Positions 1-57,227 of a stretch of 57,227 nt of DNA are shown here, in pieces. Both the position numbers and the translations under genes were made by a program. Below the pieces are notes generated by a model. It saw nothing but the letters and a program-made list of their open reading frames with translations, ran no database searches and was not told the origin of the DNA. Numbering within the stretch: the stretch's first letter is position 1; each line of letters begins with the position of its first letter. This DNA comes from an uncultured Rubrobacteraceae bacterium. GTDB taxonomy: Bacteria; Actinomycetota; Rubrobacteria; Rubrobacterales; Rubrobacteraceae. The stretch lies in NCBI GenBank assembly GCA_902805975.1, contig CADCUT010000010.1:1-57227 (forward strand), given 5' to 3'.

Positions 1-5
1 TCGTA

Positions 6-1655
6 ATGTTGTTCCACTTGACGGTCTTGGTCATGGTGGTCCTGACGACCAGCGCACACTTCTTCTACACCTCGACGGGCTCGACGCTCGACTTGAGCTT
101 CGTGATCGTCTCGATCTCGTCCATCGGGGAGATACAGGGCGCCATAGGCTCGGAGACAACCCTCTCGCACTGGACCTTGCTCTCCCAAATCCTCTTCTAC
201 GTCCTTGCGGGCCCAGCCCTAATGACTCGTCTGATCACCGGCACCTGGAAGTCTCCATCGACAGAGGACGGGGGGCGTTCGGTCCGCACGCCGCTCACCG
301 TCGCCGTGGCCGCGCTGGTGCTCTTCTGCCTCTCCGTAGTGCCGAGCGTGACCAACGCCGGCAACGCCTTCGCCCGCGACCCTCTAGCGAACATGGTCGT
401 CAACGAGGTCGCCACCACGGAGGTCGAGGCGACGGTCCCCCCCGAATCCCTCCCCACGGACACCCGCCTCTCCCCCACCCCGAAGACAGAGAAGCGCAAC
501 GTCGTGATGGTCTTCCTGGAATCTACCCGCGCCCGTTCGACCACGCCGTACAACGAAGACCTGGACACGACGCCGTTTCTGGATGAACTCTCCGAGGAGA
601 GCCTGATGGCGGAGCGGGCCCGCGCGGTCGTGCCCCACACCTCGAAGGCGCTCGTGGCGACGACCTGCGGGGTGCCGCCGCCGCTCGACACCCAGAAGAC
701 GGAGTCCGAGCCGGGGATCCTCCCCGCCCGCTGCCTGCCGGAGTTGCTCGGGGAGCAGGGCTACAACAGCGCCTTCTTCCAGTCGGCCACCAAGACCTTC
801 GAGCGCAGGCCGCAGCTCGTGAAGAACTTCGGGTACGACTCTTTCCGGGCCATCGAGGGCATGGACAAGACCGGCTACCAGAAGGTCAACTACTTCGGGT
901 ACGAGGACGAGATCATGCTCGGACCAAGCCGCGCCTGGCTGGAGGAGAACGGCGACGACGGGCCGTTCATATCCACCTACCTGACCGTTACACCCCACCA
1001 CCAGTACGTGGTCCCGCAGCGCTACGGCACGAAGAAGTACTCCTCAGACCCCGAGCTGAACCGGTACCTGAACACCGTGCGCTACCAGGACTTCTTTCTG
1101 AGGAGGCTCATCGCGCAGTACAAGGACTTGGGTCTCTACGAGGATACGGTCTTTGTGATCCTGGGCGACCACGGCGAGGGCTTCGGCGAGCACGGCCTCA
1201 AGCAGCACGACAACACGATCTACGAGGAGGGCCTGCACATCCCGCTCCTCGTCCACGACCCGAAAAACCCCGGGCCAGAGCGCGTCGAGGAGAACGTCAG
1301 CGAGCTGGACGTCCTGCCGACGGTGGCGGACGCGCTCGGGTACGAGGTCGAGGGCGGCGAGTACCCCGGCTCCTCGCTCTACGCGCCGCCCGAGGACAGG
1401 ACGTTCGTGGCGAGCTGCTACCACGAGCGCACGTGCCTGACGAGCATCGACGGGGACCAGAAGTACATCTACTCCTACGGCAACCGCGGCGAGGAGTACT
1501 ACGACCTCTCCGAGGACCCCAAAGAGCAGAACAACCTCATCAACGAGCAGCCCGAGGGGAAGATAGAGCGCCTGCGCGACGACCTGCTCGCCTGGGAGGC
1601 CCGCGTCGAGTCATCCTACGAGCAGCAGCGCGAAGATACGACAACCTCCGAGTAA
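6..1655 (+). CDS. Membrane-anchored alkaline phosphatase/sulfatase-superfamily protein (LTA synthase-like), possibly 5'-truncated by the window edge
   Basis: The product has three hydrophobic segments (about residues 1-22, 57-76 and 97-115) followed by an extracellular catalytic domain from about residue 163 (NVVMVFLEST). The Thr in VPHTSKAL lies where sulfatases carry the formylglycine Cys, so a phosphotransferase or phosphatase role like LtaS is more likely than true sulfatase activity. LGDHGEGFGEHG near residue 390 is the classic C-terminal metal site of this superfamily. LtaS-type proteins normally have five membrane segments, and no in-frame stop is visible before base 6, so the real gene probably starts outside the window. 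fabI follows after 68 bases on the same strand. The substrate is unknown; lipid-linked glycerol phosphate or a cell-surface glycan are options. Confidence 0.8.
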   Translation: MLFHLTVLVMVVLTTSAHFFYTSTGSTLDLSFVIVSISSIGEIQGAIGSETTLSHWTLLSQILFYVLAGPALMTRLITGTWKSPSTEDGGRSVRTPLTVAVAALVLFCLSVVPSVTNAGNAFARDPLANMVVNEVATTEVEATVPPESLPTDTRLSPTPKTEKRNVVMVFLESTRARSTTPYNEDLDTTPFLDELSEESLMAERARAVVPHTSKALVATTCGVPPPLDTQKTESEPGILPARCLPELLGEQGYNSAFFQSATKTFERRPQLVKNFGYDSFRAIEGMDKTGYQKVNYFGYEDEIMLGPSRAWLEENGDDGPFISTYLTVTPHHQYVVPQRYGTKKYSSDPELNRYLNTVRYQDFFLRRLIAQYKDLGLYEDTVFVILGDHGEGFGEHGLKQHDNTIYEEGLHIPLLVHDPKNPGPERVEENVSELDVLPTVADALGYEVEGGEYPGSSLYAPPEDRTFVASCYHERTCLTSIDGDQKYIYSYGNRGEEYYDLSEDPKEQNNLINEQPEGKIERLRDDLLAWEARVESSYEQQREDTTTSE

Positions 1656-1723
1656 GTTCCTGGCAGCGTTCGCCCTCTTTCCCTAGACTAGTCCGGACCT
1701 TGAACAGAGCCCCGGGAGGCGAG

Positions 1724-2503
1724 ATGTCTGGACTGCTAGAAGGCAAGAAGGTGCTGGTGACCGGCGTCCTGGACCGGCGCTCCATCGCCTACTCCGCGGC
1801 GCGGCTGGCCGCCGAACAGGGCGCGGAGGTGGCCCTAAGCAGCTTCGGCCGCGCCCGCAGCCTGACGGAACGGACCGCAAGAAAGCTCGACCCCGAGCCC
1901 CCCATCCTGGAGCTCGACGTCAACAAGCCAGAGGACATAGAGTCCGTGGCAAGAGACCTCCAAGAGCGGTGGGGTGAGATCCACGGCATCGTCCACGCCA
2001 TCGCGTTCGCCCCCGAAGACGCCCTCGGCGGCAACTTCCTTACCGCCGAATGGCCCTCCGTCGCAACCGCCGTCCAGACCTCGGCCTTCTCCCTCAAGGC
2101 GCTCACCGTCGGCCTCTCCCACCTCATGAAGCCGGGCGCCTCCGTCGTCGGCCTCGACTTCGACGCCCGCGTGGCCTGGCCCTCCTACGACTGGATGGGT
2201 GTGGCCAAGGCGGCCCTGGAATCCACCTCCCGCTACCTTGCCCGCGACCTCGGCGGCCAGGGCATCAGGGTCAACCTCGTCTCGGCGGGCCCCGTAAAGA
2301 CCCTCGCCGCCAAGGGCATCAGCGGCTTCGAGGAGATAGAGGGCGAGTGGGGACGCCAGGCGCCTCTAGGCTGGGAGACCACAGACCCCGAGCCCGTCGG
2401 CCGGGCTGTCGTCAGCCTGCTCTCGGACTGGTGGCCGGCGACGACCGGCGAGCTGATCCACGTGGACGGCGGCTACCACGCGATGGGGACGAAGATCAGG
2501 TAG
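1724..2503 (+). CDS. fabI: Enoyl-[acyl-carrier-protein] reductase (NADH), FabI
   Basis: This short-chain dehydrogenase-type enoyl-ACP reductase performs the last reduction in fatty-acid elongation in the cytoplasm. The N-terminus reads GKKVLVTGVLDRRSIAYSAA, the FabI version of the cofactor motif. YDWMGVAKAALES carries the catalytic Tyr-x6-Lys, and the C-terminus ends in a GELIHVDGGYHAMG-type segment. The 259-residue length is normal. The ATG at 1724 is chosen because it follows an AGGCGAG ribosome binding site and starts exactly at the family N-terminus; reading further upstream gives only low-complexity Arg/Pro-rich sequence. The stop codon lies in a short AGCTGTCAGCTATC-like repeat. Confidence 0.95.
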   Translation: MSGLLEGKKVLVTGVLDRRSIAYSAARLAAEQGAEVALSSFGRARSLTERTARKLDPEPPILELDVNKPEDIESVARDLQERWGEIHGIVHAIAFAPEDALGGNFLTAEWPSVATAVQTSAFSLKALTVGLSHLMKPGASVVGLDFDARVAWPSYDWMGVAKAALESTSRYLARDLGGQGIRVNLVSAGPVKTLAAKGISGFEEIEGEWGRQAPLGWETTDPEPVGRAVVSLLSDWWPATTGELIHVDGGYHAMGTKIR

Positions 2504-2548
2504 CTGTCAGCTATCGGCGTTCGGAGAGAGCAAAAAGAGCGGCCCGCG

Positions 2549-3468
2549 AAACGTCGCTCGCTGCTTCTTACGGCGCCTCGGTGTCTGGAGTGGGTAGAGG
2601 AAGAATTGCCGCCGCTACGCCCCGAGGAGGTGCTGGTACGGACCACCGTCGGAAGCATCAGCGCGGGAAGCGAGTTACCCCTCTACTGCGGCGACTCCAG
2701 GTCTAGCCGGGAGGCTGGATATCCCCGGATGACGGGATACAAGAACATCGGTACCGTGCTCGCGTGCGGCGAGGGTGTTACGGGCGTCCGTCTGGGGCAA
2801 CGGGTGTTCGCCTCGTACGGGCACCGCACACACGCGGTGCTCCCAAAGATAAGGTAGTCGCGGTTCCCGAGAACGTATCCGATGGATTGGCGTTGCTGGC
2901 GATCCTGTCTTGCGACGTGGCGAAGGGGGTTCGCAAGGTTGCACCGATGCCGGAAGAGCCCGTGCTCGTTGCCGGGGCGGGGGCGATCGGCCTTCTCACC
3001 GTCTACGTTCTCCGGGCCTACGGAACGAGGAACATTGACGTGATCGAACCGCGATCGGAACGCCGAACCATGGCCGGGATGCTGGGAGCGCGGAGCGCGA
3101 CGAAGCCGGAGGCATTGTTATCCGAAGGGTACGCGGTCGCCTTCGAATGCTCGGGACACGACGATGGTTTCTCGCTCTTACAGCGCAAGCTGAGGATCGG
3201 TGGGCGGCTGTGCGTTCTCTCGGATGGCAACCTCGAACCACTCGTCCTGAGCCCAGAATTCCACGAAAAGGAACTTTCCGTCGTCGGGTCCAGCGACGGG
3301 TGGGACTACAGGGAGCACGCACGCTGGTTTTTCGACGTCGCCCACGGGGCGGACACGAGCCTAGAGAAGATATTCGATCTGCGGCTCGCCGCCGAAAATC
3401 TTCCCCGCGCCTTCGAGAACCTGGCGAACGGGATGGTACGTCCCGTCAAGGTCCTCGTGGATTACTGA
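2549..3468 (+). pseudogene. Zn-less MDR-type dehydrogenase, start codon lost and frameshifted
   Basis: The reading resembles medium-chain alcohol dehydrogenase relatives of the bacteriochlorophyllide-dehydrogenase type. Family-like sequence begins at about 2549 (KRRSLLLTAPRCLEWVEEE), but no ATG, GTG or TTG exists in that frame between the fabI stop and this point; the next possible start, TTG at 2606, would remove conserved N-terminal sequence. The frame runs to a TAG at 2855-2857. Homology then continues one frame over (DKVVAVPENVS onward) through a Rossmann motif VLVAGAGAIGLL to 3468. Restoring one base near 2845-2850 (AAAGAT to AAAGGAT) joins the halves smoothly. The catalytic zinc ligands of classical ADHs are absent (ISAGSEL). 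A sequencing error could explain the frameshift but not the missing start. Confidence 0.75.
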
Positions 3469-3479
3469 ACTACCCGTCC

Positions 3480-3665
3480 CTAACCGTACCTCTCAATCCA
3501 CTCCTTACGGCGCCGCTTGTAGTGCTCGTCTTCGCGGGCCCGTACGTACCTCTCGTAGAAGACGCGTGCGGCGCGGGCCTTCTCGCCGTCCAAGGCGTCG
3601 GGCTCCTGGGGGCGCACTTCGCCGTTCTCGTCGTACTTCTTGCCAGAGCGGTGGTTGGCATAAGC
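3480..3665 (-). pseudogene. DUF4385 gene, detached 3' fragment
   Basis: Read on the minus strand this encodes YANHRSGKKYDENGEVRP and continues to a C-terminus KEWIERYG followed by TAG at 3480-3482. As I recall the DUF4385 family, YANH-x-(S/G)G-(R/K)KY follows directly on from MARKFLQMG(F/Y)TRARR. The upstream half of that protein is found at 4299-4607, so this fragment is the severed end of the same gene. It has no start codon and lies directly behind the stop of an HNH endonuclease gene. Codons are GC-rich like the host genes. About eight conserved residues (MGFTRARR) are missing between the two halves. Confidence 0.8.
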
Positions 3666-3674
3666 GTACGCGGC

Positions 3675-4208
3675 TCACCCGTATCTGTCCACGATCTCCC
3701 TCGCCCACTTTAACAAGTCTTCAACGCGACAGCCGACGGGATGCCTGGTACACCACAGCTCAAGGTTTTCGATTCTGTTGTCAAGCCTGTTGCCGTTACG
3801 ATGGTGTACGGTTTCGTCGGAGTATAAGGGACGACCTAGAGACTCCGCCATGACATAGCGGTGCTCGAAGATCCTCCCGTCCGAAGCGGCATTCGCGTGG
3901 CCTTTTCGCCAGATGAACCTGTACCCGTCCACGGTGATGCTCGTGCCGTCCCGGTTGGCTCTCCCTCGGGGGTCACCATGCCTCAGAAGCCTGCCGTAAT
4001 GTTCCTGACAATACCCTCCGGCATGGTGTCTCTTGTCGCATCCCTCTAAGCCGCACTCGCGGTTTGGGAACGCGACCTTGACGAAGGACGGTGACGCCCG
4101 CCAAGCTTTATAGTGCTTATGGCAAAGGCCGCGCGCATACAAACCGCGCTCGCAAGCGTTTGCGGTGCAGAACTTAGTTGTAGATTCCCGAGCGCCGTCC
4201 TTCCTCAA
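3675..4208 (-). CDS. HNH homing endonuclease inserted in the DUF4385 gene (HNH-2)
   Basis: This 177-residue protein has two N-terminal zinc-knuckle-like repeats (CTANACERGLYARGLCHKHY at about 14-33 and a CGLEGC...CQEHY repeat) followed by an HNH core, VHHRNGNRLDNRIENLEL (about 134-151). It ends WAREIVDRYG. This architecture matches HNH homing endonucleases of phages and group I introns. The TTG at 4208 follows a GGAG. Codon use is less GC-rich than in neighbouring genes, a sign of transfer. It lies between the middle (4299-4607) and 3' (3480-3665) pieces of the DUF4385 gene. Its product probably cuts intact, uninterrupted alleles; this is inferred from context. Confidence 0.85.
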   Translation of the reverse strand: MRKDGARESTTKFCTANACERGLYARGLCHKHYKAWRASPSFVKVAFPNRECGLEGCDKRHHAGGYCQEHYGRLLRHGDPRGRANRDGTSITVDGYRFIWRKGHANAASDGRIFEHRYVMAESLGRPLYSDETVHHRNGNRLDNRIENLELWCTRHPVGCRVEDLLKWAREIVDRYG

Positions 4209-4298
4209 GCTCCATCTTCTCCCGCTACTTGTAGAGGGGTAATCGGATCGATAAGATGAGGCCTTAACATTCTCTGCGCATCGACATACCTTACGCGC

Positions 4299-4607
4299 TT
4301 AGGACGATTCCCGGGTTGCGATCTTGGGGCCTTTCTCAATGATCTGCAAGATCTTGCGCGCCATGTCCATGCCCACGAAGTCGTCCTGCTCTTTGTAAGA
4401 GAGGAACATGGTGTAGATCCTCTCGGACGACTCGCGCGCTACCTCCTCGGTCCTGAAGCGCCAGTGGGGCAGGATCTCACCCTTGTACGGCTCCGCGATG
4501 AGTACGCCCCGTTCTCCAATGCCTACCTTGTAGAGATGAGGTTCGGAGCGGAAATCAATGCCCCTATAAGCCTCGGCGTAGCCTGTGTTCTTCTTCTGCG
4601 TACTCAT
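4299..4607 (-). pseudogene. DUF4385 gene, 5'/central part, with a re-coded 5' end and lost 3' end
   Basis: This reading frame contains core DUF4385 sequence: IDFRSEPHLYKVGIGERGVL, EPYKGEILPHWRF and DDFVGMDMARKILQ, after which homology stops and a short unrelated tail (IIEKGPKIATRESS) precedes the stop. It starts with ATG at 4607 preceded by GAGGTGGG, both lying inside the last codons of the upstream HNH gene. The first 25-30 codons use AT-richer codons (TAT, ATT, GAT, CAT, GGA, GTA), while codons after ERGVL look like the host. A second, GC-rich version of the same N-terminal segment sits at 5146-5250. The 3' part of the gene is at 3480-3665, beyond HNH-2. Confidence 0.8.
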
Positions 4608-5130
4608 CGATAACCCACCTCGCCCATTCGATAAGATCTGTAACCCTCTGCCCCGGCACATGACTCTTGAGCCACAGTTCTAGGTTTTCGGATCTATTAT
4701 CCGTCTTTACACCATTCTTGTGATGTACGGTTTCCCGCTCCTTTAGCTGCCGACCGAGCATGCTTTCCATGACGAGGCGATGCTCGGGTACGTAGCCACT
4801 CGGCTTGTAGGCTGACGGGTGATCAGGAAGGTAAATGAACACGTGCCCGTCCCTGCTCGTGATGATCTTCTTTCCTTCGTACCGAGGAGTATGTGTTCTC
4901 CCGCGCTCAGGATCTCCGTATTTCTTGAACTTCTCATAGTGCCTGTTGTAAAAACCGAGCGCTTTCGGTTTCGCTTCACAATTTACGACAAGGCAACACG
5001 GACCGGCCCTGCGACGCTCCGGTCCTCCACTTAGCGGATGGCCGTAGGTATGAAATCGAAAGTAGTGGGCGCCACAGAAGCCCTTTGCTTTGTGCCTCCT
5101 CATGCAGCCATCAATAGAGCACGTTCTCAT
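4564..5130 (-). CDS. HNH homing endonuclease inserted in the DUF4385 gene (HNH-1)
   Basis: A 188-residue paralogue of HNH-2. It has zinc-knuckle repeats at the N-terminus (CSIDGCMRRHKAKGFCGAHY, residues 4-23) and a second degenerate repeat, then the HNH core VHHKNGVKTDNRSENLEL (about 136-153). The end, IEWARWVIDEYA, aligns with the end of HNH-2 (KWAREIVDRYG). The last 44 bases overlap the re-coded start of the DUF4385 frame at 4607, so the C-terminal AEEEHRLRRGL is probably a by-product of that overlap. The same bases encode the ribosome binding site of the downstream frame. The gene sits directly after the 34-codon stump of the original DUF4385 gene. Confidence 0.85.
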   Translation of the reverse strand: MRTCSIDGCMRRHKAKGFCGAHYFRFHTYGHPLSGGPERRRAGPCCLVVNCEAKPKALGFYNRHYEKFKKYGDPERGRTHTPRYEGKKIITSRDGHVFIYLPDHPSAYKPSGYVPEHRLVMESMLGRQLKERETVHHKNGVKTDNRSENLELWLKSHVPGQRVTDLIEWARWVIDEYAEEEHRLRRGL

Positions 5131-5145
5131 AGTGCAAGTCTACGT

Positions 5146-5250
5146 TCAGCGGGACGTGTCTCCACCCCCCTTGCCCACCCTGTACAGGTGCGGCTCTTCG
5201 CTCAGGTCGAGGTTCTTGAGGTCGAGAGTGTAGTCGAAGCCCGGGGCCAC
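5146..5250 (-). pseudogene. DUF4385 gene, original 5' stump
   Basis: A GTG one base after the dnaB stop opens a 34-codon frame reading FDYTLDLKNLDLSEEPHLYR then VGKG, followed by unrelated GGDTSR and a stop. FDY-x-LD-x(3)-(I/L)D and EPHLYRVGKG is the normal N-terminus of DUF4385 proteins as I know the family, and the GC-rich codons match dnaB. The frame breaks where family members continue with E(Q/R)GVL, and 16 bases after its stop the HNH-1 gene begins. This is therefore the host end of the gene upstream of the insertion. Its position implies DUF4385 was once translationally coupled to dnaB. Confidence 0.8.
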
Positions 5251-5251
5251 G

Positions 5252-8200
5252 CTAGCCGCGGCGGGCGAGCGAGGCGAACTTGGTGTATTGCTCCAGCCAA
5301 GCTAGCTGGACCTTGCCCGTCGGCCCGTTGCGGTGCTTGCCGACGATAACTTCGGCTATGCCCTTGTCGTCGGAGTCGGGGTTATAGTACTCGTCGCGGT
5401 ACAGGAACATAACCATGTCCGCGTCCTGCTCGATCGCTCCGGAATTGTGCGTGATGAACCCGTCGACCGCGAAGTTGTGGACGTCTTCTACGGTGATGTC
5501 GTAGGCCTGTTCACGGCCTGCGGCGCGCACGGTTCTTACCTCTTCCCAGAGAACGTCGCTGTTGCCGAAGCGGCCGAGGATGGGATCGTCCAGGCGGGCG
5601 CCCAACTCGCGCGCCTTTTCGCGGCTCATCAGCTTTCCCTGCTCCCTCCAACCCAGCTCGGACCAGGACAAGTCGCGGTCGGCTTTGATCTCACGCACGC
5701 GATCGTTTGCAAGGATTGGTACCCGGTCCAGCGAACCGGCGAACCCACGCCGCTCCCTCTTGAGACACCTTGCCAGCGGCGAATGTTTGGACCCGAGGAA
5801 CCCGACCCGTCGGGCAAAAGTCCTCACGTTGTCGATGCCGCCGACGTAGACGACCCACGATGTGCCGGCCGTCGGCCTGTAGCCCGAAGCCGCCGTGCTG
5901 TGCTCATGCACCGACGCCCTGATGCCGAGGCGCAGGAGCAGCAACTGAACGTCCCGGGCGAGCCGCTCGCTTACCGTGGCGAGGCGGACGTTCGGAGCGC
6001 GCCCGGAGCGTGTGAGCGAACCGTCCGCGTGGAACAGCCCCCTGAGGAAAGCCTCAATCGATGCGTCCGAGCGTGACCAGATGGCCTCGGGCACGCTCTT
6101 ACGCCAGCCAGTGTGTCCCCAGGCCCCGATCTGCCTCAACCAACGGGTCATGGAGTTCTTCCCGGCGCCCGTCAAGCCGCCCGTCGTAAAAACGACCCTC
6201 CGCGCCGTCGGGGACGCGCGCTCGGGCTTCACGACGGGCTTGATCCCAAAAACCGTCTTCCCCAGCCAGGCCGCGTACCGTGCCTCGGCCGCGGTCGCGG
6301 TGGTAAGGGCTGCGCTGCCTTTCAGGTATCCGTCGCCCAGGAGCCAGCCGCAGAGCAGCCACTTGCGGGGATCGTCTTCGAGCGCGTGTGACGGTTCGTC
6401 CTGCCGACGGGGTAGCCCTACGCGCTGACCGGGTGCGAGATCTTCGGCCCTCGTCCAACCCGTCTCGCCGAGGAGCCTGTGTCCCCCGGTGCACCGCAAC
6501 AGCAAACCGCTCCGCAACTCGACCTCTACCATGTTCTTGCGCCCGACGGCCCACGCATCCACGACCCTGCGCCTGACAAGCCGCAAGTCATCGTCGATAG
6601 CCCACACGTTGGGACGCAACGCTTCGTCTACGATCTTCTTGATCGGCAGACGTTCTCCCGTGTCCGCATCCGTTACAAGCGCGTTGGCGGGCAGGCAATC
6701 CCTGAGGTCAGACAACATGGGGCGTTTGTCGTGGCGAGACTCGACGGCGCGGGAGAGCTGGGCGATGGCCAGCACGGGCACGTCGAGGTCGCGGGCGAGG
6801 ACCTTGAGGCCGCGGCTGATCTCCGCTATCTCCTGCTGGCGGTTGTCGTTGCGGCTTCCCTGCCCGATCATGAGCTGCAGGTAGTCGACCACGACCAGCG
6901 AGAGCGGCGGGCCGCCCGCAGCACCCAGCTGGCTCGCCAGACGCCTCACCTTCGCCCGCATCTCCATCAGCGTGACGCCCGCCGTGTCGTCGATCCAGAT
7001 CGGGGCCTCGCTTACCTGCGCCACGCCCCGAAGCAGCTTCGGCCAGTCCTCCGCCTTGACGTTCCCGCTCCGGAGGGCCTGGGCCGGTATGCGCGTCGTC
7101 TGCGAGATAAGCCGTTGGACGAGCTGCTCCTTGCTCATCTCCAGCGAGAAGATCGCCACCGGCATTTTCTTCTCGCCGCTCGCGTGCCAAATGGCATTGA
7201 GCGCCATGGCGGTGTTGTGAACGCAGACGTCGTTGGCGACGAAGTTGTGGGTTTCGGGGACGGTAAGGTCGTAGACCTGCTCCATCCCGAGCGGCTCGAT
7301 GCCGACTATGCTGTCCCAGTACATGTCGCTGGCGGCGAGATCCCGAAGCCGGTCGTCATCGAGCGCTTCGGCGAACCGCGCGAGTCGCCCGCGGGAGAGG
7401 GCCCGCGTGCCGACGTGGAAGTTGTGCCCCGGGCCGTGGCCCATCCGCCGCGCGAGCGAGCCCCACGACTCCATACCGCGGGCCTCATCTATGAGCTTCC
7501 AGACCTCGTGCGGGACGAGATCGCGGTTAGAATGGGGGTGTCTGTCCTCTAGGGCGTCAGAGACGAGGCACGTGGCGTCTTCTTTGCCGAAAATGCCGAT
7601 CTCTTCGATGAAAGTCCGGATCGAATCGGCCCCGGTGATGTCCAGTTGGAAGGCCGGTCGGCGCGTGTCCTTGTACCTTACGGACCGCTCGCGCAGCGAG
7701 GAGATCACGCCGAACCTCAGCAGCAGGTGCTGCACCTGGCGGGCGAGCTTCTCGCTGACGGAGCTATAGCCCACCTGGGCCTGTCCCGAGGAGAGGACCA
7801 CGGCCCACCCGTCGGTCGCAAAGAGACGGTTCAGGAAGAGCGAGAGTTCTTCACGAGGGGCCCGAAACACGGACTCCGGGACGTATTTCTCCTTGGCCCC
7901 ACACCCCCATAGGCCGAGCCCGTCGAGCCAGCGCCTCAGCGCGTTCGGGACGTTGGTGCGTGCCAGATCCAGGTCGGAGATCTCCAGCGCCACGGAGCTT
8001 CTGGAGAGCGCCCTGTGCAGCCGGAGCGCGGTGGCCGCGTCAGGGACGGTCTTTCCCATCGACCAGTTGGTTACCGACGCCGGGCTGACCCCGGCCCGGC
8101 CGGCGACCTCATGGGCCGGCCTGCCGGCCTCCAGCACCGCATCCCGCAACGTCCCGGCGAAGTCCTGGCGGTGCCGTCGAACCACCGCGCGGTCGGCGCA

Positions 8201-9379
8201 GACGTAGAGCGTCGGCGTACGGGTGCCGCCCGAGGTCTCCGTTCGTACGCGCAGCCCCCCGAACCCCTCCGCGGCCACCGAGAAGTCCCTTCGAACCCTC
8301 GGGTTCGCGTTGGTGAACCGCGGCGTTCCGCCGGTCATGTTACCGTCGCCGAGCATGTAGGCGAGGAGCTTGATCCTGTCTGTACCGAGCGGCTCGCTAC
8401 CAAAGACCGGCATCCGGCGCGGGACCGCCACGTGGTCCCCGACGGACAGCTCGCCGAGCCGGCGCCAACCATCCATCGTGAGGAAAGGATGGGTGAGCGT
8501 GGTCTTGATGGTCCGTCCGAGGCGGGTCGTGACCTTGTAGACCGGCTTCACGCCGTCGTCTATGAACGCGCTCGGGCAGGCCCAGGAGAGCTTCATGCCG
8601 TCGTCCAGCGTCATCAGGCGCGCGCTCTGCCGGTGGAAGATCTCCTCGATAGTGCGGACGCTGCCGTCGTCGAGGACGATCTCGGCGTCGGCGCTGAGGC
8701 ACTTGCCCATAGCCGGTCTTGCGGCGAGGACGACGAGGTCGCTCTTGTGGAAGCCGGTGGTGAGCCGGTCGAGGTCCTCAAAGCCGGTCTCCACACCTGT
8801 GACCTCGCCCTCCTGCTCGTAGAGGCGTTGGATCATCTCTAGAGCGCCCGGCGCTAGCTCGGAGACCGGCGCAAGGTGCTGTTTGAGGGTCCTGTTCGAG
8901 ACGCCGTAGATGAGCTGCTCGGCGGAGTCGAGCGCCTCTGTTACGTCCTCGGGTTCCCTAAAAGCGTCCTCCGTGATGCGGCTGCCCACGTCTATTACGG
9001 ACCGGAGGAGGGCCTTGCCGCGGACGATCTCGGCGTAGCGGGCGGCGTTCGAGGCGGTCGGGACGGACTCCACGAGCTGGAAGATGTAGGCCCTGCCGCC
9101 CACGCGGTCGAACTCGTTGACGGAGTTGAGCTCGTTGGTGAGCGTGATCTGGTCTATGCGGTCACCCCGCGAATAGAGCCGCATCATGGCCGCGTAGATG
9201 ACCCTGTGGATCTCGGAGTAGAACTCCTCGGGCGCGAGCTGCTCGGCGACCGCCGCCACCGCCGTCTCAGAGACCAGCAAAGCCCCTATGACGGCCCGCT
9301 CTGCATCCAGGTCATGCGGCGGCACGCGGGCCGCGTCGGCCCCCGTCTCTACGCTCCGCATCCTCCCCCGACGCTCCAT
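5252..9379 (-). CDS. dnaB: Replicative DNA helicase DnaB with two inteins
   Basis: The 1375-residue precursor contains a 461-residue helicase after removal of two inteins (residues 227-722 and 895-1312). Exteins show the N-terminal DnaB domain (PPHDLDAERAVIGALL), the P-loop RPAMGK immediately interrupted before its Thr, IFSLEMS, the Walker B region LVVVDYLQLM, and SDLRD interrupted before SGAIEQDADMV. These are the two classical DnaB insertion sites (a and b). DnaB unwinds DNA ahead of the replisome; activity requires both inteins to splice. It lies downstream of rplI behind a hairpin terminator, and one base separates it from the DUF4385 stump. Start ATG at 9379 has GGGAG upstream; a second Met at residue 7 is possible. 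Confidence 0.97.
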   Translation of the reverse strand: MERRGRMRSVETGADAARVPPHDLDAERAVIGALLVSETAVAAVAEQLAPEEFYSEIHRVIYAAMMRLYSRGDRIDQITLTNELNSVNEFDRVGGRAYIFQLVESVPTASNAARYAEIVRGKALLRSVIDVGSRITEDAFREPEDVTEALDSAEQLIYGVSNRTLKQHLAPVSELAPGALEMIQRLYEQEGEVTGVETGFEDLDRLTTGFHKSDLVVLAARPAMGKCLSADAEIVLDDGSVRTIEEIFHRQSARLMTLDDGMKLSWACPSAFIDDGVKPVYKVTTRLGRTIKTTLTHPFLTMDGWRRLGELSVGDHVAVPRRMPVFGSEPLGTDRIKLLAYMLGDGNMTGGTPRFTNANPRVRRDFSVAAEGFGGLRVRTETSGGTRTPTLYVCADRAVVRRHRQDFAGTLRDAVLEAGRPAHEVAGRAGVSPASVTNWSMGKTVPDAATALRLHRALSRSSVALEISDLDLARTNVPNALRRWLDGLGLWGCGAKEKYVPESVFRAPREELSLFLNRLFATDGWAVVLSSGQAQVGYSSVSEKLARQVQHLLLRFGVISSLRERSVRYKDTRRPAFQLDITGADSIRTFIEEIGIFGKEDATCLVSDALEDRHPHSNRDLVPHEVWKLIDEARGMESWGSLARRMGHGPGHNFHVGTRALSRGRLARFAEALDDDRLRDLAASDMYWDSIVGIEPLGMEQVYDLTVPETHNFVANDVCVHNTAMALNAIWHASGEKKMPVAIFSLEMSKEQLVQRLISQTTRIPAQALRSGNVKAEDWPKLLRGVAQVSEAPIWIDDTAGVTLMEMRAKVRRLASQLGAAGGPPLSLVVVDYLQLMIGQGSRNDNRQQEIAEISRGLKVLARDLDVPVLAIAQLSRAVESRHDKRPMLSDLRDCLPANALVTDADTGERLPIKKIVDEALRPNVWAIDDDLRLVRRRVVDAWAVGRKNMVEVELRSGLLLRCTGGHRLLGETGWTRAEDLAPGQRVGLPRRQDEPSHALEDDPRKWLLCGWLLGDGYLKGSAALTTATAAEARYAAWLGKTVFGIKPVVKPERASPTARRVVFTTGGLTGAGKNSMTRWLRQIGAWGHTGWRKSVPEAIWSRSDASIEAFLRGLFHADGSLTRSGRAPNVRLATVSERLARDVQLLLLRLGIRASVHEHSTAASGYRPTAGTSWVVYVGGIDNVRTFARRVGFLGSKHSPLARCLKRERRGFAGSLDRVPILANDRVREIKADRDLSWSELGWREQGKLMSREKARELGARLDDPILGRFGNSDVLWEEVRTVRAAGREQAYDITVEDVHNFAVDGFITHNSGAIEQDADMVMFLYRDEYYNPDSDDKGIAEVIVGKHRNGPTGKVQLAWLEQYTKFASLARRG
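5444..6697 (-). mobile_element. Intein 2 in DnaB (SDLRD/SG site), LAGLIDADG type
   Basis: The 418-residue intein (DnaB residues 895-1312) begins CLPANALVTDADTG, has a block-B-like CTGGHRLL, two LAGLIDADG motifs (WLLCGWLLGDGYL at about 1007-1019, FLRGLFHADGSL at about 1111-1122), and ends AYDITVEDVHNFAVDG then FITHN before extein Ser. The site corresponds to the position used by the cyanobacterial and Rhodothermus DnaB inteins. Every catalytic splicing residue expected (Cys1, block B His, penultimate His, final Asn, +1 Ser) is present, so splicing is expected to work. Confidence 0.93.
7214..8701 (-). mobile_element. Intein 1 in DnaB (P-loop site), LAGLIDADG type with an internal HTH
   Basis: The 496-residue intein (DnaB residues 227-722) starts with Cys (CLSADAEIVLDDGS) and ends VVHN-like (CVHN), followed by the extein Thr of the Walker A motif. 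Splicing block B is TLTHPF, and block F is VYDLTVPETHNFVANDV. Two LAGLIDADG motifs, LLAYMLGDGN (about 338-347) and FLNRLFATDGWA (about 515-526), mark a homing endonuclease. Between them, about residues 415-445, EVAGRAGVSPASVTNWSMGK looks like a Xre-type helix-turn-helix, probably extra DNA-binding capacity. Insertion inside the ATP-binding loop inactivates the helicase until splicing. Confidence 0.93.
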
Positions 9380-9401
9380 AGGACTCCCAAATATGCAACA
9401 T

Positions 9402-9431
9402 AAAGGCCCCCGTTACAAGACGGGGGCCTTT
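9402..9431 (-). terminator. Perfect GC hairpin terminator between rplI and dnaB
   Basis: A 12-bp perfect stem (AAAGGCCCCCGT with its complement) encloses a 6-base loop. On the minus strand it is followed by TTTATGTT, and on the plus strand by TTTACC. It lies between the rplI stop and the dnaB start, so it probably limits read-through from the ribosomal protein genes into dnaB. Confidence 0.8.
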
Positions 9432-9483
9432 ACCCTGTGGTCCAGGTTGTGCGTGAACCTAACGTAGAGCCATAGAGGGGGTC

Positions 9484-9933
9484 CTACAGCTTCGGGACGA
9501 CGATGACCTTGACGCTCGCCTCGACGTCGCCGTGGACCTGGATCGGGACCTGGTGGGTGCCCAGAGACTTTATGGGCTCCTCCATGCGGACCCTGCGCCG
9601 GTCGATGCGCACGCCGCGGGCCTTCTCGACCGCATCGGCGATGTTGGCGGCGGTCACGGAGCCGAAGAGGCGCTCGTCCTCGCCGGTGCGGGCCTCGATC
9701 GTGATGACGCTCTTGTTGAGGGTCGCGGCGATCTCCTCGGCGCGCTCAGCGAGGCGGCGGTCGCGCTCCTCGCTCTCGGCCATCTCGCGGCGGGCCTCCT
9801 CCATCTTGCCCGGGGTGGCGACCTCGGCGAGCTTGCGCGGGACGAGAAAGTTGCGAACGTAGCCGCGGCTAACGTCCACGATGTCGCCCCGCTGCCCGAT
9901 CTTATCGACGTCCTGGGTCAATATGACCTGCAC
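9484..9933 (-). CDS. rplI: 50S ribosomal protein L9
   Basis: A 149-residue protein with the L9 signature at the N-terminus (MQVILTQDVDKIGQRGDIVD, then VSRGYVRNFLVPRKLAEVAT), the long connecting helix (about 45-75), and the C-terminal RNA-binding domain ending VHGDVEASVKVIVVPKL. The length is standard. It binds 23S rRNA domain V. Four bases separate it from rpsR upstream, and the ATG follows a good purine-rich site, so the two are co-transcribed. Confidence 0.97.
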   Translation of the reverse strand: MQVILTQDVDKIGQRGDIVDVSRGYVRNFLVPRKLAEVATPGKMEEARREMAESEERDRRLAERAEEIAATLNKSVITIEARTGEDERLFGSVTAANIADAVEKARGVRIDRRRVRMEEPIKSLGTHQVPIQVHGDVEASVKVIVVPKL

Positions 9934-9937
9934 GGCT

Positions 9938-10189
9938 CTACCTCCCGACCACGTATGGCAGCAAGGCCATCTCGCGGGCGCGCTTGATCGACGTGGCGGC
10001 CTCGCGCTGGTGCTGCGGGCAGAGGCCCGTGACCCTCCTCGCCCGGATCTTGCCCCGGTCCGAGACGAACCGGCGCAGCACGTTGTAGTCCTTGTAGTCG
10101 ACGTAGGCGACGTCTTCCTTGCAGAAGACGCACGGCTTGCTCTTTGTCGGCCGGCCCCCGCGGGGCGGCTTTTCCCTTCTTCTACCCAT
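9938..10189 (-). CDS. rpsR: 30S ribosomal protein S18
   Basis: An 83-residue S18 with [40 protein letters not shown] and [20 protein letters not shown]. The four cysteines (two in CVFC, one in GLCP and the expected His partner) suggest the zinc-binding S18 form. It lies 23 bases after rpsF and 4 bases before rplI. The usual ssb gene between rpsF and rpsR is missing here. Confidence 0.97.
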
Positions 10190-10212
10190 TCGTTACCTCC
10201 TGAAAAGTGTTG

Positions 10213-10557
10213 TTAGGCCGGGACTTCTTCCGTCTCCAGCGACTCCGCCGGCAGCGGCTTGTGGGCGTAGCTCGGCGGGAGCTTCACAATCGTGTGGCGC
10301 AGCACGTCGTCAGAGACGCGCAGGATGCGCTTGAGCTCGACGAGGGTACGCTCGCCCGCGGTGAACTCCATGACGACGTAGAAGCCGTCGGTGCGGTGGT
10401 CGATCTCGTAGGCAAGCTTGCGGCGTCCCCAGTGGTTTGGCTCGCCGGCCTCGCCCCCCGTGCGCTCGATGATCGTGCGAAAGCGCCCGACAGTGTTCCC
10501 GACCTGCTCCTCGTCGAGCTCGGGAATCACAATGAGCATGGCTTCGTAAGTAGTAAT
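10213..10557 (-). CDS. rpsF: 30S ribosomal protein S6, apparent AUU start
   Basis: The protein reads (M)TTYEAMLIVIPELDEEQVGN onward, then HWGRRKLAYEIDHRTDGFYV and a C-terminus with RHTIVKLPPSYAHK, all typical of S6. The family N-terminus (MxxYExMxIV) aligns with an ATT codon at 10555-10557, preceded by GGAGGAGG with a 5-base spacer. The nearest ATG (10540-10542) lies inside the first beta strand and is 20 bases from that site; an upstream ATG at 10632 would add 25 unrelated residues. An AUU start is therefore the best reading. It is the first gene of rpsF-rpsR-rplI, with a promoter at 10634-10662. Confidence 0.9.
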   Translation of the reverse strand: MTTYEAMLIVIPELDEEQVGNTVGRFRTIIERTGGEAGEPNHWGRRKLAYEIDHRTDGFYVVMEFTAGERTLVELKRILRVSDDVLRHTIVKLPPSYAHKPLPAESLETEEVPA

Positions 10558-10633
10558 GTTTGCCTCCTCCGGTCTAGAATCGGCTCCCCCGGGCTCTTCC
10601 CGGCGAAGCAGGGGCTTATGCGGTTGCCGCAAG

Positions 10634-10662
10634 AGTCTACCAGCGGGATGTAGGTGTTACAA
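10634..10662 (-). promoter_or_regulatory. Candidate housekeeping promoter for rpsF-rpsR-rplI
   Basis: On the minus strand TTGTAA (10657-10662) and TAGACT (10634-10639) are separated by exactly 17 bases and lie about 75 bases upstream of the rpsF ribosome binding site. Both boxes are close to the vegetative sigma consensus. Confidence 0.6.
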
Positions 10663-10726
10663 ACGGCCCGACGGGTACACCCCGAGGGCACACCCCGAGC
10701 CCCCTGTCCGCGGATATACTCGTCGG

Positions 10727-11476
10727 GTGGAGAACGGTTCCCCAAACGCCGTCGAGACCGTGGGCCTCAGCAAGGTCTACGGGGAGGGCTCGACCGAGGT
10801 GCGGGCGCTCGACGACGTCTCTCTAGAGTTCCCGAACGGCGAGTTCGCGGCGATCATGGGCCCCAGCGGGTCGGGCAAGAGCACCCTGCTGCACATCCTG
10901 GGCGCCCTGGACAAACCGACCGATGGGCGCGTCGTCATCGGGGGCACGGACCTTTCGGGCCTCTCGGACAGGGAGTTGACGCTCCTCAGGCGCGGGCGGA
11001 TGGGCTTCGTGTTCCAGTTCTTCAACCTCATACCGACGCTCTCGGCGGAGGAGAACGTGCTGTTGCCGGTCCTGATCTCGGGCAAGAAGCCGGGAAAGTA
11101 CGCGAGACGTTTGGACGAGCTTCTGGACCTGGTCGGCCTGACGGACCGCCGCTCGCACCGGCCTGACGAGCTCTCGGGCGGGGAGCAGCAGCGGGTCGCC
11201 ATAGCCCGCGCCCTCATACGCTTCCCGGACATCATCCTCGCCGACGAGCCGACCGGCAACCTGGACTCCAGGACCGGCGCCGAGGTGCTCGGCCTGCTCA
11301 AGGAGTCCGCCGCCCGCTACGAGCAGACCATCCTCATGGTCACCCACGACCCCCGCGCCGCCTCCGCCGCCGACCGGGCCGTCTTCCTCTCAGACGGCCG
11401 CGTCGTGGACGAGGCCCGCGACCCGAACCCCGACGATATCCTGGAGCGCATCAGGACGCTGGAATCTTCCGGCTAG
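10727..11476 (+). CDS. ABC transporter ATP-binding protein (LolD/MacB family)
   Basis: A 249-residue ATPase with Walker A GPSGSGKST, the MacB/LolD hallmark FVFQFFNLIPTLSAEENVLL, signature LSGGEQQRVAIARAL, and Walker B IILADEPTGNLDS. It pairs with the FtsX-type permease at 12079-14634, separated only by a small oppositely oriented gene. Together they would form an inner-membrane mechanotransmission exporter acting on a lipoprotein, peptide or drug. GTG at 10727 is chosen because it precedes the conserved start (VETVGLSKVYGEGS). A TATACT only 8 bases upstream suggests a very short or leaderless transcript. Confidence 0.93.
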   Translation: MENGSPNAVETVGLSKVYGEGSTEVRALDDVSLEFPNGEFAAIMGPSGSGKSTLLHILGALDKPTDGRVVIGGTDLSGLSDRELTLLRRGRMGFVFQFFNLIPTLSAEENVLLPVLISGKKPGKYARRLDELLDLVGLTDRRSHRPDELSGGEQQRVAIARALIRFPDIILADEPTGNLDSRTGAEVLGLLKESAARYEQTILMVTHDPRAASAADRAVFLSDGRVVDEARDPNPDDILERIRTLESSG

Positions 11477-11586
11477 GATGGCGCCCACTTACGGCGGCGA
11501 GTACGAGTTCTTGCGCGTGGAGCGCGAGGCGTGAGAAAGGACGCGCCTTCCGGAGAGGCAATCGGTGAGTCCCGCGGGGCTCCCTG

Positions 11587-12006
11587 TTACGCGGCGGTGC
11601 CGAGCACGGCGCCGAACAGGATGAGGACCAAGAGCCCGAGGAGGATCAGGCCGTTGAAGACGGTTCCGAGAACGGCGAACAGCCGTCCGCGGCGCTTCTG
11701 CACGAGGCCGGCGATGCCGAGCGCGATGCCGAGCACGTACAGAAGCGGGGTGACCGCCAGGCCGAAGCCCGCGACCCCGAGCAGGCCCGTAGCGCCGGGG
11801 TTGTCCTCGAGGCTGCGTTGCAGGTCCTGGGGCGTGACGCTCTGCGGGTCCGCATTCCCTAGCAACTGCCCGGCGGCGTTGAAGATCACCACGAACAGCA
11901 AGACGAAGAGCACCGTGGTCAGGATGGCGATGACGAAGGACGCAATCCCGAGCCGCGACTGCCCGCTCCGTTCCGCCGTTACCCTCGTCGGCCCGCCGTG
12001 TTCCAT
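11587..12006 (-). CDS. Small membrane protein, DUF4190-like
   Basis: A 139-residue protein with a Ser/Arg-rich N-terminal tail (about 1-18), a hydrophobic segment about 19-48, a polar loop about 50-72, and two more hydrophobic segments (about 73-100 and 110-137). The spacing of LGIASFVIAILTTVL and YVLGIALGIAGLVQKRRGRL resembles DUF4190, a family of unknown function often fused to zinc ribbons. It is transcribed against the surrounding ABC transporter genes. No catalytic motif is visible. Confidence 0.7.
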   Translation of the reverse strand: MEHGGPTRVTAERSGQSRLGIASFVIAILTTVLFVLLFVVIFNAAGQLLGNADPQSVTPQDLQRSLEDNPGATGLLGVAGFGLAVTPLLYVLGIALGIAGLVQKRRGRLFAVLGTVFNGLILLGLLVLILFGAVLGTAA

Positions 12007-12078
12007 CTGTCCTCCCCGCGTGGACGCCTCCGCTCCGGCAGCACCCAGGTTAGCACGCGCCCGGAAGGACGCCCTCCC

Positions 12079-14634
12079 GTGAAGCTCCGGCGGTTCTCTG
12101 GCCTGAGCCTGCGCAACCTGCGGGCCAGGGTGCAGCGCACCCTCCTCACGGCCGTCGGCATCGTGCTCGGGGTCGGGATCGTCTTCGGGGTGCTGACGCT
12201 CTCGAACACCATGTCAGGCACCTTCCAGCAGCTCTTCTCCCGCGCCTACGGGTCGGCCGCCCTCACCGTCACCGCGGCCGGAGGGTCAGGCGGGTTCGAC
12301 CAGAAGACCGTCGAGGAGATCAGAGATCTAGAAGGCGTAGGGTCCGCGGCGCCCCGGTACTCCGTTGCTTCGTCCCTGATCCTGGACACAAAGACCGGGG
12401 AAGGCCTGCCCGAAGTCCAGAGCATGCGCCTCTTCGGCGTCGAGCCGGAGTCAGCCGAGCTCGCGACCGGCTTCGAGCTCACGGACGGGAGGTTCCCTAA
12501 GAGCGGTCGGGAGCTCACCATCGACGGCGCCGCGGCGGAGGGCGCGGGGTTGGAGATCGGGGACGAGGTGACGCTGGGTACCCCGGCGGGCCCGCGGGAG
12601 GCGGAGGTCGTCGGGCTGCTCAGGATACCGGGCGGCTCTTTTGGCGGGCTCGCCTTCGGGATGGCGCCGTTGCCCTTCGTCCAGGAGGCCTTCGACAGGC
12701 CGAACCAGGTCTCGGGCATCGCCGTCGAGGCGGCGGATGGTGTCCCGGTAGGAGAGCTGCGGGGGCGGCTGGACGAGGCTCTGGGCGAGGGGCTGCAGGC
12801 AGAGAGGTCAGAGACCAGGACGCAGGAGGTTACGGGCCAGTTGCAGGGGTTCAGGCTGGCGCTGCTGTTCTTCGCGGGGACGGCGCTCTTCGTGGGGGCG
12901 TTTCTGGTCTTCAACGCGCTCTCGATGACCGTGCTCGAACGGACGCGGGAGCTCGGGATGCTAAGGGCGCTCGGGTCCACGCGGGCCATGATCGCGCGCT
13001 CCGTGATCCTTGAAGCGGCGCTGCTCGGGGTCTTCGGCTCCGTGGTAGGCGTGCTGTTCGGGTACGGGATGGCCAAGGGGCTCGTCTACCTTTTCGGGCG
13101 GGCGTTTCTGTTCGAGATCACGACGCTCATCCTCTCCCCCTTCGCCCTCATATCCGCCGTCTGCGTCGGCATGGTCGTGACGGTCGCGGCGGCCCTCTAC
13201 CCGGCGCTGCGGGCTGGCAGGGTGAGCCCCGTCGAGGCGATGCGCTCGCGGTCGGGCGGCGGGGGCCGGCGCGGGGCTTCGGTCCTCGGGCCGGTGCTGG
13301 GGTTGATCCTCACGGGGGTCGGGGTGCCCTGGATCTACTACCTCGCCAGGAACCTCTCGGCCAACCTCGACGGCCTCGTCTACGCGTCGGGTATAGCCGG
13401 CGTCATCGCGGCCTTCCTCGGGGTGTCGCTCCTGATCCCGGTCCTGGTGCGGCCCCTCGCCGCGCTCTTCTCCCCGGTCTTGCGGCTCCTGTTCGGAGTC
13501 GAAGGCCGGATGGCGGCGGCGAACGCGACCAGGAACCGGGGGAGGACGGCGCTGACCGCCTCCGCGCTCATGGTCGGCATCTCGCTGGTGGTGGCGTTCT
13601 CGGCGCTCGGGGGGAGCCTGCTCGGCTCGATCCGGGACTACCTCGACAGCTCTCTTGGCAGCGACTACGTCGTCCAGCCCGCCGACCAGGCCTCGGACGC
13701 CGGCTTCTCGGCGAGTTTGCCGGAAGAGATCGGGGCGGTCGAGGGCGTCGAGCGGACGACGAGCATCGTCTCGACCTTCCGCCGCAGCGGCGAGCGGGTG
13801 GACATCGTCTTTGGGGTGGACGGGAACTACCCCGAGATCTTCCAGTCGGACCTCGCCCCCGGCTCCCGGCCCGGCGCCTTCGATAGCCTGAGAGGGGGCG
13901 GAGCCCTGATCGGCAAACAGTTGGCGGAGTCCCGCGAGCTTGAAGTGGGCGACACCATAGAGCTGCCCGGCCCGAAGGGGACGAAGCAGTACCCCATCGA
14001 GGGCATCCTGGAGAACGACCTCGTCGGCGGCGGGTCCGGCGTCTACCTCTCGAAAAGGACGCTCGCCACGGACTTCAACGAGACCGAGAGCGAGTTCCTC
14101 GCCGTAAAGGCCGAGCGCGGCTCGGACCGGGAGGCCTTGACCGAGGAGATCGGCGAGGTCTTGAGGGACTACCCGCAGTTCACGCTCTACTCGAACGCCG
14201 AGTGGAAGGCGCGCATAGAGGGGGACTTCAACCGCCAGTACGTGTTCTTCTACGCCATCATGGGCGTCTCTGTGGCGGTCTCGGCGTTCGGGGTGGTCAA
14301 CACGCTCTCCATGAGCGTCTTCGAGCGGACGCGGGAGATCGGCATCTTGCGGGCCATCGGGACGACGCGCCTCCAGATCGGCCGCCTCATCATCGACGAG
14401 GGGGTGGTTATCAGCCTGATCGGCTGCCTGGTGGGTGTCGTTCTGGGCTCCCTGCTCGGCTACCTGTTCGTGCAGGGCTCGGGCGCCGGGGGCTTCGAGA
14501 TCGAGTTCTACTACCCGAGGCTTCCGGCGCTCGCGGCCCTCTTCTCGGGCCTCTTTATCGGCATCTTCGCCGGCCTCCTCCCCGCCCGCTCCGCCACCCG
14601 CAAGGCCATCGTCGAGGCCATCGGCTACGAGTAG
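12079..14634 (+). CDS. FtsX-like ABC transporter permease with two FtsX domains
   Basis: An 851-residue permease. A first membrane helix (about 18-40) is followed by a large extracytoplasmic MacB-type domain (about 45-265), three helices forming FtsX domain 1 (about 270-400, VLERTRELGMLRALGSTRAM), a helix pair about 420-480, a second periplasmic domain (about 530-715), and FtsX domain 2 with a matching VFERTREIGILRAIGTTRLQ loop at the C-terminus. This internally duplicated layout is typical of actinobacterial exporters working with a LolD-type ATPase, here at 10727-11476. GTG at 12079 is preceded by GGAAGGA and begins just before the first helix. Confidence 0.9.
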   Translation: MKLRRFSGLSLRNLRARVQRTLLTAVGIVLGVGIVFGVLTLSNTMSGTFQQLFSRAYGSAALTVTAAGGSGGFDQKTVEEIRDLEGVGSAAPRYSVASSLILDTKTGEGLPEVQSMRLFGVEPESAELATGFELTDGRFPKSGRELTIDGAAAEGAGLEIGDEVTLGTPAGPREAEVVGLLRIPGGSFGGLAFGMAPLPFVQEAFDRPNQVSGIAVEAADGVPVGELRGRLDEALGEGLQAERSETRTQEVTGQLQGFRLALLFFAGTALFVGAFLVFNALSMTVLERTRELGMLRALGSTRAMIARSVILEAALLGVFGSVVGVLFGYGMAKGLVYLFGRAFLFEITTLILSPFALISAVCVGMVVTVAAALYPALRAGRVSPVEAMRSRSGGGGRRGASVLGPVLGLILTGVGVPWIYYLARNLSANLDGLVYASGIAGVIAAFLGVSLLIPVLVRPLAALFSPVLRLLFGVEGRMAAANATRNRGRTALTASALMVGISLVVAFSALGGSLLGSIRDYLDSSLGSDYVVQPADQASDAGFSASLPEEIGAVEGVERTTSIVSTFRRSGERVDIVFGVDGNYPEIFQSDLAPGSRPGAFDSLRGGGALIGKQLAESRELEVGDTIELPGPKGTKQYPIEGILENDLVGGGSGVYLSKRTLATDFNETESEFLAVKAERGSDREALTEEIGEVLRDYPQFTLYSNAEWKARIEGDFNRQYVFFYAIMGVSVAVSAFGVVNTLSMSVFERTREIGILRAIGTTRLQIGRLIIDEGVVISLIGCLVGVVLGSLLGYLFVQGSGAGGFEIEFYYPRLPALAALFSGLFIGIFAGLLPARSATRKAIVEAIGYE

Positions 14635-14798
14635 CCCGCCCGGGCACCGTCGATCTTCGCGAATATGGGACCTGGCTCCCATGCGGAACCTCGGGGCCCG
14701 GTCCTAACATTGCGCAGGCGGGTCCGTGGGTGCAGACGTCGGGCCCCGTGGCAGTCGCTGCAAGGTTACGGTCTTCGGGCCACGAGAGGGGCGGACGC

Positions 14799-14903
14799 AT
14801 GGCGAAGAGAACGAAGCTGGTGTGCCCAGCGGTAACCGTGCTGCCCGACCCCGACGACGTGACCGACGACTGCGAGAGGGTCGAGCTCGTTGGAGACCCG
14901 TAG
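14799..14903 (+). CDS. Small hypothetical protein (34 residues)
   Basis: ATG at 14799 follows GAGAGGGGCG with good spacing. The frame reads MAKRTKLVCPAVTVLPDPDD and ends VELVGDP. It contains two Cys and many Asp/Glu residues and resembles no family I recognise. It fills part of the 360-base gap between the permease and the calcium-repeat gene, where nothing else stands out. It could be chance. Confidence 0.35.
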   Translation: MAKRTKLVCPAVTVLPDPDDVTDDCERVELVGDP

Positions 14904-14994
14904 GCCCGCCAGGAGGATGGAACCCCGCTCCTGGCCGCAGGCTTTGCCCCCTGACAGGTCGAGACCGCGGGACAACGGCTATATAGTGGGGGGC

Positions 14995-15567
14995 ATGGCA
15001 CAACGGGTCCTTCTCGTCGCGGTCGTCGTCGCGGTCCTCTTCGGGGCGGCGGTATCCCTCGCGGGCGCGACGAGGTCTGTTGCCGTTGACGGCTCCGACG
15101 GTGAAGACCGGCTGCGGGGGGGCCCCGGCATCGACCAGATGCGGGGGGAGGCGGGCGACGACCACCTCTACGGAGAGGGGGCGCCTGACGGCCTCTTCGG
15201 GAACTCGGGCGACGATCGCCTCTACACGGGCGGGGTCGGGGGTACGGCCCAGGGGGGACCGGGTGGCGACAAGCTCTTCGGGGGGTACGGGGTGGACCGC
15301 CTGGACGGCGGGGCGGGCGCCGATGAGATCTCGGGCGCCTCTGGCGACGACCGGCTGGAGGGCGGAAAGCACACCGACGTCCTTAACGGGGAGGACGGCG
15401 ACGACTCGCTCTTCGGCGAATCGGGCCAGGACTCGCTCCGGGCCGGCGCCGGCGACGACTTCGTCTACGCGGTGGACGGCGTCGCCGAGACCATCGACTG
15501 CGGCCCCGGCGACGACGCGGCCTCCGTGGACGAATCCGACAGGACGGTCGGCTGTGAGCGCCCGTAG
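14995..15567 (+). CDS. Secreted calcium-binding RTX-repeat (hemolysin-type) protein
   Basis: A 190-residue protein with an N-terminal signal peptide (about 1-27, RVLLVAVVVAVLFGAAVSLA) and then about ten glycine/aspartate-rich nonapeptides of the GGxGxDxLx type (for example GGPGIDQMRG, GGAGADEISG, GAGDDFVYAV). Each repeat pair builds a parallel beta roll that binds calcium outside the cell. Two Cys near the C-terminus (TIDCGPGDDAA, RTVGCERP) may form a disulfide. No toxin or enzyme domain is attached. ATG at 14995 follows GGGGGG. It lies 12 bases upstream of the histidine kinase gene and may be co-transcribed with it. Confidence 0.85.
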   Translation: MAQRVLLVAVVVAVLFGAAVSLAGATRSVAVDGSDGEDRLRGGPGIDQMRGEAGDDHLYGEGAPDGLFGNSGDDRLYTGGVGGTAQGGPGGDKLFGGYGVDRLDGGAGADEISGASGDDRLEGGKHTDVLNGEDGDDSLFGESGQDSLRAGAGDDFVYAVDGVAETIDCGPGDDAASVDESDRTVGCERP

Positions 15568-15579
15568 CGGAGGGTCCAC

Positions 15580-17889
15580 GTGAAGGGCGTCGCCGTAGGT
15601 GGAGAAGGGACGGCGCCCGCGTTGTCCCTGACCAGCGCCCACCCCGCCGGGCGGCTGGCGTGGACCCTGTGGGGGGTCTGCGCGGCCCTGATCCTCTCGG
15701 GGTTGCTCCTAGGCGCCGTCACCCCGGGGTTCCTGATCCCACCAGAGAGGCCAGGCCCAGTCCTCGCGACCTTCACCGCGCTGCTCTCCCTGGCGTGCCC
15801 GACGGTCGGCGCCCTGATCGCGTCGCGCCTCCCCGCCAACCCGATCGGGTGGCTCTTCTGCGGCATGGGCCTGCTCTACGGAGCGCGGCGCCTGGCGGCG
15901 GCCTACGCGGACCACGCGCTGCTGGCCCGTCCCTACCTGCCGGGGGGCGAGTACGCGGCCTGGGCCTCCACGTGGCTCGGGTTTCCGGCGCTCGTCGGGG
16001 CGGGGGTCTTCCTGGCCCTGCTCTTCCCGGCAGGGAGGCTGGGCTCACGCCCGCGGCGAGTCATCGCGTGGGCGGCGGCCGGCGGGGCAACCCTGGTGTG
16101 CCTCGCGGACGCGATGCGGCCGGGTCCCCTGACCGCCTACTACTACGCGAACAACCCGCTCGGCGCGAGCCAGACCGGATGGCTGGCGTGGGTCGTCGAG
16201 GTCTCCGGCTCCACCGGCGGGGTGCTTCTCTCTGCCGCATGCGCGGCCTCGGCCGTCTCGCTCGTCTTCCGCCTGCGAGAAGCCATGGAGGACGAGCGTC
16301 TGAGGTTGGGTTGGTTCGCCTACGCCGCCGTCCCGGCGCTCCTCGGGGCCTCGGTGATGATTCTGGACCGGGCCGTTCGGGGCTTCTCGCTGCTCTTCCT
16401 CGACGCCCCCTTCAGGCCGGTGCTGCGGCTGGCCGCGGAGCTTGGCGTGCTGGTCAGGGAGGACCGCGCCCTCGGGCCGCTGGCGGAGCTCAGGCTCGAG
16501 GCGAACTTCGAGCTTCTGGCGGTGCTCACGCTGTTCACCGTGCCGGTCTTTACCGGTGTCGCCGTCCTGCGCTACCACCTCTACGACATAGACCTGGTCA
16601 TCAACCGCACCCTCCTGTACGGGGCCCTGAGCGTGGTCGTGGTCGCCCTGTACGTCGGGCTGGTGGCCGGCTTCGGCGCCCTCTTCCAGGCCGGGCTCAG
16701 GAGCAACCTGCTGGTCTCGCTCGTCGCGACCGGCCTGATCGCCGCCCTCTTCCAGCCGCTGCGCGCCCGCCTGCAACGCGGCGTGGACCGCCTGATGTAC
16801 GGCCAGCGCCGGGACCCGTACGAGGCGCTCTCGAGACTCGGGGAACGCCTGGAGGCGACCCTCGCCCCGGACGCGGTCCTCCCCACGGTCGTCGAGACCG
16901 TGGCGCAGGCGATGAAGTCCCCCCACGCGGCCATAGTCCTCGACGGCGAGGAAGGCCCCGAGACCGTGGCGGCCCACGGCCTGGCGCAGGGCGAACCAAC
17001 CGCCGTCCCGCTCGTCCACGGCGACGAGCGGCTGGGACGCCTCGTGGTCTCCCCCCCTTCGCCCGGGGAGAGCTTCTCCCCCGCCGACCACCGCCTCATG
17101 CGGGACCTCGCCCGCCAGGCGGGCGCGGCCGTCCACGCGGTCGGGCTGACCAGGGACCTGAGGCGCTCCCGCGAGCGCCTGGTCGCCGCAAGGGAGGAGG
17201 AGCGCCGGCGCCTGCGCCGCGACCTGCACGACGGGCTCGGGCCCACGCTCGCGGGCCTCACCTTCGGCCTTGAGGCGGCCAGGAGGATGGTGGACGAGCG
17301 GCCGGACGCCGCCGGGGAGCTGCTCTCCCGCCTGGAAGACCAGGCGCAGGAGGCCGTGGTGAACGTCCGGCGCGTGGTCCAGGGCCTCAGGCCGCCGGCG
17401 CTGGACGATCTCGGCCTCCTACCCGCCATCCGGCAACAGGCCGAGGCGTACGGGATGTTCGAGGGGACCGCCGCGGACGGCCGGGGCCTGGGGCCCGTAC
17501 TCTCCGTCGAGGCGCCGGAGCCCTTCCCCGCGCTGCCCGCGGCCACCGAGGTGGCCCTCTACCGCATCGCGCAGGAAGCCCTCACCAACGTCGCCAGGCA
17601 CTCGGGGGCGGGATCCTGCCGGGTACGCCTCCGCACCGACGATGGCGCGCTGGAGCTCGAGGTCTCCGACGACGGTGGGGGCATCACCGGTAGTACGGGG
17701 ACCGGGATGGGCCTCGTCTCGATGCGCGAGCGGGCGGAGGAGCTCGGCGGGACGTGCGAGGTCGCCACACCCCCAGAGGGCGGAACCCGGGTCGTCGCCA
17801 GGCTGCCTCTGGAGGTCTCAGGTTACAGGCATCAGGCATCAGGTAGAGATAGGGAGCGCGGGGGGCCAGGTGATGGACCAGGTGGTTGA
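15580..17889 (+). CDS. Membrane-bound sensor histidine kinase (NarL/DegS-type, HisKA_3)
   Basis: A 769-residue kinase with about eight hydrophobic helices in residues 28-390, a GAF-like domain (about 405-515), a dimerisation/phosphoacceptor segment RRLRRDLHDGLGPTLAG with the phosphoacceptor at His550, and a HATPase domain (ALYRIAQEALTNVARHSGAG; DDGGGITGSTGTGMGL). It should phosphorylate the LuxR-type regulator that follows. The start is GTG 15580. The natural domain ends at RVVARLPLEV. The last 24 residues (SGYRHQASGRDRERGG...) are encoded by the left arm and interior of an intergenic repeat element, so the original stop was apparently lost or overwritten. Confidence 0.92.
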   Translation: MKGVAVGGEGTAPALSLTSAHPAGRLAWTLWGVCAALILSGLLLGAVTPGFLIPPERPGPVLATFTALLSLACPTVGALIASRLPANPIGWLFCGMGLLYGARRLAAAYADHALLARPYLPGGEYAAWASTWLGFPALVGAGVFLALLFPAGRLGSRPRRVIAWAAAGGATLVCLADAMRPGPLTAYYYANNPLGASQTGWLAWVVEVSGSTGGVLLSAACAASAVSLVFRLREAMEDERLRLGWFAYAAVPALLGASVMILDRAVRGFSLLFLDAPFRPVLRLAAELGVLVREDRALGPLAELRLEANFELLAVLTLFTVPVFTGVAVLRYHLYDIDLVINRTLLYGALSVVVVALYVGLVAGFGALFQAGLRSNLLVSLVATGLIAALFQPLRARLQRGVDRLMYGQRRDPYEALSRLGERLEATLAPDAVLPTVVETVAQAMKSPHAAIVLDGEEGPETVAAHGLAQGEPTAVPLVHGDERLGRLVVSPPSPGESFSPADHRLMRDLARQAGAAVHAVGLTRDLRRSRERLVAAREEERRRLRRDLHDGLGPTLAGLTFGLEAARRMVDERPDAAGELLSRLEDQAQEAVVNVRRVVQGLRPPALDDLGLLPAIRQQAEAYGMFEGTAADGRGLGPVLSVEAPEPFPALPAATEVALYRIAQEALTNVARHSGAGSCRVRLRTDDGALELEVSDDGGGITGSTGTGMGLVSMRERAEELGGTCEVATPPEGGTRVVARLPLEVSGYRHQASGRDRERGGPGDGPGG

Positions 17890-17975
17890 CCCTCGGGATA
17901 ACCCGCCGCAGCCCATCGAAGTCTTCAGAGAGTTCAAACCTGATGCCTGAAGCCTCAAAGCCTGAAGCCTCAAAG
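17817..17975. repeat. Heptad-armed inverted repeat element E1 (kinase/regulator junction)
   Basis: The left arm CTCAGGTTACAGGCATCAGG and the right arm (CCTGATGCCTGAAGCCTCAA, then AGCCTGAAGCCTCAAAG) are degenerate tandem heptads with an AGG core and are inverted relative to each other, about 95 bases apart. The left arm is translated as the tail of the kinase and the right arm as the first residues of the response regulator (MPEASKPEASK). See elements E2-E5. Confidence 0.75.
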
Positions 17976-18620
17976 ATCCGGGTCCTCGTGGCCGAGGACC
18001 ACGCCGGCTTCCGCCACGGGCTGGTGGCCCTGCTGGCCTCCGACCCGGGCGTCGAGGTCGTCGGCGAGGCCGAAGACGGGCGCGCGGCGGTCGCGATGGC
18101 CGTCGGGCTCCTGCCCGACGTGGTGCTAATGGACGTGCAGATGCCGGGCCTGAACGGCATAGAGGCCACCCGCGCCGTCCTCGCGCAGGCCCCCCGCGTC
18201 GGGGTGCTGGTCCTGACCATGTTCGAGGACGACGACTCCATCGTCTCGGCGATGCGCGCCGGGGCCCGCGGTTACGTGCTCAAGAGCGCCGCCCCGTCCG
18301 AGGTGATGGGGATCCTCCGCTCCGTCGCCGGGGGCGAGGCCCGGTTCGGGCCACAGATAGCCAGCAAGCTCACGGGGTTCTTGCGCGAGCCCGAGGCCGA
18401 CCCCACCAGGGCCTTCCCCGAGCTGACCGCCCGCGAGCGTGAGATCCTCGACCTCATCGCGCGCGGCCACGACAACGCCGGGATCTCCGGCCGGCTCTTC
18501 CTGAGCCCCAACACCGTGCGCAACCACATCTCCCGCGTCTTCGCCAAGCTCGGGGTCGCAAGCCGCGCCCAGGCCATTGTCCGCGCCCGCGAGGCGGGCC
18601 TCGGCAGGGACGGGACGTAG
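17943..18620 (+). CDS. LuxR/NarL-family response regulator
   Basis: The receiver domain begins IRVLVAEDHAGFRHGLVALL and carries the phosphoacceptor Asp in VLMDVQMPGLNG (residue 64 from the ATG) and the conserved Thr and Lys (VLTMFEDDD; YVLKSAAP). The C-terminal GerE helix-turn-helix is ELTAREREILDLIARGHDNA followed by FLSPNTVRNHISRVFAKLGV. It is the cognate partner of the kinase upstream. Two starts are possible: ATG 17943, within the right arm of repeat E1, or TTG 17886, overlapping the kinase stop by 4 bases. Either way the N-terminal 10-30 residues come from the repeat rather than the domain. Confidence 0.93.
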   Translation: MPEASKPEASKIRVLVAEDHAGFRHGLVALLASDPGVEVVGEAEDGRAAVAMAVGLLPDVVLMDVQMPGLNGIEATRAVLAQAPRVGVLVLTMFEDDDSIVSAMRAGARGYVLKSAAPSEVMGILRSVAGGEARFGPQIASKLTGFLREPEADPTRAFPELTAREREILDLIARGHDNAGISGRLFLSPNTVRNHISRVFAKLGVASRAQAIVRAREAGLGRDGT

Positions 18621-18857
18621 GAGCCTTCGGAGGGAAGAGAGCCCGGCCTCTGGATTTCCCGGCCCCGGAACGCGTACGATATCCGGCTGTGAGAGATCCA
18701 CGTGAGCGCCGGGTCCCCGTCACTGGTGCAGGGCTCGGTCGGGCCAAAGGTAAGGCGAAGGGGCGGGCCACGCGGGACCGCGGATCTAGATCTCCCGCGC
18801 GGTACTCGGCGTGCCGGACCAAAGACTAAGAGATCACAACCCAGAAGGCGGCAATGC

Positions 18858-20282
18858 ATGAACAGAGCAGAGTTCCTCAGGAGGGCCGGCGCGGGGGCGG
18901 CGGGCCTGGCGCTCGCGGCGTCAGCGCCCAGAAGGACGGCCGCAACGGCGCAGGCGAGGAGGCCGAACATACTCCTGATCATGACCGACGACCAGCCCCA
19001 CTACACCATCGAGAACATGACTTTTCTCCAGAGACGGTTGATCGCGGCTGGCACACGCTTCGATAACGCTTACGTGGCCACCCCGGTGTGCGGGCCGGCG
19101 CGGGGCTCCGTGTTGACCGGCAAGTGGTCCCACAACACGGGTTTGGAGAGCACGGATGGCGCCTGGCGTGACCTGGTCGACTCGGGCGAGCTCGTGGGCA
19201 ACGTAGCCGCTCGTCTAAAGGCGGTTGGCTACTCCTGCCACCTGACCGGCAAGTTCACCAACGACCTCACCAACGACGATTGGGTGTGCCCTGGCTTCGA
19301 TAGTTGGTGGGCCCAGTTGGAGGACCTCAACGATCCGGACTTCCTCTACTTCAGCGAGGGGGGCGCCGGCCGCCGCGAGATGCCCCGAAACAGCACAGAG
19401 GCGGGCAACGAGACCATGGTGGCGGCGAAATACACGGAGGACTTCGTGCGTAGCCGCAAAGACACGCCGTGGTTCGCCTGCTTCTGGCCGCACGCCCCGC
19501 ACGGCCCCTACTACCCGCTCGGCAGGTACGCCGAGGCCCACAAGGACGACAAACCCCCGACCCCTTTCGGCGAGCCCGAACGCGACCTGTCCGACAAGGC
19601 TCCCCTGGTCCGCCAGTCCGCCCGCTTCTCCCCCGCGGCCGAGGAAGAGATGATGCAGGAGTATCGGGGCAAGCTCCGCGAGGTCGAGGAGGTCGACGAC
19701 GGCGTGAAGCGGCTGGTCACCGCTCTAGAGGAGACAGACCAGCTCGGGCACACCTGGATCTTTTTCATCACGGACAACGGCTATCAGCACGGCGAACACT
19801 ACCTGGACAAGAAGCTCTGGCCTTACGAAGAGTCGTGCCGCACGCCCTTAGTGGTGCGTGGACCCGGCGTTCCTGCGGGTAGCGTAAGCAAGCAACTGGT
19901 CAGCCAGATCGACCTGCTCCCGACTATCTGCGAGATCGCCGGCGCCGACGCGTCGGGCGTCGACGGGCGGAGCATCCTCCCCACCCTGCGAGATCCGGGC
20001 GCCCCTACCCGCGAGTTCCTTCTTATCGAGGCCGAAGGGCGCGGCTGGAGTTCCGTCAGGATGCGCCGGCGGAACCGGGCTCGGACAGGCTATGACAACC
20101 TCCTCTTCGTCAAGTGGCGGGACGGCTTCGAAGAGGTCTACGACTACGATGACGACCCGCGTATGTATGAAGGCCATTTCGATACCCCGCGCGAGCAGCG
20201 GCACGCGGACGTGCTTCGCGAGAGACTCGACGCCATGCGCGCGGCGGCCGGCGATGCATACCGGGCGCTGGAGAGAAGCTAG
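18858..20282 (+). CDS. Exported sulfatase with a Tat-like signal
   Basis: A 474-residue sulfatase. The N-terminus NRAEFLRRAGAGAAGLALAA is a twin-arginine-type signal ending near AQA. The metal site starts NILLIMTDDQPHY, and VCGPARGSVLTG carries the C-x-P-x-R motif with the Cys at residue 78 that is normally converted to formylglycine. The second metal site FFITDNGYQHGEH is intact. No formylglycine-generating enzyme gene lies in the window. The substrate is unknown, possibly a sulfated polysaccharide. ATG 18858 is chosen because the signal peptide starts there; the 237 bases upstream hold no clear promoter. Confidence 0.88.
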   Translation: MNRAEFLRRAGAGAAGLALAASAPRRTAATAQARRPNILLIMTDDQPHYTIENMTFLQRRLIAAGTRFDNAYVATPVCGPARGSVLTGKWSHNTGLESTDGAWRDLVDSGELVGNVAARLKAVGYSCHLTGKFTNDLTNDDWVCPGFDSWWAQLEDLNDPDFLYFSEGGAGRREMPRNSTEAGNETMVAAKYTEDFVRSRKDTPWFACFWPHAPHGPYYPLGRYAEAHKDDKPPTPFGEPERDLSDKAPLVRQSARFSPAAEEEMMQEYRGKLREVEEVDDGVKRLVTALEETDQLGHTWIFFITDNGYQHGEHYLDKKLWPYEESCRTPLVVRGPGVPAGSVSKQLVSQIDLLPTICEIAGADASGVDGRSILPTLRDPGAPTREFLLIEAEGRGWSSVRMRRRNRARTGYDNLLFVKWRDGFEEVYDYDDDPRMYEGHFDTPREQRHADVLRERLDAMRAAAGDAYRALERS

Positions 20283-20641
20283 CCAGCTCCCCCGCCATGG
20301 AGGTCCGAAGACACCCGAGCCCGCCGAGGGAGGGTCGGAACTCTTTCCCCTGGCCCCAAACCTCCACACCGATTAGAGGTCGCTCGGCCCGCGAGTACCG
20401 CGGTAGAAGGCCGTCTACGGCTGATTTTTGGTGTGACGCGTGGGTGGCGTTCGAGAGGGCCGAGTCGGCAACCGCGGCGAGGGTCGGGGAGCCGTCCCGA
20501 CCGGTATCCGGGGCGCGCGTGACAGGACGCGGTCGGGCGGAGCCTTCTTGTGTCCTCCTTTACCCGGGTTCCCGGTGAACGCTGCTAGCATCTGGAACGT
20601 ATACTCCCCAAGATACCACTATCGAGAAGGAAGGTGGCACC
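20283..20641. other. Gene-free region between sulfatase and crtI
   Basis: No convincing gene is seen in these 359 bases. A weak hairpin followed by ATTTTT (about 20396-20430) may end the sulfatase transcript. TATACT at 20600-20605 may be the -10 box for crtI, but no good -35 box lies 16-18 bases upstream; GGTGAAC (20574-20580) resembles an ECF-type -35 element. GAAGGAAGG (20626-20634) is the likely crtI ribosome binding site. Confidence 0.4.
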
Positions 20642-22153
20642 CTGGCGACTGCGGCGAAGAGGCGGGTTGCGGTTGTTGGGGCCGGTATGGGCGGGCTGGC
20701 GGCGGCGATCCGTCTGGCGACCATGGGCTTCGAGGTCGAGGTGTTCGAGAAGAACGGCCAGGTCGGCGGCCGGATGGGACGTCTGGAGGCCGAGGGCTTC
20801 TCTTTTGACACGGGTCCTTCCCTGCTCCTGATGACGGACACCTACCGGGAGCTTTTCGCCTTCGCCGGGCGGGACCTCGACGACTACGCCAGGCTCATCC
20901 CGCTTGACGGGGACTACAGGGTGACCTTCGGGGATGGGGACACGCTCACGATGCGGCGGACCCTGCCGGAGATGATCCGGGAGTTGGAGCGCATCGAACC
21001 TGGTGTTACCCCGCGTTTCTACCGCTTCCTGGAGGATGCCTGCCACAAGTACCGCCTCGGCCGCAGCGAGTTCGTCGAGCGGGACTTCGATAAGGCGAAG
21101 GACTTTTTCGGCTTAAGGAACCTCCGCCTCCTCCTCAAGACGAAGGCCGTCAACAACTACTACCGCCAGGTCTCGAAGTTCTTCAAAACAGATAAGCTCC
21201 GCCAGGCGTTCAGCCTCCAGACGATGTACCTCGGCCTCTCCCCCTTCTCGGCCCCCGCCGTCTACGCGCTGCTCCCCTACACGGAGATCGCCGAGGACGG
21301 CCTCTGGTTCCCCGAGGGCGGCATGTACGCTCTCGTCGGGGCGATGGAGCGGCTGGCCGTCGAGCTCGGTGTCAAGTTCCACCTGAACAGCCCCGTGGAG
21401 AAGGTCGTCGTGACGAAGGGCAGGGCAAGCGGGGTGCGGGTGGGGGGCGAAGCCGGAGGAGAGGAGATCTCGGCGGACGCCGTGCTCGCAAACGCCGACC
21501 TCCCCTACGCCTACCGCGAGCTGCTCGGGGGCGCCGCGGACTCGGACTTCAAGCTGCGCAAGCGGGAGAACCTCCGGTACACCGCCTCGGCGTTCATGCT
21601 CTACCTCGGCGTGGACGGGGACCTCGACGAGATGCTCCACCACAACTTCTACCTCTCCCCGGAGTACAGGGAGAACTTCGAGGCGATCTTCCGCGACGGC
21701 AAGCTGCCAGAAGACCCGTCCTTCTACGCGGTCGTCCCCTCGAAGACCGAGCCCTCCATGGCGCCGGAGGGCAAGCAGGCCCTCTTCGTGCTCGTGCCGG
21801 TGCCCCACCTCGGGCCGAACGTGGACTGGGAGCGGGAAGGCCCCGCGTTCAAGGAGAAGGTCTACGGGCTGCTGGAGCGGCGCTGCGGGCTCGACCGGAG
21901 CAAGGTCGTCTACGAGAAGGTCAAGACGCCGTACGACTGGCGGGACGAGTACAACCTGGAGGAGGGGGCGGCGTTCGGGATCGGGCACGGCATCCTCCAG
22001 GTCGGGTACTTCCGCCCGCCGATGGTCTCCCGGAGCGTGGAAGGCATGTACTTCGTGGGCGCGAGCACCCGTCCGGGGACGGGGGTGCCGCTCGTCACCA
22101 TAGGCGCCAGGCTTGCGGCCGAGCGCATCGGGCGCGAGGTCGGCCGGTCGTGA
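20642..22153 (+). CDS. crtI: Phytoene desaturase (CrtI family), apparent CUG start
   Basis: An FAD-dependent carotenoid desaturase of about 503 residues. The dinucleotide-binding motif RRVAVVGAGMGGLAAAIRL is followed by GGRMGRLEAEGFSFDTGPSL, typical of CrtI, and the C-terminus contains FVGASTRPGTGVPLVTIGAR. The first ATG in frame (20687) lies within the GxGxxG motif and cannot be the start. No ATG, GTG or TTG occurs in frame upstream. The CTG at 20642, seven bases after GAAGGAAGG, is the best start. It overlaps crtB by 4 bases, forming a phytoene synthesis and desaturation unit for membrane carotenoids. Confidence 0.88.
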   Translation: MATAAKRRVAVVGAGMGGLAAAIRLATMGFEVEVFEKNGQVGGRMGRLEAEGFSFDTGPSLLLMTDTYRELFAFAGRDLDDYARLIPLDGDYRVTFGDGDTLTMRRTLPEMIRELERIEPGVTPRFYRFLEDACHKYRLGRSEFVERDFDKAKDFFGLRNLRLLLKTKAVNNYYRQVSKFFKTDKLRQAFSLQTMYLGLSPFSAPAVYALLPYTEIAEDGLWFPEGGMYALVGAMERLAVELGVKFHLNSPVEKVVVTKGRASGVRVGGEAGGEEISADAVLANADLPYAYRELLGGAADSDFKLRKRENLRYTASAFMLYLGVDGDLDEMLHHNFYLSPEYRENFEAIFRDGKLPEDPSFYAVVPSKTEPSMAPEGKQALFVLVPVPHLGPNVDWEREGPAFKEKVYGLLERRCGLDRSKVVYEKVKTPYDWRDEYNLEEGAAFGIGHGILQVGYFRPPMVSRSVEGMYFVGASTRPGTGVPLVTIGARLAAERIGREVGRS

Positions 22154-23085
22154 GGCTCGACCCGGCGAGCGGGATACGCCTGGACGAGGGGCTCACGCTC
22201 GCCGAGAGCTACGAGCTGTGCCGCCAGATCCAGAAGGCCCACAGCCGCACGTACTATTTCTCGACCCAGTTCTTCCCCCCGCACGTAAGGCCCCGCGTTC
22301 ACGCTCTGTACGCCTTCATGCGTTACGCGGACGAGATCGTGGACAACCCCGGCGTAACGAGCCTCGCAGAGCAGCTCGACGGCCTTCAAGCCTTCGAGCG
22401 GGAGACGATGGCGGCTGTGGCCGGCGAGCCGGTCGCCAACCCCGTGTTGCGGGCCTACGCGGACACGGTGCGCGCCTGCGGCATCGAGCCGGCCCACATA
22501 ACAGCCTTCATGGAGAGCATGAAGATGGACACAAAGGTCTTCCGCTACGAGACGTTCCGGGACCTCGAGGTCTACACCTACGGCAGCGCCGCCGTCGTCG
22601 GCCTGATGATGTGCCGGGTCGTGGGCGCGGACGACCGGGCGGCCGACCCGCACGCGGAGTCTCTGGGGGTCGCCATGCAGCTCTCCAACTTTTTGCGCGA
22701 CGTGGCCGAGGACTGGCGCCGGGGGCGGGTGTATCTGCCGTTAGAAGACCTGGAGCGCTTCGGTTACCGGGAGGAGGACCTCGCGGCCGGCGTCGTGGAC
22801 GAGCGGTTCGTCTCGCTCATGCGGTTTGAGATCGAGCGGGCGAGAAAGCTCTACGCGTACGCGGACGAGGGGATCAAGTACATACCGCGGGGTAGGCGGT
22901 GGCCCGTGGTGGTCGCCCGCGAGCTCTACGCGGGCATCCTCGGGCGCATAGAGGCCAGGGACTACGACGTGTTCAGCGGGCGGGCCGAGTCTTCCCGCCC
23001 GCGCAAGCTGCTTGTCGCGGCCCGCTGCGCGGCGCGGGACCCGTACGAGCTCCTGGCCCGCTCCGGCTCGGGCTTCAGGTTTTGA
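22150..23085 (+). CDS. crtB: Phytoene/squalene synthase
   Basis: A 311-residue prenyltransferase condensing two geranylgeranyl diphosphates. The two aspartate-rich regions are visible as YAFMRYADEIVDN (about 55-67) and QLSNFLRDVAEDWRRGRVYL (about 177-196). The GTG start overlaps the crtI stop (GTGA), implying coupling. The last codons (GFRF, stop TGA) run into the left arm of repeat element E2. Confidence 0.95.
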   Translation: MRLDPASGIRLDEGLTLAESYELCRQIQKAHSRTYYFSTQFFPPHVRPRVHALYAFMRYADEIVDNPGVTSLAEQLDGLQAFERETMAAVAGEPVANPVLRAYADTVRACGIEPAHITAFMESMKMDTKVFRYETFRDLEVYTYGSAAVVGLMMCRVVGADDRAADPHAESLGVAMQLSNFLRDVAEDWRRGRVYLPLEDLERFGYREEDLAAGVVDERFVSLMRFEIERARKLYAYADEGIKYIPRGRRWPVVVARELYAGILGRIEARDYDVFSGRAESSRPRKLLVAARCAARDPYELLARSGSGFRF

Positions 23086-23186
23086 GGCTCCCAGGTTTCA
23101 GGCGTGGGACGTCACGACCGGGCTACGAACACCACACCTGAAGCCTGATAGCCGCCGCAGGCGGCGGCCTGTAGCCTCAAACCTCC
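23074..23186. repeat. Heptad-armed inverted repeat element E2 (3' end of crtB)
   Basis: The left arm TTCAGGTTTTGAGGCTCCCA then GGTTTCAGG includes the crtB stop codon. The right arm (CCTGAAGCCTGATAG, CCTGTAGCCTCAAACCTCC) is complementary and is itself interrupted by a small perfect palindrome, GCCGCCGCAGGCGGCGGC. The region between the arms has no similarity to the other elements that I can see. Confidence 0.75.
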
Positions 23187-23187
23187 A

Positions 23188-23216
23188 TTGAAAAGGGGCC
23201 TGTACCGTGCTGTAAT
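23188..23216 (+). promoter_or_regulatory. Candidate promoter for the SAM-riboswitch methionine operon
   Basis: TTGAAA (23188-23193) and TGTAAT (23211-23216) are spaced exactly 17 bases apart, about 33 bases before the riboswitch begins. The -35 box abuts the end of repeat element E2. Confidence 0.65.
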
Positions 23217-23248
23217 TCGGGGGTCAGGACCGGCTTGCCGGCCCTGGC

Positions 23249-23356
23249 GCTCATCGAGAGCGGTGGAGGGATGGGCCCTTTGAAGCCGCGGCAACCGGCG
23301 GGGTGAGAATCCCGTGCCAGGTGCCAACTCCCGCGGAGGATACTCCGAGAGATGAG
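23249..23356 (+). promoter_or_regulatory. SAM-I (S-box) riboswitch
   Basis: The sequence follows the S-box consensus: GCTCATCGAGAGCGGTGGAG, then GGATGGGCCCTTTGAAGCC, GCGGCAACCGGC, GTGCCAGGTGCCAACTCC, and a closing GAGAGATGAG that pairs with the opening CTCATC (P1). A hairpin plus eight T residues follows at once. It should switch off the downstream methionine genes when S-adenosylmethionine is abundant. Confidence 0.95.
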
Positions 23357-23375
23357 TCGGAACCGCATCGACTGG

Positions 23376-23425
23376 CCTCTCTCCTCCGCGCCGACGCGCA
23401 GATATAGAGGAGAGAGGTTTTTTTT
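23376..23425 (+). terminator. Riboswitch-controlled intrinsic terminator
   Basis: CCTCTCTCCTC (23376-23386) pairs perfectly with GAGGAGAGAGG (23407-23417) and is followed by eight T. The 3' arm is also the only purine-rich stretch before the TTG start at 23430 (12-base gap), so the same arm may act as ribosome binding site when the terminator does not form. Confidence 0.85.
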
Positions 23426-23429
23426 GGGC

Positions 23430-25274
23430 TTGGATCTCAGGGAGAAGACGGACAGGGGGGTCCTGATCGGGGACGGCGCGATGGGCACGCTGCTCGCCGA
23501 ACGCGGCGTCGGCTTCGGCCACCCCTACGCCCGCGCGAACGTCACCCACCCCGAGATGGTCGCCGGCATCCACGAGGAGTACATCCGGGCCGGCGCGGGC
23601 GTGATCGAGACGAACACCTTCTCCGCCAACCGCTTCAAGCTCGAGGTCCACGAGCTCGAAGACCGCGTGCGCGACGTCAACGAGGCCGGCGCCCGCCTCG
23701 CCCGCAAGGCCGCGGACAGCGTCAAGGCCGACGGCGAAAAGGCCCTGGTCCTCGGCGCCATGGGCCCCCTCGGGCGTCCGCTCTGCCCCGTCGGCCCGGT
23801 GACCGAGGAGGAGGCCCGCTCGGTGTTCTTGGAACAGGCCGAGGCCCTCCTCGAAGGCGGCGTCGACGCGCTGGTGCTCGAGACCTTCACCGACCTCGTA
23901 GAGCTTCGCATCGCCCACGAGGCCGTTCGGGGTCTCGGGGTTCCCATCGTCGCGTACAAGACCTTTGTCGAGGACGGCGAGACGCTCTCGGAGGGGCTGC
24001 CGGGGAGGGCGGCGCGTGAGATCTCATCTTTAGGCGTGGACCTCGCGGGTGCTAACTGTACGGTCGGCCCGCAGCGGATGGTCGGCATCATAGAGGGCAT
24101 GTCAGCCGAGGTGGGTCCCGTCGCGGCCTACCCGAACCCTGGCCTCCCCCAGCTCGTCGACGGCAAGGTACGATTCCGCCGCGACGTGGACCACTTTGCC
24201 CTCTACGGCCGCAAGCTCGCCGAGGCCGGCGCCCGCCTCGTCGGCGGCTGCTGCGGCTCCACCCCCGACCACGTCAAGGCCCTCGCTGACGCCCTCCGCG
24301 ACTTTCGCCCGGGGAAGGCCCCGGGCCGCGGCGCCCACCTGAGGGCGGTGGAGCTAGAGAGGCCCGAGGAGACCCCGGATGGGCCCTCCACGGAGCTCGC
24401 CGGGAAGCTCAGGACGGGCTTTGCGGTCGCCGTCGAGGTGGACCTGCCCCGGGGCAACGACATCACCAGGGTCGTCGAGGCTGCCAGACGCCTCAAGGAG
24501 CGGGGCGTCGATGCCATAGACATCTCGGACGGGGCGCGGGCGCGTCTGCGTATGCACCCGGTGGCGGCGGCCAAGATCGTGCAGGAGGAGGCCGGCATCG
24601 AGGTCGTCGCCCACATCTCCTGCCGGGACCGGAACATCATAGGGCTCCAGTCGGACTTTCTGGGGGCGGCGGCGCTCGGGGTAAAGAACATCCTCGCCGT
24701 TACGGGCGACCCGACCCAGATCGGGGACTACCCCGAGGCAACGGGCGTCTTCGACACGGACTCCGTGGGCCTCGTCCACGTCCTCTCGAAGATGAACCGG
24801 GGCGAGGACCTTGCGGGTAACTCCATCGGCGGGCCCGCCGGCTTCCTCATAGGTTCGGCCTTCAACCCGACCGCAGAGGACCTCGACGGTGAGATAGAGA
24901 AGCTCCGGCGCAAGATCCACGCCGGGGCCCACGCATTCTGGACCCAGCCGGTCTTCGAGATAGGCGCCCTGGAGATCGCCTTGGAGCGCATGGGAGACCT
25001 CGACGTCTCCCTTCTGCTCGGCCTCATGCCCCTGCGCAGCGCCCGTCAGGCTGAGTTCCTCCACCACGAGGTCCCCGGCGTGAACATCCCGAAGCCCATC
25101 CGCGAGAGGCTCGCCGACCTCTCCCCCGAAGACGCCCCGAAGTACGGCGTCGAGGTGGCCCAGAACCTGCTGTCAAAGGCGCAGCCGCTCGTAAACGGCG
25201 CGTACATCATGCCGCCGGCGAGCGCGCCGGACCTGGCAGGCGACGTGGTAGAAGCCATCGGCGTCCGCAGCTAG
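23430..25274 (+). CDS. Bifunctional homocysteine S-methyltransferase / 5,10-methylenetetrahydrofolate reductase
   Basis: The N-terminal half (about 10-290) is a homocysteine methyltransferase domain: VLIGDGAMGTLL, zinc ligands Cys210 in GANCTVGPQ and Cys274-Cys275 in VGGCCGSTPDH. The C-terminal half (about 325-614) is a MetF-type reductase, with VEVDLPRGND, VAHISCRDRNIIGLQ and FWTQPVFEIG. It supplies methyl-THF and transfers methyl groups to homocysteine, upstream of metH and under the same SAM riboswitch. Start codon TTG 23430 is chosen because it is the only plausible start between the terminator and the conserved domain. The fused form is known from several bacteria. Confidence 0.92.
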   Translation: MDLREKTDRGVLIGDGAMGTLLAERGVGFGHPYARANVTHPEMVAGIHEEYIRAGAGVIETNTFSANRFKLEVHELEDRVRDVNEAGARLARKAADSVKADGEKALVLGAMGPLGRPLCPVGPVTEEEARSVFLEQAEALLEGGVDALVLETFTDLVELRIAHEAVRGLGVPIVAYKTFVEDGETLSEGLPGRAAREISSLGVDLAGANCTVGPQRMVGIIEGMSAEVGPVAAYPNPGLPQLVDGKVRFRRDVDHFALYGRKLAEAGARLVGGCCGSTPDHVKALADALRDFRPGKAPGRGAHLRAVELERPEETPDGPSTELAGKLRTGFAVAVEVDLPRGNDITRVVEAARRLKERGVDAIDISDGARARLRMHPVAAAKIVQEEAGIEVVAHISCRDRNIIGLQSDFLGAAALGVKNILAVTGDPTQIGDYPEATGVFDTDSVGLVHVLSKMNRGEDLAGNSIGGPAGFLIGSAFNPTAEDLDGEIEKLRRKIHAGAHAFWTQPVFEIGALEIALERMGDLDVSLLLGLMPLRSARQAEFLHHEVPGVNIPKPIRERLADLSPEDAPKYGVEVAQNLLSKAQPLVNGAYIMPPASAPDLAGDVVEAIGVRS

Positions 25275-25285
25275 AGGGTGGCGGG

Positions 25286-25813
25286 ATGATCCTCTTCGTC
25301 AACGGTCCGTTCGGCGTCGGGAAGACGACCGTCGCCAGGGTGCTGGTCGAGAAGGTCCCGAACGCGACGCTCTACGATCCTGAGGTGATCGGCTCCGTCC
25401 TCCAGAAGATCCCAGGGCTCGCGGGGAAAGCGAACGATTACCAGGACTACGCGCTCTGGCGCAGGCTGGCCGTCACGGTCGCGCGCGCACTGAAGGTGGC
25501 GTCGGCCCGGACGCTGGTGATCCCGATGGCGGTGTGGCGCCGCGACTACTTCGACCCGATGGTCGCAAGTCTACGTCGCGCGGACCCGGACCTGCGGTGC
25601 TTCCGGCTGACCGTATCGGAAGACGAGTTGCTGCGCCGTATTTCGTCTGACCCGGAAGATAGGGGGGCGTACGGTTGGCGCATGTCACACGCCGGGGTCT
25701 GCCTGGGCGCGTATCGGGACCCGGCTTTCGGGCTGGAAGTGCCGACGGACGGCCTCACGCCCATGGGGGTTGCGGACAGGATACTGAAGAACGTAAGTAC
25801 GTCGACGATCTAG
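25286..25813 (+). CDS. P-loop nucleoside/antibiotic kinase-like protein (TmrB type)
   Basis: A 175-residue protein starting MILFVNGPFGVGKTTVARVL, with the P-loop at residues 7-15. DYALWRRLAVTVARAL and VIPMAVWRRDYF follow, resembling TmrB-like ATPases and other small kinases. It lies between BHMT-MTHFR and metH with gaps of only 11 bases on each side, so it is in the riboswitch operon, though no link to methionine synthesis is evident. TmrB itself gives tunicamycin resistance; the substrate here is unknown. Confidence 0.75.
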   Translation: MILFVNGPFGVGKTTVARVLVEKVPNATLYDPEVIGSVLQKIPGLAGKANDYQDYALWRRLAVTVARALKVASARTLVIPMAVWRRDYFDPMVASLRRADPDLRCFRLTVSEDELLRRISSDPEDRGAYGWRMSHAGVCLGAYRDPAFGLEVPTDGLTPMGVADRILKNVSTSTI

Positions 25814-25824
25814 GATAGGGACAC

Positions 25825-29601
<3,777 letters not shown>

Positions 29602-29607
29602 GGACCT

Positions 29608-30325
29608 TCACCCGGCACACGCCTCCTGGGGCTCTCCTGGTTTTGAGGGATCCGCCGGGGCGTCGCGGGACGGCATCCTGCTCCCGAGCGCGCCGGCGGA
29701 GAAGAGCACGAGGGCGCAGCCGAGGGGGAAGAGAAGCTCGTTGAGTCCCTGGGAGACGAGGTCTGCCGTGGGCACGGGGCTGGGTGCGGCGCCGACCGTC
29801 AGGGCCAGGATCGTGCCGCCGAACACGATCCCGACCGCAAGCCCCACCAGGACGTGGGCGAGGACTCCCCCCCAGGCGCGGGTCCCGATCCAGCCGACCA
29901 GCAGCCCGAGGCATCCGTACTCGATACCCTTTATGAGGGCGAGCAGCACCGGCGAGGTCGAGCGCTTCGAGGGTCCCCTTGTGGACGCTTCTGGACACCT
30001 CGAAGGCGAGGGGCGCGGCCAGGAACCCGAAGAAGCCCATCGCCGGGACCTGGATCTTCGAGAGCGTCGTCCCCACCGCGAGGCCCACGCACACGAAGGC
30101 GGACCAGGTGACGTTCCTGACCAGGTCCGCCACGAGCGACGTGAGCCCCAACACTTCTCCAAACCCGGCGGCGAGCAGGAGCAACAACGCCTCCATCGCC
30201 AGGCCGAGCGCAACCGCCAGCCACGCCACGCGCAACAGCGTGACGCCCGCGTTTTGGGGAGCGGTCCTGGCCCCGGACGTGACCTCTTCTCCCGCAGAAG
30301 AACCTTGCGTGCTGGTCGGTGTCAT
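29608..30325 (-). pseudogene. Integral membrane protein of unknown family, frameshifted
   Basis: From ATG 30325 the first frame encodes three strongly hydrophobic stretches (VTLLRVAWLAVALGLAMEAL, a second near TWSAFVCVGLAVG, and MGFFGFLAAPLAFEV). At about 29940-29965 hydrophobic character moves to another frame (VLLALIKGIEYGCLGLLVGW through GCALVLFSAGALGS, stop at 29608), while the first frame becomes Arg/Pro-rich shadow. One extra base in the tract between GAAGCGCTC and CTGCTCGCC explains this. Joined, the product would be about 239 residues with six or so helices. Either a recent frameshift or a sequencing error. Confidence 0.6.
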
Positions 30326-30452
30326 CGGTGCGTGCCCCAGTTCCCGTGCCTGGCGTACGTGTCGCTTGCCGTACACAGGGCAAGGCCCACAGGGGAACCC
30401 TACATCCCCCGTTTAGCGTAGATTCGGGAGGCGCTACGGGCGCCGGCCGGCA

Positions 30453-31094
30453 TTACTCGAAACGGACCTCCTCGAAACCCAGAGTCTCTACAAAGGCGCG
30501 GATGGACTGCTCCGCGTTCGTCTCGGCGGTCTCCAAGATGCCGTTCTCGCGGGCGGCGGCTTCGAGCCTCTCCTCCGCCGTGGCGCGGGCCTCTTCGACG
30601 AGGTCGTCGTCGGGGCGCACGTTCAGCGGGCTGTAGTCGCGGTCGTAGACGCGGGTGTTCTCCTCGTCGAGGCTCGCGGAGAGGACTTCGGGCTCGGGCA
30701 GGCGGATGGTAGCGGTGTCCTCCCGGACCACGACGTCGTTCTCGCCGAGGTCGGCGAGGTCCACGCCCGCCTCCACGTCGCCGGAGGCGACGAGCAGGAC
30801 CCGCTCGCCGGAGAACAGGCGCTCAAAGAAGTCCCCGCCGCTCTCGCGCGTCACGATGATCGACTCGGTGACGCGCACGGTGGCGAGCCTGTCGAGGCCC
30901 CGCACGCCCTCCACCACGACGGGTGAGGTCTCGGTCTGCGCCGGCCTCTCTTGCAGGAGGGGCCCGATCAGGGGCATTCTCTCCGCGAAGTTGAAGCGGC
31001 TGATCCCAACGCCGATGCCGACGCTCAACACGACGATGACGAGCGCCAGCACCAGCGTCGTCAGGAAACCTCCGCCTTTCTTGCCCAAGACCAA
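30453..31094 (-). CDS. DUF4230-family membrane-anchored protein
   Basis: A 213-residue protein with a single N-terminal membrane helix (about 10-32) and an extracytoplasmic domain. It contains a beta-rich segment (LATVRVTESIIVTRE, RVLLVASGDVEAGVDLADLG, ATIRLPEPEVLSASLDEENT) and a C-terminal helix, ending GFEEVRFE. This matches DUF4230, a family of unknown function. ATG 31094 has AGGTTGG upstream. The gap to the next gene holds nothing notable. Confidence 0.75.
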   Translation of the reverse strand: MVLGKKGGGFLTTLVLALVIVVLSVGIGVGISRFNFAERMPLIGPLLQERPAQTETSPVVVEGVRGLDRLATVRVTESIIVTRESGGDFFERLFSGERVLLVASGDVEAGVDLADLGENDVVVREDTATIRLPEPEVLSASLDEENTRVYDRDYSPLNVRPDDDLVEEARATAEERLEAAARENGILETAETNAEQSIRAFVETLGFEEVRFE

Positions 31095-31168
31095 CCTCCC
31101 CGCGAGAGAAAAGAGAACTCTACGCGATTATATCCACCCGCGGGGAGAGGAGTCTTGCATGACGGTCT

Positions 31169-32119
31169 CTAACCGAATTCCGGCAGGATCTCCCGGCCGA
31201 AGAAGTCGAAGAAGTCCTTCTGGTTCGGGCCTATCTGCTGCACGTAGACCTCGTCGTAGCCGGCGTCTGCGAACTGGCGGAGCATCCCGCGGTACTTCTC
31301 GGGATCCGGGCCGCAGGGGACGGCCTCGGCCATCATCTCCTCCGTCACGAGGGTGCTTGCCTGCTCGAAGTGGCGCGGCGTCGGCAGGACCTGGGCCAGC
31401 TCCCCCGGCAGCCCCTCGTTGGGCCAGGTGCGGTGCGCGGTCCTCACGCACTCGGCCTCGTCCTCGCCGTAGCAGGCCTTGAAGGCGCTGTGGGCGGGCC
31501 TGTCCCCGCCGCCCGAGGAGCGGAAGAGCTCCAGAAGCTCCGCGTCCGGCCCGATGTTGACGTAGCCGTCCCCGATCTCCGCCGCGAGCTCTACGGCCTT
31601 CGGCCCGAAACCGGAGACGAGGATGGGCGGCGGCTCATCCGGCAGGGTGTAGATCCTCGCGTTCTCGACGACGTAGTGCCGGCCCTCGTAGTCCTTCGTG
31701 CCGCCCTCCCACAGGAGACGCATGACCTCCACCGACTCCTCCAGCATCTCGAGCCTGACGTCGGCGGAGGGCCAGGCGTCGCCGAGGATGTGCTCGTTCA
31801 GCGCCTCGCCGGAGCCGATGCCGAGGTTGAAGCGCCCCCCGAGCATCACGGACGAGGTGGCGGCGGCCTGGGCGATGATCGCCGGGTGGATGCGGAACGT
31901 CGGGCAGGTCACGGCGGTCGTTACGGGAAGCGAGGTGGTCTGGGAGAGGCCCCCGATCACGCTCCACACGAACGGGCTCTGCCCCTGCGCCTCGACCCAA
32001 GGGTGGTAGTGGTCGCTGATCCAGAGCGCCTCGAACCCGGCCTCCTCGGCCATCCGCGCCTGCTCCACCAGTGCCCCGGGCCCGAACTCCTCGCAAGAGA
32101 GGAAGTAACCGATCTTCAT
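31169..32119 (-). CDS. LLM-class F420-dependent oxidoreductase (glucose-6-phosphate dehydrogenase-like)
   Basis: A 316-residue luciferase-like monooxygenase-fold protein beginning MKIGYFLSCEEFGPGALVEQ, with WISDHYHPW near residue 35 and GGRFNLGIGSGEALNEHILG at about 93-112, the pattern of the TIGR03557-type F420-dependent G6PDH family. It likely reduces coenzyme F420 using a sugar phosphate or other hydride donor. No F420 biosynthesis gene is in the window. It lies next to repeat element E3. Confidence 0.85.
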   Translation of the reverse strand: MKIGYFLSCEEFGPGALVEQARMAEEAGFEALWISDHYHPWVEAQGQSPFVWSVIGGLSQTTSLPVTTAVTCPTFRIHPAIIAQAAATSSVMLGGRFNLGIGSGEALNEHILGDAWPSADVRLEMLEESVEVMRLLWEGGTKDYEGRHYVVENARIYTLPDEPPPILVSGFGPKAVELAAEIGDGYVNIGPDAELLELFRSSGGGDRPAHSAFKACYGEDEAECVRTAHRTWPNEGLPGELAQVLPTPRHFEQASTLVTEEMMAEAVPCGPDPEKYRGMLRQFADAGYDEVYVQQIGPNQKDFFDFFGREILPEFG

Positions 32120-32177
32120 TTGGACTCCCGATGTAGAGATACGTGGCTTCGTCAGCGTACCCCGTGAGGGTACGCTT

Positions 32178-32330
32178 TAGGCATTAGGTTCGAGGCTTTA
32201 GGGGTGCGAGGCGAAACCGGCGACCGGCGGGAGCTGCCCCGCTGCTGCCACGAGTCCTGGGAGAGGCCCCGTCATCGGAACGAGGCCGGTCCGGCGCTGC
32301 TAGTGCCTAGAACCTAGAGCCTTACGCCTG
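32178..32330. repeat. Heptad-armed inverted repeat element E3 (3' end of the small YjzC-like gene)
   Basis: The left arm TAGGCATTAGGTTCGAGGCT then TTAGG and the right arm (CCTAGAACCTAGAGCCTTAC, then GCCTG) have AGG spaced every seven bases and are inverted. On the minus strand the right arm encodes the last codons (IQA) and the TAA stop of the small gene at 32322. The interior is about 100 GC-rich bases. Confidence 0.75.
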
Positions 32331-32534
32331 TATGTTCGTCTGCTTCCAGCGGGTGTGCGCGCCGAGGTTCTCGGCTTCGGGGAACTCCTCGCCTTTGGCT
32401 AGCTGGACCCGGATCGGGGGGAGCATCGTCCCCCGGTCGCAGACGAAGGTCCCGGAGAACGGGGCCTTGTCGCCGGGCGCGTAGGTGGGGCCGTAGTGCC
32501 GGTAGCGGGCGAGGATGTCGTCGAGGTTCGCCAT
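32322..32534 (-). CDS. Small YjzC-like protein (70 residues)
   Basis: The segment GPTYAPGDKAPFSGTFVCDR resembles the GxxYxPGDxAPxSGxY motif of the YjzC/small-beta family. The rest is short and polar. ATG overlaps the serA stop (TGATG), so it is translationally coupled to serA. The C-terminal three residues and the stop come from repeat E3. Function unknown. Confidence 0.7.
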   Translation of the reverse strand: MANLDDILARYRHYGPTYAPGDKAPFSGTFVCDRGTMLPPIRVQLAKGEEFPEAENLGAHTRWKQTNIQA

Positions 32535-34114
32535 CACAGCGTCACCGCGCGGGCCTCGTTGAAGCCTGGGGTCTCGAGAAAGATCTTCAGGACCTCTTCC
32601 GGCACGGGCTCGTCAACGGTGACGGCCATCGCGGCGCGGGAGCCGGGCTCGCCGCGGCCGACGGCCATGTTGCCGATGTTGATGCCGTGCTCGCCGAGTA
32701 TGGAGCCGGCCCTGCCGATCATGCCAGGGACGTCCTCGTTGCGGATAAAGAGCATGTTCTTCTCCGGCACCACGTCGAAGTCGTAACCCATCGCCTCGAC
32801 CAGCCGCGGCTGCATCTTGGGACCGCTCAGGGTCCCGCTCACCACGTTCTCGCCCGCCCCGCCGTCGAGGCGCAGCACCACGAGGCTCGTGTAATCGTGG
32901 CTCTCCGTAACCCGGGAGGTCTCGAGGCGCAGGCCCCTGTCCTTCGCGAGTATCGGGGTGTTCACGAAGTTGAGCGGCTCGTGGACCATCGGCGCGAGCA
33001 GCCCCTTCTGGGCCGAGACGTCGAGCAGGCGCGTGTCGAAGCCGGCGACCTCGCCCCTGTACTCTACCTTCAAGGTGTCGCCGGGGCGGTCCGTGAGCTG
33101 GTAGAGGAGGCTCCCGAGCGCCTCGCACAGGCCGGAGAATTGGGCGACGAACTCGGCGCCCTCGCCCACCGGCACGGGGGCGTTTATGGCGTGCATCGGG
33201 ACCTGCCCCCCGAGCGCCGCGGCGACCTGCTCGGCGGCCGTGATGCCGGCCCTATCCTGGGCCTCGGCGGTGCTGGCGCCTAGGTGCGGGGTGACGACGA
33301 CGTTCGGGAGGGAGAAGATCGGGGACTCCGTCGTAGGCTCCTCGGCGAAGACGTCGAGCGCCGCCCCGCCGATGACGCCGCTCTTCAATGCCTCGTAGAG
33401 CGCCCCCTCATCAACGATGCCGCCGCGCGCGACGTTTATGAGGTAGGCGGTCGGCTTCATCTTCCCGAGGGCCTCCGCTCCCACGAGGCCCAACGTCTGG
33501 GGCGTTCGCGGGACGTGAAGCGAGATGAAGTCGGCGTTCTCGAAGACCTCGTCCGCCGACGCGGCCCGCCCGACGTTCATCGAGCGCATCCGGTCCTCGG
33601 AGACGTAGGGGTCGTAGGCGAGCACCTTCATGCCCATGCCGATGGCGCCGCGCGCGACGATGGCCCCGACGTGGCCGAGGCCCACGAGGCCCAAAGTCTT
33701 CTCCCTGACCTCCACACCCTTGAAGGCGCTCCGCTTCCACTCCCCGTTCTTGAGCGAGGCGTCGGCCGCAGGTATTCGTCTCGCGGCGGCGAGCATGAGG
33801 CCAAGGGTGTGCTCCGCCGCCGCGACGGTGTTGCTCTCCGGGGCGTTGGCGACGATGACGCCGCGCTTGGTGGCGGCCTCTATGTCTATGTTGTCCACGC
33901 CGATACCGGCGCGGCCGATGGCTTTGAGGTTGTCGGCCCTCTCGATCACCCCGGCCGTAATCTGGGTGGCGCTGCGGATAATCAGGCCGTCGTACTCGCC
34001 GATCTTCTCCAGCAGCTCCTCGGGGCTCAGGTCCAGGAGGACGTCGACGTCAAAGTCCTTTCTAAGAAGCTCGATGCCGGGCTCGGCGAGCTTCTCCGGG
34101 ATCAGGACCTTCAA
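32534..34114 (-). CDS. serA: D-3-phosphoglycerate dehydrogenase
   Basis: A 526-residue SerA of the long actinobacterial form: substrate and nucleotide domains (LKAIGRAGIGVDNID; TLGLVGLGHVGAIVARGA; NVARGGIVDEGALYEAL; VVVTPHLGASTAEAQDRAG), an intervening ASB domain (about 315-450), and a C-terminal ACT domain (LFIRNEDVPGMIGRAGSILG). It makes 3-phosphohydroxypyruvate, the first step to serine; the ACT domain suggests serine feedback. TTG 34114 overlaps the aminotransferase stop by 4 bases, so the two enzymes are coupled. Confidence 0.96.
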   Translation of the reverse strand: MKVLIPEKLAEPGIELLRKDFDVDVLLDLSPEELLEKIGEYDGLIIRSATQITAGVIERADNLKAIGRAGIGVDNIDIEAATKRGVIVANAPESNTVAAAEHTLGLMLAAARRIPAADASLKNGEWKRSAFKGVEVREKTLGLVGLGHVGAIVARGAIGMGMKVLAYDPYVSEDRMRSMNVGRAASADEVFENADFISLHVPRTPQTLGLVGAEALGKMKPTAYLINVARGGIVDEGALYEALKSGVIGGAALDVFAEEPTTESPIFSLPNVVVTPHLGASTAEAQDRAGITAAEQVAAALGGQVPMHAINAPVPVGEGAEFVAQFSGLCEALGSLLYQLTDRPGDTLKVEYRGEVAGFDTRLLDVSAQKGLLAPMVHEPLNFVNTPILAKDRGLRLETSRVTESHDYTSLVVLRLDGGAGENVVSGTLSGPKMQPRLVEAMGYDFDVVPEKNMLFIRNEDVPGMIGRAGSILGEHGINIGNMAVGRGEPGSRAAMAVTVDEPVPEEVLKIFLETPGFNEARAVTL

Positions 34115-35268
34115 GCGGTCACCCCGCTCTTGGAGAAGACCCGCTGCGCCGCACCCACGCCCCGGCCGAGCTCGACGGGGAAGTCGAGCGACTCGAGCGC
34201 GAGCTCCGTGGCGGCTATCGTGGCGATGATGTCGAAAGCGTCGAAGTAACCGCAGTGGCCGATCCGGAAGATCCTGCCCGCCATGTCCGCCTGGCCGCCC
34301 GCGATCTGTATGCCGTGCTCGCGGAAGATCATGCGCACGAGCTGCTTGCCGTCGACACCGTCTGGCACCCACGCCGCCGTCACGGCCGAGTTCAGATCCT
34401 CGTCAGGCCCGAAGAGCGAGAGCCCCATCCCCTTGATGCCCTCACGCGAGGCGCGTCCGAGCATGACGTGGCGCCTGAACACGTTCTCAACACCCTCGTC
34501 CAGAAGCTGTTGCAGCGCGACGTCGAGCTGGATGATGAGGCTGACGGCCGGCGTCCACGCCGTCTGGGCCGGGTCCTTGGCGTAGGCCTTCTTGGCGGCC
34601 GTCCAGTCGAAGTAGAAGCGCGGCATCTTCGCGTCCTCGTGCATCCGCATCGCCCGCTCGCTAACGCTCACGAACCCGAGGCCGGGCGGCGTCATGAGCG
34701 CCTTCTGGCTCCCCGCGACGACCACGTCAACGCCCCAGTCGTCGGTCCGAAGCTCGCAGGCCCCGAGGCCCGAGACGGCGTCCACGATGGAGACGACGTT
34801 CGAGGCGGCCTTCGCGAAGCCCTCGATGTCGTTTACGGTGCCCGTCGAGGTCTCCGAGAGCACGCAGACGGCGGCCTTGATCCCGGGGTCCTTGGCCAGA
34901 GCCTCGGCGACCTCGTCGTTGTCGGCCTTCTGGCCCCAGTCGTACTTCAGCTCGGTCACCTCGAGGCCGAAGGCCCGGCCCATCTTTACCCAGCGTCCGC
35001 CGAAGTTGCCGTTGTTGACGACGAGCATCTTGTCGCCCGGCGAGAAGAGGTTCTGGATGGCCCCCTCGAAGGCCCCCGTCCCGCTCGCGGCGTAGGTAAA
35101 GACGTCGTTCTCCGTCAGGAAGACCCTCTTCAGCGCCTCGTTCACCCGGGTAAAGACCTCGCCGAACTCGGGGGTCCTGTGGTGGATGATCGGCAACGCG
35201 CCCGCCGCCGAGACCTCGGGCGGTATCGGGGTCGGTCCGGGCGACATGAGACGGTACTTGTTCATCAT
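34111..35268 (-). CDS. Class V aminotransferase (serine-glyoxylate/alanine-glyoxylate type, probably phosphoserine pathway)
   Basis: A 385-residue PLP enzyme with MSPGPTPIPPEVSAAGALPI at the N-terminus, FTYAASGTGAFEGAIQNLF, and the cofactor lysine in VVVAGSQKALMTPPGLGF. Such enzymes next to serA often supply the transamination step in place of SerC; this is inferred from the operon. Start ATG 35268 (or the adjacent 35265) lies after AGAGGAA. Upstream, TAGTTA and TACAAT spaced by 17 bases (about 35300-35330, minus strand) are a plausible promoter. Confidence 0.9.
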   Translation of the reverse strand: MMNKYRLMSPGPTPIPPEVSAAGALPIIHHRTPEFGEVFTRVNEALKRVFLTENDVFTYAASGTGAFEGAIQNLFSPGDKMLVVNNGNFGGRWVKMGRAFGLEVTELKYDWGQKADNDEVAEALAKDPGIKAAVCVLSETSTGTVNDIEGFAKAASNVVSIVDAVSGLGACELRTDDWGVDVVVAGSQKALMTPPGLGFVSVSERAMRMHEDAKMPRFYFDWTAAKKAYAKDPAQTAWTPAVSLIIQLDVALQQLLDEGVENVFRRHVMLGRASREGIKGMGLSLFGPDEDLNSAVTAAWVPDGVDGKQLVRMIFREHGIQIAGGQADMAGRIFRIGHCGYFDAFDIIATIAATELALESLDFPVELGRGVGAAQRVFSKSGVTA

Positions 35269-35464
35269 GGTTTCGGAGGTTCCTCTCTTGCTGCGGGCTA
35301 CTAGATACACCATTGTAGCCATGATCCCCACGGATAACTACATAGTGGCGCAGGCGGCTAACAAAGTGTTGCTTGCGCCGCAACCTGCCCGGAGAATGGG
35401 GCCTCCGGTATACTGCCCGGCGTCGCTATTGAGCCTGTTGCAGCTTCGTGAGCAGGGAGGATAG

Positions 35465-36058
35465 GTGGCCGAGAGGATCGATGCCAGGGAGACCGGCAAA
35501 TTCTTCCTGAACGTCCCACAGAAGCTCGACGACCCGTTCCCGGACCTCGCGTACTTCAGGGAGAACAGGCCCGTCTTCTACCACGAGGCGCTTGGCCAGT
35601 GGTTCGTCTTCCGGCACGAGGACGTCTCGAAGCTCTTCTCCGAACCCAGGATGAGCGCGGGCCGGATGAAGGGCTTCGTGGACGCGGCCCCCGAGGAGGT
35701 AAGGGAGGATCTGAGAGAGGTCATTCCCCGCATAGCCCTCGAAGAGGTAGAGTTGCGCGGCGCGTCCATCCGCGCGGGCCAGATCGTGCAGCTCAGCATC
35801 GCCTCGGCCAACCGCGATCCATCCCACTTCCCGGACCCGGACCGCTTCGATATCACCAAAGAACGCGGCCCCACCCTCAGCTTCGGCCACGGCCCGCACG
35901 GCTGCCTGGGGGCGCTCCTGGCGATGGAGGAGGCCAGGATCTCGCTCGAGACCCTCTTCCGCCGCATGCCGAAAATGCGCCTCGACGAGACACGCGAGAT
36001 AAGGTGGTACCGCAACGCCGCCAACCGTGGTCCCGACTCCCTCCCGCTGGTCTTCTGA
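35465..36058 (+). pseudogene. Cytochrome P450 with a large in-frame internal deletion
   Basis: The first about 85 residues (DPFPDLAYFRENRPVFYHEA onward) match the P450 N-terminus and the last about 107 carry the late beta region (VIPRIALEEVELRGASIRAG) and the heme-binding loop FGHGPHGCLGA with Cys147. Normal bacterial P450s are about 400 residues. About 200 residues, including the oxygen-binding I helix (AGxDTT) and the ExxR motif, are missing between EVREDLRE and VIPRIA. The frame stays open. The heme ligand alone is unlikely to give an active monooxygenase. GTG 35465 follows GGGAGG. Confidence 0.85.
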
Positions 36059-36068
36059 GCCCTCTGTC

Positions 36069-36857
36069 ATGGACCACGAGGAGGTCGGCCGCTACTGGGA
36101 CGAGAACGCCGAGGTCTGGACGGAGCTGGCGCGGGCCGGCTACGACGTCTACAGGGACGGCCTGAACACCCCAGCCTTCCTGGACCTGCTCCCCGAGGTC
36201 AGCGGCCTCTCCGGCCTCGACCTCGGCTGCGGCGAGGGCCACAACACGAGGCTCCTGGCCAGACGCGGCGCGCGCATGACGGGTATCGACATCTCCGGAA
36301 CCTTCGTCCGACACGCGATGGAAGGTGAGGCCGGTGAGCCCCTTGGCATCCGGTACGAGAGGGCGAGCGCCGTGGAGCTTCCCTTCGAGAAAGGCAGCTT
36401 CGACTTCGCCACCGCCTTCATGAGCCTCATGGACATTCCGGAAGTAGAGAAGGTTCTAGCGGAGGTCTTCCGGGTCGTACGGCCCGGCGGGTTCTTGCAG
36501 TTCTCGATAGAGCATCCGTGCTTTACCGCCTCGCACAGCAAGACACTCAGGGACGGGCGGGGGCGGGCGTACGCGCGCGAGGTGGGAGGCTACTTCCGGG
36601 AGGAGAACGGCGAGGTGCAGGAGTGGATCTTCAGCGCGGCCCCGCCGGAGGTCAGGGCGGGGCTGCGGCCTTTTCGCGTCCCCCGCTTCACGCGAACCTT
36701 GAGCCGGTGGCTGAACTCGCTGATCGAGGCCGGGTTCGTGCTCGAAAGGCTCGCCGAGCCGTACCCAGGTGACGAGTCCGTCCGGCAGCACCCCGGGCTG
36801 CAGGGCGCCCGGGTGTTCGCCTACTTCCTCCACGTCCGGGCGCGAAAGCCCGGCTGA
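36069..36857 (+). CDS. Class I SAM-dependent methyltransferase
   Basis: A 262-residue methyltransferase starting MDHEEVGRYWDENAEVWTEL. Motif I is LSGLDLGCGEGHNTRLLARR, the acidic loop is MTGIDIS, and motif III-like VRPGGFLQFSIEHPCFTA follows; this last form is common in methyltransferases of small metabolites. ATG 36069 is 10 bases after the P450 stop, so the two were probably one transcript. Substrate unknown. Confidence 0.9.
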   Translation: MDHEEVGRYWDENAEVWTELARAGYDVYRDGLNTPAFLDLLPEVSGLSGLDLGCGEGHNTRLLARRGARMTGIDISGTFVRHAMEGEAGEPLGIRYERASAVELPFEKGSFDFATAFMSLMDIPEVEKVLAEVFRVVRPGGFLQFSIEHPCFTASHSKTLRDGRGRAYAREVGGYFREENGEVQEWIFSAAPPEVRAGLRPFRVPRFTRTLSRWLNSLIEAGFVLERLAEPYPGDESVRQHPGLQGARVFAYFLHVRARKPG

Positions 36858-36863
36858 GAACAC

Positions 36864-38102
36864 CTATCCGAACCCCGCCCCTTCGAGCGCGGGGAGCGCC
36901 GAGCGGGTGTAGCGGGCGGCGTACCCGGCGCCGGCGCGGTCGGGAAAGTCGTGGGGCTTCCTCCCCCGAAACTCGTCGGCCTCGACCCCGGTACGGATGC
37001 GGCCCTCGGTCAGGGAGATCCTGAGGGTGTCTCCGTCCCGCAGGCGGGCGATGACGCCCCCGGCCGCGGCCTCGGGGGAGAAAAGCGAGATCCAGGTGCC
37101 AGAACCGGAGCGTGGCGGAAGCCCGTCGGTGATGATTGGCACGATGTCCGCCAGCCCGTACTCCTCCAGAACCTGCCCGAGCCGTTCCAGGCGGGAGATC
37201 CCGGGCGCGCCCCTGGGCCCGCAGCCGCCGACGACGAGCAGGGTCTGGGGCTCAACGAAGCCCCCCTCGACCAGCCTGACGACGAACTTCTCCGAGTGGT
37301 GGACCCTGCACTCGCCCGAGATCTCTGCCAGCCCCGCGTCGACCCGGCAGAGGGCCCTGGCCCCGCTGGCCCTGGCCTCCACGAACGCCAGCCGCGTCCC
37401 GTCGAACCGGGGAGGCTCGGGTACGGTGGCGGGCAGCACCTCGCGCAGGCGCCCCGCGACGGTCGCCTGGTCGTTCAGAGAATCGCCGAGAAGCGCCAGC
37501 AACCCGGGATTGCCGTGCCGGGTGAACCATTCGGAGTGGGGCTCGGCGATCTGTGGGGTCTCGGGGACGATCACCCCGAGCGTCTGGGAGAACCCGGTGG
37601 ATCCGGCCTCCCTGGCGATGGCCGCGAGGTGGACCAGCAACTCGGGCCCTCCCCCGAGCGAGAGGCCGGCTCTAAGAGCGTTGACGAGGGAGAACTCGTC
37701 GATAAGGCCCCCCGGCCGTGGCCTCCCGGTCCTGGCGGCCTCCACGGCGACCGGCGCCGGGTCGTCCGCCAGGGGTACGAGGCCGAGCGCCGCAAGCGCG
37801 GCGGTGAGGTAGAGATCGCCGCTGGGCGCGGCGACGGTAGGGAGGTTGGCACGTAACGCGGCGAGAACGAGCCCGGCCTGCTCCTCCGGGGGCTCGGCGG
37901 CGAGGAGCAGGCCGTCCAACCGCTGCCGGTAGCAGGAGATCTCGGCCGCGTCGGCGACCCACTCCCGCGAGAGGGCGACGCCCCCATCAAGCCAGACGGC
38001 CGGCAACGCCATCGGCACCGGCTCGGCGCCGGCCTCCCGCAGCGTCTCCGCGAGGTTCTCCGCCGCGGCGGGGACGCCGACGCGGGGTATGAGCCCGGAC
38101 AC
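36864..38102 (-). CDS. Divergent IlvD/Edd-like protein lacking the Fe-S cluster cysteines
   Basis: A 412-residue protein. SLVNALRAGLSLGGGPELLV, GPRGAPGISRLERLGQVLEE, IITDGLPPRSGSGTW and SLFSPEAAAGGVIARLRDGD correspond to conserved blocks of dihydroxy-acid and 6-phosphogluconate dehydratases. The N-terminal half, however, lacks the CDK and GxCxGM cysteine motifs that hold the cluster, and the usual TDGRFSGGT is altered. IlvD proteins are about 560 residues, so about 150 are missing. It may bind a sugar or keto acid or have lost catalysis. It lies 5 bases downstream of gatB, in the gat operon. Confidence 0.7.
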   Translation of the reverse strand: MSGLIPRVGVPAAAENLAETLREAGAEPVPMALPAVWLDGGVALSREWVADAAEISCYRQRLDGLLLAAEPPEEQAGLVLAALRANLPTVAAPSGDLYLTAALAALGLVPLADDPAPVAVEAARTGRPRPGGLIDEFSLVNALRAGLSLGGGPELLVHLAAIAREAGSTGFSQTLGVIVPETPQIAEPHSEWFTRHGNPGLLALLGDSLNDQATVAGRLREVLPATVPEPPRFDGTRLAFVEARASGARALCRVDAGLAEISGECRVHHSEKFVVRLVEGGFVEPQTLLVVGGCGPRGAPGISRLERLGQVLEEYGLADIVPIITDGLPPRSGSGTWISLFSPEAAAGGVIARLRDGDTLRISLTEGRIRTGVEADEFRGRKPHDFPDRAGAGYAARYTRSALPALEGAGFG

Positions 38103-38107
38103 GGGGG

Positions 38108-39577
38108 CTAGGAACTCAGCTTCTGGAGGAGCAGCTCGCGGGCGCGTCCGCCGTCGGCGTTGCCGCGGGTGGCCTTCATGACCTGGCCCATCAGGAAGCC
38201 AACGACCTTCTTGTCGCCGTTCCGGACCCGCTCGGCCTCGTCGGGGTTGGAGGAGATCACGCCATCCACCACCCCGTCGAGCTCGTCGGCCTCCACGGAG
38301 CCAAGCCCCTCGCGCTCGACGACCTCTGACGGGCCCTCGCCGGTCTTGAAGACCTCGGCCAGCACCGTCCTCGCGGCGGATCGGGAGACCTTGCCGTTTC
38401 CGACCAGCCGGATCAACTCGACCATGTGCCCCGGGGTCACCTTCGAGCCGGAGAGGTCGGCGCCGGACTCGTTGAGAAGCGCCCGGAAGTCGCCGGAGAT
38501 CCAGTTAGACGCCTGCTTCGGGTCTACCTCTGCTGCGACCTCCTCGTAGAAGGCGGCGAGCTCCCTGTCGGCGGCGAGGACGCCGGCGTCGTACGGGGAG
38601 AGGCCGTACCGCCCGACGAACCGGGCGCGCATGGCGTCCGGCAGCTCGGGCATCCGGTCCCCTATCTCGCGGACGTAAGCCCGCGAGAGCTCCAGGGGCA
38701 ACAGGTCCGGCTCGGGGAAGTAGCGGTAGTCGTGGGCGAACTCCTTGCTGCGCAGCTCGTGGACCTCATCGGTCTCCGGGTCGTAGTGGAGGGTCGTCTG
38801 CTCCACGCGCCCGCCGCCGGCCAGGATCTCCTGCTGCCGCGCGAGCTCGGCGGCTATCCCCTTCTCGACGAAGCGGAAGGAGTTCATGTTCTTTAGCTCG
38901 GTCTTGGTGCCGAAACTACCGTCGGGGTTGCGGATGGAGACGTTGGCGTCGCAGCGGAGCTGGCCCTTCTCCATGTCAGCCTCGGAGACGCCTATGGCCC
39001 GCAGGATGTCCTTTAGGTAGTTCGCCGTGGCGCGGGCGGCCTCCGGCGAGGGGATGTCGGGCTCGGTGACGATCTCCATGAGGGGCGTGCCGCCGCGGTT
39101 GAAGTCCACGAGCGAGCCGACCGAGCCGTGCATCCGGCCCGAGGTTCCGACGTGGACGTTCTTGGCCGCGTCCTCCTCGAGGTGAAGGCGCGTGATGCCC
39201 ACCCGTATCGTCTCGTCCCCGTCGGGTGTACCGGCGGGGACGTCCAGATATCCGCCGGTACAGATCGGCTCGTCGAACTGGGAGATCTGGTACCCCTTCG
39301 GAAGGTCCGGGTAGAAGTAGTTCTTGCGCGCGAAGACGGCCCTCTGGGAGACGTCGCAGTTCAGGGCGAGCCCCGCCATAACACCTAGCTCTATGGCCTT
39401 CTCGTTGGCGACGGGCAGCGCCCCGGGATGCCCGAGGCAGACCGGACACGTGTGCGTGTTCGGGGGCTCGCCGTAGGTCACCCGGCAGCCGCAGAACATC
39501 TTTGTTTGTGTGGCCAGATGCACGTGAAACTCGAGCCCTATTACCGCCTGGTACGTGCGCCTCTCCTGTGTCTGCAA
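38108..39577 (-). CDS. gatB: Aspartyl/glutamyl-tRNA(Asn/Gln) amidotransferase subunit B
   Basis: A 489-residue GatB starting (M)QTQERRTYQAVIGLEFHVHL. It has CGCRVTYGEPPNTHTCPVCL (zinc-binding cysteines), KNYFYPDLPKGYQISQFDEP, CDANVSIRNPDGSFGTKTEL, and a C-terminal tRNA-binding YqeY-like tail ending LLQKLSS. It activates Glu-tRNA(Gln) and uses ammonia from GatA. TTG 39577 is chosen over upstream codons because GGAGGG lies eight bases before it and the family N-terminus starts here. Confidence 0.97.
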   Translation of the reverse strand: MQTQERRTYQAVIGLEFHVHLATQTKMFCGCRVTYGEPPNTHTCPVCLGHPGALPVANEKAIELGVMAGLALNCDVSQRAVFARKNYFYPDLPKGYQISQFDEPICTGGYLDVPAGTPDGDETIRVGITRLHLEEDAAKNVHVGTSGRMHGSVGSLVDFNRGGTPLMEIVTEPDIPSPEAARATANYLKDILRAIGVSEADMEKGQLRCDANVSIRNPDGSFGTKTELKNMNSFRFVEKGIAAELARQQEILAGGGRVEQTTLHYDPETDEVHELRSKEFAHDYRYFPEPDLLPLELSRAYVREIGDRMPELPDAMRARFVGRYGLSPYDAGVLAADRELAAFYEEVAAEVDPKQASNWISGDFRALLNESGADLSGSKVTPGHMVELIRLVGNGKVSRSAARTVLAEVFKTGEGPSEVVEREGLGSVEADELDGVVDGVISSNPDEAERVRNGDKKVVGFLMGQVMKATRGNADGGRARELLLQKLSS

Positions 39578-39612
39578 AGTGGTAGCCCTCCGCCGCGCGT
39601 CGCCTACTAGGA

Positions 39613-39640
39613 AATATTCTAGCATCGGGGATGGGTGCAA
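39613..39640 (-). promoter_or_regulatory. Possible promoter for gatB
   Basis: On the minus strand TTGCAC (39635-39640) and AATATT (39613-39618) are separated by 16 bases, some 36 bases upstream of the gatB TTG. The context is otherwise AT-poor. It would let gatB be transcribed apart from gatC-gatA. Confidence 0.35.
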
Positions 39641-39660
39641 ATACCGTCGGAAATCCGGTT

Positions 39661-40212
39661 CTACAGCCCCTCGTAGATCTCCGCCAGGGTCAAGGACATC
39701 TCTGGGCATGGGACCGAGAACCCTCCCTCATCCACCAGGTCAGCCCTGATCCACACGCCCTCTTCGTCCCGGAAATGCCGCTCGACCAGCATCCGCTCCT
39801 GGTCCAGGATAAGGTAAGCCTTGAGGCCGGGGACGCGCCTGTAGGCGGCGAGCTTCTCGCGCCGGTCCGTGCTCTCGGTGCCCGGGGAGACGACCTCGAC
39901 GACCAGGCACGGGGCGTCTTCGTAGTAGGGGTCATCCGGCTCGGTACCGCAGGCGGCCATCACGTCCGGGTAGTAAAAGACGTCGTCGATCCGGAGTTTG
40001 ACCGTCTCCATGTAGACCCGGCACGGGCCCCCCGCAGCCGCGTCGGCCAGCCGCCTGTACACGTTGCCGGCGATCCTGTTGTGCCGCCTGCTGGCCCCGG
40101 TCATCGCGTAGACCTCGCCGGCAACGTACTCGTGGCGCACGGTGGCCGTCTTCTCCATCTCGAGGTAGTCCTCTACGCTCAAGGGGCCCTGCGTGGCGGC
40201 GCGCTCGACCAT
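39661..40212 (-). CDS. Uma2-family (DUF820) PD-(D/E)XK-like endonuclease
   Basis: A 183-residue protein with SVEDYLEMEKTATVRHEYVA, the region FYYPDVMAACGTEPDDPYYE and LVVEVVSPGTESTDRREKLA, then YRRVPGLKAYLILDQERM, the complete Uma2/DUF820 pattern. The Asp-Val...Glu-Val residues form the predicted nuclease site. Members are abundant in cyanobacteria and actinobacteria and their targets are unknown. It sits between gatA and gatB, splitting the gat operon. Confidence 0.9.
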   Translation of the reverse strand: MVERAATQGPLSVEDYLEMEKTATVRHEYVAGEVYAMTGASRRHNRIAGNVYRRLADAAAGGPCRVYMETVKLRIDDVFYYPDVMAACGTEPDDPYYEDAPCLVVEVVSPGTESTDRREKLAAYRRVPGLKAYLILDQERMLVERHFRDEEGVWIRADLVDEGGFSVPCPEMSLTLAEIYEGL

Positions 40213-40250
40213 GCAAGGAGTATAGCGCAGCCGCGCTCCGCTCCCGCCGG

Positions 40251-41699
40251 CTACGGCCTCGGCGAGAACCCGAAGTCGGCGACCCTCTCGGCGGCGCGGG
40301 CCGCGCGGAGGAGCATGCCTTCAGTGAAGTGGTCGCCCATGAGCTGCACGCCGACGGGGAGGCTTTCCGAGAGGCCGCCGGGGACGCTTATGGCCGGGAC
40401 GCCGGCGAGGCTCGCGGGGACGGCGCAGATGTCCTGCAGGTACATGGCGAGCGGGTCGTCGGTCTTGGCCCCGATCTCGAAGGCCACAGAAGGCGAGGTC
40501 GGGGAGACGAGGATGTCGTAGCGGGCGTAGGCCTTGCGGAAGTCCTCTATGATCTTCGTGCGGACCTTCTGGGCCTGGGCGTAGTAGGCATCGTAGTAGC
40601 CGGAGGAGAGGGCGTAGGTGCCGAGCATGATCCGGCGCTTCGCCTCCGCCCCGAAACCCCTCTCCCTGGTCCTCCGGTACATCTCGTGCACCCCGTCGGC
40701 CGGCACCCGTAGCCCGTAGCGGACCCCATCGAAGCGGGCGAGGTTCGAGGAGACCTCAGCCGGCGCGATGATGTAGTAGGCCTCCAGCGCGTAGTAGGCG
40801 TGCGGCAGGCTGACCTCCCCCACCTCGGCCCCGGCCGCTTCGAGCCCCGTCGCGACCCGGCTCGTCACCTCCCGTACCCCGGCGTCGATGCGCTCGTCCA
40901 TTAGCTCCGTGACGACCCCGACTCGGAGGCCCTCCACGCCGTCTTCGAGGTTCGCCAGGTAGTCAGGGACCTCGACGTTGGCGCTCGTCGAGTCGCGCGG
41001 GTCGTGGCCGGCGATCGCCTGCAAGAGCAGGGCGGAGTCCTTTACGTCGCGGGTCATCGGGCCTATGCAGTCGAGGGAGGAGCCGAAGGAGATCAGGCCG
41101 TAGCGCGAGACCCGCCCGTAGGTGGGTTTCAGCCCCACGATGCCGCAGAGGGCGGCCGGCTGGCGCACGGAGCCGCCCGTGTCCGTGCCGAGCGCCCACC
41201 AGCCCTCGCCGGCCGCAACCGCAGCCGCCGAGCCGCCGGAGGAGCCGCCGGGCACCCTGCCCGTGTCCCACGGGTTGCGGGTGGGACCGTAGGCGGAGTT
41301 CTCCGTCGATGAGCCCATCGCGAACTCGTCCATGTTGGACTTGCCTACCATCACCGGCTCCTCGCCGAAGTTGGCGAGCGCCGAGGCGTCGTAGAGGGGT
41401 GTGAAGTCCTCCAGGATCTTCGACCCGCACGTCGTCCTTACCCCGCGCGTCGAGAGGACGTCCTTCACGACGATGGGCACGAGCTCCCAGGGCTTTACGC
41501 CGCCGCCCGGTAGCCGTCCGTCCACCCGGCCGGCCCGTTCCAGCGCAAGCTCCGGGGTGGTCGTCACGAAGGAGTTGAGGTCGCCGTCAACCTCTTCGAC
41601 GCGCCCGTTGGCCGCTTCGGCGGCCTCCCGGACGGAGGCATCGCCGGCCGTAATCCTCTCGGACAACCCGTGGGCGGTGAGGTTCAGGAGATCTTCCAT
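40251..41699 (-). CDS. gatA: Aspartyl/glutamyl-tRNA(Asn/Gln) amidotransferase subunit A
   Basis: A 482-residue amidase-signature protein. The catalytic Lys is in PIVVKDVLSTRG, the glycine-serine-rich signature is GRVPGGSSGGSAAAVAAGEG, and GTDTGGSVRQPAALCGIVGL holds the nucleophile Ser. It hydrolyses glutamine to deliver ammonia to GatB. The ATG shares a base with the gatC stop (TGATG), so the two are translationally coupled. Confidence 0.97.
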   Translation of the reverse strand: MEDLLNLTAHGLSERITAGDASVREAAEAANGRVEEVDGDLNSFVTTTPELALERAGRVDGRLPGGGVKPWELVPIVVKDVLSTRGVRTTCGSKILEDFTPLYDASALANFGEEPVMVGKSNMDEFAMGSSTENSAYGPTRNPWDTGRVPGGSSGGSAAAVAAGEGWWALGTDTGGSVRQPAALCGIVGLKPTYGRVSRYGLISFGSSLDCIGPMTRDVKDSALLLQAIAGHDPRDSTSANVEVPDYLANLEDGVEGLRVGVVTELMDERIDAGVREVTSRVATGLEAAGAEVGEVSLPHAYYALEAYYIIAPAEVSSNLARFDGVRYGLRVPADGVHEMYRRTRERGFGAEAKRRIMLGTYALSSGYYDAYYAQAQKVRTKIIEDFRKAYARYDILVSPTSPSVAFEIGAKTDDPLAMYLQDICAVPASLAGVPAISVPGGLSESLPVGVQLMGDHFTEGMLLRAARAAERVADFGFSPRP

Positions 41700-41980
41700 C
41701 AGTCGATCCTCGGCACGGCGAAGAGGTCGTCGACGGCATCGGGGGCCGGGGCAAGGGCCTCCTCGCTGGTGAGCTCGGGCCGGGACTCATCTGGTCTGAG
41801 GACGTTCGAGAGGTTCAGGGGGTTCGCCGTAGGCGGCGTGTCCGCGAGGTCGAGCTCCCGGATCTTCTCGATGCTGTCGAGGATCGCGTCGAGCTGTCCC
41901 CCCATCTCCCTGATCTCGTCCTCCGTCAAACCCAGCCGCGCCAGGCTGGCGACGTGCCGTACCTGTTCTTCAGAGATCAT
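41699..41980 (-). CDS. gatC: Aspartyl/glutamyl-tRNA(Asn/Gln) amidotransferase subunit C
   Basis: A 93-residue GatC: MISEEQVRHVASLARLGLTE, then LDAILDSIEKIRELDLADTPPT and a C-terminus ending DAVDDLFAVPRID. The length is normal. It stabilises the GatA-GatB complex and opens the operon gatC-gatA-Uma2-gatB. ATG 41980 follows a GGAGGTGGGAGATG stretch, a strong ribosome binding site. Repeat E4 lies upstream. Confidence 0.95.
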   Translation of the reverse strand: MISEEQVRHVASLARLGLTEDEIREMGGQLDAILDSIEKIRELDLADTPPTANPLNLSNVLRPDESRPELTSEEALAPAPDAVDDLFAVPRID

Positions 41981-42052
41981 CTCCCACCTCCGGGTGTTTT
42001 CGTAACGGGGTCTCTTTCGAGGCGTCGTCTCATCTTAGAGCATCTCGCCGCC

Positions 42053-42190
42053 AAGGCTTTGAGGTTCTAGTTTCAAGGTATTGCATTGAGGCCCGGAAGC
42101 CGGCGATCCAGGACACGCCCCGCAGCACAAGCTTCGCCGACCACCCCTCAAAACCTCGAACCTCAAAGCCTAGAACCTCAGAACCTACAA
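42053..42190. repeat. Heptad-armed inverted repeat element E4 (3' end of the pyrophosphatase gene)
   Basis: The left arm AAGGCTTTGAGGTTCTAG and the right arm (CCTCAAAACCTCGAACCTCA, then AAGCCTAGAACCTCAGAACC) are inverted and share AGGCTTTGAGGTTC. On the minus strand the right arm supplies the TAG stop of the pyrophosphatase (LTIL, then TAGGTTCTGAGG). The interior of about 75 bases is unlike that of other elements. Confidence 0.75.
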
Positions 42191-43807
42191 GATCGTCAAC
42201 AGGGCGGGCGCGACCTGCTTTTTGCGGCTCATCACGCCGGGGAGCTCTATGACGCCCTCGCGGGGCTGGGAGTCGAAGGCGTGATGCACGGCGGAGCAGT
42301 CCCCGACGCACAGGAGTTGGGTGCCGCCCTGGGTGATGTCCGTGACCATGAGCGCCGAGAAGACGTAGCCGTTCTCGGCGCGCAGGCTCTCGAGCGCCGC
42401 GACGAGCTCGTCCTTGCGCTCGAGCAGGCCGGGCCCGACGGTCTCTATCTGGGAGACGCTCACCCTGTCGCCCGAGCTCGTCCCGTACTCCTTGGCGTCT
42501 CGGTTCACGATCTGCTCCCCCGAGAGATCCGAGACGTCGGATGAAGCCTCGAACATCTCCCGGCCGAAGGCCTCTGCGTCGAGGTCGAGGAACTCCTCGA
42601 GCACCTTGACGATCTCGCGGTCGCGGTCGGTGGTGGTCGGGGAGTTCAGGATCACGGTGTCCGAGAGGATCGCCGCGAGGAGCATCTTCGCGGTCGATAC
42701 TTCCGGCCTGAGGCCCGCCGTCTTGAAGCGCTCGACGATGAGGGTGGCCGTCGAGCCCACGGGGTCGAAGGTGGCCGGTATCGGGGAGGACGTCTCTATG
42801 TCGCCGACGTGGTGGTGGTCCAGGATCTCGACGACCTCGGCCTTCTCCACGCCCTTGACGCTCTGGCCGATCTCGGCGTGGTCCACGAGCAGAATGCGCC
42901 TGGGCCTCGGGTTCAGGAGGTTCGTCCTCGTGACCACGCCTATGGGCACCATGTTCTCGTCGACGGCTATCGCCGCGCGGTAGTGGACCTCCATCACCTG
43001 CTCGGTTATGTCCGTTATAAAGTCGTCCGGGTGGACGGTCAGGGGTCTCTCGCTCATTATCTCCCAGCTCGGGACGGAGAGCTGTATCAGGCGGCTCGTC
43101 ACGTAGGAGTCGAGCGGCGAGAGGACCACGCCCGTCCCCCGCTCCCCGGCCATCTGGAGCACTTCCTCCTCGGGCCTCACACCGTTTGAGACGATAAGCA
43201 CCCCGGCGCCGAGCTCTATGGCCCGTCTCTGGGCCTCCGGGCGGTCGCCCACAACGACGATGTCCCCCTCTTTCATGGACTTGCCCATCGAGTCAACGCC
43301 CATCGAGATGACCCACAGCTGGCCGTCGCTCCCGCGGTCGGGGCCGGCGAGCAGCTCCCCTTCGAGCACCTCGACCATCGCCCCGACGCTCACCGGGCTG
43401 TCCTTAAAGGAGGAGGCCCCCCGCGACTCCCGGACGTACATGCGCGCCAGGTTCCGCTCCGTGATGATCCCGACCAGCGAGCCGTCATCGTCCACGACGG
43501 GGAGCTGGCTTATGTTCCGCTGGGCCATCGTGAGGCCCACGTTGCGCAAGGGATCGTTCTTGTGGGCGACCGCCACATCCCGCGCCATCACGTCCTTGAC
43601 CCTGAGCATTATGTGCCGGATCCTCTTCGGCGATTTCGCCCCGCTCTTCTCCAACGCCCACGCCGTCTGCGGGTTGACGTCGCCGAGGCGGGCCGGCGCG
43701 TACTCGTTCTCAGGGTCCACGAGGTTCTTGAACTCCGCGTACCCGATGGCCGAGGCTACCGAGTCGGTGTCGGGGTTTTTGTGGCCTGTGACGTAGACGT
43801 GTGGCAT
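42185..43807 (-). CDS. ppaC: CBS- and DRTGG-domain manganese-dependent inorganic pyrophosphatase (family II)
   Basis: A 540-residue enzyme. The DHH phosphatase core is split: the N-terminus GHKNPDTDSVASAIGYAEF and, after the regulatory insert, LVDHAEIGQSVKGV and EILDHHHVGD, then the DHHA2 region ending MSRKKQVAPALLTIL. The insert (about 70-300) holds two CBS domains (VKDVMARDVAV; SERPLTVHPDDFITD) flanking a DRTGG-like domain (GDRPEAQRRAIELG). Adenine nucleotides control this enzyme type: AMP and ADP inhibit, ATP or dinucleotides activate. It hydrolyses pyrophosphate from biosynthesis. ATG 43807 is preceded by AGGAGAATTAGCA. Confidence 0.95.
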   Translation of the reverse strand: MPHVYVTGHKNPDTDSVASAIGYAEFKNLVDPENEYAPARLGDVNPQTAWALEKSGAKSPKRIRHIMLRVKDVMARDVAVAHKNDPLRNVGLTMAQRNISQLPVVDDDGSLVGIITERNLARMYVRESRGASSFKDSPVSVGAMVEVLEGELLAGPDRGSDGQLWVISMGVDSMGKSMKEGDIVVVGDRPEAQRRAIELGAGVLIVSNGVRPEEEVLQMAGERGTGVVLSPLDSYVTSRLIQLSVPSWEIMSERPLTVHPDDFITDITEQVMEVHYRAAIAVDENMVPIGVVTRTNLLNPRPRRILLVDHAEIGQSVKGVEKAEVVEILDHHHVGDIETSSPIPATFDPVGSTATLIVERFKTAGLRPEVSTAKMLLAAILSDTVILNSPTTTDRDREIVKVLEEFLDLDAEAFGREMFEASSDVSDLSGEQIVNRDAKEYGTSSGDRVSVSQIETVGPGLLERKDELVAALESLRAENGYVFSALMVTDITQGGTQLLCVGDCSAVHHAFDSQPREGVIELPGVMSRKKQVAPALLTIL

Positions 43808-43850
43808 TGCTAATTCTCCTGTTACGCCGCCGCGCGGCGGGTCGCTGTTC

Positions 43851-45998
43851 TCATTCTTTGCTAAGCGGCGCCATCTCGGGCACGAAGGTCCTCTCGTCGG
43901 CCCCGAACCTGACGACCACCTTGCCGCCTGAGGCGTCGACGACCTGCCCGACCCCGAACTTGGCGTGGCGGACCCTCTCCCCCGCGCTGTACGAGACCCC
44001 GGGCGAAGCCGCCTGCCGGAAGCCCCCCGACCTCTGCCCGAACGACGCCATCCCCCAGCCGCCGCGGCCGGCGGCAGATCCCGTAGGCACGGTGCCGGAC
44101 TTGTACTCATCAGGTATCTCCGAGAGAAAGCGCGAGGGCATCCGGTACTCGCGCTCGCCCCAGTTGCTCCGGAGCTTGGCGTGCGTGAGCGTGAGCGTCT
44201 TGCGCGCCCGCGTGATGCCGACGTAGGCGAGCCTGCGCTCCTCTTCGAGGTTCTGCTCGTCGAGCGAGCGGGCGTGCGGGAAGGTCCCCTCCTCCATCCC
44301 GACGACGAAGACGTGGTCGTACTCGAGCCCCTTCGCGTTGTGGAGCGTCATCAGGGTGACGCTGCCGCCCTCCGATGTGATGGAGTCCTGCTGGGTGTAG
44401 AGCGCCTGCTCCTGCAAGAAGCCGTCGAGGGTAGGTTCAGGTTCGACGCGCTCGTACTCGCGGGCGGCGTTTATGAGCTCCTCGAGGTTCTCAAGACGAG
44501 ACTCGGACTCTATGGTGTTCTCGTTCCTGAGCTCCCCGCGGTACCCCGACTCGTCGAGGACCGCCCCCACAAGCTCAGCCGGCGGCACCTCCCTGGCCGC
44601 GACCCGCCACCCCTCAAAGAGCTCCCGCAACGAGGCGCACGCCTTCGCCGCCTTGCCCGATAGCCCGGCCGCGGGGGCCTCGGCGAGCGCCTCGTAGAGC
44701 GTGCTGCCGCTGCGGCGGGCATGGTCCTGAAGCCTCGCGACGGAGGTGTTGCCGAGGCCCCGCTTCGGGACGTTGATGATGCGTTCCAGGCCGACCGAGT
44801 CGGCGGGGTTCGAGATCACGGCGAGGTAGGCCATGGCGTCCTTGATCTCGGCCCGCTCGTAGAAGCGGACCCCACCCACGATCTGGTACGGAACCCCCTC
44901 CCGCACCAGCACGTCCTCCAATGCCCGGCTCTGCGCGTTCGTCCTGTAAAAGGCCGCGATCTCCCGCGCGGGCTCCCCCCGCCCCGTCAACTTCTCGACC
45001 TCAGAGACCACGAACCGCGCCTCCGCGTACTCGTCCGAAGCCGCGAACACCCGGATGCGCTCCCCCTCCCCCCCGGCCGTCCACAAAGCCTTCGCCTTGC
45101 GCGAGGCGTTGTTCGCGACCACCGCGTTCGCCGCGTCGAGGATGGTCTGGGTCGAGCGGTAGTTCTGCTCCAGCTTGACGACCTTCGCCTCAGGGTAGTC
45201 CCGCTCGAAGTCCAGGATGTTCCTGATATCCGCCCCGCGCCAGCTGTACACCGACTGATCGTCATCACCAACGACACAAAGGTTACGATGTGCGGCGGCG
45301 AGGACGTTCACGAGGCGGTACTGGGCGTGGTTCGTGTCCTGGTACTCGTCCACGTGGATGTACTTGAAGCGGGTCTGGTAGCGGTCGCGGACCTCCGGGA
45401 AGAGCTCCAGGAGGGCGACGGTCTGCATTATGAGGTCGTCAAAGTCCATGGCATTGTTCTCGTAGAGGCGGCGCTGGTAGAGGTCGTAGACCTCGGCGAC
45501 GTTCTCGGCGATGTAGCCCTCGGATCGGCGCAGGAAGTCGTCCGGGCTCATGAGGACGTTCTTGGCCGAAGAGATCTGGGCCTGGAACGAGCGCGGGTTG
45601 AACCTTTTCGGGTCCTTGCCGAGCTCGACGATCGACCTCTTGACGAGCCTGACCTGGTCCGCGCCGTCGTAGATGGTGAACTCGCGCTTGTAGCCGAGCT
45701 TCTCGGCGTGGACCCTTAAGATGCGAGCGCAGAACGCGTGGAAGGTCGAGACCCACATCTTGCGGGAGTCGGGGCCCACGAGGAGGGCGACGCGGTCCTT
45801 CATCTCGCGGGCGGCCTTGTTGGTGAAGGTTATGGCGAGGACTTCCTCGGGTGCCGCGAGCCCCTGGTCTATGAGGTGGGCGATCCTGTGCGTCAGCACG
45901 CGGGTCTTCCCGCTACCCGCCCCCGCGAGGATGAGGAGGGGCCCTTCCGTGTGCTCTACGGCGTCGCGCTGCGTCGGGTTTAACGAGTCCAGAAGCAT
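43851..45998 (-). CDS. pcrA: UvrD/PcrA-family DNA helicase
   Basis: A 715-residue superfamily 1 helicase: N-terminus MLLDSLNPTQRDAVEHTEGP, Walker A AGAGSGKTRVLTHRIAHL, motif II VDEYQDTNHAQYRLV, motif III VVGDDDQSVYSWRGADI, motif IV KLEQNYRSTQTIL, motif V TLMTLHNAKGLEYDHVFVVG, motif VI EERRLAYVGITRARKTLTLT. A C-terminal Tudor-like domain (RHAKFGVGQVVDASGGKVVV) binds RNA polymerase in known PcrA proteins. It acts in repair and in clearing DNA of protein. Confidence 0.96.
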   Translation of the reverse strand: MLLDSLNPTQRDAVEHTEGPLLILAGAGSGKTRVLTHRIAHLIDQGLAAPEEVLAITFTNKAAREMKDRVALLVGPDSRKMWVSTFHAFCARILRVHAEKLGYKREFTIYDGADQVRLVKRSIVELGKDPKRFNPRSFQAQISSAKNVLMSPDDFLRRSEGYIAENVAEVYDLYQRRLYENNAMDFDDLIMQTVALLELFPEVRDRYQTRFKYIHVDEYQDTNHAQYRLVNVLAAAHRNLCVVGDDDQSVYSWRGADIRNILDFERDYPEAKVVKLEQNYRSTQTILDAANAVVANNASRKAKALWTAGGEGERIRVFAASDEYAEARFVVSEVEKLTGRGEPAREIAAFYRTNAQSRALEDVLVREGVPYQIVGGVRFYERAEIKDAMAYLAVISNPADSVGLERIINVPKRGLGNTSVARLQDHARRSGSTLYEALAEAPAAGLSGKAAKACASLRELFEGWRVAAREVPPAELVGAVLDESGYRGELRNENTIESESRLENLEELINAAREYERVEPEPTLDGFLQEQALYTQQDSITSEGGSVTLMTLHNAKGLEYDHVFVVGMEEGTFPHARSLDEQNLEEERRLAYVGITRARKTLTLTHAKLRSNWGEREYRMPSRFLSEIPDEYKSGTVPTGSAAGRGGWGMASFGQRSGGFRQAASPGVSYSAGERVRHAKFGVGQVVDASGGKVVVRFGADERTFVPEMAPLSKE

Positions 45999-46087
45999 TG
46001 GTGAAAAAGTATAGCAGGGGGGCCGGCCCGTTCCCGCATCCAGTATCCCGCGTGGGCCACCCGGTGCGGAATGGCGAGCGGAATACC

Positions 46088-46789
46088 CTACGGGTGTTGG
46101 ATCAGGTGCAAGAGCACCGTCACCCCCCTCTCGCGCCCCTCCAGCTCCACGGTCGTCTCCTCCGTCTCGAAGCGGAAGCCGTTCTCGTGCATGAGCTCCC
46201 GGAAGAGCGGCTCGTACCGGCGCCCCGGGTCCGCGAAGAGCGCCGCGCCTCCGGGCCCGAGCAACTCCGGCACGAGCCTGGCCAGGGAGCGGGTGCTCGG
46301 CTCTTCGTACATCACGTCGGCCGCGATAACGAGGTCGAAGGTTCCGACGTCGTCAGGCGTTTGGTGCCAGTTCAGGAGGGCCGTTTCGGGCTCGGGGAGG
46401 CCGTTCTGCTTCGCGTTGTGGCGGGTAAAGTCCTGGGCGGCCGCGTAGTAATCGGTGGCGAGGACGCGGGCGCCGCGGTCGAGGGCGACGAGGGTCGGGA
46501 GGCCGACGCCGACGCCGAGCTCGACGACGCGCCTGCCGGCCAGGTCTTCCCCGGAGAGCCGGCGGGCCAGCGCTATGGCGCTCGGCCAGATCTCGGCCCA
46601 GTAAGGGAGGCGTTCGTCCTCGTCAAACTCCCGCTCGTCGATCAACTCGTCCGGGACCGAAGGGTGGGTCAGACGGTAGTTTTTGCCGGAGACTTCCACG
46701 ACGGATTCCGAGAGATCCGTCCGGCCCTTGAGGTGGGCCAGGAGGCTACTTGGCGGCGTGGGCGGCCTCTCTTTGGGCGCGGCCCTCAC
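46088..46789 (-). CDS. Class I SAM-dependent methyltransferase (METTL16/nicotinamide-N type fold)
   Basis: A 233-residue protein. Motif I VVELGVGVGLPTLVALDRGA, the acidic loop ATDYY, and FDLVIAADVMYEEPSTRSLA are typical of protein-lysine and related methyltransferases (DxxY near the end). DERLPYWAEIWPSAIALARR before motif I supports this subgroup. ATG 46789 lies inside the 3' end of the Rrf2 gene (44-base overlap), so both may be co-transcribed. Target unknown. Confidence 0.85.
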   Translation of the reverse strand: MRAAPKERPPTPPSSLLAHLKGRTDLSESVVEVSGKNYRLTHPSVPDELIDEREFDEDERLPYWAEIWPSAIALARRLSGEDLAGRRVVELGVGVGLPTLVALDRGARVLATDYYAAAQDFTRHNAKQNGLPEPETALLNWHQTPDDVGTFDLVIAADVMYEEPSTRSLARLVPELLGPGGAALFADPGRRYEPLFRELMHENGFRFETEETTVELEGRERGVTVLLHLIQHP

Positions 46790-47195
46790 GCTCGGTCTCT
46801 GCGAGCTGGGCGATGCTGTAGCGGCCGAAGACCGACTCGAGCGCCTCGCGGGCCTCGTCCCAGACCTTGCTCGTCACGCACAGGGGGGCGTCGGCCATGT
46901 AGCAGACCCCTCCGGCAGAGCACCGGGCCGGCCGCACCGCGCCGTCCAGTATCTCGACGACGTCAAGCACGGAGATCTCCTCGGGGGGCATCGCGAATCG
47001 GTAGCCGCCGTGCGCCCCGCGCCGGCTCTCGAGCAACCCCTCGCGCCTGAGCTCGCACAGGATCTGCTCCAGAAACCTCTCCGGGATGCGCTGCAGGCGC
47101 GCGATCTCGGCCACGCCCAACGGGCCCTCGTGCCCGCTGACGGCGATCTCGACCAGCGCCCGTACCGCGTATTTGCTCTTCTGAGTAAGCCTCAC
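46746..47195 (-). CDS. Rrf2-family transcriptional regulator with a three-cysteine metal site
   Basis: A 149-residue protein. The winged helix-turn-helix begins MRLTQKSKYAVRALVEIAVS, with ARLQRIPERFLEQILCELRR and RRGAHGGYRFAMPPEEISVL. The C-terminal half carries CSAGGVCYMADAPLC, a C-x5-C-x7-C pattern like the Fe-S sensing IscR/NsrR/RirA proteins. It likely senses iron, Fe-S status or nitric oxide. GTG 47195 begins exactly at the family start. An extended -10 promoter lies at 47234-47242. No isc or suf genes are in the window. Confidence 0.85.
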   Translation of the reverse strand: MRLTQKSKYAVRALVEIAVSGHEGPLGVAEIARLQRIPERFLEQILCELRREGLLESRRGAHGGYRFAMPPEEISVLDVVEILDGAVRPARCSAGGVCYMADAPLCVTSKVWDEAREALESVFGRYSIAQLAETEREGRAQREAAHAAK

Positions 47196-47233
47196 GAAAC
47201 TACACCGCCTGCTTGCGAAACGTATTACGGCTG

Positions 47234-47242
47234 ATTGTAGCA
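47234..47242 (-). promoter_or_regulatory. Possible extended -10 promoter for the Rrf2 gene
   Basis: On the minus strand TGCTACAAT (TG-N-TACAAT) lies about 39 bases before the GTG at 47195. No -35 box with good spacing is visible. The rest of the 219-base gap to phoU holds nothing notable. Confidence 0.35.
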
Positions 47243-47414
47243 GAAGGTTGTTGGAGCGGTCGCTTTCGGCTCTGCGCCGTGCCGGAGACGCCCGGTCTCG
47301 CCGGCCGCCGACCAGGGTGCGCCCCTCGGGTTCCGGTCTTCGCCTCGGCACAACCCACGCGCTCCGGGCGACATGACGCATCGAGAAGGCCGAAGGGCGT
47401 AGAGTGCCGCGAAG

Positions 47415-48113
47415 CTACTCCCCGTCCCGGTTGATGTCCCTCTCGAGGTACTGGCGCATGGCGTCCTCTATGCGCTGGCCGGTGACGAGGAAGACGGTGC
47501 TGCCGCCGATGTCCACGCCGTGGTCGGCGATGCGCTCTAGGTAGTGGACCATGAGGGCGGCCCGCATCCGCCACTCCGGGGCGCCGGCGCCGGAATCTGA
47601 GGGGTTTGCTATAAGGTTCATCGCCTCTGAGTAGAGGAGGTCCACCTTGTCGTCCTTGGCCTGGAGGTCGCGGGCCCGGTCTATGTCCCGGTGCTCGAAG
47701 ATGTCGAGGCCCTCGTTGAATATGTTTCGGGCCGTGCGGGCCATCTCGACCAGGGAGGCCTCGAGGTCCTCGTCGCGCTCGGCGCCGGCGGTCTCGGCGA
47801 GGGCGTGGCAGATGTGCTCCGAGAGGGCGCCCGTGCGGACCAGGTGGTTCGTGACAGACTGGACGGTGTAGAGGAGCCTGAGGTCGCGTGCGACCGGGGC
47901 CTGGCGGGCCTGCAGGATCATGGAGTCCCGGTCGAGCTCCGCCCCGCGCGCCTTGTACCGGACGTCCACCCCGAGCTCGCGCGCGGCGAGCTCCTCGTCG
48001 CCCGTCTCCATCGCCCGGACCATGTTCTCCAGGGAGGCGCCGACCTCCCTGCCAAGATTGAGGACGTCGCCCGTGAGGTTGTCGAGCTCCTGCTGAAAGC
48101 TCTCCCTTGGCAT
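47415..48113 (-). CDS. phoU: Phosphate transport accessory protein PhoU
   Basis: A 232-residue all-helical protein with two PhoU repeats, each with a metal-binding E/DxxxD pattern (MARTARNIFNEGLDIFEHRD). The second repeat includes HYLERIADHGVDIGGSTVFL. It links the Pst transporter to the phosphate sensor kinase; no phoR-phoP pair is in the window. It follows pstB with a gap of 3 bases. Confidence 0.93.
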   Translation of the reverse strand: MPRESFQQELDNLTGDVLNLGREVGASLENMVRAMETGDEELAARELGVDVRYKARGAELDRDSMILQARQAPVARDLRLLYTVQSVTNHLVRTGALSEHICHALAETAGAERDEDLEASLVEMARTARNIFNEGLDIFEHRDIDRARDLQAKDDKVDLLYSEAMNLIANPSDSGAGAPEWRMRAALMVHYLERIADHGVDIGGSTVFLVTGQRIEDAMRQYLERDINRDGE

Positions 48114-48116
48114 CGT

Positions 48117-48989
48117 CTAGCCGAACCGCCCCGTGACGTAGTCCTCCGTCTCCTTGCGCTCGGGGTTCGAGAAGATCTTCTCCGTCTCGTCGAACTCCCA
48201 CAGGCGCCCCGGGTCGCCCATGTTCACGATGTAGAAAAAGCCCGTGTAGTCAGAGATGCGGGCCGCCTGCTGCATGTTGTGCGTCACTATCACGACCGTG
48301 TAGCTCTTCTTGAGCTCGGCCATGGTGTCCTCGATCTTCTGGGTCGAGACCGGGTCGAGGGCGCTCGCCGGCTCGTCCATCAGGATGACCTCTGGCTCCA
48401 CCGCGAGCGTCCGGGCGATGCAAAGACGCTGCTGCTGGCCGCCTGAGAGCCCGTAGCCGCTCTCCTTGAGACGATCCTTCACCTCGTCCCACAGGGCCGC
48501 CTGGCGCAAGCTACGCTCCACCAGCTCGTCCACGTCGCCGCGGAAGCCGTTGATGCGGGCGCCCCAGGCCACGTTCTCGTAGATGGACTTGGAGAACGGG
48601 TTCGGCTTCTGGAAGACCATGCCAACCCTCCGCCGGATCACGACGGGGTCGGAGCCCTTGGCGTAGATGTCCTGGTCCCCGAGCGTCACGCTGCCCTCGG
48701 CGCGGGCGCCGGGGATGACCTCGTGCATCCGGTTCAAGCAGCGGATGTACGTGCTCTTGCCGCAGCCGGACGGCCCGATAAGCGCCGTCACCTTGTTGGC
48801 CCGGATGTCCATGCTAACGTCGGTAACGGCCTTGAAGCCACCGTAGAACGCGGAGAGGTCCTGGATCTTCATCCCCAGCGTGCCGTTGTCCCCCGCTGGC
48901 GGTCTCCCGGCGTCGCGGCGTCCCTCGCGTCGGTCCCTCGAAACCCCGGTCAACCTCTGCTCCTCCCTGGTCCTCTCAGACTGCGTCAA
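48117..48989 (-). CDS. pstB: Phosphate ABC transporter ATP-binding protein
   Basis: A 290-residue PstB with Walker [21 protein letters not shown], the PstB-specific [20 protein letters not shown], signature [20 protein letters not shown], and Walker [20 protein letters not shown] 48989 is used because GAGAGG lies seven bases upstream; ATG at 48872 ([12 protein letters not shown]) would give the more usual length of about 251. It powers PstC-PstA. Confidence 0.96.
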
Positions 48990-49029
48990 GATGTTACCTC
49001 TCCTCCGCGGGCGGGGCCCGCTACGTTGC

Positions 49030-49953
49030 CTAGCTCCGCTGCTGGAACCTGTTGCGCAGCACGATCGCCACGGAGTTCGCTACGAGCAGAACGGCCATGA
49101 TGACGACAATACCAGCCGCGGCCAGTTCCTGAAAGACGTCCTGCGGGCGGCTGATCCAGTCGTAAATCTGGGTCGGCAGCGCCATGTAGCCGTCGAACGG
49201 GCCCGCGGTGGTGTAGGTCTGGTACGCCGCGGCCCCGACGACGAGGATGGGGGCGGCTTCGCCGATGGCCCGCGAGAGCGCCAGGATCATGCCCGTAAGC
49301 GCCCCGGGCAGCGCCATCGGGAGCAGGTGGCTCCAGATCACCTCCCACCGCGTCGCCCCGAGCGCGTACCCGCCCTCGCGGATGGACCTCGGGATGCTCC
49401 GAAGCGCTTCCCTGGTCGTCACGATGAGGACCGGTAGGATGAGCAGGCTCAACGTCAGCGCCCCCGTGAGCACGCTCGCACCGCCGGTCAGGGGCGCCAG
49501 CAACTGCACGAAGATACCAAGTCCCAAAAGGCCGTAGATGACCGAGGGCACCCCGGCGAGGTTCGAGATGTTGATCTCTATCATCCGGTTGATGCGCGTG
49601 TCGGCGGCATACTCTTCCAGGTACACGGCGGCCCCGAGCCCGAGCGGGACGCTTATGATCGCCGTGAGCGCGAGCAGCCACAGCGAGCCGATGAGCGCCG
49701 GGTAGATACCGCTGTTCTCCGGGAAGATCTGGGACGGGAAGCTCGTCAGAAAGCCGAGGCTCAACCTGCCGGAACCGTCCCCGATCACGTCAATTAGGAG
49801 CACCGCCAGGACCGCGACGCCAACCAAAGCCGCCACCGTCACTAGGATACTGAAGGCCCGGTCGAACCCGTACCGGGTCGCCATGGACGTCTTGAACTCG
49901 GAGCCTCTAGCGCCGCCTTCCTGCCTCTCTACCTGCTTGCTCGTCTGCGCCAC
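49030..49953 (-). CDS. pstA: Phosphate ABC transporter permease PstA
   Basis: A 307-residue inner-membrane protein with about six helices and the conserved EAA-type loop ([20 protein letters not shown], then [20 protein letters not shown]). The start ATG 49953 overlaps the pstC stop by a base. It forms the phosphate channel with PstC. Confidence 0.95.
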
Positions 49954-50885
49954 TAGTAGATCTCCCTGAATCGCCGGACAAACCAGTAGCTAGCGAGGTT
50001 GAGGGCGAGCGTCATCAGGAACAACGCCGACCCAACCGCGAAGATAGACCCGAAGACCGCCGACCCGCGCGGCGTCTCCCCGCCCACCACCTGCACGATG
50101 TAGGCCGTCATCGCCTGCATGCTCTCGAGGGGGGTCCCGCCGAAGTTCGCCTGGGAGCCCATCGCGATGGTCACGATCATCGTCTCCCCGATGGCCCGCG
50201 AGATGCCGAGGATAACCGCGGCCACTATCCCCGAGAGGGCGGCCGGGACCACGATCTTGGTCGCCGTCTCGCGTTTGGTCGCGCCGAGCGCGTACGCGCC
50301 CTCCCGTAAAGACCGCGGCACAGCGTAGATGGCGTCCTCGCTCACCGAGGCGACCGTCGGGATGATCATGACCCCCATGATGAGGCCGGCCGAGATCGCG
50401 TTGAAAGAGTCAATGTCGGAGAAGAGGTTGTTGCCGAGGAACGGGGTGATAAACGTCAGGGCGAAGTACCCGTAGACCACTGTCGGAACGCCGGCGAGGA
50501 TCTCGAGCGCCGGCTTGAGGTACTGCCGCAGCCGTCTCGGTGCGTACTCACTGAGGTAGATCGCCGTGAGCAGCCCGATCGGGAGCGCCACGGCTATGGC
50601 GATAAAGGTCGCCATCAACGTCCCGTACACGAGCGGCAGGACGCCGAAGTCGCCCGTGTTGGGCGCCCAGCGCGTCGAGGTCAGGAACTCCACAATGGAG
50701 ACGTCGAGAAAGAACCGGACCGTCTCCTCAAAGAGAACTACGACGATGCCGATGGTCGTGAAGATGGACAGGTACGCGCAGGCGGTGAGCAGGAACTTTA
50801 TTACCCGTTCCTTGAACTCCCGGCCGCGGCTGTTGCGCTGCCAGTCTCCCTCCTTGGACCTCATCCTTCCCGCTTCGACCGCCAC
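49953..50885 (-). CDS. pstC: Phosphate ABC transporter permease PstC
   Basis: A 310-residue permease with six helices (first about 30-58) and the loop REGAYALGATKRETATKIVV with PAALSGIVAAVILGISRAIG, typical of PstC. It is separated from pstS by a strong terminator, so its transcription depends on read-through or its own promoter. The N-terminal 25 residues are basic and polar. Confidence 0.95.
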   Translation of the reverse strand: MAVEAGRMRSKEGDWQRNSRGREFKERVIKFLLTACAYLSIFTTIGIVVVLFEETVRFFLDVSIVEFLTSTRWAPNTGDFGVLPLVYGTLMATFIAIAVALPIGLLTAIYLSEYAPRRLRQYLKPALEILAGVPTVVYGYFALTFITPFLGNNLFSDIDSFNAISAGLIMGVMIIPTVASVSEDAIYAVPRSLREGAYALGATKRETATKIVVPAALSGIVAAVILGISRAIGETMIVTIAMGSQANFGGTPLESMQAMTAYIVQVVGGETPRGSAVFGSIFAVGSALFLMTLALNLASYWFVRRFREIY

Positions 50886-50913
50886 CGAAAACCCTCCAAA
50901 ACCTCGTCGCCAG

Positions 50914-50945
50914 AAAAAAGGGAGCCGGCTCCTGTGCCGGCTCCC
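50914..50945 (-). terminator. Intrinsic terminator between pstS and pstC
   Basis: On the minus strand GGGAGCCGGC pairs perfectly with GCCGGCTCCC around a six-base loop, followed by TTTTTT. It directly follows pstS and would give more pstS transcript than transporter transcript. Confidence 0.9.
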
Positions 50946-50981
50946 CCAATGCTACTAGTAGATGTATCCGGACACAAACGG

Positions 50982-52010
50982 TTACTGCGCCTGCTGGAGC
51001 GCCCCCTCCAGGTCGCCGCCCTTCGGTTCGCCCTCCTCGGTAAAGACCGTGCCGGTCGTGCGGTCCTCGTACTGCGCCCGCGACTCGTCGCTGAGGCTGC
51101 TAGGCAAGGTCACGTACCTGGCGGCCTCGACCAGCCGGTTGAGGTTCTGCTCGGAGAGGTAGAAGTCCACGAACGGCTGCACCGCGGCGTTGTTCTCCAG
51201 CGCCTGGACGCTCACGTAGATGAAGAGCGGGCGGGAGAGGCCGTAATCGCCGGACCGGATCGTCTCGGCGGAAGGCTCCACGCCGTCGAGAGCAAGCGCC
51301 TTGAGGTCCTGGCGGTTGTTCTCATAGTAGGAGTAGCCGAAGTAGCCCAAAGCGTTCTGATCGCCGGCCACACCCTGCACGAGCACGTTGTCGTCCTCGC
51401 TCATCTCGACGTCAGACTGGCGGCTGACCTCCTCCTCGTTCCCGACGATGGCCTCGTTGAAGAACTCGTAGGTGCCCGACTCGGTCCCGGGACCGTAGAG
51501 GCTGATCTCCTCGTCCGGCCACTCGGAGCGGACCTGGCTCCACTGTGTGATCTCACCCTCGGCGGCCGGCTCCCACATGGTCTTGAGCTCCTCGGTGGTC
51601 ACGTCCGTCGCGAAGTCGTTCTCGCTGTTGACGACGACCGAGATGCCGTCGAAGGCCACCGGGATCTCGATGAACTCTACCCCGTTCTCCTCGCATACCG
51701 GGACCTCCTCGGCCACGTCTATCGGCCTTGAGGCGTCGGAGATCTGCGTGTCGCCCTGGCAGAACGCCTCGAAGCCGTCGCTGGTCCCCGCGCCACCGAC
51801 CTGGATGCGCGCCTCGGGGTTCTCCTCTCGGAACAACTCCGCCGCGGCCTGCGATATCGGCTGCACCGTGCTCGAGCCCTCGATGGTGATCTCGCCGGAG
51901 ACCGCCTCGCCACCGCCACCGCCTTGGTCACCGCCGCCACCGCCGCAGGCGGCGACCACGAGCGACAGGGCCAGCACCATGGCCGTCCCCACGACGAACC
52001 TCGCACGCAT
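50982..52010 (-). CDS. pstS: Phosphate-binding lipoprotein PstS
   Basis: A 342-residue lipoprotein: signal peptide with lipobox VVAAC (Cys about residue 22), a Gly-rich linker, then GEITIEGSSTVQPISQAAAE, the serine-rich phosphate loop typical of PstS, and VGGAGTSDGFEAFCQGDTQI. It captures phosphate outside the membrane. ATG 52010 gives a normal signal peptide. A Pho-box-like repeat lies about 100 bases upstream. Confidence 0.95.
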   Translation of the reverse strand: MRARFVVGTAMVLALSLVVAACGGGGGDQGGGGGEAVSGEITIEGSSTVQPISQAAAELFREENPEARIQVGGAGTSDGFEAFCQGDTQISDASRPIDVAEEVPVCEENGVEFIEIPVAFDGISVVVNSENDFATDVTTEELKTMWEPAAEGEITQWSQVRSEWPDEEISLYGPGTESGTYEFFNEAIVGNEEEVSRQSDVEMSEDDNVLVQGVAGDQNALGYFGYSYYENNRQDLKALALDGVEPSAETIRSGDYGLSRPLFIYVSVQALENNAAVQPFVDFYLSEQNLNRLVEAARYVTLPSSLSDESRAQYEDRTTGTVFTEEGEPKGGDLEGALQQAQ

Positions 52011-52113
52011 GATCCCGCTCAACCTAAATCCTCCCGATCTCATCCGACACAGAGAACCGCATGACTTCCAAGGCAGGATGATATGTGAAAGATCCCCCAA
52101 TTTAGTTGCAGTT

Positions 52114-52143
52114 ATGTAAACTCCAGGCTAAATCGAGGTTAAA
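52114..52143 (-). promoter_or_regulatory. Candidate Pho box upstream of pstS
   Basis: On the minus strand TTTAACC, TTTAGCC and TTTACAT start at 52143, 52132 and 52120, that is with 11- and 12-base steps. Direct TT(T/A)A-type repeats about one helical turn apart are the form of PhoP sites. This predicts phosphate-starvation control of the pst genes. Confidence 0.5.
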
Positions 52144-52145
52144 CG

Positions 52146-52264
52146 GGTTCTAGGCCCTAGGCATGAGGTTTCAGGCTTTAGGTGTCGGACAAGGAACTGC
52201 GCCGGCCGCGTTGCACGGAGGAACGCCACGAACCGAAACGGCCTCCTGAAGCCTGAAACCTAAT
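52146..52264. repeat. Heptad-armed inverted repeat element E5 (3' end of guaA)
   Basis: The inner left arm AGGTTTCAGGCTTTAGG and right arm CCTGAAGCCTGAAACCT form a 17-bp inverted repeat with one mismatch, about 60 bases apart. The left side extends outward with GGTTCTAGGCCCTAGGCATG. The right arm starts two bases after the guaA stop codon; the left end reaches the Pho box of pstS. Confidence 0.8.
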
Positions 52265-52265
52265 A

Positions 52266-53792
52266 TCATTCCCACTCTATCGTGCCGGGCGGCTTGCTGG
52301 TGATGTCGAGGGCGACGCGGTTGACGCCGGGGACCTCGTTGATGATGCGGTTGCTTATCTTCTCCAGCAGGTCGTATGGCAACCTCGCCCAGTCCGCGGT
52401 CATGGCGTCGTCTGAGGTTACGGCCCTTATCACCACGGGGTAGGCGTAGGTTCGCGCGTCGCCCATGACGCCGACGGAGTGGATCGCCGGCAACACGGCG
52501 AAGCTCTGCCAGAGGTCGCGGTAGAGGCCCGCCGAGCGGATCTCCTCCTGCAACACGGCGTCGGCGCGGCGCAGGATCTCCAGCCTCTCCGCCGTCACGT
52601 CGCCTATCACCCGGATCGCGAGCCCGGGCCCCGGGAACGGCTGGCGCCAGACCAGGCGCTCGGGCATGCCGAGCTCCGCCGCGACGACCCGCACCTCGTC
52701 CTTGAAGAGGTTCCGCAAGGGCTCCACGAGGTCGAGGTCCATGACCTCGGGCAGGCCGCCGACGTTGTGGTGGCTCTTTATCTTCGCCGCGTCACGGGTG
52801 CCGCTCTCTATGACGTCGCTGTACAGGGTGCCCTGGACGAGGAAGGTCGCGTCCTCTATCCCGCGGGCCTCCTCTTCGAAGGTGCGGATAAACTCCTCGC
52901 CGATGATCTTGCGCTTCGCCTCGGGGTCGGTCACCCCGGCGAGCTTGTCCAAAAACCGCCCCTTGGAGTCGACGTGGACGAGCGGGACCTCCGAATTTTC
53001 CCCGAACGCCTCGATGACTTGCTCGGCCTCGTTCTGGCGGAGCAACCCGTGGTCCACGAAGACGCACGTCAGGTTGTCCCCGATGGCCCGGTGGACGAGC
53101 ATCGCCGCCGTGGACGAGTCCACCCCGCCAGAGAGGCCGCAGATCGCCTTCCTGTCGCCGACCTGCTCCCTTATACGCTCGACCGCGTCCGTGATGATGT
53201 TGACCGGCGTCCAGTCGGGCTTGCAGCCGCAGGTCTCGAAGAGGAAGTTCTTGAGGATCTCCATCCCGTACTCCGTGTGCCGGACCTCAGGGTGGAACTG
53301 GACGCCGAAGCGACCCCCGCGAAGCGTCGGCTCCTCGAAGGCGATGATCGGGACCGAGGGCGTCTCCGCCGTGACCCGGAAGCCCTCGGGGGGGGCGAGG
53401 ACGGCGTCGCCGTGGCTGGTCCAGGCCTTCTGCTCGTCGGGCGTGCCGGCGAAGAGGCCCTCGTGGTCCTTGACGATCAGGTCGGAGCGGCCGTACTCCC
53501 TGATCTGGACGGCGCCCACCTCCCCGCCCAGAGAGAGCGCCATGTGTTGCATCCCGTAGCAGATGCCGAACATGGGCGCGTCGAGGTCAAAGAGCCCGTC
53601 GTCCACGCGCGGCGCGCCCTCACCGTAGACGGAGTTGGGGCCGCCGGAGAGGATGATCCCCTCCGGGTTCCTGGCCCTTATCTCCTCCACGGGGGTGTCG
53701 TAGGGGATCAGCTCGCTGAAGACGCGGCACTCGCGGACGCGCCGGGCGATGAGTTGGGAGTATTGGCCGCCGAAGTCGAGGACCAGGATCAA
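52266..53792 (-). CDS. guaA: GMP synthase (glutamine-hydrolysing)
   Basis: A 508-residue enzyme: glutamine amidotransferase domain ([20 protein letters not shown]; nucleophile Cys in [20 protein letters not shown]), the ATP-pyrophosphatase loop [20 protein letters not shown], and the dimerisation domain ending [16 protein letters not shown]. It converts XMP to GMP. TTG 53792 follows guaB3 by three bases, so the genes form one operon. Confidence 0.97.
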
Positions 53793-53795
53793 GGC

Positions 53796-54956
53796 TTACT
53801 TGCCCATCCCGACGCGCTGGGCGCCCTGCTCGGACTTACCCTCCGTGGCGAGCGAGGGCGCGAACATGACCTCGGCCTTCTGGAACTCCTTGATGTTCTG
53901 GTAGCCGGTGGTCGCCATGCTCATCTTCAAGGCGCCCATGAGGTTGAGGGTCCCGTCGTTCTCGTGGGCCGGCCCTACGAGTATCTCCTCTATGTTCCCG
54001 GAGACGTTGGTCTGGATGCGCGTGCCCCTGGGCAGCGTCGGGTGGAAGGTGGCCATGCCCCACGAGTAGCCGCGGCCCGGCGCCTCCTCGGCCTTGGCAA
54101 ACGCGCTACCGAGCATGACGGCGTCGGCGCCGCAGGTTATGGCCTTGGCGATCTCGCCGCCCGTGCGCATCCCGCCGTCGGCTATGACGTTGACGTACTC
54201 GCCGGTCTCGAGGTAGTGGCGCATCCGTGCTGCGGCGGCGTCTGAGATGGCGGTCGCCTGGGGCACCCCGACCCCTATGACGCCACGGGTCGTGCAGATC
54301 CGGCCCGGCCCCACGCCCACGAGCACCCCGACCGCACCCGTCCGCATGAGGTGCAGGGCCGTCGAGTAGCTCGCGCACCCGCCGACCACGACGGGGACGT
54401 TCAGGGAGGGGACGAACTCCATCAGGTTCAGGGGCTCGACCGTGCGGGAGACGTGCTCGGCGGAGACGACGGTGCCCTGGATCACGAGCACGTCGAGCCC
54501 CGCCTCTATGGCGGCCCGGTGGTAGCGCTCGACCCTCTGGGGCGTGAGGGAGGCTGCGGCTATGACGCCCCGGTCCTTTATCTCCTGGACGCGGCGGAAG
54601 ATGAGCTCCTCCTTGATGGGCTCGGCGTAGAGCTCCTGCATGACGCGGGTGGCCTTGTGCTCCGGCAGGCTGGCTATCTCCTCGAAGACGGGACCCGGGT
54701 CCTCGTACCTCGTCTGAAGCCCCTCGAGGTTGAGCACCGCCAACCCTCCCAGATCCCCGATCATGCCGGCCGTCGCAGGGTCCACGGCGGCGTCGAGCGC
54801 CGAAGCCAGGCACGGCAGGTCGAGGTGCAGGTCGCCTAAAGACCAAGAGATGTCGATGTCCTCCGGGTCGCGGGTCCTCCGGCTCGGTACGATGGCGATC
54901 TCGTCCAGCCCGTAGGCCCGGCGCGCGGTCTTTCCTCTACCGATCTCAATATCCAT
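53796..54956 (-). CDS. guaB3: GuaB3-family IMP dehydrogenase-related protein
   Basis: A 386-residue TIM-barrel protein without CBS domains, beginning [20 protein letters not shown]. It has the catalytic loop [20 protein letters not shown] with the active Cys, [20 protein letters not shown], and [20 protein letters not shown]. Actinobacteria often encode such GuaB3 proteins besides GuaB; recent work links this family to GMP-reductase-type activity, so the exact reaction is open. The genetic pairing with guaA supports a guanine nucleotide role. A hairpin precedes the gene. Confidence 0.92.
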
Positions 54957-55002
54957 GGGGAACGGTGCTCCTTTCCGTTTTTCTAGGCAAGCAAGACGAG
55001 GC

Positions 55003-55031
55003 CCACGGGGAACTCCCCCCGTGGGCCTCGA
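55003..55031. terminator. Strong hairpin upstream of guaB3 (terminator or attenuator)
   Basis: GAGGCCCACGGGG pairs perfectly with CCCCGTGGGCCTC around a short loop. On the plus strand GATAAACTTTT follows; on the minus strand, toward guaB3, GTCTTGCTTGCC follows. Which direction it serves is unclear; it might limit read-through into guaB3. Confidence 0.55.
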
Positions 55032-55129
55032 TAAACTTTTCCGCCAACCGCTGCAAATCCAGTTTATGCTACACCGCGACCAGAGCAGTGGTCAAGCGGC
55101 GAGCGCCAGCGGTCGTTCGTCTCTGGTTC

Positions 55130-55216
55130 TTAAACTACGCCCAACAACCTGAGCACCACTATGATCAGGATGATGACCACCAGAATCGTGATGATCCCGC
55201 CTACTCCTCCCCGCAT
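55130..55216 (-). CDS. 28-residue single-helix membrane peptide
   Basis: From ATG 55216, after GGGGAGGTGAGGGT, the frame reads MRGGVGGIITILVVIILIIV and ends RLLGVV. It is one hydrophobic helix with an N-terminal Arg and C-terminal Arg. The strong ribosome binding site and clean hydrophobic profile suggest a real gene. Its function is unknown; such peptides often bind larger membrane complexes. Confidence 0.65.
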   Translation of the reverse strand: MRGGVGGIITILVVIILIIVVLRLLGVV

Positions 55217-55243
55217 ACCCTCACCTCCCCTTTCGGAAGAATC

Positions 55244-55306
55244 TTATCCCACTATGAACGGCAAACCGAGCACGATCAACAGGACAACGACCAGAACAAC
55301 GACCAT
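55244..55306 (-). CDS. Possible second tiny membrane peptide (20 residues or slightly more)
   Basis: The frame MVVVLVVVLLIVLGLPFIVG ends TAA at 55244. The ribosome binding site before ATG 55306 is poor; AAGGGGAAGAGAG fits a start at ATA 55327 instead, adding seven residues (IGKELGI). It lies just upstream of the 28-residue gene and resembles it. Without a clear start the call is weak. The remaining bases to 55452 hold nothing else. Confidence 0.35.
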   Translation of the reverse strand: MVVVLVVVLLIVLGLPFIVG

Positions 55307-55452
55307 AATGCCGAGTTCTTTGCCTATCTCTCTTCCCCTTTCTCCCTCGCCCGGCCTCCGACTAGCGCCAATATATACCCTCTGTGACTCCGGCGAAACT
55401 GTAAGGGTTACGCCGGATAACGCACCCGGCGGCCCCTCTAACCTTCACGCGC

Positions 55453-55866
55453 TCAGGGGGCGAGCAGCGAGAACGGGTAGGCGGGCACGTTTCTCGCGAC
55501 CCAGTACAGCATTACGACCGCCAGCAGAGCCCAGATGAAAGCCGGGGGGACGAAGAGGGCCTTCAGGGAACGTCCCCGGAGCGCTAGCGTGGCACGCGAT
55601 ACGAAGAAGTACCCGACGAAGGGCAACGACAGGACCAGCAGCGGGTTGAGCCCGAGCGCCGTCGCCAGATGGCCCCGGGTGATCTGGTGCAGGGCCCGTA
55701 GGCTTCCGCACCCCGGGCAGTAGCAACCCGTGAACGCCAGGAACGGGCAGGTGGGAAAGAGGGTCGAGGTGCCCGGGTTGACGAGGTAGAGGACGCCAAG
55801 CGCTCCCGCCACGACCACCACGGACGACGCGGCGAACAACCGCTCTCTCACCGAAGCCGCGCGCAT
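55453..55866 (-). CDS. DUF2752-family membrane protein
   Basis: A 137-residue protein with the DUF2752 signature CPFLAFTGCYCPGCGSLRAL between helices (about 10-30; 72-92; 105-130). The Cys-rich loop follows the first helix. Function is unknown. It follows the CD225-like gene by three bases, and the two families are often neighbours, suggesting a joint membrane role. Confidence 0.88.
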   Translation of the reverse strand: MRAASVRERLFAASSVVVVAGALGVLYLVNPGTSTLFPTCPFLAFTGCYCPGCGSLRALHQITRGHLATALGLNPLLVLSLPFVGYFFVSRATLALRGRSLKALFVPPAFIWALLAVVMLYWVARNVPAYPFSLLAP

Positions 55867-55869
55867 CTA

Positions 55870-56271
55870 TCAGGCGGCCCCGAGCAGCCCGCCTAGAAGA
55901 ACCAGGACGAAGTACCCTACGATAAGCACGAGGCCGGTACCGAACGAGATCCAGGCCCACATCCTGGCACTCCGGGAGGACTGCAGGGCGCCCGGGTGAT
56001 CCCCCGCCGCGACCTTGCCGTTGACCTGGGCGGCATAGACTATCGAGACGATACCGAACGGCAAGCAGCAGAAAAGCGTCGTCAGGATCGCCGGGACCAG
56101 ATAGTTGGGCACATATTGAGAAGACTGAGGACCATAGGAGAACTGCACCCGGGGTTGCGGGGGTGGGGGGACGTCCACCCGGGGCGTCTCGATGCGCCGG
56201 AGTTCGTTACCACAGTTTGCACAATAGGCGGCGTTTTCCTCGTTTCGGGCACCGCAATTGGAACAGAACAC
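55870..56271 (-). CDS. Zinc-ribbon plus CD225/dispanin-family membrane protein
   Basis: A 133-residue protein. The zinc ribbon MFCSNCGARNEENAAYCANC (residues 3-20) is followed by a Pro-rich linker and a CD225 domain: PAILTTLFCCLPFGIVSIVY and AAQVNGKVAAGDHPGALQSS, then a second helix ending LLGGLLGAA. Eukaryotic relatives (IFITMs) sit in membranes; bacterial roles are unknown. It lies directly before the DUF2752 gene. Confidence 0.88.
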   Translation of the reverse strand: MFCSNCGARNEENAAYCANCGNELRRIETPRVDVPPPPQPRVQFSYGPQSSQYVPNYLVPAILTTLFCCLPFGIVSIVYAAQVNGKVAAGDHPGALQSSRSARMWAWISFGTGLVLIVGYFVLVLLGGLLGAA

Positions 56272-56381
56272 CAGGCTCCTCCCCCATCAGGACACCGCTC
56301 GGGTAGATCTCTCTTGCGCGGCCCATTATGTGTTACGCCGCCCGAGCGGCGCAACTCGGCGGGGATGGCGGGTGGGGCAAG

Positions 56382-56412
56382 AAAAAGGCGGCGCCCCAGA
56401 GGGGACGCCGCC
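56382..56412 (-). terminator. Intrinsic terminator downstream of groEL
   Basis: On the minus strand GGCGGCGTCCCC pairs with GGGGCGCCGCC (one mismatch) around CTCT, followed by TTTTTCTTG. It is 25 bases after the groEL stop. Confidence 0.85.
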
Positions 56413-56436
56413 TGAAGAGTTCCCGTTGGGGGAACC

Positions 56437-57227
56437 TTACATCATGCCGCCCATGCCGCCGGCGGGCATGGCGGGCGCGTCATCCTCGGGCTCGGCGACG
56501 ACCACGTTGGTGGTGACGATGAGCGAACCGATGGAGGCTGCGTTCTGCAGCGCGCTCCGGGTGACCATGGCGGGGTCGATGACGCCGGCCTGCACCAGGT
56601 CCTCGTACACGCCGGTCAGGGCGTTGTAGCCTATGCCGTTGCCCTGCGTGCGGACCTTGTCCACGACGATCGAGCCGTCGGCGCCGGCGTTGAAGGCGAT
56701 CTGGCGTATCGGCTCCTCCAGCGCCCGGTGCACGATGCGCGCGCCGGTCCTCTCGTCGCCCTCGAGCGTCTCCACGAGGTCGCCCACCGGGGCCTGCGCC
56801 TTCAAGAGCGCCACGCCACCGCCGGGGACGATGCCCTCCTCGAGCGCCGCCCGGGTCGCCGACAGGGCGTCCTCGACGCGGTGCTTGCGCTCCTTGAGCT
56901 CCGTCTCGGTAGCCGCGCCCACCTTGATGACGGCGACGCCGCCGGCGAGCTTGGCGAGACGCTCCTGGAGCTTCTCGCGGTCAAAGTCCGAGTCGGTGGA
57001 CTCTATCTCGGAGCGGATCTGGTTGATCCGGCCCTTGATGGCATCCACGTCGCCAGCACCGTCGACGATGACGGTGTTGTCCTTGGTGATGACCACGCGA
57101 CGGGCGCTGCCGAGCTGGTTGAGCTGGGTGTTCTCGAGCTTGAGGCCGAGCTCCTCGGTGATGACCTCGCCGCCGGTGAGGATCGCGATGTCCTCGAGCA
57201 TCCTCTTGCGCCGGTCGCCGAAGCCGG
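56437..57227 (-). CDS. groEL: 60 kDa chaperonin GroEL, 3' part only (cut by window end)
   Basis: The visible 262 C-terminal residues include [60 protein letters not shown], and the Gly-Met-rich tail ending PAGGMGGMM. The frame is open to the window edge at 57227, so about half of the gene lies outside. It refolds proteins with GroES. The Gly/Met tail marks a GroEL1/2 copy of the ordinary chaperonin type. Confidence 0.97.

Follow-up and report, generated by a model that had tools for sequence, protein, structure and literature searches.

The locus and its genes

The window, by which we mean the whole stretch of 57,227 nucleotides analysed from contig CADCUT010000010.1 of an uncultured Rubrobacteraceae bacterium, carries on its minus strand the genes gatC-gatA-gatB-short IlvD-serC-serA in that order. 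The gatA gene (40251–41699) matched TIGR00132, and the ORF at 41699–41980, which we take to be gatC, has its place before gatA and gave tblastn matches in relatives. The gatB gene spans 38108–39661 (38108–39709 in the ORF list) and scored 602 bits with NCBIfam NF004012 when 517 aa were tested, residue 36 being the first matched by the profile. On the other side, a class V aminotransferase of the serC/AGXT kind (34111–35331), whose profile scores were below the curated cut-offs, is followed by serA for phosphoglycerate dehydrogenase (32534–34117; TIGR01327, 615 bits). Between gatB and the serC-like gene lies the short gene studied here (36864–38102, minus strand), which has 412 codons, a GTG start placed 5 nt past the gatB stop and a stop codon ending at 36864. 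Thus, its assignment to a tRNA amidotransferase operon, first made from the bare sequence, was borne out.

The short protein has a predicted IlvD/Edd fold

The short protein passed the curated cut-offs of both Pfam families of IlvD/Edd enzymes. The ILV_EDD_C model (PF24877) matched residues 258–409 with 78.6 bits (E 5.5e-22; cut-off 27.7), and the match to ILVD_EDD_N (PF00920) was weaker at 43.7 bits (E 2.5e-11; cut-off 27), in agreement with the sequence-only reading, which saw clear blocks of the family in the C-terminal half. These were its sole Pfam matches, and no homology to GatA, GatB or GatC was found. All the 30 orthologues scanned matched both models at E ≤ 0.001, and the profile search proposed along with the original assignment thus confirmed it. 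The best NCBIfam score was 108.6 bits, where the cut-off for dihydroxy-acid dehydratase (TIGR00110) is 644. A comparison with the sequences of solved structures, with an E of 1 as the limit, gave 19 matches, 18 of them to IlvD/Edd enzymes and the other at an E of 0.21.

The AlphaFold2 model obtained from a 30-row alignment had a mean pLDDT of 90.3 and a pTM of 0.92, and predicted an N-terminal alpha/beta domain and a C-terminal beta-barrel domain as in the solved members. All 25 Foldseek matches at E ≤ 0.001 were from the IlvD/Edd family, the best being 6nte (E 1.8e-26). The superposition of the model by VIA-align on this dihydroxy-acid dehydratase of Synechocystis gave a Z of 38.0 and an rmsd of 3.0 with 404 of 412 residues aligned; Z was 34.1 for the other dihydroxy-acid dehydratase (6OVT) and ~30–31 for the sugar-acid dehydratases and 6-phosphogluconate dehydratase (5J85, 5OYN, 2GP4). 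The short protein also shares the SRE-D, N141, H158, TDG, PE and GD blocks with IlvD. These results together showed that it is a member of the IlvD/Edd family. It is ~150 residues shorter than the intact IlvD of its own genome, as had been estimated.

The known active site is lost and other residues have become conserved

The residues of 30 short proteins were compared with those of 35 dehydratases in one alignment. The short family was represented by the window and 29 other loci, leaving out two contig-cut copies (L065, L067), the frameshifted L054, a fragment (L066) and the two fragments of G033, and the dehydratases came from 35 of 36 fetched regions, the IlvD of L135 having been missed by the motif filter. 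The definitions of cluster, Mg and catalytic sites were taken from PMC5770437 and PMC11316719, the former giving Cys 60, 128 and 200 of CcXyDHT as the [2Fe-2S] ligands of a catalytic IlvD/Edd dehydratase.

None of the three cluster cysteines is kept in any of the 30 short proteins. The column of the first is a gap in 30/30, no residue of CDK is kept in any of them (P71 P72 E73 in the window), and the column of the third is a gap in 29 and Leu in one, so that the absence of Fe-S cysteine motifs noted earlier held in all the orthologues aligned. The Mg-ligand columns (Glu/Asp, Asp, carbamylated Lys and Glu) are occupied by G40, P72, E73 and R304 in the window; the Mg-binding Glu of GM.EM and the first Mg-ligand Asp were each found in 1/30. 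The catalytic Ser column holds Pro in all 30, and the Arg column of motif 2 (TD[GA]R.S) holds Leu, Val, Ile or Met and never Arg. In all these respects, as well as in length, the short protein is unlike IlvD, and it likewise differs from the sugar-acid and 6-phosphogluconate dehydratases in having no cluster, Mg or catalytic residues; the C-terminal His described for sugar-acid dehydratases in PMC11316719 is also missing. Furthermore, the alignment showed no counterpart of the N-terminal extension, which in dehydratases forms a recognition helix closing the partner's site.

The dehydratases have 65 invariant columns; 25 of these are conserved in ≥90% of the short family members aligned, and 28 in <10%. 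Conversely, 58 positions are near-invariant in the short family; 33 of these have the dehydratase majority residue and 25 differ from it, including W48, G152, W192, R244, S246, P330 and W337. Several fall in former active-site segments. Residues 150–155 (GGGPEL; 37638–37655, minus strand) replace the dehydratase GGSTN, with G152 invariant and E154 nearly so; residues 244–251 (RASGARAL; 37350–37373, minus strand) replace the N[LV]AP segment and bring in R244 and S246; and in residues 325–330 (TDGLPP; 37113–37130, minus strand) the catalytic Ser position is the invariant Pro330 and the motif-2 Arg position is Leu328. By the alignments, the stretch of residues 42–97 (37812–37979, minus strand) contains a helix with a retained (S)REWxxD block followed by the degenerate CDK position. 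The helix itself (42–60) is retained in the short proteins with R46, E47 and D51. As a helix of the N-terminal domain makes up the dimer core according to PMC5770437, we infer by analogy that the (S)REWxxD helix would be the dimer-interface helix of the short protein. Thus, the scaffold is preserved in the short family and the residues of the known chemistry are gone.

These new near-invariants could also mean new catalysis. A new enzyme, in which the old cleft was rebuilt with metal-independent catalytic residues to act on a small acid, is in our view the second most likely explanation, though a rather improbable one: G152, E154, R244, S246 and P330 lie at former active-site segments, D326 is kept and the gene is under purifying selection (see below), but no catalytic constellation was recognised and positions 71–73 on the metal side of the cleft are variable among the short proteins.

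A new metal site made of C252, C265 and C294 was considered separately and rejected, all three being present in just 21 of the 31 sequences with data. As C265 and C294 were in addition lost jointly in three short proteins, no cysteine set is essential.

The short gene is maintained across the family

An orthologue or its pieces were found in 34 of 35 genomes of the same family, at 41–76% identity. Counting three further family members among the matches listed by the phylum search, the short gene is present in 36/38 same-family genomes, and the two genomes without it are 60% and 79% complete. The genome-by-genome search covered the window's own phylum. In the profile search of 396 genomes of this phylum, the matches listed outside the family were open frames of ~520 aa or more, except for one frame of 359 aa in G257 and that of 202 aa in G314. 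A contig scan with peptides of the window protein found no relative, and that with the conserved peptides of the alignment returned at least 28 loci; 27 belonged to the short family and the other, among the matches listed, was an archaeal stretch (L104) with 23% identity. The matching records were mostly Rubrobacter or Rubrobacteraceae, and one with an orthologue was from Rubrobacter taiwanensis.

The short gene had no internal stops in 31 non-fragmented or contig-cut loci. When nine orthologue pairs with 65–97% amino acid identity were compared by NG86, dN was 0.017–0.261 and dS 0.147–0.949 with a ratio of 0.12–0.35, and the differences were mostly at third codon positions. As judged from these substitutions, the short gene is under purifying selection and not in decay. 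The 25 new near-invariants that differ from the dehydratase majority, together with dN below dS, suggest that the function of the short family has been both changed and maintained.

Simple decay or an assembly artefact was considered in this light. Other gat-linked ilvD genes do decay, as the internally deleted remnant behind gatB in G187 illustrates, and the short gene of G030 is in frameshifted pieces. However, the open frames, the dN/dS ratios and the presence of the gene in nearly all family genomes speak against it, and no orthologue with intact cysteines was seen among the 30 aligned, which the sequence-only reading had named as the sign of simple decay. In G030 (L054) not only the short gene but also serC and serA are in broken pieces, which suggested sequencing errors. 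The decay explanation is contradicted by these data already, and we consider it extremely improbable.

Linkage with gatB and the actinobacterial gat-ilv-ser cluster

In each of the 33 loci measured (the window and 32 others of the family), the short gene lies behind gatB in the same orientation, and the survey of gat linkage thus found it conserved. Counted from the gatB stop, the position equivalent to residue 1 was ≤30 nt away in 30/33 loci and 138 nt at most, the value for the frameshifted L054 being unreliable. A simple scan of start codons in these loci gave an ATG candidate in six (one inside gatB), only GTG or TTG in 21 and none in six. Such closeness to the gatB stop and the mostly weak start codons suggest co-translation with GatB. 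A promoter consensus scan of 34000–42400 was uninformative (0 promoter-like sites, 0.6 expected).

The order of genes was also looked for in other families. In 11 of 62 other actinobacterial genomes, each from a different family, ilvD followed gatB in the same orientation at a distance of 0.2–12.8 kb, when by a rough estimate fewer than one such linkage would be expected by chance. The short gene of the window's family is thus much nearer to the gatB stop. With 11 of 62 genomes, the case for an ancestral gatB-ilvD linkage comes from its spread over 11 families and not from a majority. Three fetched clusters (L146, L147 and L150, the last with gatC in front) had the order gatA-gatB-ilvD-ilvB-ilvN-ilvC-serC-serA, and partial versions of it were seen in others. 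Compared with these clusters, the window has the short gene in the ilvD slot and ilvBNC gone. The place after gatB is therefore common to the short gene and to the ilvD of several actinobacterial families, and the gat linkage looks, from gene order, to have been inherited from a cluster of branched-chain amino acid and serine genes.

The tight spacing with gatB had been read as co-expression with translation-quality genes. Co-translation with GatB fits with the closeness and the weak starts, whereas the translation-quality meaning was not supported in that form, as intact ilvD also occurs downstream of gatB in the 11 genomes. We regard an accessory role of the short protein in GatCAB amidotransferase or translation as very unlikely. 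Its position directly behind gatB in 33/33 loci, when gatA and gatB themselves are up to 6.6 kb apart in family loci, and the suggested co-translation would fit with such a role, but the neighbourhood is common to clusters whose slot holds ilvD, dependence on the coupling alone could hold the gene order, and only IlvD/Edd domains were found in the protein.

The remnant of G187 (actinobacterial family f50; L155, 1647–2123) lies directly behind gatB and has the N-terminal part of IlvD joined to its last part in one open frame, and another ilvD is ~17 kb off.

Intact IlvD copies and the descent of the short gene

All 17 family genomes tested have an intact IlvD that scores above the cut-off for its family (on contig C68 in the window's genome), and ilvC was found in 16/17. 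In six genomes (G006, G012, G016, G024, G027 and G030), ilvC, ilvD and the short gene are far apart on one large contig. With intact IlvD present elsewhere, the short gene is not needed as a pathway enzyme. The short protein might instead regulate or stabilise the true IlvD, with which it would form a mixed dimer by way of the interface helix that it has retained. Helix 42–60 with R46, E47 and D51, when set beside the N-terminal-domain helix described as the dimer core in PMC5770437, and the intact IlvD in every genome tested agree with this idea; we consider it quite unlikely, since the alignment shows no N-terminal recognition helix that could close the active site of the partner, 20–25% identity to solved relatives makes mixed dimers less likely and the short gene is unlinked to intact ilvD.

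In a tree built from 405 columns of 35 dehydratases together with 14 short proteins out of the 30, the short family formed one clade on a very long branch with support of 100/100, and the intact Rubrobacter IlvDs were in a separate, starred clade. Joining the short family to the clade with gat-linked ilvDs (p-AU 0.41) or to PGH-type enzymes (p-AU 0.39) was compatible with the data, and a joint clade with Rubrobacter IlvD was marginally disfavoured (p-AU 0.0625). Thus, a recent duplication of Rubrobacter IlvD as the origin of the short gene is marginally disfavoured by the sequences. The position of the gene suggests its descent from a gat-linked ilvD, which the sequence neither proves nor rejects.

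A probable cofactor-free pseudoenzyme

A new job for the short protein is probable, as the parts needed for the known chemistry are lost and yet the gene is carefully preserved. The most likely reading, to which we give a probability of about one half, is that it is a cofactor-free, ligand-binding pseudoenzyme derived from a gat-linked ilvD and probably dimeric. The short gene would hold, in degenerate form, the position that ilvD has in the actinobacterial gatCAB-ilvDBNC-serC-serA cluster. In the Rubrobacteraceae, ilvBNC would have left the gat cluster and the metabolic job would be done by another dihydroxy-acid dehydratase, of full length and encoded at a separate locus. The gat-linked copy may then have kept its two domains and the helix at the centre of the dimer interface while losing the N-terminal extension, the catalytic serine, the Mg ligands and the loops that bear the first and third cluster cysteines, and may have gained near-invariants at former active-site segments (GGGPE, RASG, GxGP and TDGxxP) and also W48, W192 and W337. 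The descent from gat-linked ilvD, the dimer formation and the regulatory function by ligand binding are the steps that we infer here, and the ligand is perhaps an amino acid from the branched-chain or serine pathway, or else a small acid of the 2-oxo or 2-hydroxy type. Both possibilities raised by the sequence-only reading, a non-catalytic protein and a new mechanism, are thus live readings.

Pseudoenzymes as a class have kept the fold and lost the catalytic residues while the gene remains under selection, and the short protein resembles them in all three. In the open-licence PMC papers searched, no IlvD/Edd member described as a pseudoenzyme was found, and by title or abstract no paper describing the short protein or a cluster-less IlvD. 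A wider proposal would be that, across the whole family, an Fe-S dehydratase gave up its metals and had its cleft rebuilt, and that the resulting protein performs a new reaction or senses branched-chain or serine-pathway acids, its synthesis depending on GatB translation and so tying amino acid status to tRNA amidation; this is speculative and we hold it to be unlikely. With an IlvD fold and no Mg or cluster ligands, the Rubrobacter-family clade provides a natural experiment on the capacities of this fold when free of cofactors. The short genes are also an annotation trap, being liable to receive the label of dihydroxy-acid dehydratase.

Other features of the neighbourhood

A 183-aa ORF (39661–40212, minus strand) lies between gatA and gatB; it has no NCBIfam match and presumably resembles a Uma2-type protein. 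It was found in the same place in L041, L042, L057 and L060 and was unmatched in others. On the plus strand, opposite to the short gene, a methyltransferase-like gene (36027–36857) ends ~6 nt from the stop of the short gene and was matched there in some relatives only. A 197-aa cytochrome P450-like ORF (35465–36058, plus) has an N-terminal part fused to the haem-binding C-terminal part. The P450 parts are ~0.6 kb apart in the relative G006 (L040), and the copy in the window seems to be ~200 residues short, in frame.
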